Notes under the pieces: model-generated | Told to the model about the DNA's origin: nothing | The model's database searches: none | Seen by the model: only the letters and a program-made list of their open reading frames with translations | Position numbers and translations under genes: made by a program | Shown here: positions 1 through 64,000 of the stretch, piece by piece | How the letters are laid out: each line of letters starts with the position of its first letter | How positions within the stretch are numbered: position 1 is the stretch's first letter | Assembly: GCF_014647375.1 (NCBI RefSeq) | Contig: NZ_BMPB01000004.1 | Coordinates: 310,001 to 374,000 of the forward strand | Direction of reading: 5' to 3' | DNA from: Parabacteroides faecis | Lineage (GTDB): Bacteria; Bacteroidota; Bacteroidia; Bacteroidales; Tannerellaceae | DNA length: 64,000 bases

Positions 1-3000
1 AAGTTTATGACGATGGTTTTAAAATTGACAAGAATGGTGTAACTGTAGGTGATAATACAACACCGGAGGCTTACCAGGTTATGTTCAATGCAACTGGCGC
101 AGGTAAAATTAACATAGATAATGCTATTATCCGTGTTGTTCTTGAATCAGAATATTCTGTAGCTGATGAAAGTGAAACTTCTGATACTTTGGAACCTGTA
201 ACATTGTTCGGTGACATTAATCTTGATTTCATTCGTCCTCACGTAGAAATAGATTATGAAACAGAAAAAGAATTCCGTGTAGGTGTTAACCGTTCTACTG
301 AATGCGATGCTTCTGAAATGGATGTTAAGATCTGGAAGTTCAATGATAAGATGGCTGGTGCTGAAACTCCTCACCATGTTCAGGCTACTTATTTGAAACT
401 GAATGTGAAAGCTCCTATCGTTCTTGAAAAGATTGGTAATGTTGCTATTACTGAAGGTAACTTCTCTCAGGCAACAGAAGCTGACGGAAGTAGAAGTTTC
501 TATGTACGTGCAGGTTTGTTCAATGAATATAATCCGGTTGACTGGTCAAACGTAAAGGTTGTTTATCATGTTGAACCAGGAACAAAGGTTGATCAATGGA
601 AATTGGCTGACTATGTATTTGCAACAACAACTGCATCCAGTACAGATACAGCGTTTGTAAGACATAGCGTAGATGCTCGCGGTACTTTCAAATTCGGTGA
701 CGACCTGGTATTTACAAAATACGAAGAAGTGCTCGAAACAACTATCGACTTTACTTATCTGCCTATGTTTGTCAGTGACTGCGCGGCAGGTGGACCAGTT
801 GCTAATATGTTGGTTGCTGAGTCAGGTAATTGCGATGGTGGTGTATTGGATCTTGAATTGTTGACTCCTGCTGATCCGGGTTCTACCGACAGATGGGAAG
901 ATAAGATTGAATTCTTAGGATTCAACTGGTACTTCGAAGGTAACTTGGTAGAAGCACATAAGCATACAAAATGTATTCCTGGAGAAGCTATTACTTGCCA
1001 GGGTAATCTGGCTGAAGGTTGGACAGTGAAAGCTGCTTTCCACTTTGCTTCAGAAAACATGAACATCGATCAGGATGAAGCTTATAATATAGAAGAAAAA
1101 TGGGGCTTATTGGCAACATTGAATGCTCAGAATGATTGCGAAGGTTATTCAGGACAGGATTTGATCAATCTGGGTGAAGTTTATTATCCGGGTGTTCTGA
1201 CTACATCTGCTCGTACTCAGCACGTATGGACTAACTGGAAAGGTGTTGAAACAGAAGATGGTACTGTTGCTACTGTATCAAGTACATTAGCTAATGTAAT
1301 GAACATTACAGACGGTTTGCTTGCTGCTGCTGACAGAAATTCAGGAGGAGAAGGTCTTATCGGTTCTATAAGTGAAGCTGTTAAGGGTGGTGCTGAAGTA
1401 TTTGCTGCTCCTTACTTTACTAATAAAGATTCTTATGTATGGGGTATCGGTGGTTCTTCTCGTAACCATGTCGTTCATGTATATGCTACAGGTTTGAAAC
1501 CGGATGCTGACGATCCTAACTTTACAACTATCCGTCTGTACAAACAGGCTATGGAAATTGGTGAAAGAGAAGTATTACAGGATAGGAACTTCTATTTCTC
1601 AACAGAATATGCGAATGCTGTTTGGAATCGTGGTGATGTTGGTGGTCTTGAACCGCAACCAGGATCTGTTTGGCGTGGTGAAAGTGCTGGTGACACATTG
1701 TATATCCGTGTTCCGTACAAACAAGCAAATCTGGATGCCCTGAAAAATAACGGTATTGCTGTTAAGGTTAGATATACTCCTCAGTCTAGAACTGATTGGG
1801 TTCCGACAGAAGAAATCCTGACAGATATGGCTCAGTTCGGTCTGTTGACGAATGATGCAGGCGACGGTAAAGCTAATCATCCGGGATGGGAAAAAGAATT
1901 GACAGGTTTCAATCAGTTCAATGTAGTTGGTTCTGTATTTAAAGGTCTTGTTTCTACTATGACAGGTGACAAACCGGTAGGTGCTTATACTAGCTTGTTA
2001 GGAAATATCCAGGATCTTGATGAGTTTGAACATGGTGAATATGATTCTAATGTATTCCGTGATCTTTATACTAAGAACTATGCTACTTATTACCTGGGTC
2101 AGGAACAGTGCTACGAAGTGAAAGACGGTACTTTCGTTATCGCAGGTTTGAACCTTGTTGCTCCGGTAACAGTGGAAACAAGCATGTCTAATAAGATTGG
2201 TGCATTCGATCACGATACAACTGTTATCATTGGTACTTTGGATGCTGGCAAATTGATTCCTAACAAATATGGTGAATTACTTGCTTACGTTAAGTCTACA
2301 TTCAAACCGTCTGACAAGGCTGGTATCGTTCCTGATACAATCCATTCAGCAATTGATAACAAAGACTTCATCTATAATTATGTAAATGACACAGTTCGTC
2401 TGTATCCGATGCAGATCAAAGACCAGATCAGCTGGACTTATGTATATGGTTTGGATGAAAAGTATGCTGATAAAAATGTAGAAAACAATAAGGGACAAAC
2501 TAACAGTTATACTAACTTGTTCTATATCTACGGAGCTTATCGTAACGATACTGTAGCTACTCGTATCTATGGTGATGTTAAACAACCTGAACTGTATTTC
2601 GCTGCTACAGCTGATACAAAGGCTGCTAAGTTGGCTAAGTTAGACTTCGGTGCTGTTACATTTATTGATGATGACATTGCTGCAACTAAACAAATCTATC
2701 TGATTGGTAAAGACCTGCCGGCAATCGATCCTACTGAAGAAGTATCTAAAGTAATCGCTATCTCTCCTGCTGGTGCATTGATCGCTTCTACAGAAGGTAA
2801 GAACCAGGCTGAATATGTAAGCGAAGCTATTATTCCGGTTTCTATCGACCTGTTGGCTGATAAGAACGACCATGACTTGGTTGCAGACGTATTAGCAGCA
2901 AGCACATTGTGCAACTGTACAGTAGATCTTCCGGTTAATTATTCTCCGGTTCTGAGTGCTCCTGTAGTTGATACTAAATATTTGTCTGACAACATTAACG

Positions 3001-3965
3001 GTAGCAAGGCTGAATTCAGATGGTCTGCAGTTCCGGGTGTTCATTACTACAAAGTAGAACTTGGTCAGTACGAAAAACAGAACACTTCTAAGAATATCTT
3101 TATCTCTGAAGTGAAAGCTGAAGAAGGTACAATCATGGTTGAATTGTTCAACGGAACAGGTGAAGTAATCAATCCGTTGTTGCACCACAACTATAAGCTG
3201 ACTATCATGAAGAATGGCGCTGAATATAAGACAATGGATGTTATTTCAACAAATACTCATTTGAATGAAGCTTATAAGGCTGAAGCATTTGGCGTTGACG
3301 CTGATTTGAGCCCGGCTAACACTTATACAGTTCTGTTGAAAGAAGGTGGCAAGCAGATCGATATCTTCGAATTCACTAACACAACTCGTTTGTCTCGTGA
3401 CGAAAAAGATGGTCTTGAAGAAAACACTGGCGCATTCAATAAGAATGACTGGAATCCTGACTTCGGTTCTCTGCCGGTAGCTAGTTATATGGAAGAATCA
3501 CCTAAGTGGGATTTCATCTTTGTACAAGGTATTGAATCTGAAGAAGTAGGTCCTACGTCAACTTCAATCAGAGCAATCAACTTGAAACCGCAGACTGAAT
3601 ATGCAGTACGCGTAACAGCTTACAGCTATTCTCCTTCAGTAGTGAAAGCTGCAGCTTCTGAAATCGCTAAGTTTGGTACTTCAATCTTCACAGAAGGTTC
3701 TGGTGATATGAAGTTCGACGAAGATTCTTACAACCCGCCGACAGATAACGAAAATATCTCGACAGATGCAGTTAAGGTAATCGGTGGAGTAGGTGCTGTA
3801 ACGATCCAGGGTGCTGCTAACAAGACTGTAGTTGTTACAAATGTATTAGGACAGACAGTTGCAAGAACAGTTGTTTCTTCTGATAACGTTAAGATTTCTG
3901 CTCCTGCAGGTATCGTAGTTGTAGCTGTAGAAGGCGAAAGCGCAGTGAAAGCTGTTGTTAAGTAA
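1..3965 (+). CDS. Large secreted protein with DUF6383-type C-terminal tail (5' end outside window)
   Basis: The reading frame is open to the left edge (first full codon at 3), so the N-terminus and signal peptide lie outside the window; the first internal ATG at 81 is not the start. More than 1300 residues are present. The body is a long, beta-rich, low-cysteine sequence with fibronectin-like stretches near the end (for example 'EFRWSAVPGVHYYKVELGQ' and 'LKPQTEYAVRVTAYSYSP'). The last 65 or so residues (IGGVGAVTIQGAANK, VTNVLGQTVAR, APAGIVVVAV) match the short C-terminal module I know as DUF6383 in Parabacteroides, which resembles the type IX secretion sorting domain in layout. A cell-surface or secreted role is inferred; substrate unknown. 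A good terminator follows. Confidence 0.8.
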   Translation, partial: VYDDGFKIDKNGVTVGDNTTPEAYQVMFNATGAGKINIDNAIIRVVLESEYSVADESETSDTLEPVTLFGDINLDFIRPHVEIDYETEKEFRVGVNRSTECDASEMDVKIWKFNDKMAGAETPHHVQATYLKLNVKAPIVLEKIGNVAITEGNFSQATEADGSRSFYVRAGLFNEYNPVDWSNVKVVYHVEPGTKVDQWKLADYVFATTTASSTDTAFVRHSVDARGTFKFGDDLVFTKYEEVLETTIDFTYLPMFVSDCAAGGPVANMLVAESGNCDGGVLDLELLTPADPGSTDRWEDKIEFLGFNWYFEGNLVEAHKHTKCIPGEAITCQGNLAEGWTVKAAFHFASENMNIDQDEAYNIEEKWGLLATLNAQNDCEGYSGQDLINLGEVYYPGVLTTSARTQHVWTNWKGVETEDGTVATVSSTLANVMNITDGLLAAADRNSGGEGLIGSISEAVKGGAEVFAAPYFTNKDSYVWGIGGSSRNHVVHVYATGLKPDADDPNFTTIRLYKQAMEIGEREVLQDRNFYFSTEYANAVWNRGDVGGLEPQPGSVWRGESAGDTLYIRVPYKQANLDALKNNGIAVKVRYTPQSRTDWVPTEEILTDMAQFGLLTNDAGDGKANHPGWEKELTGFNQFNVVGSVFKGLVSTMTGDKPVGAYTSLLGNIQDLDEFEHGEYDSNVFRDLYTKNYATYYLGQEQCYEVKDGTFVIAGLNLVAPVTVETSMSNKIGAFDHDTTVIIGTLDAGKLIPNKYGELLAYVKSTFKPSDKAGIVPDTIHSAIDNKDFIYNYVNDTVRLYPMQIKDQISWTYVYGLDEKYADKNVENNKGQTNSYTNLFYIYGAYRNDTVATRIYGDVKQPELYFAATADTKAAKLAKLDFGAVTFIDDDIAATKQIYLIGKDLPAIDPTEEVSKVIAISPAGALIASTEGKNQAEYVSEAIIPVSIDLLADKNDHDLVADVLAASTLCNCTVDLPVNYSPVLSAPVVDTKYLSDNINGSKAEFRWSAVPGVHYYKVELGQYEKQNTSKNIFISEVKAEEGTIMVELFNGTGEVINPLLHHNYKLTIMKNGAEYKTMDVISTNTHLNEAYKAEAFGVDADLSPANTYTVLLKEGGKQIDIFEFTNTTRLSRDEKDGLEENTGAFNKNDWNPDFGSLPVASYMEESPKWDFIFVQGIESEEVGPTSTSIRAINLKPQTEYAVRVTAYSYSPSVVKAAASEIAKFGTSIFTEGSGDMKFDEDSYNPPTDNENISTDAVKVIGGVGAVTIQGAANKTVVVTNVLGQTVARTVVSSDNVKISAPAGIVVVAVEGESAVKAVVK

Positions 3966-4011
3966 ATAATATACCGGAAAGACTGAACAGTCTGAAAGTA
4001 TTCCAACATAG

Positions 4012-4043
4012 AAACTCCGTCGGGAAACCGGCGGAGTTTTTTT
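4012..4043 (+). terminator. Rho-independent terminator of the DUF6383-type gene
   Basis: A 12-bp stem (AAACTCCGTCGG with CCGGCGGAGTTT, one G-T pair) closes a GAAA tetraloop and is followed by a run of T. It lies 47 bases after the stop codon. Confidence 0.85.
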
Positions 4044-4126
4044 ATGATGGAATGTTGTTACGGCAAATTGTATGCTTCTTTTCTTGAAAATTCAGATGAA
4101 ATAATATAAAAAGAACGTCTGAATAT

Positions 4127-4156
4127 TTTGCAGTATGAAAAAAAACACTACCTTTG
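4127..4156 (+). promoter_or_regulatory. Bacteroidetes-type promoter of tRNA-Leu
   Basis: TTTG at 4127-4130 and TACCTTTG at 4149-4156, 18 bases apart, fit the Bacteroidetes sigma-ABfr consensus TTTG/TAnnTTTG. The tRNA starts 42 bases downstream. Confidence 0.7.
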
Positions 4157-4198
4157 CACCGCAATCACGAGAGATTGCTTACCTGAAAGTAATGAAAT

Positions 4199-4280
4199 GC
4201 CCAGGTGGCGGAATTGGTAGACGCGCACGTTTCAGGTGCGTGTGTCGCGAGGCGTGCAGGTTCGAGTCCTGTTCTGGGCA
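4199..4280 (+). tRNA. tRNA-Leu (anticodon CAG)
   Basis: 82 nt. The acceptor stem GCCCAGG pairs with TCTGGGC (discriminator A), the anticodon stem CACGT/GCGTG closes the loop TTCAGGT giving anticodon CAG, a short class II variable arm follows (TGTCGCGAGGC), and the T-loop GGTTCGAGTCC is canonical. No CCA is encoded. It has its own promoter and terminator. Confidence 0.93.
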
Positions 4281-4286
4281 CTTCCG

Positions 4287-4321
4287 AAAGCGGACAACTT
4301 ATAAAGTTGCCCGCTTTTTTT
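4287..4321 (+). terminator. Terminator of tRNA-Leu
   Basis: AAAGCGG-a-CAACTT pairs with AAGTTG-c-CCGCTTT around an ATA loop and runs into seven T. It directly precedes the promoter of the next gene. Confidence 0.85.
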
Positions 4322-4353
4322 ATGTCCGTATTTTTTTATATATTTGAGCCAAA

Positions 4354-4914
4354 ATGGAGAGGATGCAGCAATATACGGAAGATGAAATAGTAGAACAACT
4401 GCGGGATCCGGCCCGGCAAAGGGATGCTTTTGCCAGAGTCGTGAGCCTTTACGGGGAAAAGTTATACTGGCAGATACGAAAGATGGTATTGAGCCATGAC
4501 GATGCAAATGACCTTTTGCAGAATACTTTTCTGAAAGCCTGGACAAATATCGATTATTTCCGGGGCGAGGCGAAGTTGTCTACCTGGCTGTATAAAATTG
4601 CCATCAACGAATGTATTACCTTCCTGAACCGTCAGCGGAATATGAACAATGTATCGATCGACGATACCGACATCTTTTTGCTGGAACGTCTGAAAGGAGA
4701 CGAATACTTTGACGGTGACGAAGCTCAGATGAAGTTGCAGAAAGCGATTCTCACCTTACCGGAGAAACAACGTTTAGTGTTTACCATGAAATACTTTGAC
4801 GAGATGAAATATGAAGATATGTCAGAGGTTCTCGGAACTTCTGTCGGTGCCTTGAAGGCCTCTTATCATCATGCAGTCAAAAAAGTCGAGGAGTTTTTAA
4901 CAAAAGACATTTAA
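4354..4914 (+). CDS. RNA polymerase sigma factor, ECF subfamily
   Basis: 186 residues, normal length for an ECF sigma-70. Region 2 is seen at about residues 20-90 (VSLYGEKLYWQIRKM, DANDLLQNTFLKAWTNI, YFRGEAKLSTWLYKIAINE) and region 4 at about 125-180 (AILTLPEKQRLVFTMKYFDEMKYEDMSEVLG, then a helix-turn-helix). A -7-like TATATTTG at 4339-4346 ends only 7 bases before the ATG, so transcription would start at or next to the start codon; ATG at 4363 is an alternative start. The downstream small membrane protein and Spy-like protein suggest an envelope-stress module: sigma, its regulator and a periplasmic target. Confidence 0.9.
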   Translation: MERMQQYTEDEIVEQLRDPARQRDAFARVVSLYGEKLYWQIRKMVLSHDDANDLLQNTFLKAWTNIDYFRGEAKLSTWLYKIAINECITFLNRQRNMNNVSIDDTDIFLLERLKGDEYFDGDEAQMKLQKAILTLPEKQRLVFTMKYFDEMKYEDMSEVLGTSVGALKASYHHAVKKVEEFLTKDI

Positions 4915-4960
4915 ACCTTTTGGGCAGAAGCTCGTCAAAGGTGTATTAAAACGGAAGTGT

Positions 4961-5347
4961 ATGGAAAAAGAACAAAACAATCTGGATCGTTTTAAAGGAA
5001 AGAATCCTTTTACTGTGCCCGATGGGTACATGAAGGATCTCACGGCTAATATAATGAGCCAGTTGCCGGAGAAGCCGCGCGTAGAGGCAAAGAAAGTCTC
5101 TATGATAGACCGTGTGCGTCCCTGGTTGTATATGGCGGCGGTATTTGCCGGGCTGGGATTGTTCTTTAAAGCAATAGTCGGTTTCGACGGTGAAAAGAGC
5201 CAGTCTGATACACTGTTGGTGCAGTCGACAGATGCATCGGAAACAAAAGCTGCGATACTCGAAGCGGAAAATGAAGAATATCTGGAATATCTGGAAGCCC
5301 AGTATACAGATTATCTTTTAGCAGAAGAATTGGGCAATTATGAATAA
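4961..5347 (+). CDS. Small membrane protein, probable anti-sigma regulator of the preceding sigma factor
   Basis: 128 residues. A soluble N-terminal part (NPFTVPDGYMKDLTANIM, a short motif common in such Bacteroidales proteins) is followed by one membrane segment around residues 51-68 (WLYMAAVFAGLGLFFKAI) and a very acidic C-terminal tail outside it (EAENEEYLEYLEAQ). Position 46 bases after an ECF sigma gene and the cytoplasmic-TM-periplasmic layout suggest an anti-sigma role, but no classical zinc anti-sigma motif (HxxxCxxC) is present. Function is inferred from context. Confidence 0.65.
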   Translation: MEKEQNNLDRFKGKNPFTVPDGYMKDLTANIMSQLPEKPRVEAKKVSMIDRVRPWLYMAAVFAGLGLFFKAIVGFDGEKSQSDTLLVQSTDASETKAAILEAENEEYLEYLEAQYTDYLLAEELGNYE

Positions 5348-5374
5348 ATTGACGAAAAAAAGAAGTTATTAGCA

Positions 5375-5382
5375 TATTTTTG
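5375..5382 (+). promoter_or_regulatory. -7 promoter element (TATTTTTG)
   Basis: TATTTTTG fits TAnnTTTG and ends 13 bases before the ATG of the Spy-like gene, so this gene may be transcribed on its own with a short leader. No clear -33 TTTG is seen. Confidence 0.45.
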
Positions 5383-5395
5383 TAATAATAATTGT

Positions 5396-5866
5396 ATGAG
5401 CAAAATATTTTTTATTACATTTGTGGCGATTTCAGTTTTATTCTCTTCGAAAGTGTTGGCGCAGGGAGATAAACAACATCGACATTTTGACAAGGAGGCC
5501 TTTCAGGCAAAAAGAAATGCCTTTATTACAGCTGAAGTAGGGTTGACACCGGAAGAAGCTGCAGCTTTCATTCCTTTGTGTAATGAATTGCAGGAGAAGA
5601 TGTTTGAAGTTGGCCGTGAATGCCGTAGACTGTCAAAGGATCTGAAGCATATGAAATCTCCGACGGAAAGCGATTATTCAAAAGTAAATGATGAATGTAT
5701 CGGAGTCAAGATGAAGGAGGCAGCTTTAGAGAAAGAATATTACGAAAAATTTAAAAAGATATTATCGCCAGAGAAACTTTATAAATATAGGCGTGCCGAA
5801 TATAAGTTTGCACGAAGTTTTATGAAGGGACCGGATGATAAGAAAGAAGAAAACAAGAAAAAATAA
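5396..5866 (+). CDS. Spy/CpxP-like periplasmic protein
   Basis: 156 residues. A signal peptide (MSKIFFITFVAISVLFSSKVLAQG) leads into a basic, all-helical mature protein: KEAFQAKRNAFITAEVGLTPEEAAAFIPLCNELQEKM. The 'LTPEEA..F' turn and long charged helices resemble Spy/CpxP/LTXXQ periplasmic chaperones and heavy-metal sensors. The C-terminus is a lysine-rich tail. As the third gene after an ECF sigma factor and its probable regulator, it is a plausible output gene or sensor of an envelope-stress response. Family assignment is by pattern, not strict motif. Confidence 0.65.
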   Translation: MSKIFFITFVAISVLFSSKVLAQGDKQHRHFDKEAFQAKRNAFITAEVGLTPEEAAAFIPLCNELQEKMFEVGRECRRLSKDLKHMKSPTESDYSKVNDECIGVKMKEAALEKEYYEKFKKILSPEKLYKYRRAEYKFARSFMKGPDDKKEENKKK

Positions 5867-5961
5867 AATATTATCATTATTTGTGTTTTTTGTTTAGATT
5901 TAGTTTTGGCGTTTAAGTTAAGGGAGGGGTGGCGACGTGATGTCGGTTCCCCTTTTGTTTT

Positions 5962-6747
5962 TTATAAACCTTTCGATTTAGCTTCATCCCATATCTTATC
6001 CATCTCTTCCAAAGACATTTCTTTTAGTGAGCGTCCTTCTTTAATGGTATGATCTTCCAGATAGTTGAAACGGCGGATAAACTTCTGGTTCGTGCGTTCC
6101 AGTGCGTTGTCAGGATTGATCTTATACAAGCGGGCGGCATTGATCAGGCTGAAGAACAGGTCGCCGAATTCAGCTTCCATCTTATCCGCATCCATTTTGT
6201 CGATCTCTTCTTTCAGCTCTGTGAATTCCTCGTGCACTTTATCCCATACCTGGTCGCGTTGTTCCCAATCGAAACCGACGTTGCGGGCTTTATCCTGGAT
6301 ACGGTGGGCTTTAACGACAGAGGGAAGGGAAGAAGGGACACCTTCCAGTACAGTTTTGTTTCCGCCTTTTTCTTTTAGTTTTATCTGTTCCCAGCTTTGT
6401 TCTACCTTCTGGGCAGTATCTGCAGATGCATCGCCGAATACGTGCGGATGACGGAAGATCAGTTTCTGGCAGAGGCTGTCGCATACATCTTTGATATCGA
6501 AAGCTTCTTTCTCTTCACCGATCTTTGCATAGAAAACGATATGCAGGAGCAGGTCACCCAGTTCTTTCTTGATGTTGTAGTTATCATTCTTCATGATTGC
6601 ATCGCACAATTCGTAGGTTTCCTCGATTGTGTTGGTGCGCAGACTCTCGTTTGTCTGTTTTCTGTCCCAGGGACATTTCACCCGGAGTTCATCCAGGATG
6701 TCGAGTAGTTGCCCGAAGGCTTCCATTTTTTCTTCTCTTGTTGCCAT
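5962..6747 (-). CDS. mazG: Nucleoside triphosphate pyrophosphohydrolase MazG
   Basis: Hydrolyses (d)NTPs to NMP and pyrophosphate, a house-cleaning enzyme. The start is taken at the ATG giving MATREEKMEAFGQLLDIL (261 residues, usual MazG length); 29 extra codons upstream would be translated from the hairpin repeat and are rejected. Two MazG helical domains are visible: the first with CPWDRKQTNESLRTNTIEETYEL and KKELGDLLLHIVFYAKI (metal-binding EExxE/ExxD type), the second with EEFTELKEEIDKMDADKMEAEFGDLFFSLINAARLY. It lies 100 bases after the DsbD-like gene on the same strand, separated by a large hairpin that may reduce read-through. Confidence 0.93.
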   Translation of the reverse strand: MATREEKMEAFGQLLDILDELRVKCPWDRKQTNESLRTNTIEETYELCDAIMKNDNYNIKKELGDLLLHIVFYAKIGEEKEAFDIKDVCDSLCQKLIFRHPHVFGDASADTAQKVEQSWEQIKLKEKGGNKTVLEGVPSSLPSVVKAHRIQDKARNVGFDWEQRDQVWDKVHEEFTELKEEIDKMDADKMEAEFGDLFFSLINAARLYKINPDNALERTNQKFIRRFNYLEDHTIKEGRSLKEMSLEEMDKIWDEAKSKGL

Positions 6748-6768
6748 TGAATAAGATGCCAATTTGAT

Positions 6769-6837
6769 AATGTGCCAAATATGCCAATTGAAATACTCTT
6801 TTCGCTTGAGAGTATCCAATTGGCATATTCGCACATT
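6769..6837. repeat. Intergenic inverted repeat made of iterated TGCCAA words
   Basis: The left arm AATGTGCCAAATATGCCAAT.. and the right arm ..CAATTGGCATATTCGCACATT pair with one bulge, and the stem continues through ATACTC/GAGAGTAT to a loop around 6800-6806. The word 'ATGTGCCAA/ATATGCCAA' is repeated inside the arm. It sits between the DsbD-like gene and mazG, within the probable operon. I recall similar palindromes scattered between genes in Bacteroidales genomes. Confidence 0.8.
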
Positions 6838-6847
6838 GATTTATTTA

Positions 6848-8926
6848 TTACTTTTTATTTTGCTCTTTGAAAGCTTTCAATCCGTTTTCAAGGAATTGTA
6901 TATATTTCGATACATCTTCGTTGAAGGCGTAAGACGGGCCGAGCGGTTTGCCTTCGTCATTCAACAGAATGTAGAAAGGTTGCGCATTGGCTCCGAACTT
7001 GCTTCTTTGGAGATAACTCCATTTGTCACCGATCGTTTTCAGTTTACGGACTTTACCGTGTTCTTCTATTTCTATCGGTTTGGGCAGTTTGGTTTTGTCG
7101 TCTACCATCAGGGTGATCAGTACGTAATCCTTCTCTAGTAATTGTTTTACTTTCGGATCTGTCCATACGGATGCTTCCATCTTACGGCAGTTTACACAAC
7201 CGAAACCGGAGAAGTCGATCATAACCGGCTTGTTTACCCGTTTGGCATAAGCCATACCACTTTCGTAATCATCGAAGGGGGCATGTACTTCATCGTTGTA
7301 CAGACTGAAATCCTGTGTGTACAAAGGAGGAGCAAAGGCACTGATCGATTTCAGCGGTGCACCCCAAAGTCCAGGTATCATATAAACGGCGAAACCAAAG
7401 GAGATGATTGCCATGAAAAGACGTGGTACGGATACATATTTTACATCGCTGTCATGGCTGAATTTGATCTTGCCCAGCAGGTAGAGTCCTAACAGGAAGA
7501 ATATTACGATCCATAAAACGATAAATACTTCGCGGTCAAGCAGACGCCAGCCGTAAGCCAGGTCGGCAACAGAAAGGAATTTTAATGCCAATGCCAGTTC
7601 CAGGAAGCCTAATACCACTTTGACAGAGTTAAGCCATCCACCGGATTTAGGCATACTTTGCAGCATATTCGGGAAGATAGCGAATAAACTGAACGGAATG
7701 GAAAGTGCCAACGCAAATCCGAACATTCCGATAGCCGGACCCACAGCCGTACCCATAGATGCCGCTTGTACCAGCAGTGTACCGATGATCGGACCCGTGC
7801 AGGAGAAAGATACCAGTACCAGTGTAAACGACATGAAGAAGATACTTAATATACCGGTCGTAGAATCCGCTTTACTATCCAGTTTTGTAGTCCATGATGC
7901 AGGTAATACCATTTCAAATGCCCCGAAGAACGAGATAGCAAATACAACCAGCAACAGGAAGAATATGATATTGAAAATAGCGTTTGTCGATAGGTCGTTC
8001 AAGGCGCTTGCCCCGAAAATACCTGTGATGAGTAATCCCATCACCAAATAAATCACGATGATAGACAGGCCATAAGTGACGGCATCGCGGATCGCTTTCT
8101 TCCGGTCTTTGGTACGTTTCAGGAAGAAACTGACCGTCATCGGGATCATTGGCCATACACATGGAGTCAGCAAGGCGATCAGTCCCCCCAGGAATCCGGC
8201 GAAGAAGATGAATAACCAGGAAGTATCTGTTGCTGTAACGGTTGTGTCGCCATACGCTTTCAGGTCATCGATAACAGGTGTCCATAAAGCTGCGTCGTCT
8301 GTCAGTGCGTTGGCAATCTTTTCCGGATTAGCGATGACTACCTCTTCTTTGGCTACCGGATCAGGTGTAGTAAGGGTTTTCCCTTCTTCTATGACCAGGT
8401 TTGTGTCCGGTAGTTCTTTTGTCACATCGTCTTTTTCCACGACAGGGGCATCGGCAGGCAATGTCAGTTTTGTATTTTTGCTGTCGAAAGCAAAGCTCAC
8501 ACGGTCAGGCGGCAGACAGGTTTCGTCGTTGCAGACCATAAATTCTACTTCACCTTCAATCTTGAACTTTTTAGGATCGAGGATTTTTACCTTTTGGGTA
8601 AAAGTAACGGCACCGGGGAACCAGCGGAGGTCCATTGCAAACTGCTCGTCGTAAACGACAGTCGGTTTGATGTTGGACACCGGTTGTCCGATCAGTTCTG
8701 CCCCCTGAAGCGTTTCAAAGGTGAACGAGGTCGATACAGGTCCTCCTTCCGGCAGATTCATATCGTATAAATGCCAGCCCTTTTCGATCGTGGCGGCGAA
8801 TACGATTTCTTTTTCGGCAGATTTGGAGTCCTCCAGTTTTATTTTCCACTTGACAGGCTGATGGATTTGAGCCTGTACGGCCAGTGTTACGAACACCAGC
8901 AATAAGATGCTAAAGAGTTTCTTCAT
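6848..8926 (-). CDS. DsbD-like thiol:disulfide interchange protein (cytochrome c biogenesis type)
   Basis: 692 residues. Domain order: signal peptide (to about 20), a periplasmic beta domain with a cysteine pair (CNDETCLPP), a membrane part of about eight helices starting near residue 233 with the paired cysteines in LLTPCVWPMIPM and VSFSCTGPI, and a C-terminal thioredoxin-fold domain with C577-V-N-C580. This is the classical DsbD layout: electrons pass from cytoplasmic thioredoxin through the membrane cysteines to the periplasm. The linker between the first domain and the membrane part is long and acidic. It starts 26 bases after the pseudouridine synthase gene and precedes mazG, so likely part of the same operon. 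Confidence 0.92.
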   Translation of the reverse strand: MKKLFSILLLVFVTLAVQAQIHQPVKWKIKLEDSKSAEKEIVFAATIEKGWHLYDMNLPEGGPVSTSFTFETLQGAELIGQPVSNIKPTVVYDEQFAMDLRWFPGAVTFTQKVKILDPKKFKIEGEVEFMVCNDETCLPPDRVSFAFDSKNTKLTLPADAPVVEKDDVTKELPDTNLVIEEGKTLTTPDPVAKEEVVIANPEKIANALTDDAALWTPVIDDLKAYGDTTVTATDTSWLFIFFAGFLGGLIALLTPCVWPMIPMTVSFFLKRTKDRKKAIRDAVTYGLSIIVIYLVMGLLITGIFGASALNDLSTNAIFNIIFFLLLVVFAISFFGAFEMVLPASWTTKLDSKADSTTGILSIFFMSFTLVLVSFSCTGPIIGTLLVQAASMGTAVGPAIGMFGFALALSIPFSLFAIFPNMLQSMPKSGGWLNSVKVVLGFLELALALKFLSVADLAYGWRLLDREVFIVLWIVIFFLLGLYLLGKIKFSHDSDVKYVSVPRLFMAIISFGFAVYMIPGLWGAPLKSISAFAPPLYTQDFSLYNDEVHAPFDDYESGMAYAKRVNKPVMIDFSGFGCVNCRKMEASVWTDPKVKQLLEKDYVLITLMVDDKTKLPKPIEIEEHGKVRKLKTIGDKWSYLQRSKFGANAQPFYILLNDEGKPLGPSYAFNEDVSKYIQFLENGLKAFKEQNKK

Positions 8927-8952
8927 TACTATGTATATATTTCTGTCTGTGT

Positions 8953-9864
8953 TTATTTAGCTAATGACACGAAAGCATCCGGGATACGTGTTTCGAAGCG
9001 CATTTCTTCTCCTGTCTCCGGATGAATAAAGTAGAGCCGTCGGGCATGAAGCATCAGCCGTCCGGCGGGATCGGTCTCTGCGCCGTACTTATAATCGCCG
9101 GCGATCGGGTGTCCGATGGATTCCATTTGGACACGTATCTGGTTTTTGCGGCCTGTTTCCAGGTCGAGCTCCAGCAAAGAATAATGGCCGTTGCTATGCA
9201 ACACGCGATAACGGGTGATCGCTTCTTTTCCTTCGCCTTCGGCTGTTACATAAACCTGCATTTTCGTATTTTCAATCAGGTTGGAGACGATCAGGTCGGA
9301 GTCTTTTTCCGGGCGACCTTCCACAACGGCAACGTACGTGCGTTCGGTGATTGCCGAGTTCCAGTTCGATTGCAGAGCTTTTTGCACGCGCTGGTTCTTG
9401 GCGAACATCATCAGTCCGGACGTATCACGGTCGAGACGGTGCAGGACAAAGATCTTGCTTCGCGGATCATTTTTCTTGACATAATCGCTAAGCAGATGGT
9501 AGGCAGTACGTTCTTTTACACGATCGCTGGAAACAGACAGGAGTCCGTTTTTCTTGTTGACAACGATCAGGTTGTCATCTTCCCAGACAATATGCAGCAA
9601 GGGGTTACTGAACTCCACCTTCCCTCGTTCGTAACTGATCTCGACTTCGTCTCCCGGCACTAAAGGAGCGTTGAACAGGGAAGTAACTTTCCCGTTTATC
9701 AAGATTTGTCCGTGGGCAAGTAATGCCTTAACGGAACTTTTGCTCTGTTCGCTCAACAATTGAAACAGAAAAGCAAGCAATGTATTCTCTTCCTTAACCG
9801 AAACTTTGCGTCCGCGAGGGGCTTTTTTTAGATTTGTGTCTTTGTAACCTGAGCGTCTTCTCAT
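8953..9864 (-). CDS. RluA-family RNA pseudouridine synthase
   Basis: 303 residues. An S4-like RNA-binding region covers about residues 25-80 (LLAFLFQLLSEQSKSSVKALLAHGQILINGKV), followed by the catalytic domain with the RluA signature HRLDRDTSGLMMFAK holding the catalytic Asp, and the later motifs GRKNQIRVQMESIGHPIAGDYKYG and LMLHARRLYFIHP. It modifies uridine in rRNA or tRNA; the exact target cannot be read from the sequence. A promoter is placed just upstream at 9885-9892, and dsbD-like and mazG follow on the same strand. Confidence 0.93.
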   Translation of the reverse strand: MRRRSGYKDTNLKKAPRGRKVSVKEENTLLAFLFQLLSEQSKSSVKALLAHGQILINGKVTSLFNAPLVPGDEVEISYERGKVEFSNPLLHIVWEDDNLIVVNKKNGLLSVSSDRVKERTAYHLLSDYVKKNDPRSKIFVLHRLDRDTSGLMMFAKNQRVQKALQSNWNSAITERTYVAVVEGRPEKDSDLIVSNLIENTKMQVYVTAEGEGKEAITRYRVLHSNGHYSLLELDLETGRKNQIRVQMESIGHPIAGDYKYGAETDPAGRLMLHARRLYFIHPETGEEMRFETRIPDAFVSLAK

Positions 9865-9884
9865 TTTATTTCATAAATAATTTA

Positions 9885-9892
9885 CAAAGATA
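9885..9892 (-). promoter_or_regulatory. -7 promoter element of the pseudouridine synthase operon
   Basis: CAAAGATA on the plus strand reads TATCTTTG on the minus strand, matching TAnnTTTG; it ends about 20 bases before the start codon. A GCAAG at 9912-9916 (CTTGC on the minus strand) is a weak -33 candidate. Confidence 0.6.
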
Positions 9893-10005
9893 CTGGCAAT
9901 TGCGGAATGTTGCAAGCTGTGTTTCATAATCTTGGGGTCTGTTTAAATTTTATTCAATAAATATTGTATTGACTTTTTCTCGTTTGTGCAAACATTCATC
10001 TTTTC

Positions 10006-10063
10006 AAACATAGGTGTTTTGTCGTTAAATCATATATGTTTTGATGACAAAACACCTATGTTT
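10006..10063. repeat. Perfect 18-bp inverted repeat, 22-base spacer
   Basis: AAACATAGGTGTTTTGTC (10006-10023) is exactly the reverse complement of 10046-10063. It lies in the gene-free stretch 9865-10394. Neither arm is followed by a T run, so it is not a standard terminator. Confidence 0.85.
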
Positions 10064-10227
10064 GGCTTATTAAATACGTAAGTATTTCCTGTAACCGCTC
10101 GGCGGCTTTTTTCAAATGGGTAGGCATCGCTTTGTGAATGGATAGGCACTCGTTTTCAGGCTCTGTTGTTTGTTGATATTTTGTCTTTAATCGGAGTCAC
10201 TATATGTATACATGGAGCTTAGATGAT

Positions 10228-10294
10228 GATATTCAACAATTAACCAGTGACGCCGGAGGCTATTCCCGGCGTCACTGGTTAATTGTTGAATATC
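10228..10294. repeat. Perfect 29-bp inverted repeat, 9-base loop
   Basis: 10228-10256 and 10266-10294 are exact reverse complements (key words ATATTCAACAATTAACC and AGTGACGCC). The word AGTGACGCC recurs alone at about 10321-10329. The element lies about 100 bases beyond the 3' end of the vWA gene. The rest of 9865-10394 contains the synthase promoter and the 18-bp repeat; I see no gene in it. Confidence 0.9.
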
Positions 10295-10394
10295 AATCTG
10301 TATACTCTGCGTTTTAAATAGTGACGCCAAAAATCGATCGGAATGCATGAAGCTGGCAGGCTTCTTAATCGTTGGCGATGCTCTTGTTGCTCGG

Positions 10395-12119
10395 TTAGTG
10401 AGTTGCTGCAGTCAGTCCGTTTATTGTTTCAACCAGGCGGATAAATTCCCGTTTGTAACCTTGGCGATCGTTTACCAGTCCGCTTTGTGCCAGAGAGATC
10501 ACCTGATTATATGACCCTGTTCCTTTGTATTCGGAGTTGCGCAGTAGCTGACCGAACATGGCGACAGCCGATGCAAAATAGAAATCAGGGGAAAGCTTGT
10601 TGCTGTTGTTTGCTTTCAATTTAGTCTCTATCAGTTGGCTGACGTCGCTGTTGGGAGCTTTGTAACGCAAGCGTATAGTCAGTAACTCCGGTTCTGCAAA
10701 CTGCATGGTGCGGGGAGCATTGTTCGGTTTTATTTCGTAAAAAGCCGTAACCGTATGTCCGGCCCCCATTTCACCGGCATCTTTAGTGTCGTCGTTGAAG
10801 TCCTTGTTATTCAATAAGCGGCTTTCGTAGCCGACCAGACGATATTCCTGTACCTGTTTAGGATTGAAAACAATCTGTAACTTCACGTCTTTGGCTACGG
10901 CATACATCGTACCTCCAAACTCATGGACGAGCGTTTTGTTTGCTTCCTGAATATTATCGATATAGGCATGATTGCCGTTTCCTTTTTCGGCGAGCACCTG
11001 TATCTTGTTATCCTTGTAATTTCCCATTCCATAACCCAGAACAGTCAGGAATACACCGCTTTTACGTTCTTTTTCGACTAATCGTTCCAATCCTTCGGAA
11101 GATGATACTCCCACATTGAAATCACCATCGGTACAGAGTATCACGCGGTTGTTTCCTTCCCGGATATAATTCTTCCGTGCAATATCATAAGCGAGTTGAA
11201 TACCGGCACCACCGGCAGTTGAACCTCCAGCTGTCAGTTCATCGAGTGCTTCGCGGATCTTTTGCTTATTACTTCCGGAGGTAGATGGAAGTACCACACC
11301 TGCTTCTCCGGCATACACCACGATGGCTACGCGATCTTCTTCCCGCAGATTATTGATCAGGAGCTTCAGGGATGACTTAACCAATCCCAGGCGGTCCGGC
11401 CCATACATGGAACCTGATACATCAACGAGGAAAACCAGATTGGAAGCCGGTAGATTTTCAGAAGGAATCTCTTTCGCTTTTAGTCCGATACGGACCAGTT
11501 GGTTTTCCTTGTTCCAGGGACATGGTCCTATTTCGGTAGTGATTTTTACCGGATCTTTCCCTACTGGCTGTTCATAGCTGTAGGAGAAATAGTTGATCAA
11601 TTCTTCTACGCGGACCGCATCGGCCGGAGGGTTTTGCCCTTCATTGATATAGCGCCGGATCGTCCCATAAGAAGCGGCATCGACATCGATCGAAAAAGTG
11701 GAAAGCGGTTCGTTCTTGACTTTCCTGAATTTGTTTTCTGCCAGTTGGTTATATTCGTTTCTGTTTATTTCCTGATCGTAATAATCGGATGAGGATGTGG
11801 TCACCAAAGCTTCGCAACAAACGATTTCTTCTTCTGCAATGATGGGAGCAGCGTCTTCAACGATAGAGAGAACCTCTACCTGTGCCTTCGTCTTTTTCTG
11901 TGTTTGTGCCTCAGCCTGCGCCGGATGCGGAACCGGAGGGGGTGTGCAGATTAACGGTTTTTCCTCGACAGGTACTTTAGCCGGACAGATCGCGATAACT
12001 GTACTGTCTGTGTTTATTACTTCTTTTGTTTCCGGTATCTGCTTTATTACCAGGAGAAACAGACCGGCAGCCAGGATAGATGCCGTGAGTAAGCTGATGA
12101 TTGTTGTTTTCGTTTTCAT
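10395..12119 (-). CDS. von Willebrand factor A domain protein (YfbK-like, DUF3520 C-terminus)
   Basis: 574 residues. One N-terminal membrane anchor (about 6-26), a proline/alanine-rich linker holding the motif VLSIVED (83-89), a vWF N-terminal-like region (NPLAENKF-type: YNQLAENKFRKVKNEPLSTF), then the vWA domain with a complete MIDAS motif DVSGS (233-237) and later T/D residues (LCTDGDFNVG), and a DUF3520-like C-terminal region. Probably anchored in the inner membrane and facing the periplasm, binding a partner through a metal site. It is transcribed divergently from an ECF sigma factor/anti-sigma pair and shares the VLSIVED motif with the anti-sigma protein, so a common pathway is likely. 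Confidence 0.88.
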   Translation of the reverse strand: MKTKTTIISLLTASILAAGLFLLVIKQIPETKEVINTDSTVIAICPAKVPVEEKPLICTPPPVPHPAQAEAQTQKKTKAQVEVLSIVEDAAPIIAEEEIVCCEALVTTSSSDYYDQEINRNEYNQLAENKFRKVKNEPLSTFSIDVDAASYGTIRRYINEGQNPPADAVRVEELINYFSYSYEQPVGKDPVKITTEIGPCPWNKENQLVRIGLKAKEIPSENLPASNLVFLVDVSGSMYGPDRLGLVKSSLKLLINNLREEDRVAIVVYAGEAGVVLPSTSGSNKQKIREALDELTAGGSTAGGAGIQLAYDIARKNYIREGNNRVILCTDGDFNVGVSSSEGLERLVEKERKSGVFLTVLGYGMGNYKDNKIQVLAEKGNGNHAYIDNIQEANKTLVHEFGGTMYAVAKDVKLQIVFNPKQVQEYRLVGYESRLLNNKDFNDDTKDAGEMGAGHTVTAFYEIKPNNAPRTMQFAEPELLTIRLRYKAPNSDVSQLIETKLKANNSNKLSPDFYFASAVAMFGQLLRNSEYKGTGSYNQVISLAQSGLVNDRQGYKREFIRLVETINGLTAATH

Positions 12120-12204
12120 GACTGATCCTGTTTAATGATTAATGAATTGCTTTTACCTGATAGATGCCGCGATAAAGGCGGATTCCATAAATGTTTCGAA
12201 CTTT

Positions 12205-12238
12205 TTTGAGAAAGATTTTAATTTAAAGTTTACATTTG
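12205..12238 (+). promoter_or_regulatory. Promoter of the ECF sigma gene
   Basis: TTTG at 12205-12208 and TACATTTG at 12231-12238 (22 bases between) fit the Bacteroidetes consensus. Transcription would begin about 15 bases before the TTG start codon at 12258, which supports that start. Confidence 0.6.
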
Positions 12239-12257
12239 TAGAAAAAACGAGAACAAC

Positions 12258-12836
12258 TTGCTGTTTTTCAGACGTAACATATCGACCTATTCAGATAGCG
12301 AACTGCTGCAATTATATAAGGAAACCGGGAAAAGCGATTATTTCGGTGAACTGTATAATCGCTATATTCCATTGCTATACGGGTTGTGCCTGAAATATTT
12401 GCAGGAAGAAGAGAAAGCACAGGATGCTGTCATGCAATTGTTCGAAGACCTGCTGCCGAAACTTTCGCGTTACGAGATACGGGAGTTCAGAACCTGGATT
12501 TACAGTGTGGCAAAGAACCATTGTTTCCAGCTTTTGCGGAAAGAAAATCCCGAAATAGCAACTGATTTTGACCGGCAATTTGTGGAATCGTACGATTTAT
12601 TGCATCTATTAGATAAAGAAGAGACTAGCGACGATGCTCGTACGGCAGCCCTCAAGCACTGTCTGGAGAAGCTGCCCGAACCGCAGCAACGTTGTATCCT
12701 GTCTTTTTTTATGGAAGAAATGTCGTACGTCGATATCGTAGAGCAGACCGGATATCAGCTCAAAAGCGTAAAAAGTTATATTCAGAATGGCAAGCGCAAT
12801 CTGAAAAGTTGTATTGAAAAGAGAATGGCGCAATGA
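12258..12836 (+). CDS. RNA polymerase sigma factor, ECF subfamily (TTG start)
   Basis: 192 residues. Region 2 is at about residues 10-85 (DYFGELYNRYIPLLYGLCLKYLQ, EKAQDAVMQLFEDLLPKL, FRTWIYSVAKNHCFQLLRKE) and region 4 at about 130-188 (CLEKLPEPQQRCILSFFMEEMSYVDIVEQTGYQLKSVKSYIQNGKRNL). No in-frame ATG exists early enough to keep region 2, so TTG at 12258 is the likely start. The gene overlaps the anti-sigma/TonB gene by four bases (ATGA), a sign of translational coupling. Confidence 0.9.
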   Translation: MLFFRRNISTYSDSELLQLYKETGKSDYFGELYNRYIPLLYGLCLKYLQEEEKAQDAVMQLFEDLLPKLSRYEIREFRTWIYSVAKNHCFQLLRKENPEIATDFDRQFVESYDLLHLLDKEETSDDARTAALKHCLEKLPEPQQRCILSFFMEEMSYVDIVEQTGYQLKSVKSYIQNGKRNLKSCIEKRMAQ

Positions 12837-13696
12837 AAAATCTGTTGCAATACATACAAGGTTCACGAAAAGGCAAGGAAGCCCATCGTCTGGAAAAAGA
12901 GGCGATGAGAGATCCTTTCTTGTCCGATGCACTGGATGGTTATCAGACAGTGGAAGGCAACCATGTGGAAAGTATTGAAGCAATGCGCCGCCGTATTTCC
13001 CGCCGTACCCGTTCCCAAAGAGATCTGATTGCAAAATGGAGTATTGCAGCCAGCTTGTTGATCTGCCTGGGATTTGGCAGTTACTTCTGGTTCAACAGGG
13101 AAGTTGGCCTGCCGAAAGAGTTGCAGTCGATGGTTATACAGGAAGAAGCCGTTACACCGCCACTTCCTCCTGAACCGGTGATAGCCCGGGCTGCTGCTAC
13201 CGGCGAATTACAGGAAGAAACGGAAGCGATGCAAAAGAAAGCTCTGGCAGCAGCGAAAAAGCCTGAAGCCAAGATGCGGCAGGCAGCACCTCCGCCGGCA
13301 CCTTTGGCCGCTGCTCCTGCGACAGCCGAAGTCTTGTCTATTGTTGAAGATGACGCCGATGTGGCAGAAATGATCGTGGCAGAAGAAGAAGTAGCGATGG
13401 ATGTAACTATGGCCCGTGCCCCGATACACCGGCCGGAACCCGTTATCGGTTATAAAGCCTATGAGGAATATTTGCGTAAGGAACTGATTCGTCCGCAAGA
13501 CTCGATTTGTAAAGGAATAACCGGAATAGTCGTTGTTGAATTTCATATCGATGACAAAGGCCGCCCTGTCAATCTGGAAGTCAAACGAAGCCTGTGTGCA
13601 TCGGCGGATAAGGAGGCACTTCGTCTGATCGAAAAAGGCCCGGATTGGAAAGTGGATACGGCTCGGGTTATTGCTCCTGTCCTTTTCGCTCCGTAA
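12833..13696 (+). CDS. Anti-sigma-like membrane protein with TonB C-terminal domain
   Basis: 287 residues. A cytoplasmic N-terminus of about 66 residues (SDALDGYQTVEG is a common anti-sigma motif in Bacteroidales), one membrane helix at about 68-86 (KWSIAASLLICLGFGSYFWF), a periplasmic Pro/Ala/Glu-rich linker with VLSIVED at 167-173, and a TonB-like C-terminal domain from about 205 (GITGIVVVEFHIDDKGRPVNLEVKRS). It would hold the cognate sigma factor at the membrane and sense the periplasm. The same heptapeptide occurs in the linker of the divergently encoded vWA protein. Confidence 0.82.
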   Translation: MKNLLQYIQGSRKGKEAHRLEKEAMRDPFLSDALDGYQTVEGNHVESIEAMRRRISRRTRSQRDLIAKWSIAASLLICLGFGSYFWFNREVGLPKELQSMVIQEEAVTPPLPPEPVIARAAATGELQEETEAMQKKALAAAKKPEAKMRQAAPPPAPLAAAPATAEVLSIVEDDADVAEMIVAEEEVAMDVTMARAPIHRPEPVIGYKAYEEYLRKELIRPQDSICKGITGIVVVEFHIDDKGRPVNLEVKRSLCASADKEALRLIEKGPDWKVDTARVIAPVLFAP

Positions 13697-13800
13697 ACAA
13701 TCTTCGAATATCTTTAATTAGTCCATTTTATTCCATTATTAAAATGTAACTATCCTTATTTAAAAGCTGTACGGAAGTACTCTAATTCCATCTTATTTTG

Positions 13801-13808
13801 TAATTTTG
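13801..13808 (+). promoter_or_regulatory. -7 promoter element of valS
   Basis: TAATTTTG matches TAnnTTTG and lies 63 bases before the ATG. The leader of about 58 bases shows no T-box-like structure. Confidence 0.5.
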
Positions 13809-13871
13809 CACCTTCGTACATAATATATATGTATGGAGAGAGAAATAAGATAACAGATTAATATAAACAAT

Positions 13872-16487
13872 ATGGAAATTGCAAGTAAGTACAATCCCGC
13901 AGAAGTAGAGGGAAAGTGGTATCAGTATTGGTTGGATAACGGCTTTTTCAAGTCGAAACCGGACGGTCGCGAACCGTACACAATCGTCATTCCGCCCCCT
14001 AACGTCACCGGCGTACTTCATATGGGACACATGCTTAACAATACCATTCAGGATATTCTGATCCGCCGTGCCCGTATGTTGGGAAAGAATGCTTGCTGGG
14101 TACCGGGTACCGACCATGCTTCTATCGCTACCGAGGCAAAGGTGGTGAACAGACTGGCACAGCAGGGAATCAAGAAAACTGACCTGACCCGTGATGAGTT
14201 CCTGAAACATGCCTGGGAATGGAAAGAAGAACACGGAGGTATCATCCTAAAACAGTTACGCAAATTGGGTGCATCCTGCGATTGGGACCGTACTGCTTTT
14301 ACGATGGACGAAAAACGTTCGGAAAGCGTATTGAAAGTTTTTGTCGACCTGTTTGATAAGGGCTTGATCTATCGCGGTGTACGTATGGTGAACTGGGACC
14401 CGCAGGCCTTGACCGCTCTTTCCGATGAAGAAGTAATCTACAAGGAAGAACATAGCAAACTGTTTTACCTCCGTTATAAAATCGAAGGAGAAGACGGTTA
14501 CGCCGTTGTCGCAACTACCCGTCCGGAAACGATCATGGGCGATACCGCTATGTGTATCAATCCGAACGACCCGAAAAATCAGCACCTGAAAGGTAAGAAG
14601 GTAATCGTTCCGCTGGTAAACCGTGTGATCCCGGTTATTGAGGACGATTATGTAGATATCGAATTCGGTACAGGTTGCCTGAAAGTAACTCCGGCGCATG
14701 ATGTAAATGACTATATGCTGGGCGAGAAATATAACTTGCCTTCCATCGATATCTTCAACGATAACGGAACACTGAGCGAAGCTGCCGGTCTGTATATCGG
14801 TATGGATCGCTTCGACGTTCGTACACAGATCGAAAAAGACCTGGAAGCGGCCGGACTGTTGGAAAAGGTGGAAGCATACGAAAATAAGGTAGGTTATTCG
14901 GAACGTACCAATGTGCCTATCGAACCGAAGCTGTCTATGCAGTGGTTCTTGAAAATGGAACATTTGGCACAGATCGCTTTGACACCGGTTATGAATGACG
15001 ACCTGAAATTCTATCCGCCTAAGTTCAAGAATACATACCGCCACTGGATGGAGAACATCAAGGACTGGTGTATCAGCCGTCAGTTGTGGTGGGGACATCG
15101 TATCCCGGCTTATTATCTGCCGGAAGGTGGTTATGTGGTAGCCGAAACACCTGAAAAGGCATTGGAACTGGCGAAACAAAAGAATCCGGCACTGACAATG
15201 GACGATCTTCGTCAGGACGACGACTGTCTGGATACCTGGTTCTCTTCCTGGTTGTGGCCGATCTCTCTGTTCGACGGTATCAATAACCCGGACAATGAAG
15301 AGATCAACTATTACTATCCGACCAGCGACCTGGTAACGGGACCGGATATCATCTTCTTCTGGGTGGCCCGCATGATTATGGCAGGTTACGAATACAGAGG
15401 CGACATGCCGTTCAAGAATGTTTACTTTACCGGTATCGTTCGTGATAAACTGGGACGTAAGATGTCGAAATCATTAGGAAACTCTCCCGACCCGTTATTG
15501 CTGATCGAACAGTATGGTGCCGATGGTGTCCGTATGGGATTGATGATGGCTGCACCTGCCGGAAATGATATTCCTTTCGATGAGGCATTATGCGAACAGG
15601 GACGTAACTTCAACAATAAAATATGGAATGCGTTCCGTCTGATCAAAGGTTGGACGGTCGATGATACGATTGCCCAACCTGAAGCATCGGCAACTGCCGT
15701 TAAATGGTTTAAGATGCAGTTGGATAAAACAATTGCCGAGGTAGACGATTTGTTTAGCAAGTACCGTCTGAGCGAAGCGATGATGGTTATCTATAAATTG
15801 TTCTGGGATGAATTTTCTTCCTGGTATCTGGAAATGATCAAGCCTGGTTATCAGCTGCCGATCGATAAGGAAACTTATCAGGCAACACTCGGTTTCTTCG
15901 ACGCTTTGCTTCGTTTGCTTCACCCGTTCATGCCGTTTATCACAGAAGAATTATGGCAGGCTCTTGAACCACGTAAGGAAGGTGAAAGTCTGATGGTAGC
16001 ATTAATGCCTGAAGTTGCACCGGTAGATGAAGCCTATCTGGAATCATTCGAGATCGTGAAAGAGATCGTCAGTGGTGTCCGTACGATCCGTTTGCAGAAG
16101 AATATTCCGAATAAGGAAGAGTTGGCTTTACAGGTGTTGGGCGGTCACAACGACGCTTTTAACCCGGTGATTGCCAAGATGTGTAACTTGTCTGAAATTA
16201 CTAAGACAGACGATAAAGCAGCCGGAGCCGTTTCCTTCCTGGTTCGCACCACGGAATATGCTGTTCCTCTGGGCAACATGATCAATGTAGAAGAAGAACT
16301 GGCTAAGCTGGAAGAAGAACTGAAGTATCAGCAAGGCTTCCTTAATTCCGTATTAAAGAAACTGAGCAATGAAAGTTTTGTAAGCAAAGCTCCGGCGAAA
16401 GTGATCGATATGGAACGTAAGAAACAGGCAGATGCCGAAAGTAAAATCAAGTCGATCGAAGAGAGTATTGCAGCATTGAAAAAATAA
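13872..16487 (+). CDS. valS: Valyl-tRNA synthetase
   Basis: 871 residues, full length for a bacterial ValRS. Charges tRNA-Val with valine. The class I signatures are intact: [17 protein letters not shown] with HMGH at 50-53 and KMSKS at 530-534. The editing (CP1) domain is recognisable ([24 protein letters not shown]), as are the [16 protein letters not shown] and [11 protein letters not shown] motifs. The last 70 residues form the coiled-coil arm ([19 protein letters not shown]) typical of ValRS. Single-gene unit with its own promoter and terminator. Confidence 0.98.
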
Positions 16488-16517
16488 GGGATTTCTCTTT
16501 ATTTTATATACAGGATG

Positions 16518-16563
16518 CACCCGTATTTGTCAGATAAACGGCAAATATGGGTGTTTTTCTTTT
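16518..16563 (+). terminator. Terminator of valS
   Basis: CACCCGTATTTG (16518-16529) pairs with CAAATATGGGTG (16542-16553), one G-T pair, followed by TTTTTCTTTT. Confidence 0.85.
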
Positions 16564-16639
16564 AATTATTGGAGCATAAGATATTATTTGTCTAATTTTT
16601 ACTAACTTTCGACCCTTGATATATGGAGGATATGCAGAA

Positions 16640-18607
16640 ATGAGGGTTTTGAAAGGAAAGTTGTTAATCATCTTTTGCCTTTTGTGGGGTTATTGTATCC
16701 CACAAGCAATATACGGTGCTGAAAGTATCGAAAAAACGTTGTCTCTGGATTCGCTGTTTTTAATTGTGCAGGCGAATAATGGGAAACCTCAGGTGTATCA
16801 ATATACTACTCAACTATTAGAAGAAGCCCGGCATCAGAAAAATCAAACCCAGATAGCAAATGCCTATTTTAGTTATGTGAGGTATTATTATGCAAAGAAT
16901 CCTGACAGCATGTATTATTGGATGCAGCAGGCATTACCTTTATTTCTGGATCAAAAGCGCTATGAGGAATATTTCCGGATGAAAGCCTGGTATGTGTATG
17001 TTTTAACCCGTGCCAAAAAGAATGATGAAGTTTTGCAAAGTATCAATCAGATAAAAGAACAAGCTGAAGAATTGGGATATCTGGATGGTATCGATATGGC
17101 TAACCAGGCTTTGGCAGATTTTTATTTATCAAATAATTTGTGTGATGAAGGTGTTGCTCTGTATGAGGAGATATTACGGAGTATGGAAATGCGTAATGCC
17201 CCTTTGATCAAGCGTATCAATATTATCCGTCAGTTAATGAATAAACCCAGGGACCTGAATGTGAAAATGAAATATATTCATCGTTTGGAGGAATATGTAA
17301 AGATTTGTCATACCCGTAAAATAGAGAAAATAGATGAGGAAAATCCTGTCTACTTTTTGGAATATGTTGTTCACAGACATTATGCGGTAGAATATATATT
17401 GATGGGTAAATTGAAAGAAGCGATGCAGCATATTCAGCAGGCGCAGAAACTGTTGAATAAATATGAAATGTTTAATTATCAATCAGAGTTGCAAACAATT
17501 TTTGCTTCTTATTATCATCAGAGTAAACAATACGATAAGGCAATCGCTTTGTATGATTCCCTGTTGTCTTTATGGAAAACGCGGAATTCCATGTCTGCCT
17601 ATCTGGAGGTAATGAAGAACAAAGCGGAAATTTTGGATGAAAGTGGGCAGTACAAGCAGGCCGTCCAGGTTTATCAGGAATATGCTGTTTTGAATGATTC
17701 TCTGTCCAAAGTACGTTATTATAAGGAATTGGCAGAGATGAAAACGCAACATGAAGTGGATAAACTGGAGCTTCAGAATAAGCAAATGGACCTGGAGGTA
17801 ACAGAAGCTCATTCCCAGATGTTGAAAATGGGGGGCGGACTTGGTTTTCTGTTTCTTTTATGTTGTTTGTTGGGGTATATTTCTTATAGCCGCCATCGCT
17901 ATGGGTTGCAACTGAAGCTGGCCAAGGAAAAGGCTGAAGAAGCCGATCATCTGAAATCAGCTTTCCTGGCTAATATGAACCATGAGATACGGACACCGCT
18001 GAATGCTATCGTCGGTTTTTCCCAGATTCTGATCGATGAGGAAGATGTCGAGACCCGGCAGGAATATGCTAATATTATTCAAAATAACAATGAGCTGCTT
18101 CAGCGTCTGATCACTGACGTACTGGATCTTTCAAAGATCGAATCGAATACTATGACGCTTCATTATGCAGAATATGAGCTTTCTGTCCTGATGAAAGAGA
18201 TTTATAATGTCATTCTTATGCGCATGCCGGAAGGAGTGGAGTTGCAACTAAATAACTGTCCCCAGCAACTTTTTTATACCGATCGTAACCGTCTTACGCA
18301 AATTCTTACTAACTTGCTGACCAATGCAATAAAGCATACGGAAAAAGGTTTTATCCGGCTTGGTTATGAAGTGACGGCAACGGATGTGGTCTTTTCTGTG
18401 GAAGATTCGGGTGAAGGTATTCCTGAAGACAAACTGGAGAAGATATTCAGCCGCTTCGTTCAATTGAATGACTGGAGCAAAGGGGTAGGACTGGGGTTAG
18501 CAATTTGTAAAGGACTTATTTCTCAGATGGGAGGAACGATCAGTGTTTCTTCGCAGTTTGGCATAGGATCAACCTTTATTGTGACGTTACCCCTGAAAAA
18601 ACCGTAA
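16640..18607 (+). CDS. TPR-containing sensor histidine kinase
   Basis: 655 residues from ATG 16640, chosen because a GGAGG lies 10 bases upstream and a signal peptide follows directly (MRVLKGKLLIIFCLLWGYCIPQAIYG); a TTG at 16616 would only add eight residues. A periplasmic part of tetratricopeptide-like helices (to about residue 390) is followed by a membrane helix (GGGLGFLFLLCCLLGYISY), a short coiled coil, the H-box FLANMNHEIRTPLNAIVGFSQ and a HATPase domain with DSGEGIPEDKLEKIFSRF and GVGLGLAICK. There is no receiver domain. The response partner is not next to it. The following gene begins 25 bases later. Confidence 0.92.
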   Translation: MRVLKGKLLIIFCLLWGYCIPQAIYGAESIEKTLSLDSLFLIVQANNGKPQVYQYTTQLLEEARHQKNQTQIANAYFSYVRYYYAKNPDSMYYWMQQALPLFLDQKRYEEYFRMKAWYVYVLTRAKKNDEVLQSINQIKEQAEELGYLDGIDMANQALADFYLSNNLCDEGVALYEEILRSMEMRNAPLIKRINIIRQLMNKPRDLNVKMKYIHRLEEYVKICHTRKIEKIDEENPVYFLEYVVHRHYAVEYILMGKLKEAMQHIQQAQKLLNKYEMFNYQSELQTIFASYYHQSKQYDKAIALYDSLLSLWKTRNSMSAYLEVMKNKAEILDESGQYKQAVQVYQEYAVLNDSLSKVRYYKELAEMKTQHEVDKLELQNKQMDLEVTEAHSQMLKMGGGLGFLFLLCCLLGYISYSRHRYGLQLKLAKEKAEEADHLKSAFLANMNHEIRTPLNAIVGFSQILIDEEDVETRQEYANIIQNNNELLQRLITDVLDLSKIESNTMTLHYAEYELSVLMKEIYNVILMRMPEGVELQLNNCPQQLFYTDRNRLTQILTNLLTNAIKHTEKGFIRLGYEVTATDVVFSVEDSGEGIPEDKLEKIFSRFVQLNDWSKGVGLGLAICKGLISQMGGTISVSSQFGIGSTFIVTLPLKKP

Positions 18608-18632
18608 CATATTTTATATACATTATTATACC

Positions 18633-19484
18633 ATGGAGAATTCTAGAAGAAAATTTTTTAGACAAGGGCTTGCCGGTGCCTTATTGTTAGGATCGGCAGG
18701 AGTAGTAAAAGCAGGTTTGCCGGACCGGATCATTCCTAAAGCGGCGAAGTCGATCAATCCCTGGCATCTGGGGATGGCTGGTTATACATTTGTTAATTTT
18801 GATTTGGATACTACTCTGAAAACATTGCAGAGACTCGATATTCATTATCTTTGTATCAAGGATTTCCACTTGCCGCTGGATAGTACCGATGAACAGATCA
18901 AGGCATTTCATGATAAATGTGCTGCTCATAAAGTAACCGGCTATGCTGTTGGACCTATATATATGAAGAGCGAAGCGGAGATCGATCGTGGTTTCGAGTA
19001 TGCGAAACGCGTAGGTGTAAAGCTTATTGTGGGCGTTCCCAATTATGAATTGCTCCCTTATGTGGACAAGAAAGTAAAGGAATACGACTTCAATTATGCG
19101 ATCCATCTGCATGGACCCGATATTAAAACTTATCCGGATGCGACAGATGTTTGGGAGCATACGAAAGATCTGGATCCGCGTATCGGAATGTGTCTGGATA
19201 TTGGCCACGATCTGCGTAATGGTTGCAATCCGGTGACAGACTTGAAAAAATATCATACCCGTGTGTTTGATATGCATATTAAAGATGTGACGGATTCTTC
19301 GAAAGCAGGTGTCGGCATAGAGATCGGACGTGGAAAAATAGACTTCCCGGCATTAATGAAAATGATGCGTGAAGTCAACTATACCGGAATGTGTAGTCTT
19401 GAATATGAAAAGGATATGAAAGATCCTTTCCTGGGTATAGCTGAATCGATCGGCTATTTCAAGGCGGTGAGTGATATTGTATAA
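18633..19484 (+). CDS. Secreted sugar phosphate isomerase/epimerase-like TIM-barrel protein
   Basis: 283 residues. The N-terminus SRRKFFRQGLAGALLLGSAG is a twin-arginine type signal. The mature part is a xylose isomerase-like TIM barrel with candidate metal ligands in CLDIGHDLRNG, VFDMHIKDVTD and CSLEYEKDMKDP (the His, Asp and Glu positions typical of the family). Substrate not readable; members act on sugars or inositol-related compounds in the periplasm. It follows the TPR kinase by 25 bases and may share its transcript. Confidence 0.87.
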   Translation: MENSRRKFFRQGLAGALLLGSAGVVKAGLPDRIIPKAAKSINPWHLGMAGYTFVNFDLDTTLKTLQRLDIHYLCIKDFHLPLDSTDEQIKAFHDKCAAHKVTGYAVGPIYMKSEAEIDRGFEYAKRVGVKLIVGVPNYELLPYVDKKVKEYDFNYAIHLHGPDIKTYPDATDVWEHTKDLDPRIGMCLDIGHDLRNGCNPVTDLKKYHTRVFDMHIKDVTDSSKAGVGIEIGRGKIDFPALMKMMREVNYTGMCSLEYEKDMKDPFLGIAESIGYFKAVSDIV

Positions 19485-19516
19485 TTAGGGGCGCAAGTCA
19501 TTGCGCCTCCTCTAAT
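19484..19516 (+). terminator. Hairpin after the isomerase gene
   Basis: ATTAGGGGCGCAA pairs with TTGCGCCtcCTCTAAT around a GTCA loop, starting at the last base of the stop codon. It lacks a T run and could also be a short intergenic palindrome. Confidence 0.5.
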
Positions 19517-19527
19517 AGTAAAAAGTG

Positions 19528-20559
19528 ATGAGAGTTGCATATTGTTTATTGAGCGTTTGCTTATTAGCCTCCTGTAGTTCTGTGAACTATGTGGGGATCG
19601 AGACTTACAACCCGGCCGAGATAACATTTCCCGGTAATGTCGGTAAGATCCTGGTAGTGAACAATGCTATCCCTCAACCGGACGATGTCGGGTGCGAGTT
19701 CATGTTGTTTGGCGAAAAGGTGGATACTTGCAGGGTAAAAGCCGATAGTGCCTTGTTTTATGCCTGTAATGGGTTAGGAAAAGCAATGGCTGATATCTCC
19801 TTTTTTAAGGATGTGCTTCTCTATCATGATGCTGTCCGTACGGATGATGTCTATTATGAAGACAAGAAACTGACGCCGGATCAGGTAAAGGCGTTGTGTG
19901 AGGAAACCGGAACGGATGCGGTGGTTTCCGTCGATCGTATGTTGTTCGAATCAAAGAAAAATATTGTAGCTTATCCGGAAGGTTATGTCGGAGGAGAAAT
20001 TCAGGTGAAAATCTCCGGGGTTGTGCGTGGCTATCTTCCCGGCAGGCCGAATCCGCTGGCTACGGTTTATGTTGCCGATAGTGTCTTTTTTAATGAGGAG
20101 GCTCCCAACCAGATTATTCTTGACAGGTTCCTGCCTTCATCGGAAAACGCGTTGCGTGCTTCCGCGGAATATATAGGAATGAAAACCAGCCCGAACTTTG
20201 TTCCTCACTGGAATAGCGAGACACGTTGGTTCTATACCGGTATGGGGTCACGATGGAAGGAAGCTTCGGCTTATGCACAGTCCGAGAAGTGGGATAAGGC
20301 CGTTGAGCACTGGAAACATTTATATGAGAATTCAGGTAGTTGGAAGTCGAAAGCGAAAGCTGCATCCAATATAGCTCTGGGGTGTGAGATGAAGACCGAA
20401 TTAGAGGAAGCCTATGAATGGGCGAATAAATCAGGCGAGTTATTTAAAAAAGGAGAAGGTGAAGACGGTAAGAATGCGAAACTTTTGCAGCTTTATATAG
20501 AGGTGTTACGTAACCGGGTCCGTTCAGATAAAAAACTTAACATGCAATTTGGAGAATAA
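19528..20559 (+). CDS. Putative lipoprotein, DUF6340-like
   Basis: 343 residues from ATG 19528 (a GTG lies one codon earlier). The signal ends in a lipobox LLASCSS, so the protein is lipidated. The following NPAEITFPGNVGKILVVNNAI and the later TGTDAVVSVDRMLFES resemble Bacteroidales lipoproteins I know as DUF6340. The C-terminal third is helical with TPR-like spacing (AYAQSEKWDKAVEHWKHLYEN, AYEWANKSGELFKKG). Function unknown. Confidence 0.75.
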   Translation: MRVAYCLLSVCLLASCSSVNYVGIETYNPAEITFPGNVGKILVVNNAIPQPDDVGCEFMLFGEKVDTCRVKADSALFYACNGLGKAMADISFFKDVLLYHDAVRTDDVYYEDKKLTPDQVKALCEETGTDAVVSVDRMLFESKKNIVAYPEGYVGGEIQVKISGVVRGYLPGRPNPLATVYVADSVFFNEEAPNQIILDRFLPSSENALRASAEYIGMKTSPNFVPHWNSETRWFYTGMGSRWKEASAYAQSEKWDKAVEHWKHLYENSGSWKSKAKAASNIALGCEMKTELEEAYEWANKSGELFKKGEGEDGKNAKLLQLYIEVLRNRVRSDKKLNMQFGE

Positions 20560-20584
20560 TATCATATATTCTCCGAATTATTAT

Positions 20585-20592
20585 TACTTTTG
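20585..20592 (+). promoter_or_regulatory. -7 promoter element of the acidic protein gene
   Basis: TACTTTTG matches TAnnTTTG, 34 bases before the ATG at 20627. Confidence 0.5.
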
Positions 20593-20626
20593 ACAGACGA
20601 TTCGAAAAAAGAATAAAAAAAGAGTT

Positions 20627-21088
20627 ATGAGTGCAAATAATGCAAAGATTCAGTCTGTCCTGGAGACAACATTTACTTCTGCCATCAACAAATTGACTGC
20701 TGAAGATTCTACCGGCTATTACAGCGATTTATATGTCCAGGCTGATCCTGAAAGCGGGGAATTGCAAATCTATGACGAAGAAGAACGATTATTGGATAAA
20801 GTAATTGTTTTCGATTGGGTAGGTTGTCCCTGTGAAGAAGAACAGTTCAATAAGCAGGTAGCCAACACTGTAAAATCTGTGCTGACTCTTTTAGTTGCGA
20901 AAAAAGTTTTTGATAGCCCTCATATAATGAAACCTTTCTCTGTCAGCCTGACGGATGAGGATTTCGTTGTAATAGAGGAACTTCTATTCATTGACGACGA
21001 GCTTTTACGGGCAGACGATCCGCTGTTGAAAGATTTAGATGCAGATTTAGATGATTTTTTAGCCAAACTTCTTTCAGATGTCGAATAG
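20627..21088 (+). CDS. Acidic cytoplasmic protein of unknown function
   Basis: 153 residues, no signal peptide or membrane segment. Rich in Asp and Glu, especially at the end (DDELLRADDPLLKDLDADLDDFLAKLL). The middle has VIVFDWVGCPCEEEQFNKQV with a CPC pair. I do not recognise the family. It has its own promoter and directly precedes tRNA-Thr; coding potential is supported by consistent codon use and a clean start context. Confidence 0.7.
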   Translation: MSANNAKIQSVLETTFTSAINKLTAEDSTGYYSDLYVQADPESGELQIYDEEERLLDKVIVFDWVGCPCEEEQFNKQVANTVKSVLTLLVAKKVFDSPHIMKPFSVSLTDEDFVVIEELLFIDDELLRADDPLLKDLDADLDDFLAKLLSDVE

Positions 21089-21094
21089 ACTTTT

Positions 21095-21102
21095 TACCTT
21101 TG
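21095..21102 (+). promoter_or_regulatory. -7 promoter element of tRNA-Thr
   Basis: TACCTTTG, the same box as at tRNA-Leu, ends 43 bases before the tRNA. Confidence 0.6.
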
Positions 21103-21145
21103 TGCCCGGATTGAAAAACAAGTAACAATAACAATATAGTTTGTT

Positions 21146-21218
21146 GCCGAAATAGCTCAGTTGGTAGAGCAATTCATTCGTAATGAATAGGTCGCCGGTT
21201 CGAGTCCGGCTTTCGGCT
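21146..21218 (+). tRNA. tRNA-Thr (anticodon CGT)
   Basis: 73 nt. The acceptor stem GCCGAAA pairs with TTTCGGC (discriminator T), the anticodon stem ATTCA/TGAAT closes the loop TTCGTAA, and the T-arm GCCGG-TTCGAGT-CCGGC is canonical. No encoded CCA. Confidence 0.95.
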
Positions 21219-21235
21219 CTCTTTTCAAGTAAAAT

Positions 21236-21268
21236 AAAAACAGCGGCTCTAAAGTCGCTGTTTTTTTT
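21236..21268 (+). terminator. Terminator of tRNA-Thr
   Basis: AAAACAGCG pairs with CGCTGTTTT around a short loop, followed by eight T; it also faces the 3' end of the beta-propeller gene on the other strand. Confidence 0.75.
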
Positions 21269-21317
21269 ATCAGGTTTCTCCTGAAAAATAACAATAGCTT
21301 GTATAGAAGCAATATGT

Positions 21318-22502
21318 TTATAGCTTGAATTTGATGATCCTGACTACCGGATTGTCGTCTTCGACAAGTTTTTTCGCAATCTTATCTCCATTCCCAGCCA
21401 ATCTTTTTCCATGATAAGCATCTATTACAGCTGATGCCTGAATCAGTTCGGCTACCATATTCCTGGCAATGGCGGGTGACCCTTCCGGCGACCATCTTCC
21501 CTGACTCCACGCTCTTGTGTCATATTCTGCATCCAAAATTGGAACTTTCTTTATTTCACCGGTTTTTAATTCATACATGAACGTGGGGATCGGTCCGCCT
21601 TTCAAATTATTAAAATCTAAAAGAAGTGTACCGATCAACATGTATTTATCAGTTGTAACAAGAGGAATCCATATATTCCGGGGCTCGGCAGCATGAGTCG
21701 ATGGAGTGCGGGTTAATAAAGGTATTAGTCCTTTGCTTGGTGATAATTGGTAGAGTGTGTCGGACGATATATCTGCAATCATCAGATCCGGGCCATAATG
21801 TATGTTTTGAGGATAATAAATACCAAAAGCTCTCCACATATTGTTCTCTAATTTTTGAGGAATCTTGTTTGAATATCTTTCTGTAAAATGAATATCCAAT
21901 ACGGAAATCAGGCTGCCGTCTTTCTTGGATACCAGGCGGTAAGGTGATGTTTTTGTCTTTTTCTCACGACCAGGTTCAATGATTACACCTTCATAAATGA
22001 GCAGCGATTCATCATCAAAATCAAATATGCTCATCTCATTATCGAATGTGTTTATTTTTAATGTTCGTTTGTAGTCACCCTTCAGGGAATAAACCTGAAT
22101 GTACTGGGAACACACATAGATTTCCTCTTTCTTTTCATCAAAGATTGTTCCTACATTGATCCATGTGTATTCCTGGCCACTCTGCCCTTTATGGTTAAAG
22201 TGAGAATAAAGTTTTCCCGTATTACGATCGAAAACAAAGATGTCACCATGCCGGGTTTCATGTACAAGGATATATTTGTCGGTGACAGCGGAGAGTACAG
22301 CCCCATCACTCAATAAAATATCATCAGTCGTCTCGAGCGGCACATATTCAATATCAGCCATCTCTTGAAGACGCATCTTTTTTTGAGGATAGTTCTTTGA
22401 AAAATCAAATACCGGTAAGTTACTAGCTTTTGATTGGGCATTGATTATCTGACATCCCATTAAAATGAATGGAATTACTAAGAGGAGCTTTGTTGTTTTC
22501 AT
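21318..22502 (-). CDS. 6-bladed beta-propeller lipoprotein
   Basis: 394 residues. A signal peptide with lipobox LMGCQ is followed by the pattern MRLQEMADIEYVPLETTDDILLSD, which I know from Bacteroidales 6-bladed beta-propeller proteins (DUF4934/BF3164-like). Blade-like repeats follow (DRNTGKLYSHFNHKGQSGQEY is the typical NHL-like motif). Probably a periplasm- or surface-exposed lipoprotein; ligand unknown. The 199-base gap to the divergent ABC gene holds no clear promoter for this strand. Confidence 0.83.
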   Translation of the reverse strand: MKTTKLLLVIPFILMGCQIINAQSKASNLPVFDFSKNYPQKKMRLQEMADIEYVPLETTDDILLSDGAVLSAVTDKYILVHETRHGDIFVFDRNTGKLYSHFNHKGQSGQEYTWINVGTIFDEKKEEIYVCSQYIQVYSLKGDYKRTLKINTFDNEMSIFDFDDESLLIYEGVIIEPGREKKTKTSPYRLVSKKDGSLISVLDIHFTERYSNKIPQKLENNMWRAFGIYYPQNIHYGPDLMIADISSDTLYQLSPSKGLIPLLTRTPSTHAAEPRNIWIPLVTTDKYMLIGTLLLDFNNLKGGPIPTFMYELKTGEIKKVPILDAEYDTRAWSQGRWSPEGSPAIARNMVAELIQASAVIDAYHGKRLAGNGDKIAKKLVEDDNPVVRIIKFKL

Positions 22503-22652
22503 AGTATTTCTTTTTTATTGATGAATTGAACTTTATTACCTGACACTTTGTAAAGTTGCAAAAAATTATTCTCAATGAGCCGTATTCCTTTATTTTTATT
22601 ATTTAATCGGAATGTTTTGTTTGGATATTTCGCCAAACCTGTCGATTCTTGT

Positions 22653-22660
22653 TATATTTG
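22653..22660 (+). promoter_or_regulatory. -7 promoter element of the ABC transporter gene
   Basis: TATATTTG matches TAnnTTTG, 41 bases before the ATG at 22702. Confidence 0.5.
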
Positions 22661-22701
22661 TAATCTGATTGATTATTATACAGATAAATAACAGACAAGC
22701 A

Positions 22702-25614
22702 ATGAATGAGACCATACTGAACGGGCTACTGAATCTATTTGCCATTTTTGCCTCTTCCGTACGCATTGAAAGGGAACAGGCCAGCCGCGCTGTTCATTCT
22801 TATTTGTCAAGCCATTTCGGAGTACGGTCCCATAAAGAATATATCGAACTGTATAATGCTTTACGCGATATGTATGACGATTCGCTCTTTGCACTGGACA
22901 AGGAGCAGATCGTACGTAATATCTGTGAGCAAATGAAAGTAAAGTTACGGGCTGAGGAACAATTGCTTTTGCTGATCCGTTTTGTAGAATTTGCTTATAC
23001 GAACAGTAAAGAAGCGGATGAGCATATGGCTCTTTTCCGTTTGGTAGCAGATATATTTGCTATTCCCCAGGATGAATTTGATGATGCGCTGGCTTTTATC
23101 ACAGGCAGACCTTCCGCCTCTTTATTGACGATCAGTGGTGAAGACGAGACCGACGGCAACCACATCTGGCGGAAAGGTATGGAGGGGATTATCCGTGTAT
23201 TCTTTATACGCCGTTTTGATAAGCAGATATTTACTTATCATGGGTGCGGGCAGGTCTTTATGAACGATATTCCTCTTTCGCCGGATATGTTTTATGCCTG
23301 GCAGCATAGCAGCGTGTTGAAGGGGCCGTTGTTCCTTCCTGTTTATTATAGCGATTTACTTACCGTTTTCAATAAGAATGAAAAAAAGGAGATCGTTCGT
23401 TTGGCTGGGCGGGATATTGATTTTACGTTTAAGAACAGTCGTAACGGACTGCATAATTTTTCTTTCAATCTGGAATCCGGACAGTTGGTTGCCATTATGG
23501 GGGGAAGCGGGGTAGGTAAGTCTACCTTGCTGGGTATTATGAATGGAAATATTCGTCCTGATCAGGGTACTATTACCGTGAACGGGCATCCGCTCGAATC
23601 ACCCGAGGCACGCCGGCTGATCGGTTTTGTTCCTCAGGATGATTTACTGATCGAGGAACTGACGGTCTATCAGAATCTTTTATATACTGCCCGACTTTGC
23701 TTCGCCTGCCTTTCCGACCAGGAAATAGGGGAACGGGTAGATACCGTATTGAAAGAATTAGGTCTGGAAGAAATAAAAGACCTGGAAGTCGGATCCCCTA
23801 TCCGTAAAACGATCAGTGGGGGACAACGGAAACGTCTTAATATCGCGCTCGAATTGATCCGCGAACCGGCTATCCTTTATCTGGATGAGCCAACTTCCGG
23901 ACTTTCATCATCGGATTCGGAGAAAGTAATCATACTTCTGAAGGAACAGACGCATCGGGGTAAGCTCGTGGTGGTGAATATCCATCAGCCTTCATCTGAA
24001 ATATATAAACTGTTCGATCGTTTATGGCTGTTGGATAAAGGCGGTTATCCTATTTATGACGGGAATCCGATAGAGGCTATTACCTATTTTAAACAGGCGG
24101 CAAAATATACCGATCCGGATATCAGCGTATGTAGTGCCTGCGGAAATGTGAACCCTGAGTTGATCCTGAATATCATCGATTCCAAGAAGATCGACGATTC
24201 GGGTAATCAAACTGATATCCGTAAGTTCACACCTGAGGAATGGCATGAAGAATATCTACGTTCACGTCCGTCTTTTTCGCTGGTGAGTGAGGAAGAGCTG
24301 CCGGAAAATCTGCAGAAGAAGCCTTCCTGGTTCAAACAATTCATGATTTTCCTGGAAAGAAATGTCCGGACGAAGTTGGCGAATAAGCAATATCTGGCCA
24401 TTACCTTGCTGGAGGCTCCTTTGCTGGCATTGATCGTGGCACTTCTGACACGTTATGTGGACGGGGGCGAATATGCATTGCTAACGAATAAGAATTTTGT
24501 TTCCTATATCTTTATGGCTGTGATCGTGGTGACCTTCATGGGGCTAAGTATCAGTGCCGAAGAGATTATAAAGGACCGGACGATCCTGAAACGGGAACAT
24601 TTTCTCCGGTTGAGTCGCAGCAGCTATCTGACTTCCAAGATGATTTATCTGTTGTTTATTTCCGGTCTTCAATCCTTCTTGTTCATAGCTGTGGGAAATG
24701 CCATCATTGGAGTAGGCGGGGAGATGTTCTTTATTTGGTGGAGTGTCCTGTGGGCTACTTCTTTCCTGGCGAACCTTACTGGTCTCATCTTGTCTCAAAC
24801 GATGAGTTCGGTGGTTGCCATCTATATTACGATTCCGCTTTTGCTGATTCCTCAGATATTACTTTGCGGGCTGGTAATCAAGTTCGACGATCTGAATACC
24901 CGTGCTTCCGATGAGAACATTGTCCCGCTGATCGGTGAGATAATCCCTTCGCGCTGGGCTTTCGAGGCGCTGATGGTCGAGCAGTTTTGTGATAATGCCT
25001 ACAACCGGACCTATTTCCCGATCGAAAAAGAAAAGTATCTGGCGCAATATTATGAGAATGTGCATTTGCCGGAAGTCCGGACATTGGCAGAACAGATCGC
25101 AACCGCTGACGATCCGGGAAAACGGAAAACGGTTGAAAATGAACTGGCCGTACTTGCCCGTGCAGCCCGCATCGAACCGCGTACAGAAGGGGAGAACTAT
25201 CTCTCTTATCTGGATAAGGTTGCAGCCGCATTACATCAACGTGCCCATAATTTTACGGCTTATCTGGATCAGGTACAACGTGAACAGAGTAATGAAAAAG
25301 GTGCGGAATGGTTGACCGAACAGAAAAAAGCCCATCATAATATGGCTATAGAGGATCTGGTGATGGGAACCGGCAGCCGTCATTTATATAAAGAAACGAA
25401 CAATCGTATTTACCCGCTTGTCGGTACTGTTTATGTGGAACCGGATAACCGTTGGGGGCGTGCGGCCTTCTATAGTCATGAGAAAAACTGGGGCGGATTT
25501 TATTTTTCTACCTATAAATTTAATTTATTGGTTATAGGTTTCTTTGCATTATTAGCGATTATCGCTATATTCGCAGAGTTTCCCGGGCGTTTCTTTAAAC
25601 AGGACGAAGGATGA
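22702..25614 (+). CDS. ABCG-like ABC transporter, fused ATPase and permease
   Basis: 970 residues from ATG 22702; a TTG at 22669 is less likely. An unusual N-terminal region of about 240 residues (helical, TerB/DUF-like) precedes the ATPase domain with Walker A GGSGVGKST, signature TISGGQRKRLNIALEL, Walker B AILYLDEPTSGLSS and H-loop VVNIHQPSSEIY. An ABC2-type membrane domain follows (helices around FVSYIFMAVIVVTFMGLSIS, FLFIAVGNAIIGVGG, VVAIYITIPLLLIPQILLCG) with a large extracytoplasmic loop before the final helix (LLVIGFFALLAIIAIFA). The order ATPase then permease is that of ABCG half-transporters. Substrate unknown. A lipoprotein gene follows 32 bases later. Confidence 0.9.
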   Translation: MNETILNGLLNLFAIFASSVRIEREQASRAVHSYLSSHFGVRSHKEYIELYNALRDMYDDSLFALDKEQIVRNICEQMKVKLRAEEQLLLLIRFVEFAYTNSKEADEHMALFRLVADIFAIPQDEFDDALAFITGRPSASLLTISGEDETDGNHIWRKGMEGIIRVFFIRRFDKQIFTYHGCGQVFMNDIPLSPDMFYAWQHSSVLKGPLFLPVYYSDLLTVFNKNEKKEIVRLAGRDIDFTFKNSRNGLHNFSFNLESGQLVAIMGGSGVGKSTLLGIMNGNIRPDQGTITVNGHPLESPEARRLIGFVPQDDLLIEELTVYQNLLYTARLCFACLSDQEIGERVDTVLKELGLEEIKDLEVGSPIRKTISGGQRKRLNIALELIREPAILYLDEPTSGLSSSDSEKVIILLKEQTHRGKLVVVNIHQPSSEIYKLFDRLWLLDKGGYPIYDGNPIEAITYFKQAAKYTDPDISVCSACGNVNPELILNIIDSKKIDDSGNQTDIRKFTPEEWHEEYLRSRPSFSLVSEEELPENLQKKPSWFKQFMIFLERNVRTKLANKQYLAITLLEAPLLALIVALLTRYVDGGEYALLTNKNFVSYIFMAVIVVTFMGLSISAEEIIKDRTILKREHFLRLSRSSYLTSKMIYLLFISGLQSFLFIAVGNAIIGVGGEMFFIWWSVLWATSFLANLTGLILSQTMSSVVAIYITIPLLLIPQILLCGLVIKFDDLNTRASDENIVPLIGEIIPSRWAFEALMVEQFCDNAYNRTYFPIEKEKYLAQYYENVHLPEVRTLAEQIATADDPGKRKTVENELAVLARAARIEPRTEGENYLSYLDKVAAALHQRAHNFTAYLDQVQREQSNEKGAEWLTEQKKAHHNMAIEDLVMGTGSRHLYKETNNRIYPLVGTVYVEPDNRWGRAAFYSHEKNWGGFYFSTYKFNLLVIGFFALLAIIAIFAEFPGRFFKQDEG

Positions 25615-25646
25615 AGTTTGAAATATAAATTATTAAATTATACAAT

Positions 25647-26477
25647 ATGAAAAAGAGTGTATTAAGCATGCTCGCCGTAGCAGCATTAGTGTTTGGAATG
25701 ACTTCCTGCAACGGAGCCAAAAAATCAAACGAACAAGCCAAAGAAACTGAGGAAGCTGCCGTTATAGCAGGTCAGGCACCTAAAGACCTGTTAACCGAGG
25801 AGTTGAAACAAGAAACGATCAAATTACTGAAAGACATGCCGGATTCTGAAATCCCTTATCGTCTGACAAGTGGTGAAGTAAAAGTAAATGTAGGTGATGT
25901 AAAATATATGTTGCCGACAGCTAAAGCTGCCGAATTGAGCACACCGGCACAGAAAGCCCGTGCATTGGGAATGTATATGGCTGACTATAACGTGCTGAAA
26001 GCAATGGGACAGCCTGCCGCTGAAGTAGAAGCTGTAATTGCTAAACTGGCTACCGACCTGAATATCTCTTTCGTTCTGGATATCCTGAAAGAACAGGCTC
26101 CGAAAGATGCAACAAAAGAACAGGTACAGGCATTCCTTCAATCTCAGGAAGATAAAATCATCGAAAAGATGGCTGCAGAAAACAAAATCGACGTTGAAGT
26201 TGAAATGTTAGGTGCTGCTTCTGCCGAATATGCTTGTCTGATCGCTAATCCTACATTGGTAGTAAAAGGCGATGCTACATCTGCCGGTCTTTCTGCTAAT
26301 ATGGAAAAACGTGTTAGCATGTTGGAAGAAGTGGTTGCCGACCTGGCTAATTATTATCCCGACCTGAAACAACTGGGTGCAGCTATTTCACCGTTGAAAG
26401 AAAAGGTTGCAACTATTCAGGATGCAAGAGCTGCTAATGCAGAGATCACAGGTATCCGCGATTCATTGCTGAAATAA
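25647..26477 (+). CDS. Helical lipoprotein of unknown function
   Basis: 276 residues. Signal peptide with lipobox MTSCNG, then a low-complexity acidic linker (AKETEEAAVI) and a mostly helical domain with repeated Ala/Glu/Lys helices (KARALGMYMADYNVLKAMGQPAAEVEA, ANMEKRVSMLEEVVADLANYYPDLKQLG). I do not recognise a named family with certainty. Position 32 bases after the ABCG-like gene and ahead of a shared terminator suggests it works with that transporter. Confidence 0.75.
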   Translation: MKKSVLSMLAVAALVFGMTSCNGAKKSNEQAKETEEAAVIAGQAPKDLLTEELKQETIKLLKDMPDSEIPYRLTSGEVKVNVGDVKYMLPTAKAAELSTPAQKARALGMYMADYNVLKAMGQPAAEVEAVIAKLATDLNISFVLDILKEQAPKDATKEQVQAFLQSQEDKIIEKMAAENKIDVEVEMLGAASAEYACLIANPTLVVKGDATSAGLSANMEKRVSMLEEVVADLANYYPDLKQLGAAISPLKEKVATIQDARAANAEITGIRDSLLK

Positions 26478-26500
26478 GTTATATATAATATAATGTATAG

Positions 26501-26528
26501 AAAAAGGCTGTCTTCCGACAGCCTTTTT
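26501..26528. terminator. Bidirectional terminator
   Basis: AAAAAGGCTGTC and GACAGCCTTTTTT pair around TTCC. A and T runs flank both sides, so it can end the lipoprotein transcript and the opposing SpoIIE operon. Confidence 0.88.
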
Positions 26529-26533
26529 TGTTT

Positions 26534-27697
26534 TTATCCTTTGTAAGCGATCGATAGTAATGTTATATCATCCGATTGTACGGCATCTACGACAAAATCG
26601 CCAACTGTTTCAGTAATTTTATCTACTACCTCTTTCGGTTTCTTTCCTGCCAGTTCCCGGCAATTATCGAGTAACCGGCGTTCGCTGTATAGTTCGTGTT
26701 TCTTGTTCATCGCTTCCGTTACTCCGTCGGTGTAAAGGAACAGGTTATCGCCGGGAGCGAGTTTCAACTCTTTCTCGTGATAAGTGGTATCGCTCATGGC
26801 TCCCAGTATCATGTCATTGGTTGTCGGGACTTTTGAAACGGAACCATCCTTTTTCATCAGAATCGGTGGATTATGTCCGGCGTTGCAATAAGTAACGATG
26901 CCCGTTCGGATATTCAGAATACCGTAGAATACGGTGACGAACATGTCGTTCACACTTTCCTGGCAGAGAATACTATTGGAGCGTTGCATACACAAAGCAG
27001 CGGAGTTTTCGGTAAGTGCAATGGCACGTATCACCGTGCGGCTGATTGCCATAAAGATGGCAGCCGGTACCCCTTTGCCCGATACGTCGGCTATGACAAA
27101 TCCCAGCCGGTCTTCTCCGATACGGAAAAAATCATAGAAGTCGCCTCCCACATATTTAGCGGCACTCATGTAAGCATACAAGTCGAACGATTTCAAATCC
27201 GGGAACGGAGGAAACGTCTTCGGCAGGATCGTTTGTTGTATTTCCTGAGCCACATGCAGATCATTCTGAATGGATTCCAGTTGCGTATGTTCTTGCTGGG
27301 CCTGTTTAATAAAGGCGATCTGTTCGGCAGCCTTTTCGATGGTCCGTTCCAGATCTTCCAGGTTGATCGGCTTCGTTGTGAAGTCGAATGCTCCCTGGTT
27401 CATGGCGCTTCGGATATTTTCCATATCGCCGTAGGCCGATACCATAATACATTTGAGTGCCGGGTTGCGCATCTCGTTGATTTTGGTGAGCAAGGTCAGA
27501 CCGTCCATTTCAGGCATATTGATATCGCTCAGGATCACATCGAAGTCTGGTTTGGCAAGCAACATCTGGAGTGCTTCCAGTCCGTTGTGGGCAAATGAAA
27601 ATTCATATTCGCCTTTCTTTATCTTGCGACGAAAATATTGGGTTAACAATATTTCCAGGTCCAGTTCATCGTCTACACTTAATATTTTTATAGCCAT
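26534..27697 (-). CDS. Receiver-domain SpoIIE/PP2C serine phosphatase (RsbU-like)
   Basis: 387 residues. An N-terminal receiver domain (acid pocket D9-D10, phospho-acceptor D58 in DVILSDINMPEMDG, conserved T/S and K in MVSAYGD and FTTKPI) is joined by a coiled coil (AAEQIAFIKQAQQEHTQLESI) to a PP2C-type phosphatase (GGDFYDFF, IADVSGKGVPAAIFMAI, YCNAGHNPPI, LYTDGVTEAMN). Such proteins dephosphorylate a phospho-STAS anti-antagonist when the receiver is phosphorylated. Last gene of a five-gene operon that also encodes the STAS protein, its kinase and two histidine-kinase-like proteins, so input and substrate are encoded together. Confidence 0.93.
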   Translation of the reverse strand: MAIKILSVDDELDLEILLTQYFRRKIKKGEYEFSFAHNGLEALQMLLAKPDFDVILSDINMPEMDGLTLLTKINEMRNPALKCIMVSAYGDMENIRSAMNQGAFDFTTKPINLEDLERTIEKAAEQIAFIKQAQQEHTQLESIQNDLHVAQEIQQTILPKTFPPFPDLKSFDLYAYMSAAKYVGGDFYDFFRIGEDRLGFVIADVSGKGVPAAIFMAISRTVIRAIALTENSAALCMQRSNSILCQESVNDMFVTVFYGILNIRTGIVTYCNAGHNPPILMKKDGSVSKVPTTNDMILGAMSDTTYHEKELKLAPGDNLFLYTDGVTEAMNKKHELYSERRLLDNCRELAGKKPKEVVDKITETVGDFVVDAVQSDDITLLSIAYKG

Positions 27698-27716
27698 AGT
27701 AGCGTTGTTTCTGTAA

Positions 27717-28550
27717 TTATTGAATCGGAATGGTGATAGTAAAACGAGTAAACTCGTTGGGGTGGGATTCCAGTTCTATCGTTCCGTTATGTTTTTGTTC
27801 GATGATCGATTTAGTGATGGAGAGACCTAAGCCTGTCCCTTCTCCCAGCGGTTTGGTCGTGAAGAACGGGGTATAGAGTTTCTCTTTAACTTCGTCTGTG
27901 ATACCAGAACCGTTATCTTCGATCGTGAGGCGCACTTTATCACCGTCTTTCTTCAGGCTCACTTTTATGGTCGGTTTGTAAGGTGTTTCAGTCGCACCTT
28001 TCGACTTGTTGAATACAGCATAACACGCATTATTCATCAGATTGAGTACTGCGCGGCTGAAATCTTGCGGGATCACCTTGACCAATTGAAGCGTATCGTC
28101 GTATTCTTCTTCGATAGCAACGTTGAAGCTCTTATTGTTAGCCCGTACCGCATGGTAGGAAAGCCATACGTATTCTTTGGTCAGTTGACACAGATTGGTA
28201 GGAATATATTCATCGTCCTTTCCGCGTGAATAGAGCAGGATGCCCCGGATAACGCTGGATGCCCGGTTGCCGTTCTCTTCAATCTTGTTCATGTTACCTT
28301 TCAGATCCTCCATGATTTCCCGGAGTTCTTCGTCAGCATCTGCCGGCAGTTTGTCTTTCAGTTCGTCCAGTACTTCTTCCATATCCTGCAACAACTTGCA
28401 CGATAGTTTGCTGAAGTTGATCACAAAGTTGAGCGGGTTCTGTATCTCGTGTGCAATACCTGCGCTCAACAGTCCGAGTGAAGCCATCTTTTCCTGTTGA
28501 CTGACTTGTTTTTTCAGACGTTCAATTTCTTGTTTGCTGTTATCACTCAT
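27717..28550 (-). CDS. Soluble sensor histidine kinase
   Basis: 277 residues, no membrane helix and no sensor domain: a short coiled coil (SKQEIERLKKQVSQQEKMASL) leads into the H-box LLSAGIAHEIQNPLNFVINF with phospho-acceptor H34, and then a complete HATPase domain (N-box LNLMNNACYAVF, G1 IEDNGSGI, F-box FFTTKPLGEGTGLGLSI). It probably phosphorylates the receiver of the downstream SpoIIE protein. It starts eight bases inside the end of the upstream kinase-like gene, and the two may form a heterodimer. Confidence 0.9.
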   Translation of the reverse strand: MSDNSKQEIERLKKQVSQQEKMASLGLLSAGIAHEIQNPLNFVINFSKLSCKLLQDMEEVLDELKDKLPADADEELREIMEDLKGNMNKIEENGNRASSVIRGILLYSRGKDDEYIPTNLCQLTKEYVWLSYHAVRANNKSFNVAIEEEYDDTLQLVKVIPQDFSRAVLNLMNNACYAVFNKSKGATETPYKPTIKVSLKKDGDKVRLTIEDNGSGITDEVKEKLYTPFFTTKPLGEGTGLGLSITKSIIEQKHNGTIELESHPNEFTRFTITIPIQ

Positions 28551-29661
28551 TGTTGCTCTTTTGATAAATAGGAATAGAAATCATGAACTCAGTGAAGTTG
28601 TCCTTCTCACTCTTAACGATGATGGAACCATGATGGTTCAGGATAACTTCCCGGCAGAGGTACAAACCGACACCTGCCGCTTCGGCAGTAGGTTTAGTTG
28701 TAAAGAACGGTTCGAATATCTTATTCTTGATATTATCTTCGATACCGATACCGTTGTCACGGATGCTGATATAAATCGTTCCGTTCAGTCTCTTCTCCAC
28801 CTGGATCGTGATGACCGGGGAGAACTCTTCTTTCTGTAACTTTTTCAGCAATGCATAGATACTGTTTTTCAACAAGCTGAGCATTACTTTGTTCATTTGT
28901 TCGATATCTATCTCTGCCATGGCAGGTTCTGCCGGGCATAGGATATCGATCTGTATCTGTTTACTTTCGATCTCTTCTTTGAACGCTTTGCGGATCACGT
29001 CTACATTCACTTTACAGAGTTCGCAGATGTCGGTAGAAGTGGCATTGCCGTTCCTGTCTTTCAACAGTTCCTCCATCGCTTTTACGATCCGCACGGTGTT
29101 GCAGCCATGCTCATTGATTTTTTGCAGGTTGCTGTTGATCATATCGAGTATTTCGATGCTGTCGGCATAGTTCTCTTTCGACATGACCGCCTGTTCTTCC
29201 GTGATGTTAGCCTTCAGGTCTTTGATCAGGTTGGCGGAAAGTCCGGCAAAGTTATTGATGTAGTTGATCGGGTTCAGGATACGGTCGACCAGTCCTTGTG
29301 TCAATTGGCCGACGGTTGCCAGTTTTTCTTTGCGGACAAGTTCGTCCTGTGCTTTAGCCAGAGCATCCAGGGCATCAGAGAGTTTTTTGGACTCATTCAA
29401 TACTTGGTCACGTTGGATACGGAGTTCGATGGTCCGCTCTTCCACAATCTTTGCCAGGTATTCTTTTTGCTTCAATTGTTTGCGAAACCGTCCTTTAATG
29501 ATATAGAGGATGATAATTGTTACAATCGTGAGACCGGGAATCGTATCCCAGTCATAATAAAGACCGAGGATGACTACTATCCATCCCGCCAGTGTCGCTT
29601 TCTCAATGATCCGTAATTTCAGCTTGAGTGCGCTTATCTCTTTGATGTCGAAGTCTGCCAT
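28543..29661 (-). CDS. Membrane histidine kinase-like protein lacking the phospho-acceptor His
   Basis: 372 residues. Two short membrane helices at about 22-36 and 42-56, almost no periplasmic loop, a coiled coil at 60-115 and a DHp-like region GQLTQGLVDRILNPINYINNF. By alignment with the canonical A-H-E-I-x-N-P, the His position is D126 and the Glu position R127, so the H-box is degenerate. The ATP domain looks intact (LSLLKNSIYALL, IRDNGIGI, FFTTKPTAEAAGVGLYL). It may act as a pseudokinase or as the ATP-binding half of a heterodimer with the soluble kinase encoded next. Confidence 0.88.
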   Translation of the reverse strand: MADFDIKEISALKLKLRIIEKATLAGWIVVILGLYYDWDTIPGLTIVTIIILYIIKGRFRKQLKQKEYLAKIVEERTIELRIQRDQVLNESKKLSDALDALAKAQDELVRKEKLATVGQLTQGLVDRILNPINYINNFAGLSANLIKDLKANITEEQAVMSKENYADSIEILDMINSNLQKINEHGCNTVRIVKAMEELLKDRNGNATSTDICELCKVNVDVIRKAFKEEIESKQIQIDILCPAEPAMAEIDIEQMNKVMLSLLKNSIYALLKKLQKEEFSPVITIQVEKRLNGTIYISIRDNGIGIEDNIKNKIFEPFFTTKPTAEAAGVGLYLCREVILNHHGSIIVKSEKDNFTEFMISIPIYQKSNNE

Positions 29662-29662
29662 A

Positions 29663-30073
29663 TCAATGAATATCTTTTGTCATTGTGAGTATATTTTTTC
29701 CTGATGAACGGGAATAGGTGACTTCTGTCATCAGTTGTTTGACCAGATAGATCCCGAGACCTCCGATAGGCCGCTCTTCCGGTGGGAGGGTAATGTCGGG
29801 TTCTTTCATTTCCAGCGGATTAAAAGGCGTGCCTTTATCGGTGATGACGATCGCCAGCTGTTTGTTCCCATAGTTCATATCGATGCGTATATCCTGATCT
29901 TTTTTATTCGGGTAGGCATATAATATGACATTGGTCACCACCTCCTCGAGAGCCAGTTTGATTTGCATCGTCAACTGCTCTTCCAATCCGTAAGCGGAGG
30001 TGTGCAGGTCCAGAAACTCATACAAACGGGTGAGCTGCTCCAGTTCGTTCTTTATGTGTAACGTATTTATCAT
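29663..30073 (-). CDS. RsbW/SpoIIAB-like serine kinase (anti-sigma-type ATPase)
   Basis: 136 residues, the usual size of the family. GHKL fold with N-box KLALEEVVTNVILYAY, G1 VITDKGTPFNP and G2 GGLGIYLVKQLMTEV. Such kinases phosphorylate STAS partners on Ser and sequester a sigma factor or another target. It is 17 bases after the STAS gene and one base before the kinase-like gene. No sigma-B-type sigma factor is encoded nearby, so the output partner is unknown. Confidence 0.9.
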   Translation of the reverse strand: MINTLHIKNELEQLTRLYEFLDLHTSAYGLEEQLTMQIKLALEEVVTNVILYAYPNKKDQDIRIDMNYGNKQLAIVITDKGTPFNPLEMKEPDITLPPEERPIGGLGIYLVKQLMTEVTYSRSSGKNILTMTKDIH

Positions 30074-30090
30074 CTGCCGGTACGGGGCGC

Positions 30091-30393
30091 TTAGGATTCG
30101 ATGGTAAGGAAAGAAGAGAAACCGGTGATATTCAGAATATCTATGATGTCCTGTTGCAGGTTTCTCAGACGGAAAGTCCCGTTTTTTGCTTTCATACCTT
30201 TCTGCAGGGTCAACAGTAAACGAAGTCCGGCGCTACTGATATAAGTGAGCTCCGTTCCATCGAGTACTACAGTATGTACATCTTCTGCAAGTATTTTAGT
30301 GATCTCTTTTTCAAAATCAGCAGAAGTAAGCGTGTCTAACTGACCGGAAAGGTTGATGATTGTTTCGTTTCCGTTTTTTACTGTGATCTTCAT
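30091..30393 (-). CDS. STAS-domain anti-anti-sigma-type protein
   Basis: 100 residues, single STAS domain. The phosphorylatable Ser is at S53-S54 in LTYISSAGLRLLL, equivalent to the DSSG site of SpoIIAA. First gene of the partner-switching operon; promoter at 30424-30431. It would bind the RsbW-like kinase when unphosphorylated and be reset by the SpoIIE phosphatase. Confidence 0.93.
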   Translation of the reverse strand: MKITVKNGNETIINLSGQLDTLTSADFEKEITKILAEDVHTVVLDGTELTYISSAGLRLLLTLQKGMKAKNGTFRLRNLQQDIIDILNITGFSSFLTIES

Positions 30394-30423
30394 ATATTGT
30401 TTTTGTTCTGATTTCTATTACAA

Positions 30424-30431
30424 CAAAAGTA
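30424..30431 (-). promoter_or_regulatory. Promoter of the STAS/RsbW/kinase/SpoIIE operon
   Basis: CAAAAGTA on the plus strand reads TACTTTTG on the minus strand. A weak -33 (CAAG, 30452-30455) lies 20 bases upstream. The leader is about 26 bases. Confidence 0.55.
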
Positions 30432-30596
30432 TAGATAATCATTTAGTTGGACAAGTTATTTAGGGCTTTTGTACGGATCATAACGGAAATAGGCGGAAGG
30501 TATATAGGTTGGTCGTATCGGTATGCCGATATGTTTCGCTTTTCGTTGTGATAACAGTGTTTTGCCACGATGATGTCATAGCAGTGCCAATACTAT

Positions 30597-30716
30597 GGCA
30601 CAACACTGCCACAGTAATGGCAGAGTCTTGCCACAGCATTGGCAGAGTCTTGCCACAGCATTGGCAGAGTCTTGCCACAGCATTGGCAGAGTCTTGCCAC
30701 AGCATTGGCAGAGTCC
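30597..30716. repeat. 22-bp tandem repeat, four perfect copies plus partial copies
   Basis: Four identical 22-base units run from 30619 to 30706, with a partial fifth to about 30714 and degenerate units before (from about 30597). Each unit holds TGGCAGAGTCTTGCCA, a 5-bp inverted repeat, so every copy can form a small hairpin. It lies in the 379-base gap between the P-type ATPase 3' end and the STAS operon promoter; frames open through it are by-products of the 22-base periodicity. Confidence 0.92.
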
Positions 30717-30720
30717 TTTC

Positions 30721-30762
30721 TTCAGGCCGAAAATCCTTATAGGTAAGGAGTCCGGCCTGACA
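30721..30762 (-). terminator. Imperfect hairpin after the P-type ATPase gene
   Basis: CAGGCCG pairs with CGGCCTG and, further inside, TCCTTA with TAAGGA. There is no clear T run, so termination is uncertain. Confidence 0.45.
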
Positions 30763-30772
30763 ACACTATGTC

Positions 30773-33457
30773 CTATTTCCTGATCAACCGGCTGATACCT
30801 CTCGCTATCTCTCCGATCCAGAGAACCAGGGAGCTTAAACCGATAATGACACCCCAGTCTTTCAGGGATAAAGGCACTACGCTGAACATCTCTCCGCCGA
30901 ACGTAACGATCAGATACTGGCCGATGATGATCAACAGGGCGACGAACAGGAAGCTCTTGCTTTCTTTCAGGTTTGCAAAAGCGGAACGGCCTTCCATGAA
31001 TGCTTTCGCATTGAACATATTCCAGAACTGAAGCATCACGAAGAAACTGAAGAACCAGGATAAATCGTGCGGTGTTAATCCGGTCTGGGCATGGAAGTAA
31101 TACAATACGCCCATCAGGATCACAACAAAAGCGATACCTACTCCGAAGATGTTGTAAGCCATCGGGCGGGTAATGATAAAGTCGCCGTTTTTACCACTGC
31201 GGCGGGGTTTATCTTTCATTACCCGCTCGTTGGGAGGTAATGATGCCAATGCTCCGGCGGCAAATGTATCCATGATCAGGTTTACCCACAACATCTGTGT
31301 GATGGTAAGCGGCGATTCGGTTCCGAACAGGGAACCTAGTAATACGATCAGACAAGCGGCCACATTGATGGTAAGCTGGAATAAAAGGAACTTCTGTATG
31401 TTACGATATAAAGAGCGTCCCCACATGACTGCACGGGTAATGCTGCCGAATGAATTGTCCAGGATGGTAATGTCGCTGGCTTCTTTGGCTACAGAGGTCC
31501 CGTCACCCATAGACAAACCTACCTGGGCGGCTTTCAAAGCCGGGGCATCGTTTGTACCGTCGCCGGTTACGGCAACGACAGCACCTTTTTTCTGTAATAA
31601 TTGTACCAGGCGTTGTTTGTCGGTCGGACGGGCACGACACATGATCTTCAGGTCGAGCACACGGTCGAGTGCTTCTTCGTCCGTCAGTGCTTCGAATCCA
31701 GGGCCGGTAATAATATTGCGGTCGGTGTCTTCCGGTTTCCATGTACCGATCTGACGACCGATCTCACGGGCAGTACCCGGTGTATCGCCTGTGACGATCT
31801 TGACGTCGATACCGGCATTCAGACAGCTTTGTACGGCTGCCGGAACATCTGCACGGACAGGGTCGGAGATGGCTACGATACCTAGATAGGTCAGGTCGGT
31901 ACCATGCAAACGTCCGTTGACGAAATAAGCATCATCCTTCCCGTCTTCAATGATCTGGTAAGCAAAGCCTAATGTACGCATCGCCTGGTTCTGATAGTCC
32001 AGTAATTGTTTTTCGATGTCTGCCTTGCAGGCTTCAACCGTTTTGTAAGTACCGTCGGCTGCCACCCGCTGGCAGTTGGCTAGAACAATTTCGGGGGCAC
32101 CTTTCACATATAATACTTTTTTACCTGACAGAGGCGACTGTACCACTGTGGCCATATACTTCCGTTCGGTAGAAAACGTAAGCTGTGCTAAAACCGGGGC
32201 TTCTTCCCGTAATGTCAGATAGTTTTGATTCTGACTGTTCAGCCAAAGCAGTAAAGCAGCCTCGGTTGGATTACCTAGTGTTTTCACCTTATCTTCCGAG
32301 AAGTCGAGATAAGCGGTCGAGTTAACGGAAATGCCTTCTTTGATGAGGTTGCTCAACTCGTCATCTCCCAATTTCTGATCTTTGAGATTGTAGAAGTTCG
32401 TTTGGTAAACCTGCATCTGGTTTTGTGTCAACGTACCCGTTTTATCCGTACAGATCACCGTTGTCGCTCCCATGGTCTCACAGGCATGCATCTTGCGGAC
32501 CAGGTTGTTCGTCTTAAGCATGCGGTTCATGCTCAGGGCAAGACTCAGGGTTACACTCATCGGCAGACCTTCCGGAACGGATACAACGATCAGCGTTACT
32601 GCCACCATAAAGATGTTCAGAATATGCGAGATCAAGTCCATCACCGGCATACCGGAGGACGTCATCAATAATTTTGCGAGTAAGGCAATGAAGGTAAGTC
32701 CGGCAACCGTGTAGCCACCTTTGCTGATGACACCGGCAAGCCCTTTGAGCTGTATCTGTAGCGGTGTTTCCACGTCGCTTTCTATCTGCGAGCCTTCATA
32801 TACTTTTCCGTAGCCGGTGGCATCGCCTACCAGCTCGACTTTCATCACTCCATGTCCGTCGACAACCGTTGTGCCGCGCATCACCATATTGGATGGATAG
32901 GTCGCTTCGTGATCGAACTCGGCTTCGTTGGTGGTCTTGCTGATGATCGGTTCGCCTGTTAATGTCGATTCATTGATCTGCAGAGAGATAGCTTCCAACA
33001 GATGACCGTCGGCAGGAACTTCCTCTCCGGTTTCCAGTACGACGATGTCGCCGACAACGACTTCTTTTTTAGTTACCTGGCAAATATTCCCTTCACGGAT
33101 CACTTTGACGAACGTATCGTCGTTTACGGTATTCAATACATCGAACGCTTTGTTCGCTTTCATTTCGAAGAAGAACCCGACACACGATGCCAGCATGATA
33201 GCAAAGAAGATACCGATCGGTTCGAGGAAGGCTGTAAAACCTTTCGCTTCCGGTCCCCAGCAATGTACGCCGGCAATGATCATGGATAGCAGCCAGGCTA
33301 CCAGCAGGATCTTAATGATCGGGTCATTAAACTTTTCAAGGAACTGGCTCCAGAGAGAGGCTTTCTCCGGAGGTGTGAGGATATTTTCGCCGTGGAGGCG
33401 CCTGCTTTCTTCAACTTCTTGTTTGGTTAATCCCTGATACTGATGTTTTTTCTCCAT
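30773..33457 (-). CDS. Calcium-type P-type ATPase (PMCA/SERCA-like, P2)
   Basis: 894 residues. Cation pump of the inner membrane. Visible in order: cation ATPase N-terminal domain (YQGLTKQEVEESRRLHGENIL), actuator TLTGEPI, the PEGLP membrane motif, phosphorylation site ICTDKTGTLTQNQM, nucleotide-binding KGAPE, hinge TGDGTNDAPALKAA, and a C-terminal membrane block of about six helices (ACLIVLLGSLFG, WVNLIMDTFAAGALA). The NLIMDTFAALAL-type motif points to Ca2+; the ion is inferred. Single gene, downstream of the repeat region on the minus strand. Confidence 0.94.
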   Translation of the reverse strand: MEKKHQYQGLTKQEVEESRRLHGENILTPPEKASLWSQFLEKFNDPIIKILLVAWLLSMIIAGVHCWGPEAKGFTAFLEPIGIFFAIMLASCVGFFFEMKANKAFDVLNTVNDDTFVKVIREGNICQVTKKEVVVGDIVVLETGEEVPADGHLLEAISLQINESTLTGEPIISKTTNEAEFDHEATYPSNMVMRGTTVVDGHGVMKVELVGDATGYGKVYEGSQIESDVETPLQIQLKGLAGVISKGGYTVAGLTFIALLAKLLMTSSGMPVMDLISHILNIFMVAVTLIVVSVPEGLPMSVTLSLALSMNRMLKTNNLVRKMHACETMGATTVICTDKTGTLTQNQMQVYQTNFYNLKDQKLGDDELSNLIKEGISVNSTAYLDFSEDKVKTLGNPTEAALLLWLNSQNQNYLTLREEAPVLAQLTFSTERKYMATVVQSPLSGKKVLYVKGAPEIVLANCQRVAADGTYKTVEACKADIEKQLLDYQNQAMRTLGFAYQIIEDGKDDAYFVNGRLHGTDLTYLGIVAISDPVRADVPAAVQSCLNAGIDVKIVTGDTPGTAREIGRQIGTWKPEDTDRNIITGPGFEALTDEEALDRVLDLKIMCRARPTDKQRLVQLLQKKGAVVAVTGDGTNDAPALKAAQVGLSMGDGTSVAKEASDITILDNSFGSITRAVMWGRSLYRNIQKFLLFQLTINVAACLIVLLGSLFGTESPLTITQMLWVNLIMDTFAAGALASLPPNERVMKDKPRRSGKNGDFIITRPMAYNIFGVGIAFVVILMGVLYYFHAQTGLTPHDLSWFFSFFVMLQFWNMFNAKAFMEGRSAFANLKESKSFLFVALLIIIGQYLIVTFGGEMFSVVPLSLKDWGVIIGLSSLVLWIGEIARGISRLIRK

Positions 33458-33702
33458 AAATTTGTTTAATCTGATTCAGAAAATGAGTCAGCAAATTACG
33501 TAAAGTTGGCGGACATACGCAAGTGCTTTGGTTTTTAATTGATGATGTAATTTATTATTTTATGTGCTAGTATTTTAGGAAAATGGCAGAGTAATGGTTT
33601 GTTAACCTCTTGTTGTGTTAAATTAACGGGTTGGATATAAACTTTTGGCTTCTCTAATTGTCTTATATATAAAAGGAGAATTGTGTGTTAGTATTTAAGG
33701 TT

Positions 33703-34200
33703 ATGAAGAATGTTAGGTTATTTTGGTTAATAGGGATTGTCCTTCTATTTGCAGGGCAATCCCTTTATGCTCAAAGTAAAAAAGAAAAGAAAGAGCAGAA
33801 AGCCAATGAAGTGAAAGAATTAATAGATAGTAAACGGTTTACAGTGAATGTAAATCGTGCGATACCCATGGGAGGACGTTCGGTTAATCTGACTTCTCCC
33901 TACTCTTTGGAAATGCGCGGTGACTCGGTTATTTCCTATCTTCCTTATTTCGGAAGGGCATATTCGGCTCCTTATGGTGGCGGTGACGGGTTACGTTTCG
34001 AAAAATCAATTACCGATTATCAATGTTCTTTTAATAAGAAAGGAACCGCTCAAATACAGTTTCGTACCCGAAGCGATGACGATACGTTTGCATTTAATGT
34101 GCAGGTGTTTTCAAATGGCTCCGCGACAATCAATGTGACGCCTGTCAATAAACAGAACATCACATTCTATGGGGAACTGGCTCCTGAGAAAAAGGAATAA
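33703..34200 (+). CDS. DUF4251 domain protein, periplasmic
   Basis: 165 residues from ATG 33703, which gives a clean signal peptide (MKNVRLFWLIGIVLLFAGQSLYAQ). A GTG at 33685 has the better placed GGAG (7 bases upstream) and would add six residues; both are possible. The mature protein starts with a charged helix (KKEKKEQKANEVKELIDSK) and contains the DUF4251-type sequence RFTVNVNRAIPMGGRSVNLTSPYSLEMRGDSVISYLPYFGRAY. Function of the family is unknown. Its 3' end overlaps the radical SAM gene on the other strand by 41 bases. Confidence 0.88.
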   Translation: MKNVRLFWLIGIVLLFAGQSLYAQSKKEKKEQKANEVKELIDSKRFTVNVNRAIPMGGRSVNLTSPYSLEMRGDSVISYLPYFGRAYSAPYGGGDGLRFEKSITDYQCSFNKKGTAQIQFRTRSDDDTFAFNVQVFSNGSATINVTPVNKQNITFYGELAPEKKE

Positions 34201-35116
34201 ATAATCGTCCTTGCCGTGCATTTCTTTCGGCAATACGCTTATTGACCTTCGCTGTAAATTCGAAGTTCTTAAGTCCCCAGTCGGGAGCGATCAGCAGTTC
34301 TTTGGGGGATTGCGATACAAACCTCTCTACTACAATAGAGGGGTTTAATTTTTCTATGAAGTCGATCACCAGGTCGATGTATTCGTCGGCCGTGTACAGA
34401 TGGAACTCTTCCGGGTGTTCGGCATATTCTTTCGCCATGCGGGTGTTGCGTATCAGTTGCAGTTGATGTAGTTTCAGCGTCGTGACCGGTAAAGCAGATA
34501 ACCGGTCGGCATGGTGCATTATTTCTTCCCGGCTTTCTCCCGGCAAACCCAGGATCAGGTGGGCCCCCGTATAAATACCTCTTTCCGCTGTCCGCCGGAT
34601 GGCTGTTTCCGATTCTCCGTAGGTATGTCCGCGGTTGATGCGAAGCAATGTTTTGTCCAGCGTGCTTTCCAGTCCGTATTCTATCATCACGAACTTTTCT
34701 TTGGAAAGATCTGTGAAATAATCCAGTAGGTCATCCGGCATACAGTCCGGACGTGTCCCGACGATCAATCCGACCACACCGGGGTAGGATAACGCTTCTT
34801 CATACTTCGCTTTCAGCGAGCTCAGTTCATCATATGTATTGGTATAAGCCTGGAAATAGGCGAGATACTTCATTTCTGGATATTTACGGGAAAAGAAACG
34901 GATACCTTCCTCTAATTGTTCGGTCACACTCTTTTCCGTATGACAATATTCCGGGCTGAACGTTTGGTTATTACAATAAGTACAACCTCCCCATCCCTTC
35001 GAACCGTCGCGGTTCGGACAGGTAAAGCCTGCGTTTATAGAGATTTTCTGTACTTTATAAGGGAATACTTTCCGTAGGAAATCTCCGAAATCGTTATAAG
35101 GTTTTACGTTTTCCAT
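34160..35116 (-). CDS. TIGR01212-family radical SAM protein (YhcC-like)
   Basis: 318 residues. The radical SAM cysteine motif is CPNRDGSKGWGGCTYCNNQTF, the longer spacing typical of this family rather than CxxxCxxC. Later family motifs include GLIVGTRPDCMPDDLLDYF, MIEYGLESTLDKTLLRINRGH and GAHLILGLPGESREEIMHHADRL. Substrate unknown. The -7 box sits so close to the ATG that the mRNA may be leaderless. Confidence 0.92.
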   Translation of the reverse strand: MENVKPYNDFGDFLRKVFPYKVQKISINAGFTCPNRDGSKGWGGCTYCNNQTFSPEYCHTEKSVTEQLEEGIRFFSRKYPEMKYLAYFQAYTNTYDELSSLKAKYEEALSYPGVVGLIVGTRPDCMPDDLLDYFTDLSKEKFVMIEYGLESTLDKTLLRINRGHTYGESETAIRRTAERGIYTGAHLILGLPGESREEIMHHADRLSALPVTTLKLHQLQLIRNTRMAKEYAEHPEEFHLYTADEYIDLVIDFIEKLNPSIVVERFVSQSPKELLIAPDWGLKNFEFTAKVNKRIAERNARQGRLFIPFSQEPVPHRM

Positions 35117-35120
35117 GCGG

Positions 35121-35128
35121 CAAAGGTA
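35121..35128 (-). promoter_or_regulatory. -7 promoter element abutting the radical SAM start codon
   Basis: CAAAGGTA (TACCTTTG on the minus strand) lies only 4 bases from the ATG at 35116-35114. Confidence 0.55.
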
Positions 35129-35245
35129 ATTTATAATGGTTAATGACCAATGTCCGGTGGTTAATTTAACGATAAAATATCCCGGAAACGCTATCCGGGT
35201 ACATAATTTACCTTTAACGGCTAAGGGTTTACCATGAGAAAATAC

Positions 35246-35253
35246 TACCTTTG
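35246..35253 (+). promoter_or_regulatory. -7 promoter element of the DPP IV gene
   Basis: TACCTTTG, 29 bases before the ATG at 35283. Confidence 0.6.
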
Positions 35254-35282
35254 CAGCCTATTCAAAATAAAAAATAGTATTC

Positions 35283-37457
35283 ATGAAACGATTGGGTGTT
35301 GGTTTCTTGCTTTCATTGGCGATAATTGGAAGCGTATCTGCTCAGAATGGGAGCAAGCGTGTAGATTTAAAAGAAATTACAGATGGAAAGTTCCGTCAGG
35401 TAACCGCTATTGGTGAAATGCGGTCTTTACCGGATGGCGAGCATTATACGGCAATGAATAAAGACCGTAGTATGATCATTAAATACTCTTATCGTACAGG
35501 TAATCCGGTAGACACTTTGTTCAATGCCCGGACGGCCCGTGAATGTACGTTTGATGATTTTGACGGCTATGATATCAGTAGTACAGGCCATCATATACTG
35601 GTTTGGCGGGACACAGAGCCGATTTACCGCCGTTCTTTCAAAGCGATGGTTTACGATTATGACGTACGGCGTAACTATGTGAAACCGTTGTCCGATTCGA
35701 AAAATAAACAGATGATTCCGACTTACTCGCCGGACGGACGTATGTGTGCTTATGTGGTGGATAACAATATATGGGTTCGTAAGTTTGATTTCGATACCGA
35801 AGTACAGGTAACTAAAGACGGTGAACTGAATAAGGTGCTGAACGGTATTACCGATTGGGTATATGAAGAAGAATTTGCCGTTACGAACCTGATGGCCTGG
35901 TCTCCGGACAGCGAATATCTGACTTATGTCCGTTTCGATGAAAGTGAAGTGCCCGAATATTCCATGCAGATGTACGGCAATGGCCTGTATCCCGGATATT
36001 ACAATTTCAAATATCCGAAAGCTGGAGAGAGCAACTCGAAAGTAACGGTTCATTCTTACAGCGTAGCAACGAAAGATATCAAAGAACTGAAAATACCGGT
36101 GGAAGCGGATAGCTATATTCCCCGGATCACGTTCACAACTAATTCGGATCAGTTGGCTGTCATGACTTTGAACCGCCAGCAGAATCTTTTCAATATGTAT
36201 TATGTAAATCCGAAGAGCGGCGTATCCCGCCTGATCCTTCGTGATGAAAATAAATGTTATGTCGATTCCGAATGGCTGACTTCTATCCATTTCAACCCGA
36301 ATGGATTTACGTATGTGAGCGAACAGGATGGTTATTCCCATATCTACTTGTATTCGCCGACGGGAGTTATGCAGCGGCAGGTGACGAAAGGCAATTGGGA
36401 TGTGACCCGTTTGATCGGATATGACGATGTTGCCAAGGTAGTATATTACGAGTCGGCAGAAGAAAGCCCGTTGCGCCGTTCTGTCTATAAAATAGACCAG
36501 AAAGGTGTCAAGACGAAGCTGTCGGAAAGCGAAGGTACGAACAGTGCCGACTTCAGTGCTAACTATGCCTATTTCGTAAATAACTATTCGAATGCCAACA
36601 CGCCTGCCGTGATCACCGTAAATGAAACGAAGTCGAAGAAAGTGTTGCGCGTGTTGCAGGACAATGCTGCCTTACGCGAAAAACTGGCAAGTACATCATT
36701 CTCCAAAAAAGAATTTTTCAAGGTGCATACTGCTTCTGATATAGAGCTGAATGCCTGGATTGTAAAACCGGTGAATTTCGATGAATCGAAGAAATATCCG
36801 GTACTGATGGTGCAATATAGCGGACCTAATTCGCAACAAGTACTGGATAAATATGGTTTTGACTGGGAACATTACCTGGCTGCGAACGGAATTATCGTAG
36901 TCAGCGTGGATGGCCGGGGAACCGGTGCACGTGGTGAAGCCTTCCGTAAATGTACATACCTGCGGATGGGCGAATTGGAATCCAGAGACCAGGTGGAAGC
37001 CGCACAGGCTTTGGGCAAACTGCCGTACGTCGATGCAAAACGCATTGCCATCTGGGGCTGGAGCTTTGGCGGATATAATACATTGATGTCGATGAGCGTG
37101 GGTAACGGTACATTCAAGGCCGGTATCGCTGTCGCTCCTCCGACAGACTGGAAATATTATGACTCGGTATATACCGAACGTTTTATGCGTACGCCTAAAG
37201 AAAACTTCTCGGGCTATGCTGCAACTTCACCGATCCGGCTGGCAAAAGACTTACAAGGTAAGCTGTTGCTGGTACACGGAACTGCTGATGATAATGTACA
37301 CTTCCAGCAGACGATGGATTATGCAGAAGCATTGGTACAAGCCGGTAAACAGTTCGATATGCAGGTTTACAAAGACCGTAATCACAGTATTTACGGAGGA
37401 AATACCCGATATCATCTGTATACCAGGATGTCTAACTTCTTATTTGATAACTTATAA
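35283..37457 (+). CDS. Dipeptidyl peptidase IV-like S9 family serine peptidase
   Basis: 724 residues. Signal peptide (MKRLGVGFLLSLAIIGSVSAQ), an N-terminal beta-propeller with the DPP IV active-site loop (DWVYEEEFAVTNLMAWSPDSEYLTYVRFDES holds the Glu pair), and a C-terminal alpha/beta hydrolase with S594 in GWSFGGYNT, Asp in HGTADDNVHFQ (near 669) and His in DRNHSIYG. Removes X-Pro or X-Ala dipeptides from peptides in the periplasm. Its stop codon overlaps the lipA start codon by one base. Confidence 0.95.
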   Translation: MKRLGVGFLLSLAIIGSVSAQNGSKRVDLKEITDGKFRQVTAIGEMRSLPDGEHYTAMNKDRSMIIKYSYRTGNPVDTLFNARTARECTFDDFDGYDISSTGHHILVWRDTEPIYRRSFKAMVYDYDVRRNYVKPLSDSKNKQMIPTYSPDGRMCAYVVDNNIWVRKFDFDTEVQVTKDGELNKVLNGITDWVYEEEFAVTNLMAWSPDSEYLTYVRFDESEVPEYSMQMYGNGLYPGYYNFKYPKAGESNSKVTVHSYSVATKDIKELKIPVEADSYIPRITFTTNSDQLAVMTLNRQQNLFNMYYVNPKSGVSRLILRDENKCYVDSEWLTSIHFNPNGFTYVSEQDGYSHIYLYSPTGVMQRQVTKGNWDVTRLIGYDDVAKVVYYESAEESPLRRSVYKIDQKGVKTKLSESEGTNSADFSANYAYFVNNYSNANTPAVITVNETKSKKVLRVLQDNAALREKLASTSFSKKEFFKVHTASDIELNAWIVKPVNFDESKKYPVLMVQYSGPNSQQVLDKYGFDWEHYLAANGIIVVSVDGRGTGARGEAFRKCTYLRMGELESRDQVEAAQALGKLPYVDAKRIAIWGWSFGGYNTLMSMSVGNGTFKAGIAVAPPTDWKYYDSVYTERFMRTPKENFSGYAATSPIRLAKDLQGKLLLVHGTADDNVHFQQTMDYAEALVQAGKQFDMQVYKDRNHSIYGGNTRYHLYTRMSNFLFDNL

Positions 37458-38302
37458 TGTCAGAACATGTGAGAAAGCCGGATTGGTTAAAGATCCGGCT
37501 TGGTGGGAACGAGCAGTTTACAAAGACGAAAAGTATTGTTGAGTCGCATTGTCTGCATACCATTTGTACGAGCGGCAAATGCCCGAATATGGGAGAATGC
37601 TGGAGCCGGGGAACGGCCACGTTCATGATAGCGGGTGAGATATGTACCCGTTCCTGCCGCTTTTGTAATACGCTAACAGGCAAGCCGTTGCCGCTGGATC
37701 CGAAAGAACCGGCCAATGTAGCGGAAAGTATTCGCCTGATGAACTTAAAACACGCAGTGATAACGTCGGTCGATCGTGACGATCTGCCCGACCTGGGAGC
37801 CCGGCATTGGGTTGATACGATCCGGACAATCAAAGAAGTAAACCCGGATACGACGGTAGAAGTCCTGATACCTGACTTTCAGGGACGCCTTGATCTGGTC
37901 GATCAGGTAGTGGCAGCCGCTCCCGAAATCATATCGCATAATATGGAAACAGTGCGGCGTATCAGTCCGCAGGTTCGTAGTGCCGCCAAATACGATGTCA
38001 GCCTGGCTGTCCTGTCACGCATTGCAAAACAGGGTGCTACGGCAAAAACCGGTATCATGGTCGGCCTGGGAGAAACCCCCGGAGAGGTATACGAACTGAT
38101 GGACGATGTGCTGGCAGCAGGTGTTTCCGTATTAACAATTGGTCAATATTTACAACCATCCAGAAAAAATATTCAAGTAACTGAGTATGTGACCCCCGAA
38201 CAGTTTAATGTCTATAAATCAATCGCTTTGGATAAAGGATTTCGTATGGTAGAGAGCGCTCCGCTGGTTCGTTCCTCTTATCACGCTGAAAAGCATGTTT
38301 AA
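37457..38302 (+). CDS. lipA: Lipoyl synthase
   Basis: 281 residues. Inserts two sulfurs into octanoyl groups on lipoyl domains. Both iron-sulfur sites are present: the auxiliary cluster CTSGKCPNMGEC and the radical SAM cluster CTRSCRFC; the C-terminal serine motif appears as RSSYHAE. Translationally coupled to the upstream peptidase gene (TAATG overlap), an arrangement I know from other Bacteroidales. Confidence 0.97.
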   Translation: MSEHVRKPDWLKIRLGGNEQFTKTKSIVESHCLHTICTSGKCPNMGECWSRGTATFMIAGEICTRSCRFCNTLTGKPLPLDPKEPANVAESIRLMNLKHAVITSVDRDDLPDLGARHWVDTIRTIKEVNPDTTVEVLIPDFQGRLDLVDQVVAAAPEIISHNMETVRRISPQVRSAAKYDVSLAVLSRIAKQGATAKTGIMVGLGETPGEVYELMDDVLAAGVSVLTIGQYLQPSRKNIQVTEYVTPEQFNVYKSIALDKGFRMVESAPLVRSSYHAEKHV

Positions 38303-38366
38303 TAGCGAAAACTTTTAACACATTGGGTTGTTATATATTTAAAGTGCGAAGAAAGGGGGAAAGGGT

Positions 38367-39485
38367 ATGAACAAAGTTAAGAAAGGTTTAGACAATCAAG
38401 CCATTGGTCTGTTGCCATTGTTGCTTTTTATGTTCTTGGATAATTATTTTTCTTATCTGTTGTCTTTCATTATCGGCGTTACCTTTTGTTTTGTATGTAT
38501 TTTTCTTTATCAGGTATTGAGTAAGGATAAAGTGTATCAATTTTTATTGTTACCTTCAGCTATTACGCTGGTGTTGTATTCTGTCTTTCTCTGCCTGAAA
38601 CTGGAACCCGTACTATTCATTTATTCTCCGTTGATTACGGAGGTGTTGTTGGTGGTGGTACTTGCGTTTATCGGTTTTAGCCGGCGCTCTGTACTGAAAA
38701 AGATAAGAACATCGACACACCCGACTTACAAACGGACTTTGATGCGTACTACGTTAAATGAGTTTTATTTCATTGCCCAGTTGGTTCAGAATTTGTATAC
38801 ATTACATCTATTTGCCATTTTGGTATACAGTATCCTGCCGGATACGATGCAAAGTGTGCGCGTGGAACGTTTCCTTTACAGGGAACTGGGGGTATTGATC
38901 GGAGTACTGGTCATTCTTTATGAACAGATACGCTTATCGTTGATGCAAGGTAGTTTACAGAAAGAAATGTGGTTACCGGTGTTGAATGACGGAGGAAAAG
39001 TCATCGGTTGTATTGCGCGTTCGGTCAGCCGTTCGTTACCGAAGAAATACTATCATCCGATCGTCCGCGTAGCAGTTATCCATAATGGAATGCTTTATTT
39101 GATGAAAAGGAGTAAAGATGCATTCGTATCGCCGGATACGATCGATTATCCTTTCCATAGTTATGTACTATTCAGGCACAGTATCGAAAGTACGGTGCGT
39201 GAATCGGTAGGTGAACTTGCTGGACAGCAGGATGTGAATCCTCGTTTTCTCATTCGTTATACGTTTGAGAACGAGAAGGTGAAACATCTGGTATCGCTTT
39301 ACGTGATCTGTCTTCGTACGGAAGATCAGCTGAGTCAATGCAAGCGGGCAGGTGGAAAACTCTGGACTGCCAAGCAAATAGAAGAGAATCTGCATACCGG
39401 CGTATTCAGCGAATATTTCGAGCAGGAGTTCTCTTATCTTCAGAATACGATCTTGTTGGCAGAAAACTTCTGCTGTGGTAAATAA
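38367..39485 (+). CDS. Membrane protein with degenerate Nudix-like C-terminal domain
   Basis: 372 residues. About six membrane helices in the first 200 residues (LLPLLLFMFLDNYFSYLLSFIIGVTFCFVCIFLY, FLLLPSAITLVLYSVFL, ITEVLLVVVLAFIGF, LGVLIGVLVILYEQ), then a soluble domain starting at LPVLNDGGKVIGCIARS. The strand HPIVRVAVIHNGMLYLMKRS and the later SIESTVRESVGELAG follow the Nudix hydrolase order, but the Nudix box GX5EX7REUXEEXGU is incomplete. Probably binds rather than hydrolyses a nucleotide-like ligand; this is inference. A purine-rich SD-like stretch (GAAAGGGGGAAAGGG) precedes the ATG. Confidence 0.72.
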   Translation: MNKVKKGLDNQAIGLLPLLLFMFLDNYFSYLLSFIIGVTFCFVCIFLYQVLSKDKVYQFLLLPSAITLVLYSVFLCLKLEPVLFIYSPLITEVLLVVVLAFIGFSRRSVLKKIRTSTHPTYKRTLMRTTLNEFYFIAQLVQNLYTLHLFAILVYSILPDTMQSVRVERFLYRELGVLIGVLVILYEQIRLSLMQGSLQKEMWLPVLNDGGKVIGCIARSVSRSLPKKYYHPIVRVAVIHNGMLYLMKRSKDAFVSPDTIDYPFHSYVLFRHSIESTVRESVGELAGQQDVNPRFLIRYTFENEKVKHLVSLYVICLRTEDQLSQCKRAGGKLWTAKQIEENLHTGVFSEYFEQEFSYLQNTILLAENFCCGK

Positions 39486-39512
39486 CCGGGTATCCTTTAA
39501 CGGATACCCAGT
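39485..39512. terminator. Hairpin between convergent genes
   Basis: AACCGGGTATCC pairs with GGATACCCAGTT. The right arm covers the last codons of the phosphoesterase gene. Confidence 0.6.
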
Positions 39513-39991
39513 TCGATCACTTCGAGGTCTTTCATATTTTTGCCGTCGATGACGAAGCGGACCAGGGTACGAACCTGATGGAAACCGCTTTTACCGGCGG
39601 CGCCTGGATTGATATACAGACAATTCAGGTACTTGTCAAATGCAACTTTAAGAATGTGCGAGTGACCCGCTATGAACAAGTTCGGGCGGGTATCGTACAA
39701 TTCTTTGCGGATAGCCGGGTTGTAACGGCCCGGATAACCGCCTATATGCGTCATCATCACATTTACGTCTTCTACTTTGAAATGAGCTACTTCGGGATAT
39801 TCCAGCCGGAGTGATTGCCCGTCTATATTTCCATATACTGCCCGGAAAGGTTTCAAAGCAGCCAACCGTGCCGCCAGTCCATCCGAGCCTATATCACCAG
39901 CATGCCATATTTCATCGCATTCCGAGAAATATTCTGCATATTTATCATCCCACCAGGCATGAGTATCTGAGAGAAGTCCTATTTTAATCAT
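39497..39991 (-). CDS. YfcE/MJ0936-like metallophosphoesterase
   Basis: 164 residues, the short form of the family. All metal-binding motifs are present: LLSDTHAWWD, EIWHAGDIGS, VYGNID, MMTHIGGYPG and IAGHSHI. Hydrolyses phosphodiesters in vitro in known relatives; the cellular substrate is not known. Its stop codon lies inside the shared hairpin with the upstream convergent gene. Confidence 0.93.
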   Translation of the reverse strand: MIKIGLLSDTHAWWDDKYAEYFSECDEIWHAGDIGSDGLAARLAALKPFRAVYGNIDGQSLRLEYPEVAHFKVEDVNVMMTHIGGYPGRYNPAIRKELYDTRPNLFIAGHSHILKVAFDKYLNCLYINPGAAGKSGFHQVRTLVRFVIDGKNMKDLEVIELGIR

Positions 39992-40015
39992 ATTTGTGTT
40001 ATTACGTTAATGCTG

Positions 40016-40969
40016 TTATCTAAGGTTCTCTATCTGTCCGACCGGCAATCCTGTGCATCTTGCAATGTCGGCAGCCGCTATGCCCATACGTTTCATATTG
40101 GAAGCCGTCTGGAACAGAGCTTCAGCTTTGCCTTTGGCTTCGCCCTCGGCAAGCCCCTCTGCTTTTCCCTCTGCCAGTCCTTCGATGCGACCTTCCCATT
40201 TGGCGGTGTCGAGAACATCGTTCTGGATCATAATCACGTTCAGATGCTCGTCATACGCATGTCGCTCGCTTGAAGACATCGAGTAGTACTTCAGTTTCTC
40301 ACGGGCTTCACGAAGGCCCGGTGTTGTCGTGTCCGGGCGGATCGTTCCGTCTTTCAGATACTTGATCCATTCATCCAAAGGCGTCGAGGCGACCTTGTCG
40401 AACTCGTTTACGCGGATCAAAATGTACTCAGGGAAGATTGAAGACGGGAGACGGGTGACGACTGCATCACGGTCGCGGGTGTTGATACGCAGCCGGTCGC
40501 CGGTATGCACACCGGTGAAATGGTTCTGACCGTGGTAGATATAGTCTGTCCCCACACCAAGGTCGAAATACAGGATACTGATGGAGTAGACCTTTTTTAC
40601 TTTCTGATAGCCTTCACCCAGCGAGATATGCTCAGTGATGGCTTTGGCCACGCCGTAGAGAATACGTTCGAGATAATGAACTTCACGGGTGTTCTGGATT
40701 TCGACGATGATGATTTCGTCTTTGCTGTTCAGCGCCTTTATATCGACGCGGTTAAACTTGTCGTCGGCACTTTCCTGATTGCCTTCGCTTTCGAGGATCT
40801 CAAGTATCCTGACCTCTTCACGCAGCATAACGGTAAGGAAACCGTTAAGCACATCGAAGTTGGCCTTCTGGCGTAACAAACGCTTGATTGCCCAATCAAA
40901 ACGGATATACCGGTCCTGTAACTCTTTTCTTTCCTCTTCTGCCATGATTTTCAGATCTGACTTTTTCAT
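40016..40969 (-). CDS. Rpn/PD-(D/E)XK nuclease family protein (transposase-like)
   Basis: 317 residues; ATG at 40945 (MAEEERKEL) is an alternative start. The N-terminus RYIRFDWAIKRLLRQKANFDVLNGFLTVML and the core RVDIKALNSKDEIIIVEIQN (the D...ExQ form of the PD-(D/E)XK site) mark the Rpn/PDDEXK_2 family. The C-terminal part contains an Ala-Gly-Glu-Lys repeat (EGLAEGKAEGLAEGEAKGKA), usual in this family and prone to length change. Relatives have DNase activity and promote recombination; no terminal repeats are seen, so this is a lone gene. Promoter at 41000-41007. Confidence 0.9.
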   Translation of the reverse strand: MKKSDLKIMAEEERKELQDRYIRFDWAIKRLLRQKANFDVLNGFLTVMLREEVRILEILESEGNQESADDKFNRVDIKALNSKDEIIIVEIQNTREVHYLERILYGVAKAITEHISLGEGYQKVKKVYSISILYFDLGVGTDYIYHGQNHFTGVHTGDRLRINTRDRDAVVTRLPSSIFPEYILIRVNEFDKVASTPLDEWIKYLKDGTIRPDTTTPGLREAREKLKYYSMSSSERHAYDEHLNVIMIQNDVLDTAKWEGRIEGLAEGKAEGLAEGEAKGKAEALFQTASNMKRMGIAAADIARCTGLPVGQIENLR

Positions 40970-40999
40970 AGTAAGGTGTTTTATATGTTATGTAATACG

Positions 41000-41007
41000 C
41001 AAATATA
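41000..41007 (-). promoter_or_regulatory. -7 promoter element of the Rpn-like gene
   Basis: CAAATATA (TATATTTG on the minus strand), 30 bases upstream of the start at 40969. Confidence 0.5.
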
Positions 41008-41141
41008 TGCATAATTATTAATGAACAGGTTATTAAAATGGAAGAAATATATTTTACCGGACACAGATTTCGGGACTGTCGATCTTTTATTCGTTTGTGT
41101 CTTTTTTCAAGGGATATAGCGAATATGTGAATTATTGTTCT

Positions 41142-41149
41142 TATATTTG
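41142..41149 (+). promoter_or_regulatory. Orphan -7 promoter element, plus strand
   Basis: TATATTTG matches TAnnTTTG. No gene starts within 500 bases, but a terminator-like hairpin ends at 41406, so it may drive a short RNA. Confidence 0.35.
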
Positions 41150-41154
41150 GGTGT

Positions 41155-41407
41155 TTGCAAAGAAGTATTCATATAATTTTAAAACAATGCCTATGGTATA
41201 AAACTGTCTAAAAGACATATTAAGATATAAAAAACGTAAAGTTTATTTAGAAGGTGCTGAAAAACTACCACTTTTAGATGCCCCCTTCAAAGTACACTGG
41301 ACGTTCACGTTTAGGCGTGGACTTCATTGTTGTATTATAAGGGGAGCGGGTTGTGGTAGACCTTTCAGGACCGTAATACAAAAAAACAATGAGTCCACGT
41401 TTTTTTA
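41155..41407 (+). ncRNA. Candidate small RNA unit upstream of the SusC gene
   Basis: The interval runs from the expected start after the TATATTTG box to the end of a T run behind a long hairpin: CGTGGACTTCATTGTTGTAT.. (41316-41337) pairs with 41374-41399 with small bulges, then T7. The gene-free stretch 40970-41657 holds this unit, the Rpn promoter and the SusC leader. Evidence is only promoter plus terminator, and no known RNA family is recognised. Confidence 0.25.
41316..41406 (+). terminator. Long hairpin followed by T run
   Basis: Arms 41316-41337 and 41374-41399 (core GTGGACT..CATTGTT / AACAATGAGTCCAC), 36-base loop, then seven T. Confidence 0.55.
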
Positions 41408-41657
41408 TTGGTCTTCCCTTCTCTCTACTTTGGACTCCCGGCGGGTAGCCGGATATCAAACCTTGTTTAGTACTATTCCTTTCCTATAGGATTCTGATGT
41501 AGCAACGTGAATGTTGCCGAATGAATTATTATGAAAAGCGGACACCGATTTGTAGCAAGAATGTGTGATGAATGTCATTAACCTGTCTCCGGATTGAAAT
41601 GTTGTCTTGCTTATTTTGTTCCGCAAATAAATCAAATTTATTATTATTTTAAACAAA

Positions 41658-44600
41658 ATGGATCGAGAGAAGAATGTGTCCCATTTACTGGGAATTTTAT
41701 GCCTTGCCGTAGCGTTGCAGTTTTTTCCTGCACAAGTATGGGCGGAGACCAATGTACTTCCTGTTGTTAGCCAGCAAAAATCGTATGCTCTAACGGGGAA
41801 TATTGTGGATGGAAAAGGGGAGCCGATAATCGGAGCCAATGTTGTGTTAAAAGGTTCTGCGACTGGTGTCGTGACCGATGTGGATGGGAATTTTTCAATG
41901 AATGTATCGGAGAAAGATGTCCTGATGATTTCTTATATAGGATACAATTCACTGGAAATTCCGGTAAAAGGGCAAAAAAGCTTGAATATCGTAATGAAGG
42001 AGAATGTAGAATCATTGGATGAAATCGTGGTTATCGGTTATGGTACAATGAAGAAAAAAGATTTGACAGGTTCCGTATCTGCCATAAAAGCCGATGAAAT
42101 TACGGCCTTTACCGTATCCAATCCTATTCAGGCTTTGCAGGGGAGAGTTCCGGGAGTTGTCCTTTCACAGAATACCGGAGATCCGTCGGGAGATTACTCG
42201 ATCCGTATTCGAGGGGTTAATTCGATCAAAGGGGATAATTCTCCGCTTTATATCATTGACGGAATACCTGCGAGCACGTCTTCTATCAATACATATGATA
42301 TCGAATCCATGGAAATCCTGAAAGATGCGTCGGCTACGGCTATTTACGGTTCCCGTGGAGCGAATGGTGTAGTTTTGATAACGACCAAGAAGGGGAAAAC
42401 CGGGAAAACGACAGTTTCTTACGACTTTGAATATGGCTTCCAGAAGCAGATAAAAAGTTGGATTTAATGAATGCTCAGGAGTGGGCGCGGTTTTATAATG
42501 AATATCTGGTCAATGCAGATATTTTGAGTGAAGCTCCTTTTTCCGAAACGGATATTGCAGCAATGGGGAAAGGGGTAGACTGGCAGAATGAAGTATTTCA
42601 GAATGCTCCTATCTCGAATCATAATATTAATGTATCGGGGGGAACGGATAATTTGCGTTATTTCATAAGCGGTTCAGCGATGATGAAAGACGGCTTGATC
42701 CATAACAGTTCGTATGATAAATACAATTTACGTTCGAGCCTGGATTTGAAAATGAGCAAGATGGTCAGTGCTTCGTTGAACATGGGATATTCGCTGATAA
42801 ACCAGATGAACCAGTCTGACGGAGGAGGTAACGGAGGTTCTTCTATGATCGGTGCCACTTATTCTGCCGCACCGGTATTTTATCCGTACGATGAAAGTGG
42901 TAATTATAAGGATTTGCGTTCCTGGTATTCCTGGTCGTCGCATGAAATCAAGAACCCCATTTGCATGGCTTATGAGGCAACTTACAAGACTGTTACGAAC
43001 CTGACGAATATCAATGCCGCTATCAACTTCCAGCCGATCAAAGGCCTTTCTGTGAAAGCGACTTTCGGTCTGGAAGGTTTGGATTCACGGTATGACGCTT
43101 ATACGACTAAAAAGTATATTTACCAGAATAATTCCGCATCCGTGAACCATAAACGGTCTACTAATGTGATAAATGAGGATATTGTGAATTATGACTTTAC
43201 CGTGAATAAAATTCACTCATTCAATCTGATGGGTGGTTTTACTTATCAGCAGAATGTTTATAAATCGATAGCCGCATCCGGTAATACATTCCTGAGCGAT
43301 GTCCAGCAAACAAATAATCTGTCTTCGGCAGGAACGGTCAACACTCCTTCTACCTCTTATTCCAAATGGGCGTTGATGTCTTATCTCGGACGTATCAACT
43401 ATTCTTTTAATGGTAAATATCTGGTGACTGCCAGTTTCCGCGCGGACGGATCGAGCCGTTATTCGGCAGGTTCGCGTTGGGGATATTTCCCTTCGGGAGC
43501 TGTGGCATGGAGAATATCCGAAGAACCTTTTATGAAACAGTTTGAAAAAGTGACCAATCTGAAACTTCGCCTGGGATATGGCCGTACAGGTTCGAGTGCC
43601 ATCGATCCGTATATGACACAGAATTTATTGAATACAGGAAAGACGGCGACAGGAACTGAGAATGTACCCTACTATGCGCCAAGCAGCACTTTCCCGGAAG
43701 ATCTGAAATGGGAGACAACGTCTCAATGGGATGTCGGTGCCGATCTGGGCTTGTTCAACCAACGGTTACGTTTTACAGCCGATTATTATTATAAAAAGAC
43801 GACTGACCTGTTGAATACGGTATCGTTGCCGTCTTCATCCGGATATTCATCGACAGTCCGGAATATCGGAAGTATGAGTAACCGGGGAGTCGAACTTTTG
43901 GTGGAAGCGGATGTCGTACAAAAGAAGGATTTTGGTTTTACAGTCCAGTTTAATATTGCACATAATAAAAATAGAGTTGAAGAATTGGCTGGCGGAGATG
44001 ATATTTTAGGTACGACTTACAGTAACTATGGTTCTGGTTCTATAACCATTATTCGCGAAGGAGAACCTTTAGGGGCGTTTTATGTATATAAAGATGCCGG
44101 ATTAGATGAAAAAGGCTCTCTTTCTTATGTCGATATGAATGGTGACGGTCAATATACAGATACGGAAGACCGATATATCGCGGGATCGCCTTTTCCGGAT
44201 TTTACGTATGGTTTGAATTGCGGCTTTCGCTATAAAAACTGGGATTTCAATTTCTTTCTGCAGGGAAGCCAGGGAAATGATGTCTTTAACTTGAGCGAGA
44301 TGAGGAATTATTCTTATGGCCAGGGTATGAATATCGAGCGTAAGGTGTATTATGAAAGTTGGAGGGAAGGACAGGATAATTCTCATGTCGCCTATCCGAA
44401 GATTGAGGCGGTCGGCTCTTTGAAGTACTCAGACCGTTTCATCGAGAATGGTTCTTATCTGCGTTTGAAAAATGTCAGTCTGGCCTACAATTTCCCTTGT
44501 GAAAAATGGAGTACCCGGAATTGGCTTAGCGGTATCCGGGTGTTTGTAAGTGCCCAGAACTGGTTGACCTTTACCAAGTATAACGGGGTGGACCCGGAGG

Positions 44601-44695
44601 TGAGTTCAAAAGCGAGTGATGTCAATGCCGGTATCGACCATTTGACTTATCCGAACAGTAAAACGTTTTCAATGGGTTTAAGTGTCAAATTTTAA
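41658..44695 (+). pseudogene. SusC/RagA-type TonB-dependent outer membrane receptor, frameshifted
   Basis: Two frames together give one SusC of about 1010 residues. Frame one (41658-42467): signal peptide MDREKNVSHLLGILCLAV.., CarboxypepD_reg-like domain (GNIVDGKGEPIIGANVVLKG), TonB box-like region and the plug (DEIVVIGYGTMKKKDLTGSVS, YIIDGIPASTSSINTYDIES, SATAIYGSRGANGVVLITTKKG). Frame two (from about 42452 to 44695): the barrel, starting at LDLMNAQEWARFYNEYL. The shift is at the A run 42452-42456: five A are present where six would join QKQIK to KLDLMN. Either a real mutation, a slippery on/off site, or a sequence error. With SusD it would import a glycan or other nutrient. Confidence 0.88.
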
Positions 44696-44707
44696 AAATC
44701 AGAAACA

Positions 44708-46219
44708 ATGAAAAGTAAGTTGTTATTATCAATAGTGGCCTGTCTCTTTGTTTTTCAGGCGTGCGACAATTGCCTGAATGAGACGAAATATACATATTCG
44801 ATTTCGAGCGAAACATTTTATAATACACAGGAAGAAGCGAATGCTGCGGTATTGGCTCCCCTGGATGTGATGCGGTCGGCTTATAATTCTAATTTTTTCG
44901 CTACGCTGGAAATCAATACGGAGTACTGTTATCCGAAAGGAGTTTACCAGACTTACAAAGCATACAACGGTTTTGTAAATTCTACTCATATCACGCGGAG
45001 TGAATCTAACTGGACGAATTTATATAAAGCGATCATGTATTGTAATACCGCGATAGAGAAACTTCCGTCGGCAACGGAGATGACCGAGACGGAAATTACA
45101 GCCTATTTAGGGGAACTGAGATTCCTGAGAGGATTCAATTATTTTAATTTAGTCAAATATTGGGGTGGAGTCCCTCTGAAAACCGAGGATAACATTACGA
45201 TATGGGATGTGCCCAAAAGCTCGAAGGAAGATGTTTATGCTTTTATTATCGAAGACCTGAAATATGCGTTGGCTAATTGTCCGGATAAATCCAGATATCT
45301 GGCGACGCCGAATAAAAATGTGGTGAGAACATGTCTGGCTGATGTGTATATGCATACGGGAAACTATGAAGAAGCCAAAACTCTGGCTGGGGAAGTGGTC
45401 AATAGCGGAGTTTACTCATTGGTACAGGTCGGTGCTTCAAGGGATTTTGACAAAGTATTCGGGTATGACCTGACAACTTCGACGGAAGAGGTGTTTTATA
45501 TCAAGACATCGCGGACAGACGGTAAAACCTGGGATTATCTGTCTTATACATCGCATCCGAAATATGAGATAGAACCGGGCAAGTTGATGTTGAATGGGAA
45601 TGGTTATTTTACGCATTATACGGATTTGAGAAATCATGTGATATCTACCTGGGATAAGAATGATCTCCGTTATGCGCTGAATGTCGGCTTTTATATTTTT
45701 GGAGCCGATGCTTACGGAGAGTACACCTGCCTTTTGACAAAGTATTGGGATCCGAATTCACAAGGGGGAGGAGCGAATGTTTCTATTCCGTTGATCCGTT
45801 ATCCGGATGCAATGCTTATTTTTGCTGAGGCAACGGCACGTGTTGCTGGAGGGCCTACAGAAGAGTCAATCGAAATGCTGAACCAGCTTCGTCGTCGTGC
45901 TTATGGGTACGATCCTAAAGTCCCGGATATGGAATTGGATTATAAATTATCGGATTATAAAACGATGGATGACTTTATCGATTTGTTGATCAGGGAAGAA
46001 ACCTATGAGCACTTCAACGAGGGGAAACACTGGGATTTTATCGTCCGTTTGGGGAAAGCACAGGAACTGGTAGGAAAATATTATAATGTGGAAGACGGTT
46101 CATGGACGGAAATTAAGGAAAGACATTTTTTGTGGAAGATTCCGGATTCCGAATTCAATTATAATAAGGCGATGAATCAGTCTACCGACCAGAATCCGGG
46201 TTATACTTCTGCCGAATGA
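44708..46219 (+). CDS. SusD/RagB-family nutrient-binding lipoprotein
   Basis: 503 residues. Lipobox VFQACDN, then the SusD fold: N-terminal helix AAVLAPLDVMRSAYNSNF, the TPR-like region LYKAIMYCNTAIEKLP, ETEITAYLGELRFLRGFNYFNLVKYWGGVPL (a strong family signature) and the C-terminal RYPDAMLIFAEATARVAGG and DLLIREETYEHFNEGKHWDFIVRLGKAQEL. Surface partner of the SusC receptor encoded 12 bases upstream; binds the nutrient and closes the receptor. Intact although its SusC is broken. Confidence 0.96.
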   Translation: MKSKLLLSIVACLFVFQACDNCLNETKYTYSISSETFYNTQEEANAAVLAPLDVMRSAYNSNFFATLEINTEYCYPKGVYQTYKAYNGFVNSTHITRSESNWTNLYKAIMYCNTAIEKLPSATEMTETEITAYLGELRFLRGFNYFNLVKYWGGVPLKTEDNITIWDVPKSSKEDVYAFIIEDLKYALANCPDKSRYLATPNKNVVRTCLADVYMHTGNYEEAKTLAGEVVNSGVYSLVQVGASRDFDKVFGYDLTTSTEEVFYIKTSRTDGKTWDYLSYTSHPKYEIEPGKLMLNGNGYFTHYTDLRNHVISTWDKNDLRYALNVGFYIFGADAYGEYTCLLTKYWDPNSQGGGANVSIPLIRYPDAMLIFAEATARVAGGPTEESIEMLNQLRRRAYGYDPKVPDMELDYKLSDYKTMDDFIDLLIREETYEHFNEGKHWDFIVRLGKAQELVGKYYNVEDGSWTEIKERHFLWKIPDSEFNYNKAMNQSTDQNPGYTSAE

Positions 46220-46251
46220 GTAAAATGTTAAACTTAAAATAGAGAATAGGA

Positions 46252-47247
46252 ATGAAAAAACAGATTATTAACGGAGGGCGTATATTTTTTATGCTCGCGT
46301 TTATGTGGATAGCAGCCTGTCTTGTGACATCATGTGGCAACCGTTCGGATAAGGAACATGTACGTCTTCTCTACTGGAACATCCAAAACGGGATGTGGTC
46401 CGGACAGGGAGATAATTATGACGGTTTTGTCGAATGGGTTAAAAAGCAAAATCCGGATATCTGTGTCTGGTGTGAAGCTCAGACTATTTATAAGACGGGG
46501 ACAGCTGACCCTATGGAGGCAGCAGATCGTTACCTGACAGATAATTGGGAGAAACTAGCCATGCGATATGGACATGCATATTGGTATGTAGGTGGTCACC
46601 GTGACAACTATCCCCAGGTGATAACATCTAAATATCCGATTAAAAATGTCTCGCGTATTACGGGGGCGGAGCCGGACAGTGTCGTTACGCATGGCGCTGG
46701 CTGGGCGCAGATCGAAATAGGCGGACAAACGGTCAATGTGGTAACGCTCCATACCTGGCCGCAAGCCTTTGCTTTTCGTGCCGAAGACCAGGATGCCAGC
46801 AGAGCGGAACACGGAGGAGACAAATACCGGCGTATGGAAATGGAATATATCTGTAAACAAACGATCGGATCAGTTCCCGGGGCAGCTGGCCAATACTGGA
46901 TGATGATGGGAGATTTTAATTCGCGGTCACGAGTTGATAATACGGTTTACAAATATCCGGAGGTAGATACTCGCTTTTTAGTGCATGATTATATCCGTGA
47001 GAATACCCCTTATGTAGATGTGATCGCTAAAAAGCATCCCGGCGAGTTTAAGACCACGACGGGGGGAGAGGCGCGTATAGATTTCGTATATTGTACTTCT
47101 CCGCTATATGAACGTATTGTTGCTGCCGATGTCGTGACCGATACTTACACAAAACCGGTGCGCGATCCGGCAAATCTTTCAAACTTTTGGCATCCTTCCG
47201 ATCATCGTCCCATTTTGGTGGATTTTGAATTGGAAAAAGGTAAATAA
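46252..47247 (+). CDS. Endonuclease/exonuclease/phosphatase-family lipoprotein
   Basis: 331 residues. N-terminal lipobox VTSCGN. The EEP fold motifs are visible: LLYWNIQNGMW, CVWCEAQT (metal Glu), AGWAQIEIGGQTVNVVTLHTWPQ, MMGDFNSRSRVD, RIDFVYCTSP and HPSDHRPILVDFE (catalytic His). Substrates of the fold are DNA, RNA, phosphoinositides or sphingolipids; a surface or periplasmic location next to SusC/SusD suggests nutrient phosphoester hydrolysis. Third gene of the SusC operon, with a terminator at 47305-47340. Confidence 0.9.
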   Translation: MKKQIINGGRIFFMLAFMWIAACLVTSCGNRSDKEHVRLLYWNIQNGMWSGQGDNYDGFVEWVKKQNPDICVWCEAQTIYKTGTADPMEAADRYLTDNWEKLAMRYGHAYWYVGGHRDNYPQVITSKYPIKNVSRITGAEPDSVVTHGAGWAQIEIGGQTVNVVTLHTWPQAFAFRAEDQDASRAEHGGDKYRRMEMEYICKQTIGSVPGAAGQYWMMMGDFNSRSRVDNTVYKYPEVDTRFLVHDYIRENTPYVDVIAKKHPGEFKTTTGGEARIDFVYCTSPLYERIVAADVVTDTYTKPVRDPANLSNFWHPSDHRPILVDFELEKGK

Positions 47248-47304
47248 AAAGTGATAAGAGCTCATATTCGTTGGATTTTATAGAATTATGAGTTAAAAAA
47301 GAGG

Positions 47305-47340
47305 ATCGGACAGCTCTTAACAGGGGTTGTCCGATTTTTG
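47305..47340 (+). terminator. Terminator of the SusC/SusD operon
   Basis: ATCGGACAGC pairs with GTTGTCCGAT (one G-T pair), followed by TTTTTG. Confidence 0.8.
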
Positions 47341-47405
47341 TATAAGTATCTATTTCTTTTATTCTGCAAAAGTCTCTATATTTACGCAGCTAAGAATAGA
47401 ATACG

Positions 47406-49475
47406 ATGGAGAATTCATATAAATACTTTAAGCGCGACATTAGTTGGCTCTCTTTCAACTACCGGGTTTTACTGGAAGCGGAAGACGATGCGCTGCCTAT
47501 CTATGAGCGGATTAAATTCTTGTCTATCTATTCTTCCAATCTGGAAGAATTTTACGAAATACGTGTGGCGGAGCATCGTGGGGTGATCATGAAAAAGAAT
47601 TTCACCGAAGAAAGCGGTGCCGAGGCCGAAGAAGTGTTGACCGAGATAACAGATGAAGTGAACCGCCAGCAACGGGAGTATTACCGTATCTTTTCGGAAA
47701 AGATACTGCCGGAGCTTAATCGTCAGAATATTTATCTTTATCAGGGAAGCGAACCCGAACCTTTCCATGAAGAGTTCGTGCATAACTTCTTTAATGAAGA
47801 GGTCTTTCCGTTCCTGTCGCCCGTCATGATACAGGCAGGGGATATCCGTACGTTTATCCGCGACCGCCGTTTATACCTGGTGATCCGTATGATAAAGAAG
47901 AGCAAGCGGAAGTCGGAAGGCGACCAGGCGCCTGAGTTCCATTATGCCCTGATGAAGATCCCTTATGCCAAAGTACCCCGTTTCATCGAGTTGCCCCAGC
48001 ATGAAGGGAAGTTTTACATCATGTTCATCGACGATATTATCCGGACGAATCTGGCGAATGTATTTCCGGGTTATGAGATAGACAGTTGTTATAGTATCAA
48101 GATATCCCGCGATGCCGATATTTATCTGGAGGATGAGAAAGGGAATATCGTGGAAAGCATCCGTAAGAAGGTAAAGAAACGGAAGATCGGGGCGCTGAGT
48201 CGTTTTATGTACGATCGGGCGATGCCGGAAGATTTCCTTTCTTTTATATGCGATGCTTTCGGTATTACACGCGACGACCTGGTGGTTGGCGGGCGTTACC
48301 TGAATTTGCAGGACCTTGCCAAATTGCCCAATCCGAAAGGGAAAGAGTTGGAACAGAAGGTCCCGGCACCTATGCGTGTGCCTTATCTGGATGAGAAAGG
48401 TTCTGTATTCCGGGCGGTGAAGAAAAAAGATATTTTGTTGCATTTCCCTTACCAGTCGTTCGATTACCTGATCCGCTTTCTGATGGAGGCGGCTTTCGAT
48501 CCGAAAGTGGATGAAATAAAAATCACCCAATACCGGGTGGCGGAAAATTCGGCGGTCATCAATACGTTGGTAAGTGCTGCACAGAATGGGAAAAAAGTGA
48601 CGGTCTTTGTAGAACTGAAAGCCCGTTTTGACGAAGAAAATAATATGAGTACGGCCGAGCGGATGGAGAAGGCGGGGATACGTATTATATATAGTATTCC
48701 CGGATTGAAGGTGCATGCAAAAGTAGCTGTTATCGTCCGGAAAGATTCGGAGGATGGGAACAAACGGCGTGACTTTGCTTACCTCAGTACCGGAAACTTC
48801 AATGAGAAAACGGCACGTGTCTATTCCGATATGGCTTTACTCACCTGCAATGACGAGATCATTACGGATATAAACAAGGTGTTTGCTGTGTTGGAAGGTA
48901 AAATGTCGGAGCCTACTTTCCGCCATTTGCTGGTGGCGCGTTTCAATATGGTTCCTGAACTGATCCGTATGATCCACCGGGAGATTGAACATGTGAAACA
49001 GGGACGTAAAGGACGGATCGTCTTGAAGATGAACGGTCTGCACGACCAGAATATGATCAATGAGTTGTATCGTGCCAGCGAGAATGGGGTGGAGATCGAT
49101 CTGATCGTGAGAGGTATCTGTTGCCTGGTTCCCGGCCAGCCTTATAGTGCAAATATCCGGGTAACACGCATTGTCGATATGTTCCTGGAGCATTCCCGTA
49201 TCTGGTATTTCTATAATGACGGCAAGGAAGATGTCTATCTGACATCGGCAGACTGGATGCGTCGTAATCTGAACCGGCGTATAGAAACGGCTTTCCCGAT
49301 ACTGGTCCCGGAGATCAAACAGGAAGTAGTCGATATACTGAAGATACAGATGCGCGATAATGTAAAGGCTTGTCTGATCGACGAACAGTTGCATAATAAC
49401 TTCAAACATAACGATGAGCCGGTGAAAGTCCGTTCGCAGTTGGCTATCTATGAATATCTGAAAAATAAATCGTGA
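47406..49475 (+). CDS. ppk1: Polyphosphate kinase 1
   Basis: 689 residues, full length. Makes polyphosphate from ATP. N-terminal domain YKYFKRDISWLSFNYRVLLEAEDDALPIYERIKFLSIYSSNLEEFYEIR is diagnostic. Catalytic regions: VFVELKARFDEENNMSTAERMEKAGIRIIYS, PGLKVHAKVAVIVRK with the autophosphorylated His, YLSTGNFNEKTARVYSDMALLT, and a second His region NDGKEDVYLTSADWMRRNLNRRIE. The next gene is 10 bases downstream. Confidence 0.97.
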   Translation: MENSYKYFKRDISWLSFNYRVLLEAEDDALPIYERIKFLSIYSSNLEEFYEIRVAEHRGVIMKKNFTEESGAEAEEVLTEITDEVNRQQREYYRIFSEKILPELNRQNIYLYQGSEPEPFHEEFVHNFFNEEVFPFLSPVMIQAGDIRTFIRDRRLYLVIRMIKKSKRKSEGDQAPEFHYALMKIPYAKVPRFIELPQHEGKFYIMFIDDIIRTNLANVFPGYEIDSCYSIKISRDADIYLEDEKGNIVESIRKKVKKRKIGALSRFMYDRAMPEDFLSFICDAFGITRDDLVVGGRYLNLQDLAKLPNPKGKELEQKVPAPMRVPYLDEKGSVFRAVKKKDILLHFPYQSFDYLIRFLMEAAFDPKVDEIKITQYRVAENSAVINTLVSAAQNGKKVTVFVELKARFDEENNMSTAERMEKAGIRIIYSIPGLKVHAKVAVIVRKDSEDGNKRRDFAYLSTGNFNEKTARVYSDMALLTCNDEIITDINKVFAVLEGKMSEPTFRHLLVARFNMVPELIRMIHREIEHVKQGRKGRIVLKMNGLHDQNMINELYRASENGVEIDLIVRGICCLVPGQPYSANIRVTRIVDMFLEHSRIWYFYNDGKEDVYLTSADWMRRNLNRRIETAFPILVPEIKQEVVDILKIQMRDNVKACLIDEQLHNNFKHNDEPVKVRSQLAIYEYLKNKS

Positions 49476-49485
49476 ATGAATTGAT

Positions 49486-50166
49486 ATGGATAATCCTTCT
49501 TCCCTGACCTTTTTCTTGTTTTGTTTCTGCTGGGTGGCGCTGATAGCTGGTGCCGTATTGGGCTATATTATCGGTGTCCGTATGGCACGCAGCAAAGAAC
49601 GTCACCGGCTTGTCAAGGAAAAGATCAGGAAGAATAAGGTGGCTATTTATCATTATCAGAAAGAAAAATACGATTATATCGGGCAGATAAACCGCCTGGA
49701 AGAAGATCTGCGTAATCTGGCGGAAGAATCGGAGCTTTATAAAGAACGCATCGCCGATCTGGATTATTACCAGCGGAAAGTTCGGGAAAGCGAACAGATC
49801 ATCAAACGTCTTTCGGCCGCATCGGAAGAGACGATCGAGTTGCCGACAGATGCTTTTTCTTTATTGATCCAGCTCAAACAAGATCCTGTCCGTACCAATC
49901 TGACCAAGCCGGAGTGGAGCGAATTGCTTTATACCACCGATCTTCTTTTCAATAATTTCCTGACGGAACTGAAACAGAAATCGGGTATAACCCGCCATGA
50001 AGAAGAAATTTGCTGCCTAATCAAATGGAACTTTCCCCGTAAAGATCAAATGGCTGTTTTTAATAATACCACCGATGCCCTGACCAAGTCGAAGAGCCGT
50101 CTGAAGAAACGGTTACAGCTGGACGATAAGACGGATTTGGACCAGTTTATCCGACTGTATCGATAA
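49486..50166 (+). CDS. Membrane-anchored coiled-coil protein with HTH-like C-terminus
   Basis: 226 residues. One N-terminal membrane helix (FFLFCFCWVALIAGAVLGYIIGV), a long charged coiled coil (about 40-115) and a C-terminal part (KSGITRHEEEICCLIKWNFPRKDQMAVFNNTTDALTKSKSRLKKRL) that reads like the LuxR-type helix-turn-helix seen at the end of Bacteroidales TPR regulators. Probably a membrane-bound regulator; DNA binding is inference. Follows ppk1 by 10 bases. Confidence 0.65.
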   Translation: MDNPSSLTFFLFCFCWVALIAGAVLGYIIGVRMARSKERHRLVKEKIRKNKVAIYHYQKEKYDYIGQINRLEEDLRNLAEESELYKERIADLDYYQRKVRESEQIIKRLSAASEETIELPTDAFSLLIQLKQDPVRTNLTKPEWSELLYTTDLLFNNFLTELKQKSGITRHEEEICCLIKWNFPRKDQMAVFNNTTDALTKSKSRLKKRLQLDDKTDLDQFIRLYR

Positions 50167-50309
50167 ATTTTGATCCGTAATCTATTCTAATTGTCCTGCA
50201 AAGTGTATCTCCTATAGAATATATTGGTTTGTATTTTGTTGATATATAGTATTTTGTCGTTTTTCTTATTTGTCCGGTACTCTTTCTTCCTCTCTTTCTT
50301 TTTCCCTCT

Positions 50310-50317
50310 TACCTTTG
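50310..50317 (+). promoter_or_regulatory. -7 promoter element of the DUF4837 gene
   Basis: TACCTTTG, 39 bases before the ATG at 50357. Confidence 0.55.
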
Positions 50318-50356
50318 CTGCCATAAACAATTAACTCTGAAATGGAATAAAGAATA

Positions 50357-51346
50357 ATGCTTATGAGAACACAATGTCTATTTACCGTTTACCTGTTGGG
50401 ATTACTGACTTTAATGAGTTGTAATAGCTCCATCGTAGAGAAACGCGCAACCGGTCTGCCTTATGAAATTCTGGTCGTTATGACCAGGGAGGTGGGAGAA
50501 AGTGAAGTTGGCGAGTTGATAAAAGAGCAGTTAAATGCTTCGGTAGCAGGACTTCCTCAACCGGAACCCTCCATGCGGGTTACTTTTGTTCCCAAGGAAA
50601 CATTCAATGGTCTGTTGAGATATGTCCGTAATATTCTTATTATCGATATTGATCCGGCTAAATATACGATGGTGGCGTTGAACGGTTATAAGGATGAGTG
50701 GGCAAAGAACCAGGAAGTGATAAAACTCAATGCTCCGTCCGTCCATGAACTGGTGACTTATCTGACATTGCATGATTCTGATATAGTCAATCATTTTTGC
50801 AGTATAGAAAAGGGACGTCGTATCGCTATTTTAAAGGAGCATTACAGTAAACTAGCTATGGATAAAGCGCAGGAAAAATTCAATATCCATATCAATGCTC
50901 CGGAAGATATGACTTATTATAAAGATACCACCGATTTCCTATGGGTATCGAATAATGCTAATACCGGGCGTGTTGATTTGCTGGTGTATTCTTTTCCGTA
51001 TACAGATGAAAATACGTTTACGGAGGATTACCTGGTAGCTAAGCGCGATTCTGTTTTGAAGCGAAATCTACCCGGTGCTTTCCCCGATTCATATATGGCA
51101 ACCGAAACACGTGCCGGTCTGACTTATGAACCTATCATGCTGCATGAAAAATATTGCGGTGTGTTACGTGGCCTGTGGAAGATGGTAGGCGATAAGATGG
51201 GTGGTCCGTTTGTCAGCCATGCCTTTCTGGATACGAATAAACAACGTGTGATTGTTACCGAAGGACTTGTCTATGCTCCGGAAACAACCAAACGGAATTA
51301 TATACGCAAGATAGAGGCGGCACTTCATACGGCGCGTCTGCAATAA
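50357..51346 (+). CDS. DUF4837 family lipoprotein
   Basis: 329 residues. Signal peptide with lipobox LMSCNSS; the motif ATGLPYEILVVMTREVGESEVGELIKEQLNASVAGLPQPEP and the later DFLWVSNNANTGRVDLLVYSFPY and ATETRAGLTYEPIMLHEKYCGVLRGLWKMVGDKMGGPFVSHA fit DUF4837. Function unknown; likely in the periplasm or outer membrane. ATG at 50363 is an alternative start. Convergent with the methyltransferase gene, 22 bases apart. Confidence 0.9.
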   Translation: MLMRTQCLFTVYLLGLLTLMSCNSSIVEKRATGLPYEILVVMTREVGESEVGELIKEQLNASVAGLPQPEPSMRVTFVPKETFNGLLRYVRNILIIDIDPAKYTMVALNGYKDEWAKNQEVIKLNAPSVHELVTYLTLHDSDIVNHFCSIEKGRRIAILKEHYSKLAMDKAQEKFNIHINAPEDMTYYKDTTDFLWVSNNANTGRVDLLVYSFPYTDENTFTEDYLVAKRDSVLKRNLPGAFPDSYMATETRAGLTYEPIMLHEKYCGVLRGLWKMVGDKMGGPFVSHAFLDTNKQRVIVTEGLVYAPETTKRNYIRKIEAALHTARLQ

Positions 51347-51368
51347 TCGTGTTTTCTCCTGTACCCGC

Positions 51369-52757
51369 CTATTCTCCGGGAAAGAGAATAACTTTATCCG
51401 GCAGATATCCGCTACGGATACGCCATTCCTGCGGGTACAGGTTGTTGGCACGGTTTCCTAAATGTTTGACAAAACCAAGTGGGAAATCGTTATAACAGAC
51501 TAATACATATCCTTTTTCTATATCCGAAGGGAGGAGTAAGGCTTCTTTTTTCAGGTATTTGACAGCATCTGCCCAACTGACTTCGACGCGGGTAAAAGCC
51601 GTTTTGTTCAATGCGGTGCTTACTGCCAGGGAATGAGCCGGTAAGATGTCTTTCCCTTTTATTTCACCTATGCGTATTCCGGCTGATACTATTCGTAGCT
51701 GATTGGATATTAGTTGCCAGGTGTCGTAGTGAACGGTGGGGATGGCCTGTATGGTGTCGTTGAAAACTTCCATCCGGAAGCTGTCAGGCTCCTGCAACCA
51801 ATTGTTTATAAGGGAAGGAATAGCTGGTGTTGCTTTTCCTTTATCTTTCTTACCTTTCCCTTTAGGACGAATTTCTTCTATTTCACCGGTTGCTTTACGC
51901 AGGGCGGCAAGGAAGAAACCTTCTCCTTTTGTTTTATGAGGGAAGAAACGGTAGACCGGGTGTGCATGGCGTAACGGTCCGGTGATCTGCCATTCTTCTT
52001 TAACAGGGATGGACAGGGCTTCGGCTCCCAGTTCTTCCAGTATGTAATGTATATTATCCTCGTTTTCTTCCGTGTTATAGGTGCAGGTACTGTAAATAAG
52101 TAGTCCGCCGGGTTTGAGTGCATTCCATATATCGTGGATGATACGGCGCTGGCGGGCGGCACAAAGGTTTACGTTTGCCACACTCCATTCGCCCGTGCTG
52201 TCGGTGTCTTTGCGGAACATTCCTTCGCCGGAACAGGGAACGTCGGTAACGATCACATCGAATAAATGTGTCAGGCGGCCGATCTCTTCCGGGTCGTTGT
52301 TGGTGACGATGCTGTTCGGATTACCCCATTTGGTCATATTTTCAGCCAGGATATTGCTACGTGTACGGATTACCTCGTTGCTGACCAACAGGCTTCCTTC
52401 GGGTAAAAGGCTTATCAGGTGAGTGGACTTCCCTCCCGGGGCGGCACAAAGATCCAGGCACTTGACCGGTCCGTCCACAAAGGTGCGAATGGCTTGTTCC
52501 AAAAACATCGACGAAGCTTCCTGTACATAATAAGCTCCTGCATGAAACTGTGGATCGAAGGTGAACGAAAGCCGTTCAGGCAGGTAATAGCCGGTTTCGC
52601 TCCAGGCGACCGGCGATGTTTCGGGCGCCTTTGTCCCTTTACGCTGATTTATACGGATACTAACGGGTACGTCCGCTTGTAATGCGGCTTCCAGTTTATC
52701 ATATTCTTCACCTAATAAAGCACGGGTACGTGCGATAAATTCGATAGGAAGTGCCAT
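51369..52757 (-). CDS. RsmF/NSUN-type rRNA (cytosine-5) methyltransferase
   Basis: 462 residues from MALPIEFIARTRALLG; an upstream extension of 53 codons would run through the promoters and into the divergent gene and is rejected. SAM-dependent methyltransferase of the NOL1/NOP2/Sun family: CLDLCAAPGGKSTHL (motif I), TDVPCSGEGMFRK (motif IV, catalytic PC), STCTYNTEENED (motif VI with TC). The C-terminal RNA-binding extension is of the RsmF type. Modifies a cytosine of 16S rRNA; the exact position cannot be read. Confidence 0.93.
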   Translation of the reverse strand: MALPIEFIARTRALLGEEYDKLEAALQADVPVSIRINQRKGTKAPETSPVAWSETGYYLPERLSFTFDPQFHAGAYYVQEASSMFLEQAIRTFVDGPVKCLDLCAAPGGKSTHLISLLPEGSLLVSNEVIRTRSNILAENMTKWGNPNSIVTNNDPEEIGRLTHLFDVIVTDVPCSGEGMFRKDTDSTGEWSVANVNLCAARQRRIIHDIWNALKPGGLLIYSTCTYNTEENEDNIHYILEELGAEALSIPVKEEWQITGPLRHAHPVYRFFPHKTKGEGFFLAALRKATGEIEEIRPKGKGKKDKGKATPAIPSLINNWLQEPDSFRMEVFNDTIQAIPTVHYDTWQLISNQLRIVSAGIRIGEIKGKDILPAHSLAVSTALNKTAFTRVEVSWADAVKYLKKEALLLPSDIEKGYVLVCYNDFPLGFVKHLGNRANNLYPQEWRIRSGYLPDKVILFPGE

Positions 52758-52777
52758 CTTATTCTGTTTGTTTGGTG

Positions 52778-52785
52778 CAAAAATA
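52778..52785 (-). promoter_or_regulatory. -7 element of the RsmF-like gene
   Basis: CAAAAATA (TATTTTTG on the minus strand), 20 bases from the ATG at 52757 and one base from the divergent -7 box. Confidence 0.55.
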
Positions 52786-52786
52786 C

Positions 52787-52794
52787 TAACTTTG
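52787..52794 (+). promoter_or_regulatory. -7 element of the RsmI-like gene
   Basis: TAACTTTG, 15 bases before the ATG at 52810; it lies inside the longer frame open from 52768 and so supports the later start. Confidence 0.6.
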
Positions 52795-52809
52795 CAGAAA
52801 ACTAACAGT

Positions 52810-53514
52810 ATGCAAGCATCGCTTTTCCTTATACCGGTTACATTGGGAGATACCGAGCATCGGCGTGTTCTCCCGGAATATAATCGTGAAATCATTCTAC
52901 AGATCAAACATTTCATCGTAGAAAATATACGTACCGCACGTCGTTTTCTGAAAAAGACGGAACCTTCTATCGTAATAGACGATCTGACTTTTTATGAATT
53001 GAATAAGCATACTTCTCCGGAAGATGTTACCGGTTATCTGGCTCCGTTGGCAAAAGGCGAGCATGTCGGTGTGATATCTGAGGCTGGTTGTCCGGCTGTT
53101 GCCGATCCGGGAGCGGATGTAGTGGCGATTGCACAACGGAAGAATTACCCGGTTGTTCCATTGGTAGGACCGTCTTCTATCCTGATGTCTGTAATGGCTT
53201 CCGGTTTCAACGGACAGAGTTTTGCCTTTCATGGTTATCTGCCCATCGATGCTTCAGAACGGACAAATACAATTAAAAAGCTGGAAGGGCGTATTTATTC
53301 GGAAAACCAGACACAGCTTTTTATCGAGACGCCTTATCGTAATAATAAGCTGGCGGAGGAACTGATCCGTACCTGTCGTCCGTCTACTAAGTTATGCATA
53401 GCTTCGGATATTACGTGTGAAGATGAATATATCCATACTCGTCCGGTGAAAGATTGGGCAGGGAAAGTTCCTGATCTGAGTAAGAAACCAACCATCTTTT
53501 TAATTTATAAATAA
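52810..53514 (+). CDS. RsmI-like SAM-dependent methyltransferase (tetrapyrrole methylase fold)
   Basis: 234 residues from ATG 52810 (MQASLFLIPVTLGDTEHRRVLP). The family motifs GVISEAGCPAVADPGADVVAIA, VVPLVGPSSILMSVMASGFNGQSFAFHGYLP and QLFIETPYRNNKLAEELI match the RsmI/YraL group that 2'-O-methylates C1402 of 16S rRNA. It is shorter at the C-terminus than E. coli RsmI, a form common in Bacteroidetes, so the exact target is less certain. Divergent from another rRNA methyltransferase gene. Confidence 0.87.
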   Translation: MQASLFLIPVTLGDTEHRRVLPEYNREIILQIKHFIVENIRTARRFLKKTEPSIVIDDLTFYELNKHTSPEDVTGYLAPLAKGEHVGVISEAGCPAVADPGADVVAIAQRKNYPVVPLVGPSSILMSVMASGFNGQSFAFHGYLPIDASERTNTIKKLEGRIYSENQTQLFIETPYRNNKLAEELIRTCRPSTKLCIASDITCEDEYIHTRPVKDWAGKVPDLSKKPTIFLIYK

Positions 53515-53520
53515 TCAGTT

Positions 53521-54096
53521 ATGGCAACTTTTCAGGCACATGAAACAGCAGTGATCGATCCCGGCTGTACGATCGGGGATGATACCCGTATCTGGCATTT
53601 CTCTCACATAATGTCGGGTTGTACGATCGGTGAACGGTGTAATATCGGGCAGAATGTTGTTATTTCGCCGGAAGTCGTCCTGGGTAATAACGTAAAGGTG
53701 CAGAACAATGTATCTGTTTATACGGGGGTGACTTGTGAGGATGATGTATTTTTGGGACCTAGCTGCGTCTTTACGAATGTTATCAATCCGCGAAGTGCCG
53801 TTAACCGGAAAGATCAATATATGAAAACGCATGTAGGTAAAGGAGCTACTATCGGAGCGAATGCAACGATTGTTTGCGGATATACTATCGGAGCGTACGC
53901 ATTGATTGGTGCCGGAGCGGTAGTTACTAAAGAAATTCCGCCTTATGCCTTAGTCGTAGGTAATCCTTCCAAACAAATAGGTTGGGTGAGTGAATATGGG
54001 CATCGGCTCTATTTTGATGGGGATGGATTGGCTGTCTGTCCGGAAAGCGGGGAAAAGTATTTACTGAAGGATGGCGAAGTTGTTCGTATCGGATAA
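53521..54096 (+). CDS. Hexapeptide-repeat acyltransferase (WbpD/WlbB-like)
   Basis: 191 residues. Left-handed beta-helix with [LIV]-G-x4 hexapeptides throughout ([51 protein letters not shown]) and the sugar N-acetyltransferase loop [14 protein letters not shown]; the end [24 protein letters not shown] is typical for UDP-sugar 3-N-acetyltransferases in O-antigen or glycan synthesis. C-terminal CPESGEKY motif also usual. It stands alone, not in a glycan cluster. Starts six bases after the RsmI-like gene. Confidence 0.9.
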
Positions 54097-54102
54097 AAAT
54101 AG

Positions 54103-54126
54103 AAAAGGCGGATAATTCCGCCTTTT
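54103..54126. terminator. Bidirectional terminator
   Basis: AAAAGGCGG and CCGCCTTTT pair around ATAATT. It ends the acyltransferase gene and faces the tiny membrane gene on the other strand. Confidence 0.8.
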
Positions 54127-54154
54127 AATATATCTTACTTTGTTATGTAAGTTG

Positions 54155-54256
54155 TTATTTTTCATGCCACCATCTTTGACCACTTGGAGTCATAAGCCAA
54201 ATAAAAAAAGCTATACCTATGGCACTCATTGTAATACATAAATAGACAAATCCCAT
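54155..54256 (-). CDS. 33-residue single-helix membrane protein
   Basis: A short gene with strong support from context: a GGAG Shine-Dalgarno lies 8 bases upstream of the ATG, and the start is 3 bases after the stop codon of the upstream 88-residue membrane protein. The sequence begins MGFVYLCITMSAIGIAFFIW (one membrane helix) and ends with a polar basic tail PSGQRWWHEK. Tiny genes of this kind follow similar two-helix membrane protein genes in Bacteroidales as far as I recall. Function unknown. Confidence 0.7.
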   Translation of the reverse strand: MGFVYLCITMSAIGIAFFIWLMTPSGQRWWHEK

Positions 54257-54259
54257 AAT

Positions 54260-54526
54260 TTACTCCTTTCCTTTTAAAAATAAAGCAAAACTAAAAGCAG
54301 TCAAAATAATAACAGCTATAAATCCTGATACAAAAATAATCATTTTATCAATATTAAAATTTAATATGTTCGTTAAAATGATACCGCCGAATATCAACTT
54401 GGTGAGATCGTTGATGTATTTGCTGGCTTCCAGATAGATGGCCTTCCGTGTTTTTCTACTTACTTTCGGAAGTAACTTAAATGAATCAGGCGTTTTACGC
54501 CGATGAATCGTAGTAATATTTTTCAT
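54260..54526 (-). CDS. 88-residue two-helix membrane protein (DUF6722-like)
   Basis: A basic N-terminal 35 residues (RRKTPDSFKLLPKVSRKTRKAIY) precede two membrane helices (about 41-57 LTKLIFGGIILTNILNF and 61-83 MIIFVSGFIAVIILTAFSFALF). The pattern resembles small proteins that I recall as DUF6722, but this is uncertain. Promoter at 54555-54562; followed by the tiny 33-residue gene in a coupled arrangement. Confidence 0.72.
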   Translation of the reverse strand: MKNITTIHRRKTPDSFKLLPKVSRKTRKAIYLEASKYINDLTKLIFGGIILTNILNFNIDKMIIFVSGFIAVIILTAFSFALFLKGKE

Positions 54527-54554
54527 AGCTTATTCGTTTTGTTAATGATGTTGG

Positions 54555-54562
54555 CAAATGTA
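54555..54562 (-). promoter_or_regulatory. -7 promoter element of the two-gene membrane cassette
   Basis: CAAATGTA (TACATTTG on the minus strand), 28 bases before the ATG at 54526. Confidence 0.6.
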
Positions 54563-54570
54563 TAAAAAGA

Positions 54571-54596
54571 AAGGCGGATAATCAACTATCCGCCTT
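54571..54596 (-). terminator. Hairpin after nadC
   Basis: AAGGCGGATA pairs with TATCCGCCTT around ATCAAC, 11 bases beyond the nadC stop codon. On the minus strand it is followed by TCTTTTTAT. Confidence 0.75.
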
Positions 54597-54607
54597 ATAA
54601 ATATCTC

Positions 54608-55447
54608 TTAGCAAGCCTTCAAACTCATATCGAGACTCTTGACCGAATGGGTCAGTGCCCCGACTGAAATAAAGTCTACACCACATTCTGCATAGTCGCG
54701 CAGTGTATCGAATGTGATACCGCCTGATGATTCGGTTTCGAAGCGTCCGCCGATCATTTCGACAGCTTTCTTTGTATCTTCGATATTGAAGTTATCCAGC
54801 ATGATGCGGTCGATACCTCCCACGTTCATGGCTTGTTGCAACTCGTCGAAGTTACGTACTTCAATTTCAATTTTCAGGTTCTTGCCTTTTTCTTTCAGGT
54901 AGTTCTGTGCACGGGTAATGGCCTGTTCGATGCCACCGGCAAAGTCCACATGATTGTCTTTCAGCAGGATCATATCGAATAGTCCGATACGGTGATTTAT
55001 ACCGCCGCCGATCTTAACGGCATCTTTCTCCATCATACGCATACCTGGAGTCGTCTTACGGGTATCCAATACGCGGGTTTTAGTGCCTTCCAGCGCTTTT
55101 ACATATTTGCGGGTAGTCGTTGCGATACCGCTCATGCGCTGCATAACGTTCAGCATCAGGCGTTCTGTTTGCAACAGAGACTGTACTTTTCCTTCTACAG
55201 TAAAGGCGATGTCACCTTTTTTTACTTCGGCACCATCATTGATAAAGATTGTCATTTTCAGTTCCGGGTCGAAGTCGTGGAAGATACGCTTAGCCATTTC
55301 TACGCCGGCCAGTACACCATCTTCTTTAATGATAAGCTGGCTTTTTCCCATAGCAGTATCGGGAATGCAGCATAAAGTCGTATGATCACCGTCGCCTATA
55401 TCTTCGGCAAACGCTAATTTAATTAAGTCATCAATTAATTGATCCAT
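54608..55447 (-). CDS. nadC: Nicotinate-nucleotide pyrophosphorylase (carboxylating)
   Basis: 279 residues. Converts quinolinate and PRPP to nicotinate mononucleotide in NAD synthesis. Signatures: AFAEDIGDGDHTT, TERLMLNVMQRMSGIATTT, VLDTRKTTPGMRMMEKDAVKIGGGINHRIGLFDMILLKDNHV, and the C-terminal ESSGGITFDTLRDYAECGVDFISVGALTHS. It starts 3 bases after the DUF4783 gene, so both are on one transcript. Confidence 0.97.
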   Translation of the reverse strand: MDQLIDDLIKLAFAEDIGDGDHTTLCCIPDTAMGKSQLIIKEDGVLAGVEMAKRIFHDFDPELKMTIFINDGAEVKKGDIAFTVEGKVQSLLQTERLMLNVMQRMSGIATTTRKYVKALEGTKTRVLDTRKTTPGMRMMEKDAVKIGGGINHRIGLFDMILLKDNHVDFAGGIEQAITRAQNYLKEKGKNLKIEIEVRNFDELQQAMNVGGIDRIMLDNFNIEDTKKAVEMIGGRFETESSGGITFDTLRDYAECGVDFISVGALTHSVKSLDMSLKAC

Positions 55448-55450
55448 TTG

Positions 55451-55822
55451 TTATTCTATTCTGATTGATTGTATAATCGCTTTGTCGCCGTCGGCACGGT
55501 AAGTAATGTTTACACGATATTCACCCGAAGCGGTCGGAAGTTTGCCGACAAAGAATCCGGCATCTTTTTTATCTGCATGGTGTACCACCGAGAATCCGGT
55601 CGGTTTGTTGTTCCCGAAGAAAGTAGACAGCATTTTGACGGCTTCGCTTCCGCTGCACTTTTTAGATGAACCGGGGAGAGCCATATCTACTTCCTGATCC
55701 ATAGCTCCGGTCAGTGTAGTGGCATTTCCACTTTTGAAGGCGTTCGATATAGGGTTAATATCGGTTGCCATGACGCTCAAAAATGAGAATACCAATGCCA
55801 ATGTAAGTAATAATCGTTTCAT
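55451..55822 (-). CDS. DUF4783 family secreted protein
   Basis: 123 residues. Signal peptide MKRLLLTLALVFSFLSVMA, then NPISNAFKSGNATTLTGAMDQEVDMALPGSSKKCSGSEAVKMLSTFFGNNKPTGFSVVHHA, the DUF4783 pattern of an NTF2/SnoaL-like cone fold. Function unknown; genomic link to nadC (3-base gap) appears to be about transcription, not pathway. Confidence 0.87.
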   Translation of the reverse strand: MKRLLLTLALVFSFLSVMATDINPISNAFKSGNATTLTGAMDQEVDMALPGSSKKCSGSEAVKMLSTFFGNNKPTGFSVVHHADKKDAGFFVGKLPTASGEYRVNITYRADGDKAIIQSIRIE

Positions 55823-55855
55823 AAGCTATCTCCTCTTTTTGTGAGTATTATCGCA

Positions 55856-55863
55856 CAAAGGTA
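55856..55863 (-). promoter_or_regulatory. -7 promoter element of DUF4783-nadC
   Basis: CAAAGGTA (TACCTTTG on the minus strand), 33 bases before the start at 55822. Confidence 0.6.
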
Positions 55864-55911
55864 TGTATTTTTCCTGTAAATTAGCGCCTTCAACACTTAA
55901 AATGTAAATAA

Positions 55912-56385
55912 ATGAAAATTGCGCTGGTCGTAATAGGTAAGACCGATGCCGGTTATTTTGTAGAGGCAATCAATGAGTATAAGAATCGTTTGGTTCATTA
56001 TATCCCTTTTGAACTGGAAGTTATTCCTGATATAAAGAACGTAAAAAATATGTCTGAGACCCAACAGAAGGAGAAAGAGGGAGAGTTGATATTGAAAACA
56101 TTACAATCCGGGGATTATCTGGTTCTGCTGGATGAGAAAGGGAAGGAGTTTACTTCCATGCAATTTTCTACTTATATAGAAAAGAAAATGCATACGGTGC
56201 CGAAGCGGTTGGTGTTCGTTGTGGGAGGGCCTTATGGCTTTAGTGAGGCTGTTTATAAGGCCGCTTCGGAAAAGATTTCATTGAGTAAGATGACTTTCTC
56301 GCATCAAATGATCCGCCTGATCTTTATCGAACAGATTTATCGGGCGATGACTATTCTGAATAATGAACCCTATCATCATGAATAG
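55912..56385 (+). CDS. rlmH: 23S rRNA (pseudouridine1915-N3)-methyltransferase
   Basis: 157 residues, the family's usual length. SPOUT methyltransferase: KIALVVIGKTDAGYFVEAINEY, LLDEKGKEFTSMQFSTYIE, VFVVGGPYGFSE and the C-terminal SKMTFSHQMIRLIFIEQIYRAMTILNNEPYHHE, the part that reaches the ribosome site. Its stop codon is the first base pair of a perfect 30-bp inverted repeat. Confidence 0.96.
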   Translation: MKIALVVIGKTDAGYFVEAINEYKNRLVHYIPFELEVIPDIKNVKNMSETQQKEKEGELILKTLQSGDYLVLLDEKGKEFTSMQFSTYIEKKMHTVPKRLVFVVGGPYGFSEAVYKAASEKISLSKMTFSHQMIRLIFIEQIYRAMTILNNEPYHHE

Positions 56386-56468
56386 TTGACAGTTGACAAG
56401 TGACAGTTGACAGTTTGGGGTTCGATTGCGAAGCTTATCTGTCAACTGTCACTTGTCAACTGTCAACT
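56384..56468. repeat. Perfect 30-bp inverted repeat of iterated AGTTGAC words
   Basis: 56384-56413 and 56439-56468 are exact reverse complements around a 25-base loop. The arm repeats the word AGTTGAC three times with one AGTGAC variant. It fills the gap between convergent rlmH and aroC and includes the last two bases of the rlmH stop codon. Confidence 0.92.
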
Positions 56469-56471
56469 GTT

Positions 56472-57542
56472 TTACTCTCTGGTTTTTTGGAGCAGCAAAT
56501 AATCCAGTATGGTCATCGCTGCCATCGATTCGACAATCGGTACGGCACGCGGAAGAACGCATGGGTCATGGCGTCCGCGGGCTTTCAGGACGGTTTCTTC
56601 TCCATCCATATTGACAGTTTCCTGTTCCATCAGTATCGTTGCAACCGATTTGAAGGCAACACGGAAATAAATATCCTGTCCGTTGGAGATTCCTCCCTGG
56701 ATACCTCCCGAATGATTGGTGTGGGTATTGATATGGCCGTTATCATTGAAGAAACGGTCATTACGTTCGGAACCGCGATATAATGCGGCTTCGAAGCCGT
56801 CGCCATACTCAAAACCTTTGACGGCGTTGATCGTCAGCATCGCATGTCCGAGTGCCGCATGTAACTTATGGAAGACCGGTTCTCCGAGTCCGACAGGCGT
56901 CCCTTTTATTACACAGGTGATCACTCCGCCGATCGTGTCCCCTTTTGATTTGACTTCTGCGATAAGCTTTTCCATTTCGGCCGCTTTATCCGGGTCCGGA
57001 CATCTTACATCACTTTCTTCTGTCAGGTTCAGATCGTAATTTTTATATGATCCTTCCAGTTTGATAGGACCGACCTGCGAAGTATAAGCCTGAATATGAA
57101 TTCCTTTTTGACGTAAAGCCAGTTTGGCAATAGCTCCGGCAACACACCGGGCGATAGTTTCACGAGCAGATGAACGGCCGCCGCCACGAGGATCACGAAT
57201 GCCATATTTTGTCTGATAAGTATAATCGGCATGCGAAGGACGGTAGACCGTCTTCATATTATCATAATCGGATGAATGCTGGTTTTTGTTCCAAATGATA
57301 AAACCGATCGGTGTACCGGTTGTTTTTCCTTCATAGATCCCTGAAAGAAATTGAACTTCGTCATCCTCTTTACGTGGCGTCGTAATCCTTGACTGACCCG
57401 GTTTACGACGATTTAATTCTTGCTGTATGAAAGCTGTGTCCAATTCGATACCAGCCGGGCATCCGTCTATAACACCTCCGATTCCCGGGCCATGTGATTC
57501 TCCGAAGGAAGTTAGCCTATATATGTTTCCGAATGTATTCAT
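56472..57542 (-). CDS. aroC: Chorismate synthase
   Basis: 356 residues. Last step of the shikimate pathway, FMN dependent. Signatures: [62 protein letters not shown], and [15 protein letters not shown] plus [20 protein letters not shown]. All three Prosite-type motifs are intact. Confidence 0.97.
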
Positions 57543-57587
57543 ATCTTATAAATGAAATAGGGGATTAAGAATAATATGGCTTAAAAA

Positions 57588-57634
57588 CAGAATGAGGAAT
57601 GCAGAATCTCTTTCATTCTTCATTCCTCATTCTG
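57588..57634. repeat. 20-bp inverted repeat of GAATG-type words
   Basis: CAGAATGAGGAATGCAGAAT pairs with 57615-57634 with one mismatch, 7-base loop. The word GAATG occurs twice per arm. It lies beyond the PPIase 3' end and may act as its terminator (A/T runs on both sides). Confidence 0.8.
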
Positions 57635-57650
57635 CTTTTTTATTTTATAA

Positions 57651-58229
57651 TTAGTGGCAGCTGCCGCATCCGCAACCACCTTCGTGATCGTGATCTCCGC
57701 AATCGCTTCCGCAGTCGTCGCATCCGCAACCACATCCACCGGCGGGAGCTGATAATGCTGCGATTTCTTCAGCTGTCGGTTCGTGAACATCGATCACTTC
57801 ACCGCTGAAGTGCAGAGTTTCGCCAGCCAACGGATGGTTGAAGTCCATCACAACAACATCGTCTTTCACTTCCAGAACAGAACCGTTCAGACGGTTACCG
57901 TTTGAATCCATCATAGGAACGGTGTTACCTTCTTTGATAACCTCTGAGTCGAATTTTCCTTCTACTTCAAAGATGTTTTTCGGCAGATCTAATACATGAT
58001 CTTCCACATATTCTCCGTATGCGTCAGCCGGAGCGATAGAGAAGTCGAACTTGTTGCCTACTTCCAGGCCTTTCAAAGCATCTTCGAAAGCCGGGAGCAT
58101 AGCACCTGTTCCGAAAATGAATTTCAAAGGAGTTTCAGGCACTGCTCTTTCCATCAACTCACGCTCTTCACCTTCTCCTACGTTCAGGTCGTATGTAACC
58201 GCAACGAACTTATTTGCTGTAATTTTCAT
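57651..58229 (-). CDS. slyD: SlyD-type FKBP peptidyl-prolyl isomerase with metal-binding tail
   Basis: 192 residues from MKITANKFVAVTYDLNVG; a 12-codon upstream extension is rejected. FKBP domain with the SlyD insert-in-flap (IF) arrangement: FIFGTGAMLPAFEDALKGLEVGNKFDFSIAPADAYGEY ... GNRLNGSVLEVKDDVVVMDFNHPLAGETLHFSGEVIDV. The C-terminus is rich in Cys, His, Asp and Gly (GGCGCGCDDCGSDCGDHDHE), as in nickel-binding SlyD. Chaperone and metal storage role likely. Promoter at 58263-58270. Confidence 0.93.
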   Translation of the reverse strand: MKITANKFVAVTYDLNVGEGEERELMERAVPETPLKFIFGTGAMLPAFEDALKGLEVGNKFDFSIAPADAYGEYVEDHVLDLPKNIFEVEGKFDSEVIKEGNTVPMMDSNGNRLNGSVLEVKDDVVVMDFNHPLAGETLHFSGEVIDVHEPTAEEIAALSAPAGGCGCGCDDCGSDCGDHDHEGGCGCGSCH

Positions 58230-58262
58230 TTTTAAATGTATTTGTAATAAATAAAACGAGGA

Positions 58263-58270
58263 CAAATTTA
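58263..58270 (-). promoter_or_regulatory. -7 promoter element of the SlyD-like gene
   Basis: CAAATTTA (TAAATTTG on the minus strand), 33 bases before the start at 58229. Confidence 0.55.
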
Positions 58271-58342
58271 CGTATAATTTCCGACTTATCAGGTTATTCT
58301 TTTAAAAATAAAGATATGTAATGTTTTCAGGCAGAATATAGT

Positions 58343-58350
58343 TATCTTTG
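58343..58350 (+). promoter_or_regulatory. -7 promoter element of the sulfatase-like gene
   Basis: TATCTTTG, 80 bases before the ATG at 58431. Confidence 0.5.
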
Positions 58351-58430
58351 TCGGCTGAATAAATAAAAGATTTTGTACTTATTCTATTGTTACAGTATTT
58401 GTCGATAGGTTAATAAAGTCGTGTTTGCTA

Positions 58431-60299
58431 ATGTGGTTTTCTAAAGGGATAAATTTTTTCTTTCCGAACGGAACGGAGAGCAGAAAATTGATAGGTCTGT
58501 TTTTTGTTTTTTTGTTTTTGAAATTTATGTGGTTTAATTTGCTTTGGTGCATGTTATCCACATTTACGCCATTCTCAAAGGTTGAAACTTATCTGGATAC
58601 TATTCTGGTTTCCTTGTTCTTATTATTGCCTCTGGTTTGTTTTCGTGCCGTAAAGACAACATGGGTTATATTTTTCATACTCGATGGTTTGTTTATTTCA
58701 AACCTGATGTATTTTCGTACCTATTTTACAGCAATACCATTGGATAGCTATCTTTTGGTCGGTAATTTATCTGATTTTGCCAGTAGTGTATTGGATTCCT
58801 GGAGAATGGTGGATTTGTTTTTCCCTTTATCTACAGTTGCAGCAGGAGTTTTGTGGTGGCGTAATTTCTATCGGAAGCCGGAGAATAAAACGGTTGAACA
58901 ACCTAAGAGAGGGCGGACCTTTGTTCGTTATATTGCTTTGGTCTGTTTGATCGCTTTGGTTCCTGCCATTCGTCTCTGGAGTCAGAACGGGTTCAAGGTT
59001 GCCTATGAAAGATTGCAGGATGCATATTTGCACACCTGTAATATACCGATGTACACGATATTCGGTTCTCTTTATTATGATTATACCTGCGACCATATAG
59101 TCTATACGGAGGAGATAAAAGACCGCATCGATTCCTGGCTAGCCAGGAAAACGGATTTACAATCCGTTTTCCCTCAAGTATATAGTAAAGATAACTGTAT
59201 TATTATCCTGGCCGAATCGTTGGAAAGTTGGGTCTTGGAGAAAACGGTCGAAGGGCAGGAGATCACTCCGAATCTGAATAAAATACTAAGGGATTCCTCG
59301 GTTATTTATGCACCTCATGTTTTATCGCAGGTAAAGGGAGGGCGTTCTATCGATGCCCAGTTGTTAATGGGCACAGGGCTTTTGCCTATTCAATCAGGCC
59401 CTTACAGTATTAAATTTCCGGAGTCATATTATCCTTCTGTCGTTAAGGCATTTAAAGGGAAACATAAGAATGCCAAAGCATACAGCCTGACTATCGATAA
59501 ACCGATGGTGTGGAATCAATGTATAATAGCTCCGGTTTTAGGTTTTGACAGTCTGGTTTCGAAAACCTGTTTTATACAAGAAGAACCGGTCGGTTCACGT
59601 AAGCAGGTTGGCGACCGTGCTTTTCTGCGCCAGTGCCTGGAAAAAATGAAGAATAATGAAGTTTGGGATGATTCCGGAAATACATTTTTACAATGCATTA
59701 CTTATTCCGGGCACAATCCTTTTATTTTACCGGATTCTTTGAAGAGAGTTTCTTTTTCGCCGGACATTCCCGAGGTTCTGAATAATTATATGACCATGGC
59801 CAATTATACGGACCGGGCAATCGGGGAATTTATATCCAGGATTAAAGCGGATAAGCGTTTTGATAATACATTGGTCATGATCATGGGTGACCATGAGGCT
59901 TTGGGTACTGTGAGAAAAGAATTATGCAATGATCCGGTGGGAAAGAATATCGTATCGGATAAAGCATTTGTTCCGCTTATAATTTTGAATGCACCCTTTA
60001 ATATGTATTATGGCAAAGTAATGGGACAGGTGGATGTGTATCCGACATTGCTTGATCTATTGGGGCTGAATGATTATTGGTGGAAAGGATTGGGAGAAAG
60101 TATCTTTAATCCGCAGAAGCCTGATTTTGACGTGGATCCTCAGTTGAATATCGTGGGAGATACTGCCGGTGTTCCGGAAGAGACGATCCGTATGCTTAAA
60201 AAATCCTGGGAGATTTCAGACTTGATCATCCGCTATGATTATCTGGGGCATAAGCTGAATGTAAAAGAAGAACCGGCAAAAGTAGTAGGCATGAAATAA
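58431..60299 (+). CDS. LTA synthase-like membrane sulfatase/phosphoglycerol transferase
   Basis: 622 residues from ATG 58431 (a TTG two codons upstream is unlikely). Five N-terminal membrane helices (LIGLFFVFLFLKFMWFNLLW, ILVSLFLLLPLVCF, WVIFFILDGLFISNLMYF, FFPLSTVAAGVLWW, YIALVCLIALVPAIRLW), then an alkaline phosphatase-type domain with NCIIILAESLESWVL (metal Glu), QVKGGRSIDAQLLMGTGLL (region of the nucleophile), TYSGHNPF and VMIMGDHEALG (Asp-His). Likely transfers a phosphoglycerol or phosphoethanolamine group to an envelope glycan or lipid. Convergent with the aminotransferase gene. Confidence 0.9.
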   Translation: MWFSKGINFFFPNGTESRKLIGLFFVFLFLKFMWFNLLWCMLSTFTPFSKVETYLDTILVSLFLLLPLVCFRAVKTTWVIFFILDGLFISNLMYFRTYFTAIPLDSYLLVGNLSDFASSVLDSWRMVDLFFPLSTVAAGVLWWRNFYRKPENKTVEQPKRGRTFVRYIALVCLIALVPAIRLWSQNGFKVAYERLQDAYLHTCNIPMYTIFGSLYYDYTCDHIVYTEEIKDRIDSWLARKTDLQSVFPQVYSKDNCIIILAESLESWVLEKTVEGQEITPNLNKILRDSSVIYAPHVLSQVKGGRSIDAQLLMGTGLLPIQSGPYSIKFPESYYPSVVKAFKGKHKNAKAYSLTIDKPMVWNQCIIAPVLGFDSLVSKTCFIQEEPVGSRKQVGDRAFLRQCLEKMKNNEVWDDSGNTFLQCITYSGHNPFILPDSLKRVSFSPDIPEVLNNYMTMANYTDRAIGEFISRIKADKRFDNTLVMIMGDHEALGTVRKELCNDPVGKNIVSDKAFVPLIILNAPFNMYYGKVMGQVDVYPTLLDLLGLNDYWWKGLGESIFNPQKPDFDVDPQLNIVGDTAGVPEETIRMLKKSWEISDLIIRYDYLGHKLNVKEEPAKVVGMK

Positions 60300-60305
60300 T
60301 AAAAA

Positions 60306-60453
60306 TGAGACTGTCAAAAACACTATTACCGAACGCAGAATACGCAGAATACGCAGACGCTCGCAGACTTTTTATTTTCTTTAAAACAATATATTATCAG
60401 CGCTCTGTCTGCGTCATCTGCGTTCTTTAATATTGAGTTTTGACACATTCTCA
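60306..60453. repeat. Large compound inverted repeat of iterated ACGCAGA words
   Basis: The inner arms GAACGCAGAATACGCAGAAT.. (60331-60360) and ..CTGTCTGCGTCATCTGCGTTC (60400-60425) pair with small bulges; the outer arms TGAGACTGTCAAAA and TTTTGACACATTCTCA also pair. The word ATACGCAGA is iterated. It fills the gap between two convergent genes. Confidence 0.85.
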
Positions 60454-60462
60454 ATAGTTACT

Positions 60463-61638
60463 TTATTTCTTGTCGATCGCTTTCTTAAGAGCATTCAGCG
60501 CTTTGTCCAGCACGGAACGCGGACAACCCACATTCAGACGCATATAACCTTCACCGCCCGGGCCGAACATACTTCCGTCGTTTAACAGAATACCCGCTTT
60601 ATCCAGGAATAGATGGACAAGGTCTTCCTGGCTCAGTTTCAGGTCGCGGCAATCCAGCCAGACAAGAAATGAAGCTTGCGGAGGATATACTTTTATCTTC
60701 GGTAGTTTGGTTTTGAAGAATTCATCCACGAAACGGACGTTCTCCATCACATACATGCGCATTTGCTGTAGCCACTCGGCACCATAAGTATAAGCCGCTT
60801 CGGTTGCCGTATAAGCAAAGATCGTTCCGTCACCTAATTCTCCGGCTTCCAGAAACTCATAAAATTCCTTCCTGATCTTTTCATTGGGAACAATAGAGTA
60901 AGACGTTACGATTCCTGCGATATTGAAAGTCTTGCTTGGAGCCATAAAGGTAATACTGCAATTAGCTGCAGTATCCGAAACAGTGGCAAAAGGATGATGT
61001 GTGAATTGCGGATAAGCCATTTCTGCATGTATCTCGTCCGAAATGACCAATATGTTATGTTTGGCACAAATATCCGCCAGTTTAACCAATGTGTCTTTTT
61101 TCCAAACGATACCGCCCGGATTGTGAGGGTTGCAGAGGATCAGAATTTTACATTGTTCATCGATCACTGATTCCAGTTGTTCGAAATCCATTTCATAAAC
61201 GCCGTTCACCAGTTTGAGCGGATTATTGACCACCTCGCGTTTCATACTTTCCGGTACGATGCGGAAAGGGTGATATACAGGAGGTTGAATAATCACTTTA
61301 TCGCCGGGTTTGGTAAAGCATTGGATAACAAAACCGATCCCTTTAACGATCCCCGGAATATAGCTAAGCCATTCCCGTTTGATCTTCCATTTTTGTTTAT
61401 AGTCTACCCATTCGATAATACTGTTATAGTAAGAATCTGAGCCGAAGGTGTAACCGAATATCTCATGTTCGCAACGTTTCCTGATTGCGTTGACAATGAA
61501 GTCCGGGGTACGAAAATCCATATCGGCAACCCAGAGAGGAGTAAGATCCCCGTTGCCGTACCGCTCTTTTAGCGCATCGTATTTGACGCAATTGGTGCCG
61601 CGGCGTTCAATTACTTCATCAAAGTTGTATTGCTTCAT
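60463..61638 (-). CDS. MalY/PatB-family PLP-dependent cystathionine beta-lyase/aminotransferase
   Basis: 391 residues. Fold type I PLP enzyme: MKQYNFDEVIERRGTNCVKYD, TPLWVADMDFRTPDFIVNAI (diagnostic for MalY/PatB), ILCNPHNPGGIVWKKD, VISDEIHAEMAYP and APSKTFNIAGIVTSY with the PLP lysine, and MRLNVGCPRSVLDKAL. Such enzymes cleave C-S bonds (cystathionine, cysteine). Promoter at 61688-61695. Confidence 0.94.
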   Translation of the reverse strand: MKQYNFDEVIERRGTNCVKYDALKERYGNGDLTPLWVADMDFRTPDFIVNAIRKRCEHEIFGYTFGSDSYYNSIIEWVDYKQKWKIKREWLSYIPGIVKGIGFVIQCFTKPGDKVIIQPPVYHPFRIVPESMKREVVNNPLKLVNGVYEMDFEQLESVIDEQCKILILCNPHNPGGIVWKKDTLVKLADICAKHNILVISDEIHAEMAYPQFTHHPFATVSDTAANCSITFMAPSKTFNIAGIVTSYSIVPNEKIRKEFYEFLEAGELGDGTIFAYTATEAAYTYGAEWLQQMRMYVMENVRFVDEFFKTKLPKIKVYPPQASFLVWLDCRDLKLSQEDLVHLFLDKAGILLNDGSMFGPGGEGYMRLNVGCPRSVLDKALNALKKAIDKK

Positions 61639-61687
61639 TTTTATATTAGTTCAGTCAGTTTTTAGTTTTCAGGTCGATTGATCGGGT

Positions 61688-61695
61688 CAAAGATA
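61688..61695 (-). promoter_or_regulatory. -7 promoter element of the MalY/PatB gene
   Basis: CAAAGATA (TATCTTTG on the minus strand), about 49 bases before the start codon. Confidence 0.5.
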
Positions 61696-61761
61696 CAAAT
61701 TATTTTATCTGATTCTTTTTATTTTGATTTTTCTGATATTTTTCGCTACTTCGCATTAGTT

Positions 61762-62319
61762 ATGGAATTACCCGAGGAGAGACATATTTTAGAGGAGATC
61801 GCTGCAGGAGACGTAAAAGCTTTCGAACGGCTTTTTATTTGTCACCAACCTCGGTTGGTGAACTTCCTTGTCGGCTTGACGCACGACAAGGAAATCAGTC
61901 GTGACATCGCTCAGGATTTGTTTCTTTCGTTATGGAAAGACCGTGAAAAATTGAAGGAAGTACATTCCTTTTCCTCTTATCTTTTCCAGATGGCTCGTTT
62001 TACTGTGTACGATTATTTCGACCGTCTTGCCGTTTCAGAGAAGTATACGAATGAATTTTTGTTGGAAGCTTCCATCTCGCAATCGGATGAGGAAGCCATA
62101 TTTGCACGCGAACTGCAAAACCTTATCAACCGGACTGTCGAACAAATGTCTCCGCAACGAAAGCTGATTTATAAGATGAGCCGTGAGCAGGGTCTGTCAA
62201 ATGATGAGATCGCCACCCGTTTGGGTATTAGTAAACGTACAGTCGAAAACCATTTGACTGCCGCCCTGTCCATTCTTCGTAAGGTTCTTTATCTTTTTTT
62301 GTTTACTTGTTTGGGCTGA
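61762..62319 (+). CDS. ECF sigma factor (Bacteroides expansion family 1 type)
   Basis: 185 residues from ATG 61762 (MELPEERHILEEIAAGDVKAFERLF); an upstream frame opening at 61678 adds 28 unlikely residues that would overlap the divergent promoter. Region 2 (CHQPRLVNFLVGLTHDKEISRDIAQDLFLSLWKDREKL, FSSYLFQMARFTVYDYF) and region 4 (MSPQRKLIYKMSREQGLSNDEIATRLGISKRTVENHLTAALSILRKVL) are complete. It pairs with the FecR-type anti-sigma and the STN-domain receptor that follow, i.e. a trans-envelope signalling unit for nutrient uptake. Confidence 0.93.
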   Translation: MELPEERHILEEIAAGDVKAFERLFICHQPRLVNFLVGLTHDKEISRDIAQDLFLSLWKDREKLKEVHSFSSYLFQMARFTVYDYFDRLAVSEKYTNEFLLEASISQSDEEAIFARELQNLINRTVEQMSPQRKLIYKMSREQGLSNDEIATRLGISKRTVENHLTAALSILRKVLYLFLFTCLG

Positions 62320-62340
62320 ACACTGTCGTTTTCCAAAAGT

Positions 62341-62402
62341 GTTTCATTATAATGAAACAAGTGTTCCACCCTGTAGAAACAACTGTTTCATTACTATGAA
62401 AC
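62341..62402. promoter_or_regulatory. Pair of GTTTCATTA palindromes between sigma and anti-sigma genes
   Basis: GTTTCATTATAATGAAAC at 62341-62358 is a perfect 18-bp palindrome; GTTTCATTACTATGAAAC at 62385-62402 is the same with a mismatched centre. The copies start 44 bases apart, and a further half-site GAAAC lies at 62376-62380. Operator pair or folded RNA structure. Confidence 0.55.
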
Positions 62403-62516
62403 ACATTCAACGATAGCACCCGTTCGTTCCGGAATCAAAATATTTTCAAAAAAAGTCGATTATTGATTGTGTGTGTCGTTGCTGTTAACCTACACCAATA
62501 TAAAGACGGATATTTT

Positions 62517-63512
62517 ATGGAAGAAAACAACAAGACAAAACAAGTCATGCGGCTGTACTTTGGGAAACACTTTTCACGGTATGGGCATATTTTGTTTGGG
62601 CGTTGGTTGAAGGCTGAAGATGAGGGGGTGGAAAAGCTGGAAGCTTTACAGGATTTGTGGGAAGAGTCTGAAACTGAAGTGACCGCATCTACATATAATG
62701 ACTGGAATGCTCTGCAGAAACATTTGATAACAGAACCGTTCCGCAAGCGTATGATCCCATTGTACCGCCAGGTATTTAAATATGCAGCTATCATTGCCCT
62801 GGTGTTGATGACTGCCGGTACGACTTATTGGGCGACCGATCGTTTTAAGCCTGTCCGTCATGTAGAAATGGCTCAGATATTTGTTCCTTATGGAGAAAGT
62901 AAAGAGGTGCTGCTGCCTGATGGTTCGAAAGTATGGGTCGATGCCGGATCTTTGCTGGTTTATCCGAAAGATTTTACCGATACCGAGACACGTACGGTAT
63001 ATCTTACCGGGGAAGCGGCATTCTCTGTCCGGAAAAATCCGGAGCAACCTTTTATTGTAAAAACGACTTATCTGGATGTGCAGGCGCTGGGTACTGTCTT
63101 TTCTGTTGAAGCCTATCCTAGTGATTCTTGTTCGATGGCTACGTTGGAAGAAGGGAGCATACTCGTTTCAGTAAACGATGAAGGTATCGAACCTACTATA
63201 TTAAAGCCGGACCAACAGTTAATCTATTCCCACACAACCCATACAGTGACAGTTCATGCTGTCGATGCATCCATATATAATATGGAAAGGAACGGTTACC
63301 TGATATTTGAGAATATTCAGTTCAACCGCCTGATGGCTTCTTTGGAACGTAAGTTTAACGTGACGATCCATTATAATTCACAAAAATATGCGGGTGAATA
63401 TTACAATGTTAAGTTCTCTCCGGATGAGACTTTAGAAGATGTGCTGAATGTGCTACGGCAATTGGTTGGCATACGTTATACCGTGAAAGGAAGAGTAGTA
63501 TTCATAAATTAA
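62517..63512 (+). CDS. FecR-family anti-sigma factor
   Basis: 331 residues from ATG 62517. Cytoplasmic part (to about 80) with KHFSRYGHILFGRWLKAEDEG, one membrane helix (FKYAAIIALVLMTAGTTYWA, about 97-115), and a periplasmic FecR domain (IFVPYGESKEVLLPDGSKVWVDAGSLLVYPKDFTD, TRTVYLTGEAAFSVRKNPEQPFIVKTTYLDVQALGTVFSVEAYPSD) plus the DUF4974 C-terminal domain (NIQFNRLMASLERKFNVTIHY). Holds the upstream sigma factor and receives a signal from the STN domain of the receptor encoded next. Confidence 0.95.
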   Translation: MEENNKTKQVMRLYFGKHFSRYGHILFGRWLKAEDEGVEKLEALQDLWEESETEVTASTYNDWNALQKHLITEPFRKRMIPLYRQVFKYAAIIALVLMTAGTTYWATDRFKPVRHVEMAQIFVPYGESKEVLLPDGSKVWVDAGSLLVYPKDFTDTETRTVYLTGEAAFSVRKNPEQPFIVKTTYLDVQALGTVFSVEAYPSDSCSMATLEEGSILVSVNDEGIEPTILKPDQQLIYSHTTHTVTVHAVDASIYNMERNGYLIFENIQFNRLMASLERKFNVTIHYNSQKYAGEYYNVKFSPDETLEDVLNVLRQLVGIRYTVKGRVVFIN

Positions 63513-63532
63513 AAATAAAGGAGGATACAGAT

Positions 63533-63604
63533 ATGAGCAAAAGAAAACCGGAAAGACAGAAAGTGCGAAAATCCCTCTTTCCGGAATTCGAAATCGAATC
63601 TTGA
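63533..63604 (+). CDS. Possible 23-residue peptide with strong Shine-Dalgarno
   Basis: AAAGGAGG at 63517-63524 lies 8 bases before the ATG; the frame gives MSKRKPERQKVRKSLF followed by an acidic end and a TGA stop. A strong SD is rare in this window. It sits between the FecR gene and the STN-SusC gene. Could be a coupled leader peptide, but such a short frame may be chance. Confidence 0.4.
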   Translation: MSKRKPERQKVRKSLFPEFEIES

Positions 63605-63658
63605 ACATCATTGGATTGACGAGTAAATCGTCAGGTTTTATTAATATTCAATTTTCAA

Positions 63659-64000
63659 ATGTACAAATATATGAAATTAACTAATCTAATACCTATAAAT
63701 AGCGGAAAAAGTATATCCAAGCTGCTATTTATAACCGCTTTGTTTTCTAACAGCTTGTTTAGCTATGCGCAACAACAACAAGTGCGCCTGACCGGGAATA
63801 ATGTAACATTGAAGACGGCCTTCAAACAGATAGAACAACAGACAAAATTGTTTGTGGATTATAATACTCAGGAAGTAAATGATTCCCGTCCCATTTCAAA
63901 ATTACCTAAAAACAGTAACGTGAAAGAGGTAATGGAGCAATTGTTGGAAGGAACCGGTTGTTCGATTGCCTTTAGTAACGGGCATATCATTATAACAAAA
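63659..64000 (+). CDS. SusC/RagA-type TonB receptor with STN domain (3' end outside window)
   Basis: 114 residues are visible, open to the right edge. Start at ATG 63659 or 63671 (MKLTNLIPINSGKSISKLL). A signal peptide (LLFITALFSNSLFSYAQ) is followed by a secretin/TonB short N-terminal (STN) domain: QVRLTGNNVTLKTAFKQIEQ, TKLFVDYNTQEV, VKEVMEQLLEGTGCSIAFSNGHIIITK. The STN domain contacts the FecR-type anti-sigma encoded upstream and couples transport to sigma release. Barrel and plug lie beyond the window. Confidence 0.9.
   Translation, partial: MYKYMKLTNLIPINSGKSISKLLFITALFSNSLFSYAQQQQVRLTGNNVTLKTAFKQIEQQTKLFVDYNTQEVNDSRPISKLPKNSNVKEVMEQLLEGTGCSIAFSNGHIIITK

Follow-up and report, generated by a model that had tools for sequence, protein, structure and literature searches.

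Organization of the operon

The window analysed here, a stretch of 64,000 nucleotides from a Parabacteroides faecis contig, carries between positions 26534 and 30393 five open reading frames, all on the minus strand and read in the order STAS, RsbW-like, HK1, HK2 and receiver-SpoIIE. The initial annotation had described five packed genes separated by 17, 1, −8 and 19 bases, and our re-measurement of coordinates and gaps returned the same values. Pfam domains likewise agreed with its description of a partner-switching set (STAS, RsbW-like and SpoIIE proteins) in an operon-like array. The features of the locus are:

30424..30455, minus strand: possible Bacteroidales-type promoter just upstream of the STAS gene, with a TAnnTTTG box at 30424-30431 and a TTG box near 30452
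30091..30393, minus strand: STAS protein of 100 residues, RsbV/SpoIIAA-like (Pfam STAS, 1.1e-18; TIGR00377, over its cut-off)
29663..30073, minus strand: RsbW/SpoIIAB-like protein of 136 residues, a GHKL ATPase (Pfam HATPase_c_2, 3.1e-28)
28543..29661, minus strand: HK1, a kinase-like sensor of 372 residues with DHp and ATPase domains (HATPase_c, 1.4e-17)
29281..29286, minus strand: codons of HK1 Asp126-Arg127, at the His-Glu position, aligned with the HE of PDB 3a0r
27717..28550, minus strand: HK2, a histidine kinase of 277 residues (HisKA, 2.4e-07; HATPase_c, 3e-24)
26534..27697, minus strand: receiver-SpoIIE phosphatase of 387 residues (Pfam Response_reg, 4.1e-23; SpoIIE, 2e-53)
26500..26529, unstranded: stem-loop with T runs and a 13-pair stem, between the end of the operon and a convergent lipoprotein-like gene

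The two boxes upstream of the STAS gene follow what we take to be the Bacteroidales-type promoter consensus. The stretch that contains them, AATAACTTG...TACTTTTG, is common to the window and loci L034 and L106, which are related sequences, and is absent in a fourth, L035. Scanning the window for TTTG-N18-26-TAnnTTTG gave four matches, none of them at the operon, with a chance mean of 2.97. The stem-loop was reported by a scan for the plus strand, and its symmetry, read from the sequence, is enough for both strands.

The STAS protein, whose relatives in the PDB include 6m36_B and 1th8_B, carries the Ser53 and Ser54 named in the initial annotation within the motif YISSAGL, where it is putatively phosphorylatable. 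The RsbW-like protein retains its N and G boxes and is related to 6m36_A (RsbW) and 1th8_A (SpoIIAB); by analogy it is a putative serine kinase, and it scores under the NCBIfam cut-offs for RsbW/SpoIIAB. The earlier proposal of a SpoIIE phosphatase with an intact receiver, open to control by a histidine kinase, is borne out by its Response_reg and SpoIIE matches and by the presence of D58 in the receiver domain. Across a family alignment (A1), D58, D186, D204, D376 and D377 are invariant; the conserved SpoIIE aspartates are presumably metal-site residues. The best NCBIfam match of this protein is NF045505, the RssB model, which spans residues 3-381 of 387 at 116.9 bits against a cut-off of 700 bits.

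HK1 lacks the phosphoacceptor histidine

The two kinase-like proteins, which had been treated as equivalent, turned out to differ at the catalytic site: HK1 has Asp126-Arg127 instead of the phosphoacceptor His-Glu, and the normal phosphoacceptor is found in HK2 only, where His34-Glu35 is intact. HK1 also gives no HisKA match in Pfam at E≤0.01, and with neither the histidine nor this match it is ruled out as an ordinary histidine kinase. Hydropathy analysis reveals two moderately hydrophobic segments in HK1, near residues 16 and 41, which would place it in the membrane; HK2 is without a sensor domain or hydrophobic segment. An AlphaFold model of HK1 matched HK853, ZraS and DivL (4q20) in Foldseek. 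Asp-Arg is invariant across alignments A2 and A4 of HK1. The N and DNGxG boxes of its ATPase domain are retained, and the first Gly of the G2 box is lost in Parabacteroides and present in loci L050, L110 and L121. His185, in the second DHp helix, is invariant in A4 and was considered as a substitute acceptor; the consensus of HK2 relatives (A3) carries His at the same place, so this residue seems to be structural.

Asp-Arg kinases form a single clade

Asp-Arg occupies the position of the HK2 His-Glu in 20 of the 21 rows of the HK1 group, the exception (L033_3031) being a distant kinase with HE. Among 89 kinase rows collected without using the motif, the acceptor site reads D in 22 and H in 55 and is unreadable in 12; none of the 77 readable rows has a replacement other than Asp at the His site. 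A contig motif scan, which detects Asp-Arg only, found at least 118 loci.

We then placed these kinases in a tree of 271 rows made without the motif columns. From the first set 12 rows had been removed (6 short ones and 6 distant kinases that carry neither motif) and from the second set 6 short rows; discarding 11 exact duplicates then reduced 282 rows to 271. All 128 D-type rows fell in one clade (support 93), composed chiefly of Bacteroidales and Cytophagales among the matches listed, which contradicts loss of the histidine through a sequencing slip or local decay. For the same reason it is very improbable that HK1 is a decaying remnant that contributes nothing, with receiver-SpoIIE served by HK2 alone. 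The lost phosphoacceptor and, in Parabacteroides, the lost Gly of the G2 box would fit decay, but the change is a single H-to-D replacement whose Asp-Arg is kept in these 128 rows from three named orders among the matches listed, the open frames reach more than 1200 residues, and some lineages carry additional HK1 copies but no additional HK2.

In a smaller IQ-TREE reconstruction, 36 of 36 D-type rows again formed one clade (SH-aLRT 99), and a branch with support 89 set all 72 D-type and HK2 rows, plus one extra row, apart from the rest; given this grouping, the two kinase types look like the products of one duplication. Thirteen HK2 genes fall outside the main HK2 clade in the trees, and we gave up the idea that HK2 genes are a single clade; they may still have a single origin. 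A mirror test on 60 of 102 pairs gave a correlation of HK1 and HK2 distances of r 0.94, a value confounded by common ancestry.

Linkage and co-occurrence of the module

Profiling in relatives, as the initial annotation had suggested, showed that the five-gene order recurs. Five of the 20 stretches in one set have it (L034, L035, L036, L038 and L039), as does one of 20 in a second set (L106), and it is also present in a Tannerellaceae locus (L142) and a metagenome-assembled Dysgonomonadaceae genome (L223), so the arrangement is beyond chance. In each of the six loci from the two sets the HK1 and HK2 genes overlap, by 8 or 4 bases. In the motif scan, which is blind to HK2, a second kinase lies directly downstream of 90 of the 105 evaluable Asp-Arg kinases among the matches listed. 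Tandem kinases that both bear His are also found beside receiver-SpoIIE, and the tandem arrangement alone is therefore no proof of a special pair.

Fifteen genomes have an unpaired Asp-Arg kinase, and in 12 of them an HK2-like gene of 274-376 residues is located elsewhere, among the matches listed; no gene of HK2 size was found in the remaining three (G464, G465 and G467), and G467 had no receiver-SpoIIE match either. Nine Prevotellaceae genomes that we examined carry one HK2 alongside two or three Asp-Arg kinases, counts from which genes may be missing because most genomes in this family are metagenome assemblies.

These unpaired kinases bear on the possibility that HK1 forms a homodimer of its own and opposes HK2 as a phosphatase of, or decoy for, receiver-SpoIIE instead of being the partner subunit of HK2. 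HK1 loses the His and adjacent Glu yet retains, in A2 and A4, the Asn at +4, which we take to be the phosphatase residue of HisKA kinases; since its N and G1 boxes are retained as well, HK1 could act alone as a phosphatase. We regard this as unlikely: Asn-Pro at +4/+5 is also present in HK2 and may be structural, and in Prevotellaceae the receiver-SpoIIE that accompanies an unpaired HK1 would face an opposing enzyme with no adjacent kinase.

Within Parabacteroides, with G004 excluded, 22 of 23 SpoIIE-positive genomes and none of the 4 SpoIIE-negative ones possess both a stand-alone RsbW-like gene and a gene for STAS alone, counts that ignore kinship and use a threshold for the RsbW-like match (at least 60 bits) chosen after viewing the matches. 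In P. distasonis-like genomes the RsbW and STAS genes are unlinked from the remaining module genes, yet the parts co-occur.

The output of the switch

A genome-wide search of G000, the genome that holds the window, with PF04539 (region-3 sigma factors) returned one protein, on another contig, and thus extends to the whole genome, for this class, the earlier remark that no sigma factor lies nearby; by that profile there is no SigB/SigF-type target. Seven other Parabacteroides genomes searched also have one such protein each. The wider claim that no such sigma factor is generally known in Bacteroidetes was too sweeping: two or three region-3 sigma factors are present in 10 of the 12 Prevotellaceae genomes searched, two in G326 and three in G051.

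The output may nevertheless be a sigma factor, with the RsbW-like protein binding either the primary sigma, in the fashion of Chlamydia sigma66, on which a partner switch has been proposed to act (PMC8256260), or an ECF sigma. We consider this a possibility of some weight, if short of even. The structures of RsbW and SpoIIAB among the PDB relatives and the occurrence of region-3 sigma factors, once in G000 and repeatedly in Prevotellaceae, speak for it; against it, no sigma gene was recognized adjoining the module in the layouts read (by eye and with partial Pfam scans), the sole region-3 gene of G000, G013 and G016 lies on a different contig or at a distance of hundreds of kilobases, and the RsbW-like protein scores below the NCBIfam anti-sigma cut-offs.

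Inspection by eye of the neighbours of unlinked RsbW-STAS pairs (L083-L086, L088, L092 and L093) identified no conserved neighbour, and because the flanking genes differ among groups, no target can be named from the neighbourhood. In several loci the gene next to STAS encodes a Ca-ATPase (at a distance of 30 bases in L036 and L038); as it is absent beside STAS in P. distasonis-like loci, we did not take it to be the output.

A proposed split sensor driving a partner switch

We propose, with moderate confidence, that the operon encodes a partner-switching module whose input is a two-component sensor divided between two proteins. In this scheme HK1 would be a membrane sensor with a DHp/ATPase core that lacks the phosphoacceptor histidine, and soluble HK2 would pair with it and contribute the usable histidine. 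The HK1-HK2 complex would set the phosphorylation of D58 in receiver-SpoIIE and in this way control the phosphatase, which would strip phosphate from Ser53/54 of the STAS protein. Dephosphorylated STAS would bind the RsbW-like kinase, which would otherwise phosphorylate STAS and hold a target encoded elsewhere. The sequences directly show gene content and order, the key residues, histidine loss in a single clade, linkage with HK2 and the joint occurrence of the parts within the genus, whereas we infer the membrane location, the heterodimer, the phosphoflow, the direction of D58 control, STAS phosphorylation and the output.

The module resembles the Rsb and SpoIIA systems (RsbV-RsbW-RsbU/P and SpoIIAA-SpoIIAB-SpoIIE) in joining a STAS protein, an RsbW-like ATPase and a SpoIIE-type phosphatase, and RsbW/RsbV and SpoIIAB/SpoIIAA are among its solved structural relatives. 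It differs in that the genome has no SigB/SigF-type sigma factor by the region-3 profile, and in that the phosphatase has a receiver and two kinase-like genes alongside. The receiver-SpoIIE fusion is shared with the Pseudomonas proteins of the RssB model NF045505, but the score here is far under that cut-off and this operon has its own kinase pair. One Pseudomonas receiver-SpoIIE protein is PA3346, which we take to be HsbR. Kinase activity is also described for PA3346 (PMC8256260), whereas none is seen in the receiver-SpoIIE protein studied here.

Two kinase-like proteins with divided roles and one response regulator are likewise described for FasBC of group A Streptococcus, for which two-hybrid assays are reported to support heterodimers but not homodimers (PMC12675982). 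There, FasC, the proposed sensor and also the proposed pseudokinase, bears the key His, whereas here the sensor HK1 is without His and HK2 has it; the Fas output, FasA, binds DNA. Caulobacter DivL is reported to have a kinase fold, is termed a pseudokinase and acts on a partner kinase. Its residue at the His position is Tyr and its role lies in the cell cycle, whereas HK1 has Asp-Arg and is encoded beside its partner and a SpoIIE switch. SiaABCD of P. aeruginosa provides a precedent for a partner switch that acts on something other than a sigma factor, in that case a c-di-GMP enzyme; unlike here, that output is identified, and no kinase pair is described there (PMC9239204). Combining FasBC- or DivL-like kinase pairing with partner switching would be a new arrangement, and among the titles and abstract openings listed we found no kinase pair of this type described in Bacteroidota.

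More tentatively, Bacteroidota may possess an old class of His-less sensor kinases that are unable to signal alone and borrow the phosphoacceptor of a dedicated soluble HK2. In some Prevotellaceae this HK2 would be a hub shared by two or three different sensors, the majority of which have a receiver-SpoIIE to themselves. Parabacteroides, with its one region-3 sigma factor, offers a clean system in which to find the target of an RsbW-like protein without SigB/SigF. In a phylum that is prominent in the gut and the rumen, the kinases point to an old and widespread separation of tasks, with sensing in one protein and the phosphoacceptor in another. Should the hub reading hold, several partner switches would pass through one histidine, and such one-HK2, many-sensor wiring in Prevotellaceae would be unusual for two-component signalling.

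Architecture of the operon

The five open reading frames of the operon (minus strand, 26534..30393) were found where the initial annotation had placed them, with intergenic gaps of 17, 1, -8 and 19 bases, and with receiver residue D58 and S53/S54 of the STAS protein both present. The observation of this partner-switching set stands; its interpretation is supported in part.

Features of the operon, in gene order (contig C4 of the 6.66 Mb source genome, G000)
Minus strand, first gene: STAS protein (Pfam STAS)
Minus strand: RsbW-like protein (Pfam HATPase_c_2)
Minus strand: HK1 (Pfam HATPase_c, without HisKA)
Minus strand: HK2 (Pfam HisKA and HATPase_c)
Minus strand: receiver-SpoIIE protein (Pfam Response_reg and SpoIIE)
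26500-26529: stem-loop of 13 pairs, directly beyond the operon end

Solved-structure relatives of the RsbW-like and STAS proteins include RsbW/RsbV and SpoIIAB/SpoIIAA. Upstream of STAS lies a sequence resembling the Bacteroidales-type promoter consensus that is common to two relatives and absent from a third (L035); together with the stem-loop, it fits a single transcription unit, predicted from sequence to start at STAS. Between STAS and an upstream P-type cation ATPase (Ca-ATPase) gene on the same strand (30773-33457), a 22-base repeat, TGCCACAGCATTGGCAGAGTCT, occurs five times in almost perfect form (30607-30715). A relative of this ATPase lies 30 bases before STAS in two stretches from other loci, L036 and L038, and may be co-transcribed there.

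HK1 lacks the phosphoacceptor histidine

The initial annotation treated the two kinases as equals, a view contradicted by their H boxes: that of HK2 is AHEIQNP, with His34 and its adjoining Glu, whereas the counterpart in HK1 is VDRILNP, with Asp126-Arg127. Asp-Arg falls on His-Glu when aligned to the solved kinase 3a0r, and is present in 20 of the 21 rows of the HK1 group, the remaining row (L033_3031) being a distant kinase with His-Glu. Across 89 kinase rows from 60 stretches, selected without use of the motif, the position holds Asp in 22 (Arg next in all) and His in 55, and is unreadable in 12 distant ones. The N and G1 boxes are retained in HK1, whereas in its G2 box the first Gly is replaced by Ala in Parabacteroides rows and kept in L050, L110 and L121. 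Its AlphaFold model (mean pLDDT 77.8, pTM 0.50) places Asp126 on a long helix, followed by a second helix and the ATPase domain, and is weak at approximately residues 101-130, Asp126 included, and 321-331; among its Foldseek matches are HK853 and ZraS, with DivL at rank 33.

A scan of the genome_contigs collection for DNA encoding [VI]DR..NP.NY, a motif blind to HK2, returned at least 118 stretches. Genera carrying such Asp-Arg (D-type) kinases, among the matches listed, include Prevotella, Parabacteroides, Phocaeicola, Dyadobacter, Spirosoma, Larkinella, Hymenobacter and Runella. With the H-box columns left out, a 271-row tree grouped all 128 D-type rows (105 labelled Bacteroidota, one Pseudomonadota, the metagenome-assembled genome (MAG) L196, and 22 without label) in one clade with support 93; L209, labelled Chlorobiota, also has a D-type kinase, with no separate row. 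A smaller IQ-TREE analysis united 36/36 D-type rows (support 99) and separated all 72 D-type and HK2 rows, joined by L122 alone, from the remaining rows by a single branch (support 89). In this tree the HK2 rows were not recovered as one clade, 13 of 36 falling outside the main group.

Among the matches listed, 105 of 119 D-type kinases had at least 700 bases downstream and were evaluable for pairing; 90 of these are followed within 400 bases by another kinase (82 by strict motif, seven with His-Glu read by eye, and L126, where another D-type comes first). The HK2 open frames span 213-336 codons in 102 pairs, some truncated by stretch ends. The 15 unpaired kinases among the matches listed belong to Prevotellaceae (12), Cytophagales (two) and one unplaced lineage, and ten lie within one 13-row subclade (support 100). 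Whole-genome searches recovered an HK2-like gene (274-376 aa) from 12 of their 15 genomes (E-values at or below 1.6e-120 in ten Prevotellaceae, 2.0e-92 in G456 and 1.9e-84 in G460), and no HK2-like gene below 400 aa in G464 and G465 (Prevotellaceae) or G467 (Larkinella rosea), the last also giving no receiver-SpoIIE match. The HK2 locus was read in nine of the ten Prevotellaceae genomes with a match, and in 9/9 it encodes HK2 with His-Glu and an upstream Asp-Arg neighbour. The further kinases of these nine genomes, without an adjoining HK2, are likewise Asp-Arg, in 11/11 fetched from seven genomes and in L177 and L219 from the other two, so that a single histidine donor shares its genome with two or three sensors that lack His. 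Each of these genomes has between one and three full-length receiver-SpoIIE genes, at times fewer than its sensors.

Prevotellaceae and a second lineage of Parabacteroides have long HK1 proteins, most of them about 800-1000 aa. The two long Parabacteroides HK1 proteins scanned (L046, L037) carry Reg_prop and Y_Y_Y sensor domains, placing the sensor on the His-less subunit, and their genes adjoin those for a TonB receptor and a protein with WD40 repeats. In other families (L107-L109, L111-L120, L122-L125), receiver-SpoIIE accompanies His-keeping kinases, single or tandem; in L118 and L111, four His-bearing kinases of up to 2341 aa stand in tandem, together with a receiver-SpoIIE and a free-standing receiver.

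Conservation of the module

The five-gene order recurs with similar gaps in six stretches (L034, L035, L036, L038, L039 and L106; L204 and L146 repeat the last two), and two MAGs, one from Tannerellaceae (L142) and one from Dysgonomonadaceae (L223), have the order as well. It does not extend to P. distasonis-like genomes, so called because we take G016 to be P. distasonis ATCC 8503: there HK1 (at times two copies), HK2 and SpoIIE remain together, and the RsbW-STAS pair lies elsewhere, next to genes that by eye resemble recO and gyrB.

Despite the split loci, the parts still co-occur in the genus. SpoIIE is present in 23 of 28 Parabacteroides genomes searched, and 22 of these 23 (the exception is G017) have both a STAS-only gene and a stand-alone RsbW-like match scoring 60 bits or more, a threshold chosen once hits had been seen. 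Four of the five SpoIIE-negative genomes (G002, G006, G011, G021) lack both at this threshold; the fifth, G004, has both, and its contig stops within the operon. With G004 left out, the association gives a Fisher p of 2.8e-4, a value that ignores relatedness.

Several loci carry further genes. L046 and L095 have the order STAS, alpha-amylase/isoamylase-like enzyme, second STAS, RsbW-like, large HK1 and HK2; this variant may point to a connection with sugar storage. A one-module NRPS (condensation, AMP-binding, carrier; L037:13342-17112) lies past the receiver-SpoIIE, WD40, HK1, HK2 and TonB-receptor genes, and L044 and L046 have long genes at the matching place. A GPP34 (Golgi phosphoprotein 3-like) gene and a near-identical neighbour (L049:13757-15714) lie beside the STAS genes of a receiver-SpoIIE locus, and a gene resembling it by eye follows STAS in L110. 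G000 itself has a second partner-switch set on another contig, G000:C6 (L033:9285-13346), comprising RsbW-like, SpoIIE (649 aa) and NMT1/THI5-like binding proteins and a protein of 244 aa that combines an RsbW-like with a STAS part. In genome G458, SpoIIE and RsbW-like matches share a single long open frame on each of C249, C107 and C16 (755, 664 and 789 aa), apparent phosphatase-kinase fusions that occur several times per genome.

Output and proposed signal flow

The reported lack of a SigB/SigF-like sigma factor holds for G000 within the scope of a profile for region-3 sigma factors: G000 and seven other Parabacteroides searched have one region-3 protein each, so that by this profile a SigB/SigF/FliA-type target is absent from them. 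Extending that claim to the phylum fails, since two or three region-3 proteins occur in 10/12 Prevotellaceae genomes, two in G326 and three in G051, where a sigma target is thus possible; RsbW-like matches occur in 12/12 of those Prevotellaceae. There are precedents for a primary sigma factor or another target in Chlamydia (PMC8256260), and for a non-sigma target in SiaABCD (PMC9239204).

The most likely signal flow, of which we infer every step past gene content, would run from a signal through HK1 to His34 of HK2, and from there to D58 of receiver-SpoIIE, which would act on Ser53/54 of STAS; STAS would in turn act on the RsbW-like kinase and, through it, on the target. Among tested precedents for work split between two kinases, FasBC comes closest, although its roles are arranged differently (PMC12675982); ChrS (PMC9491836) and DivL (PMC4211667) are further pseudokinase cases.

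The literature searched, which leaves out most subscription papers, listed no work on the family of His-less sensor kinases described here. This family, old and chiefly of Bacteroidota, is linked to a partner that has the histidine and to SpoIIE switches, and is a stronger find than the operon observation that led to it.
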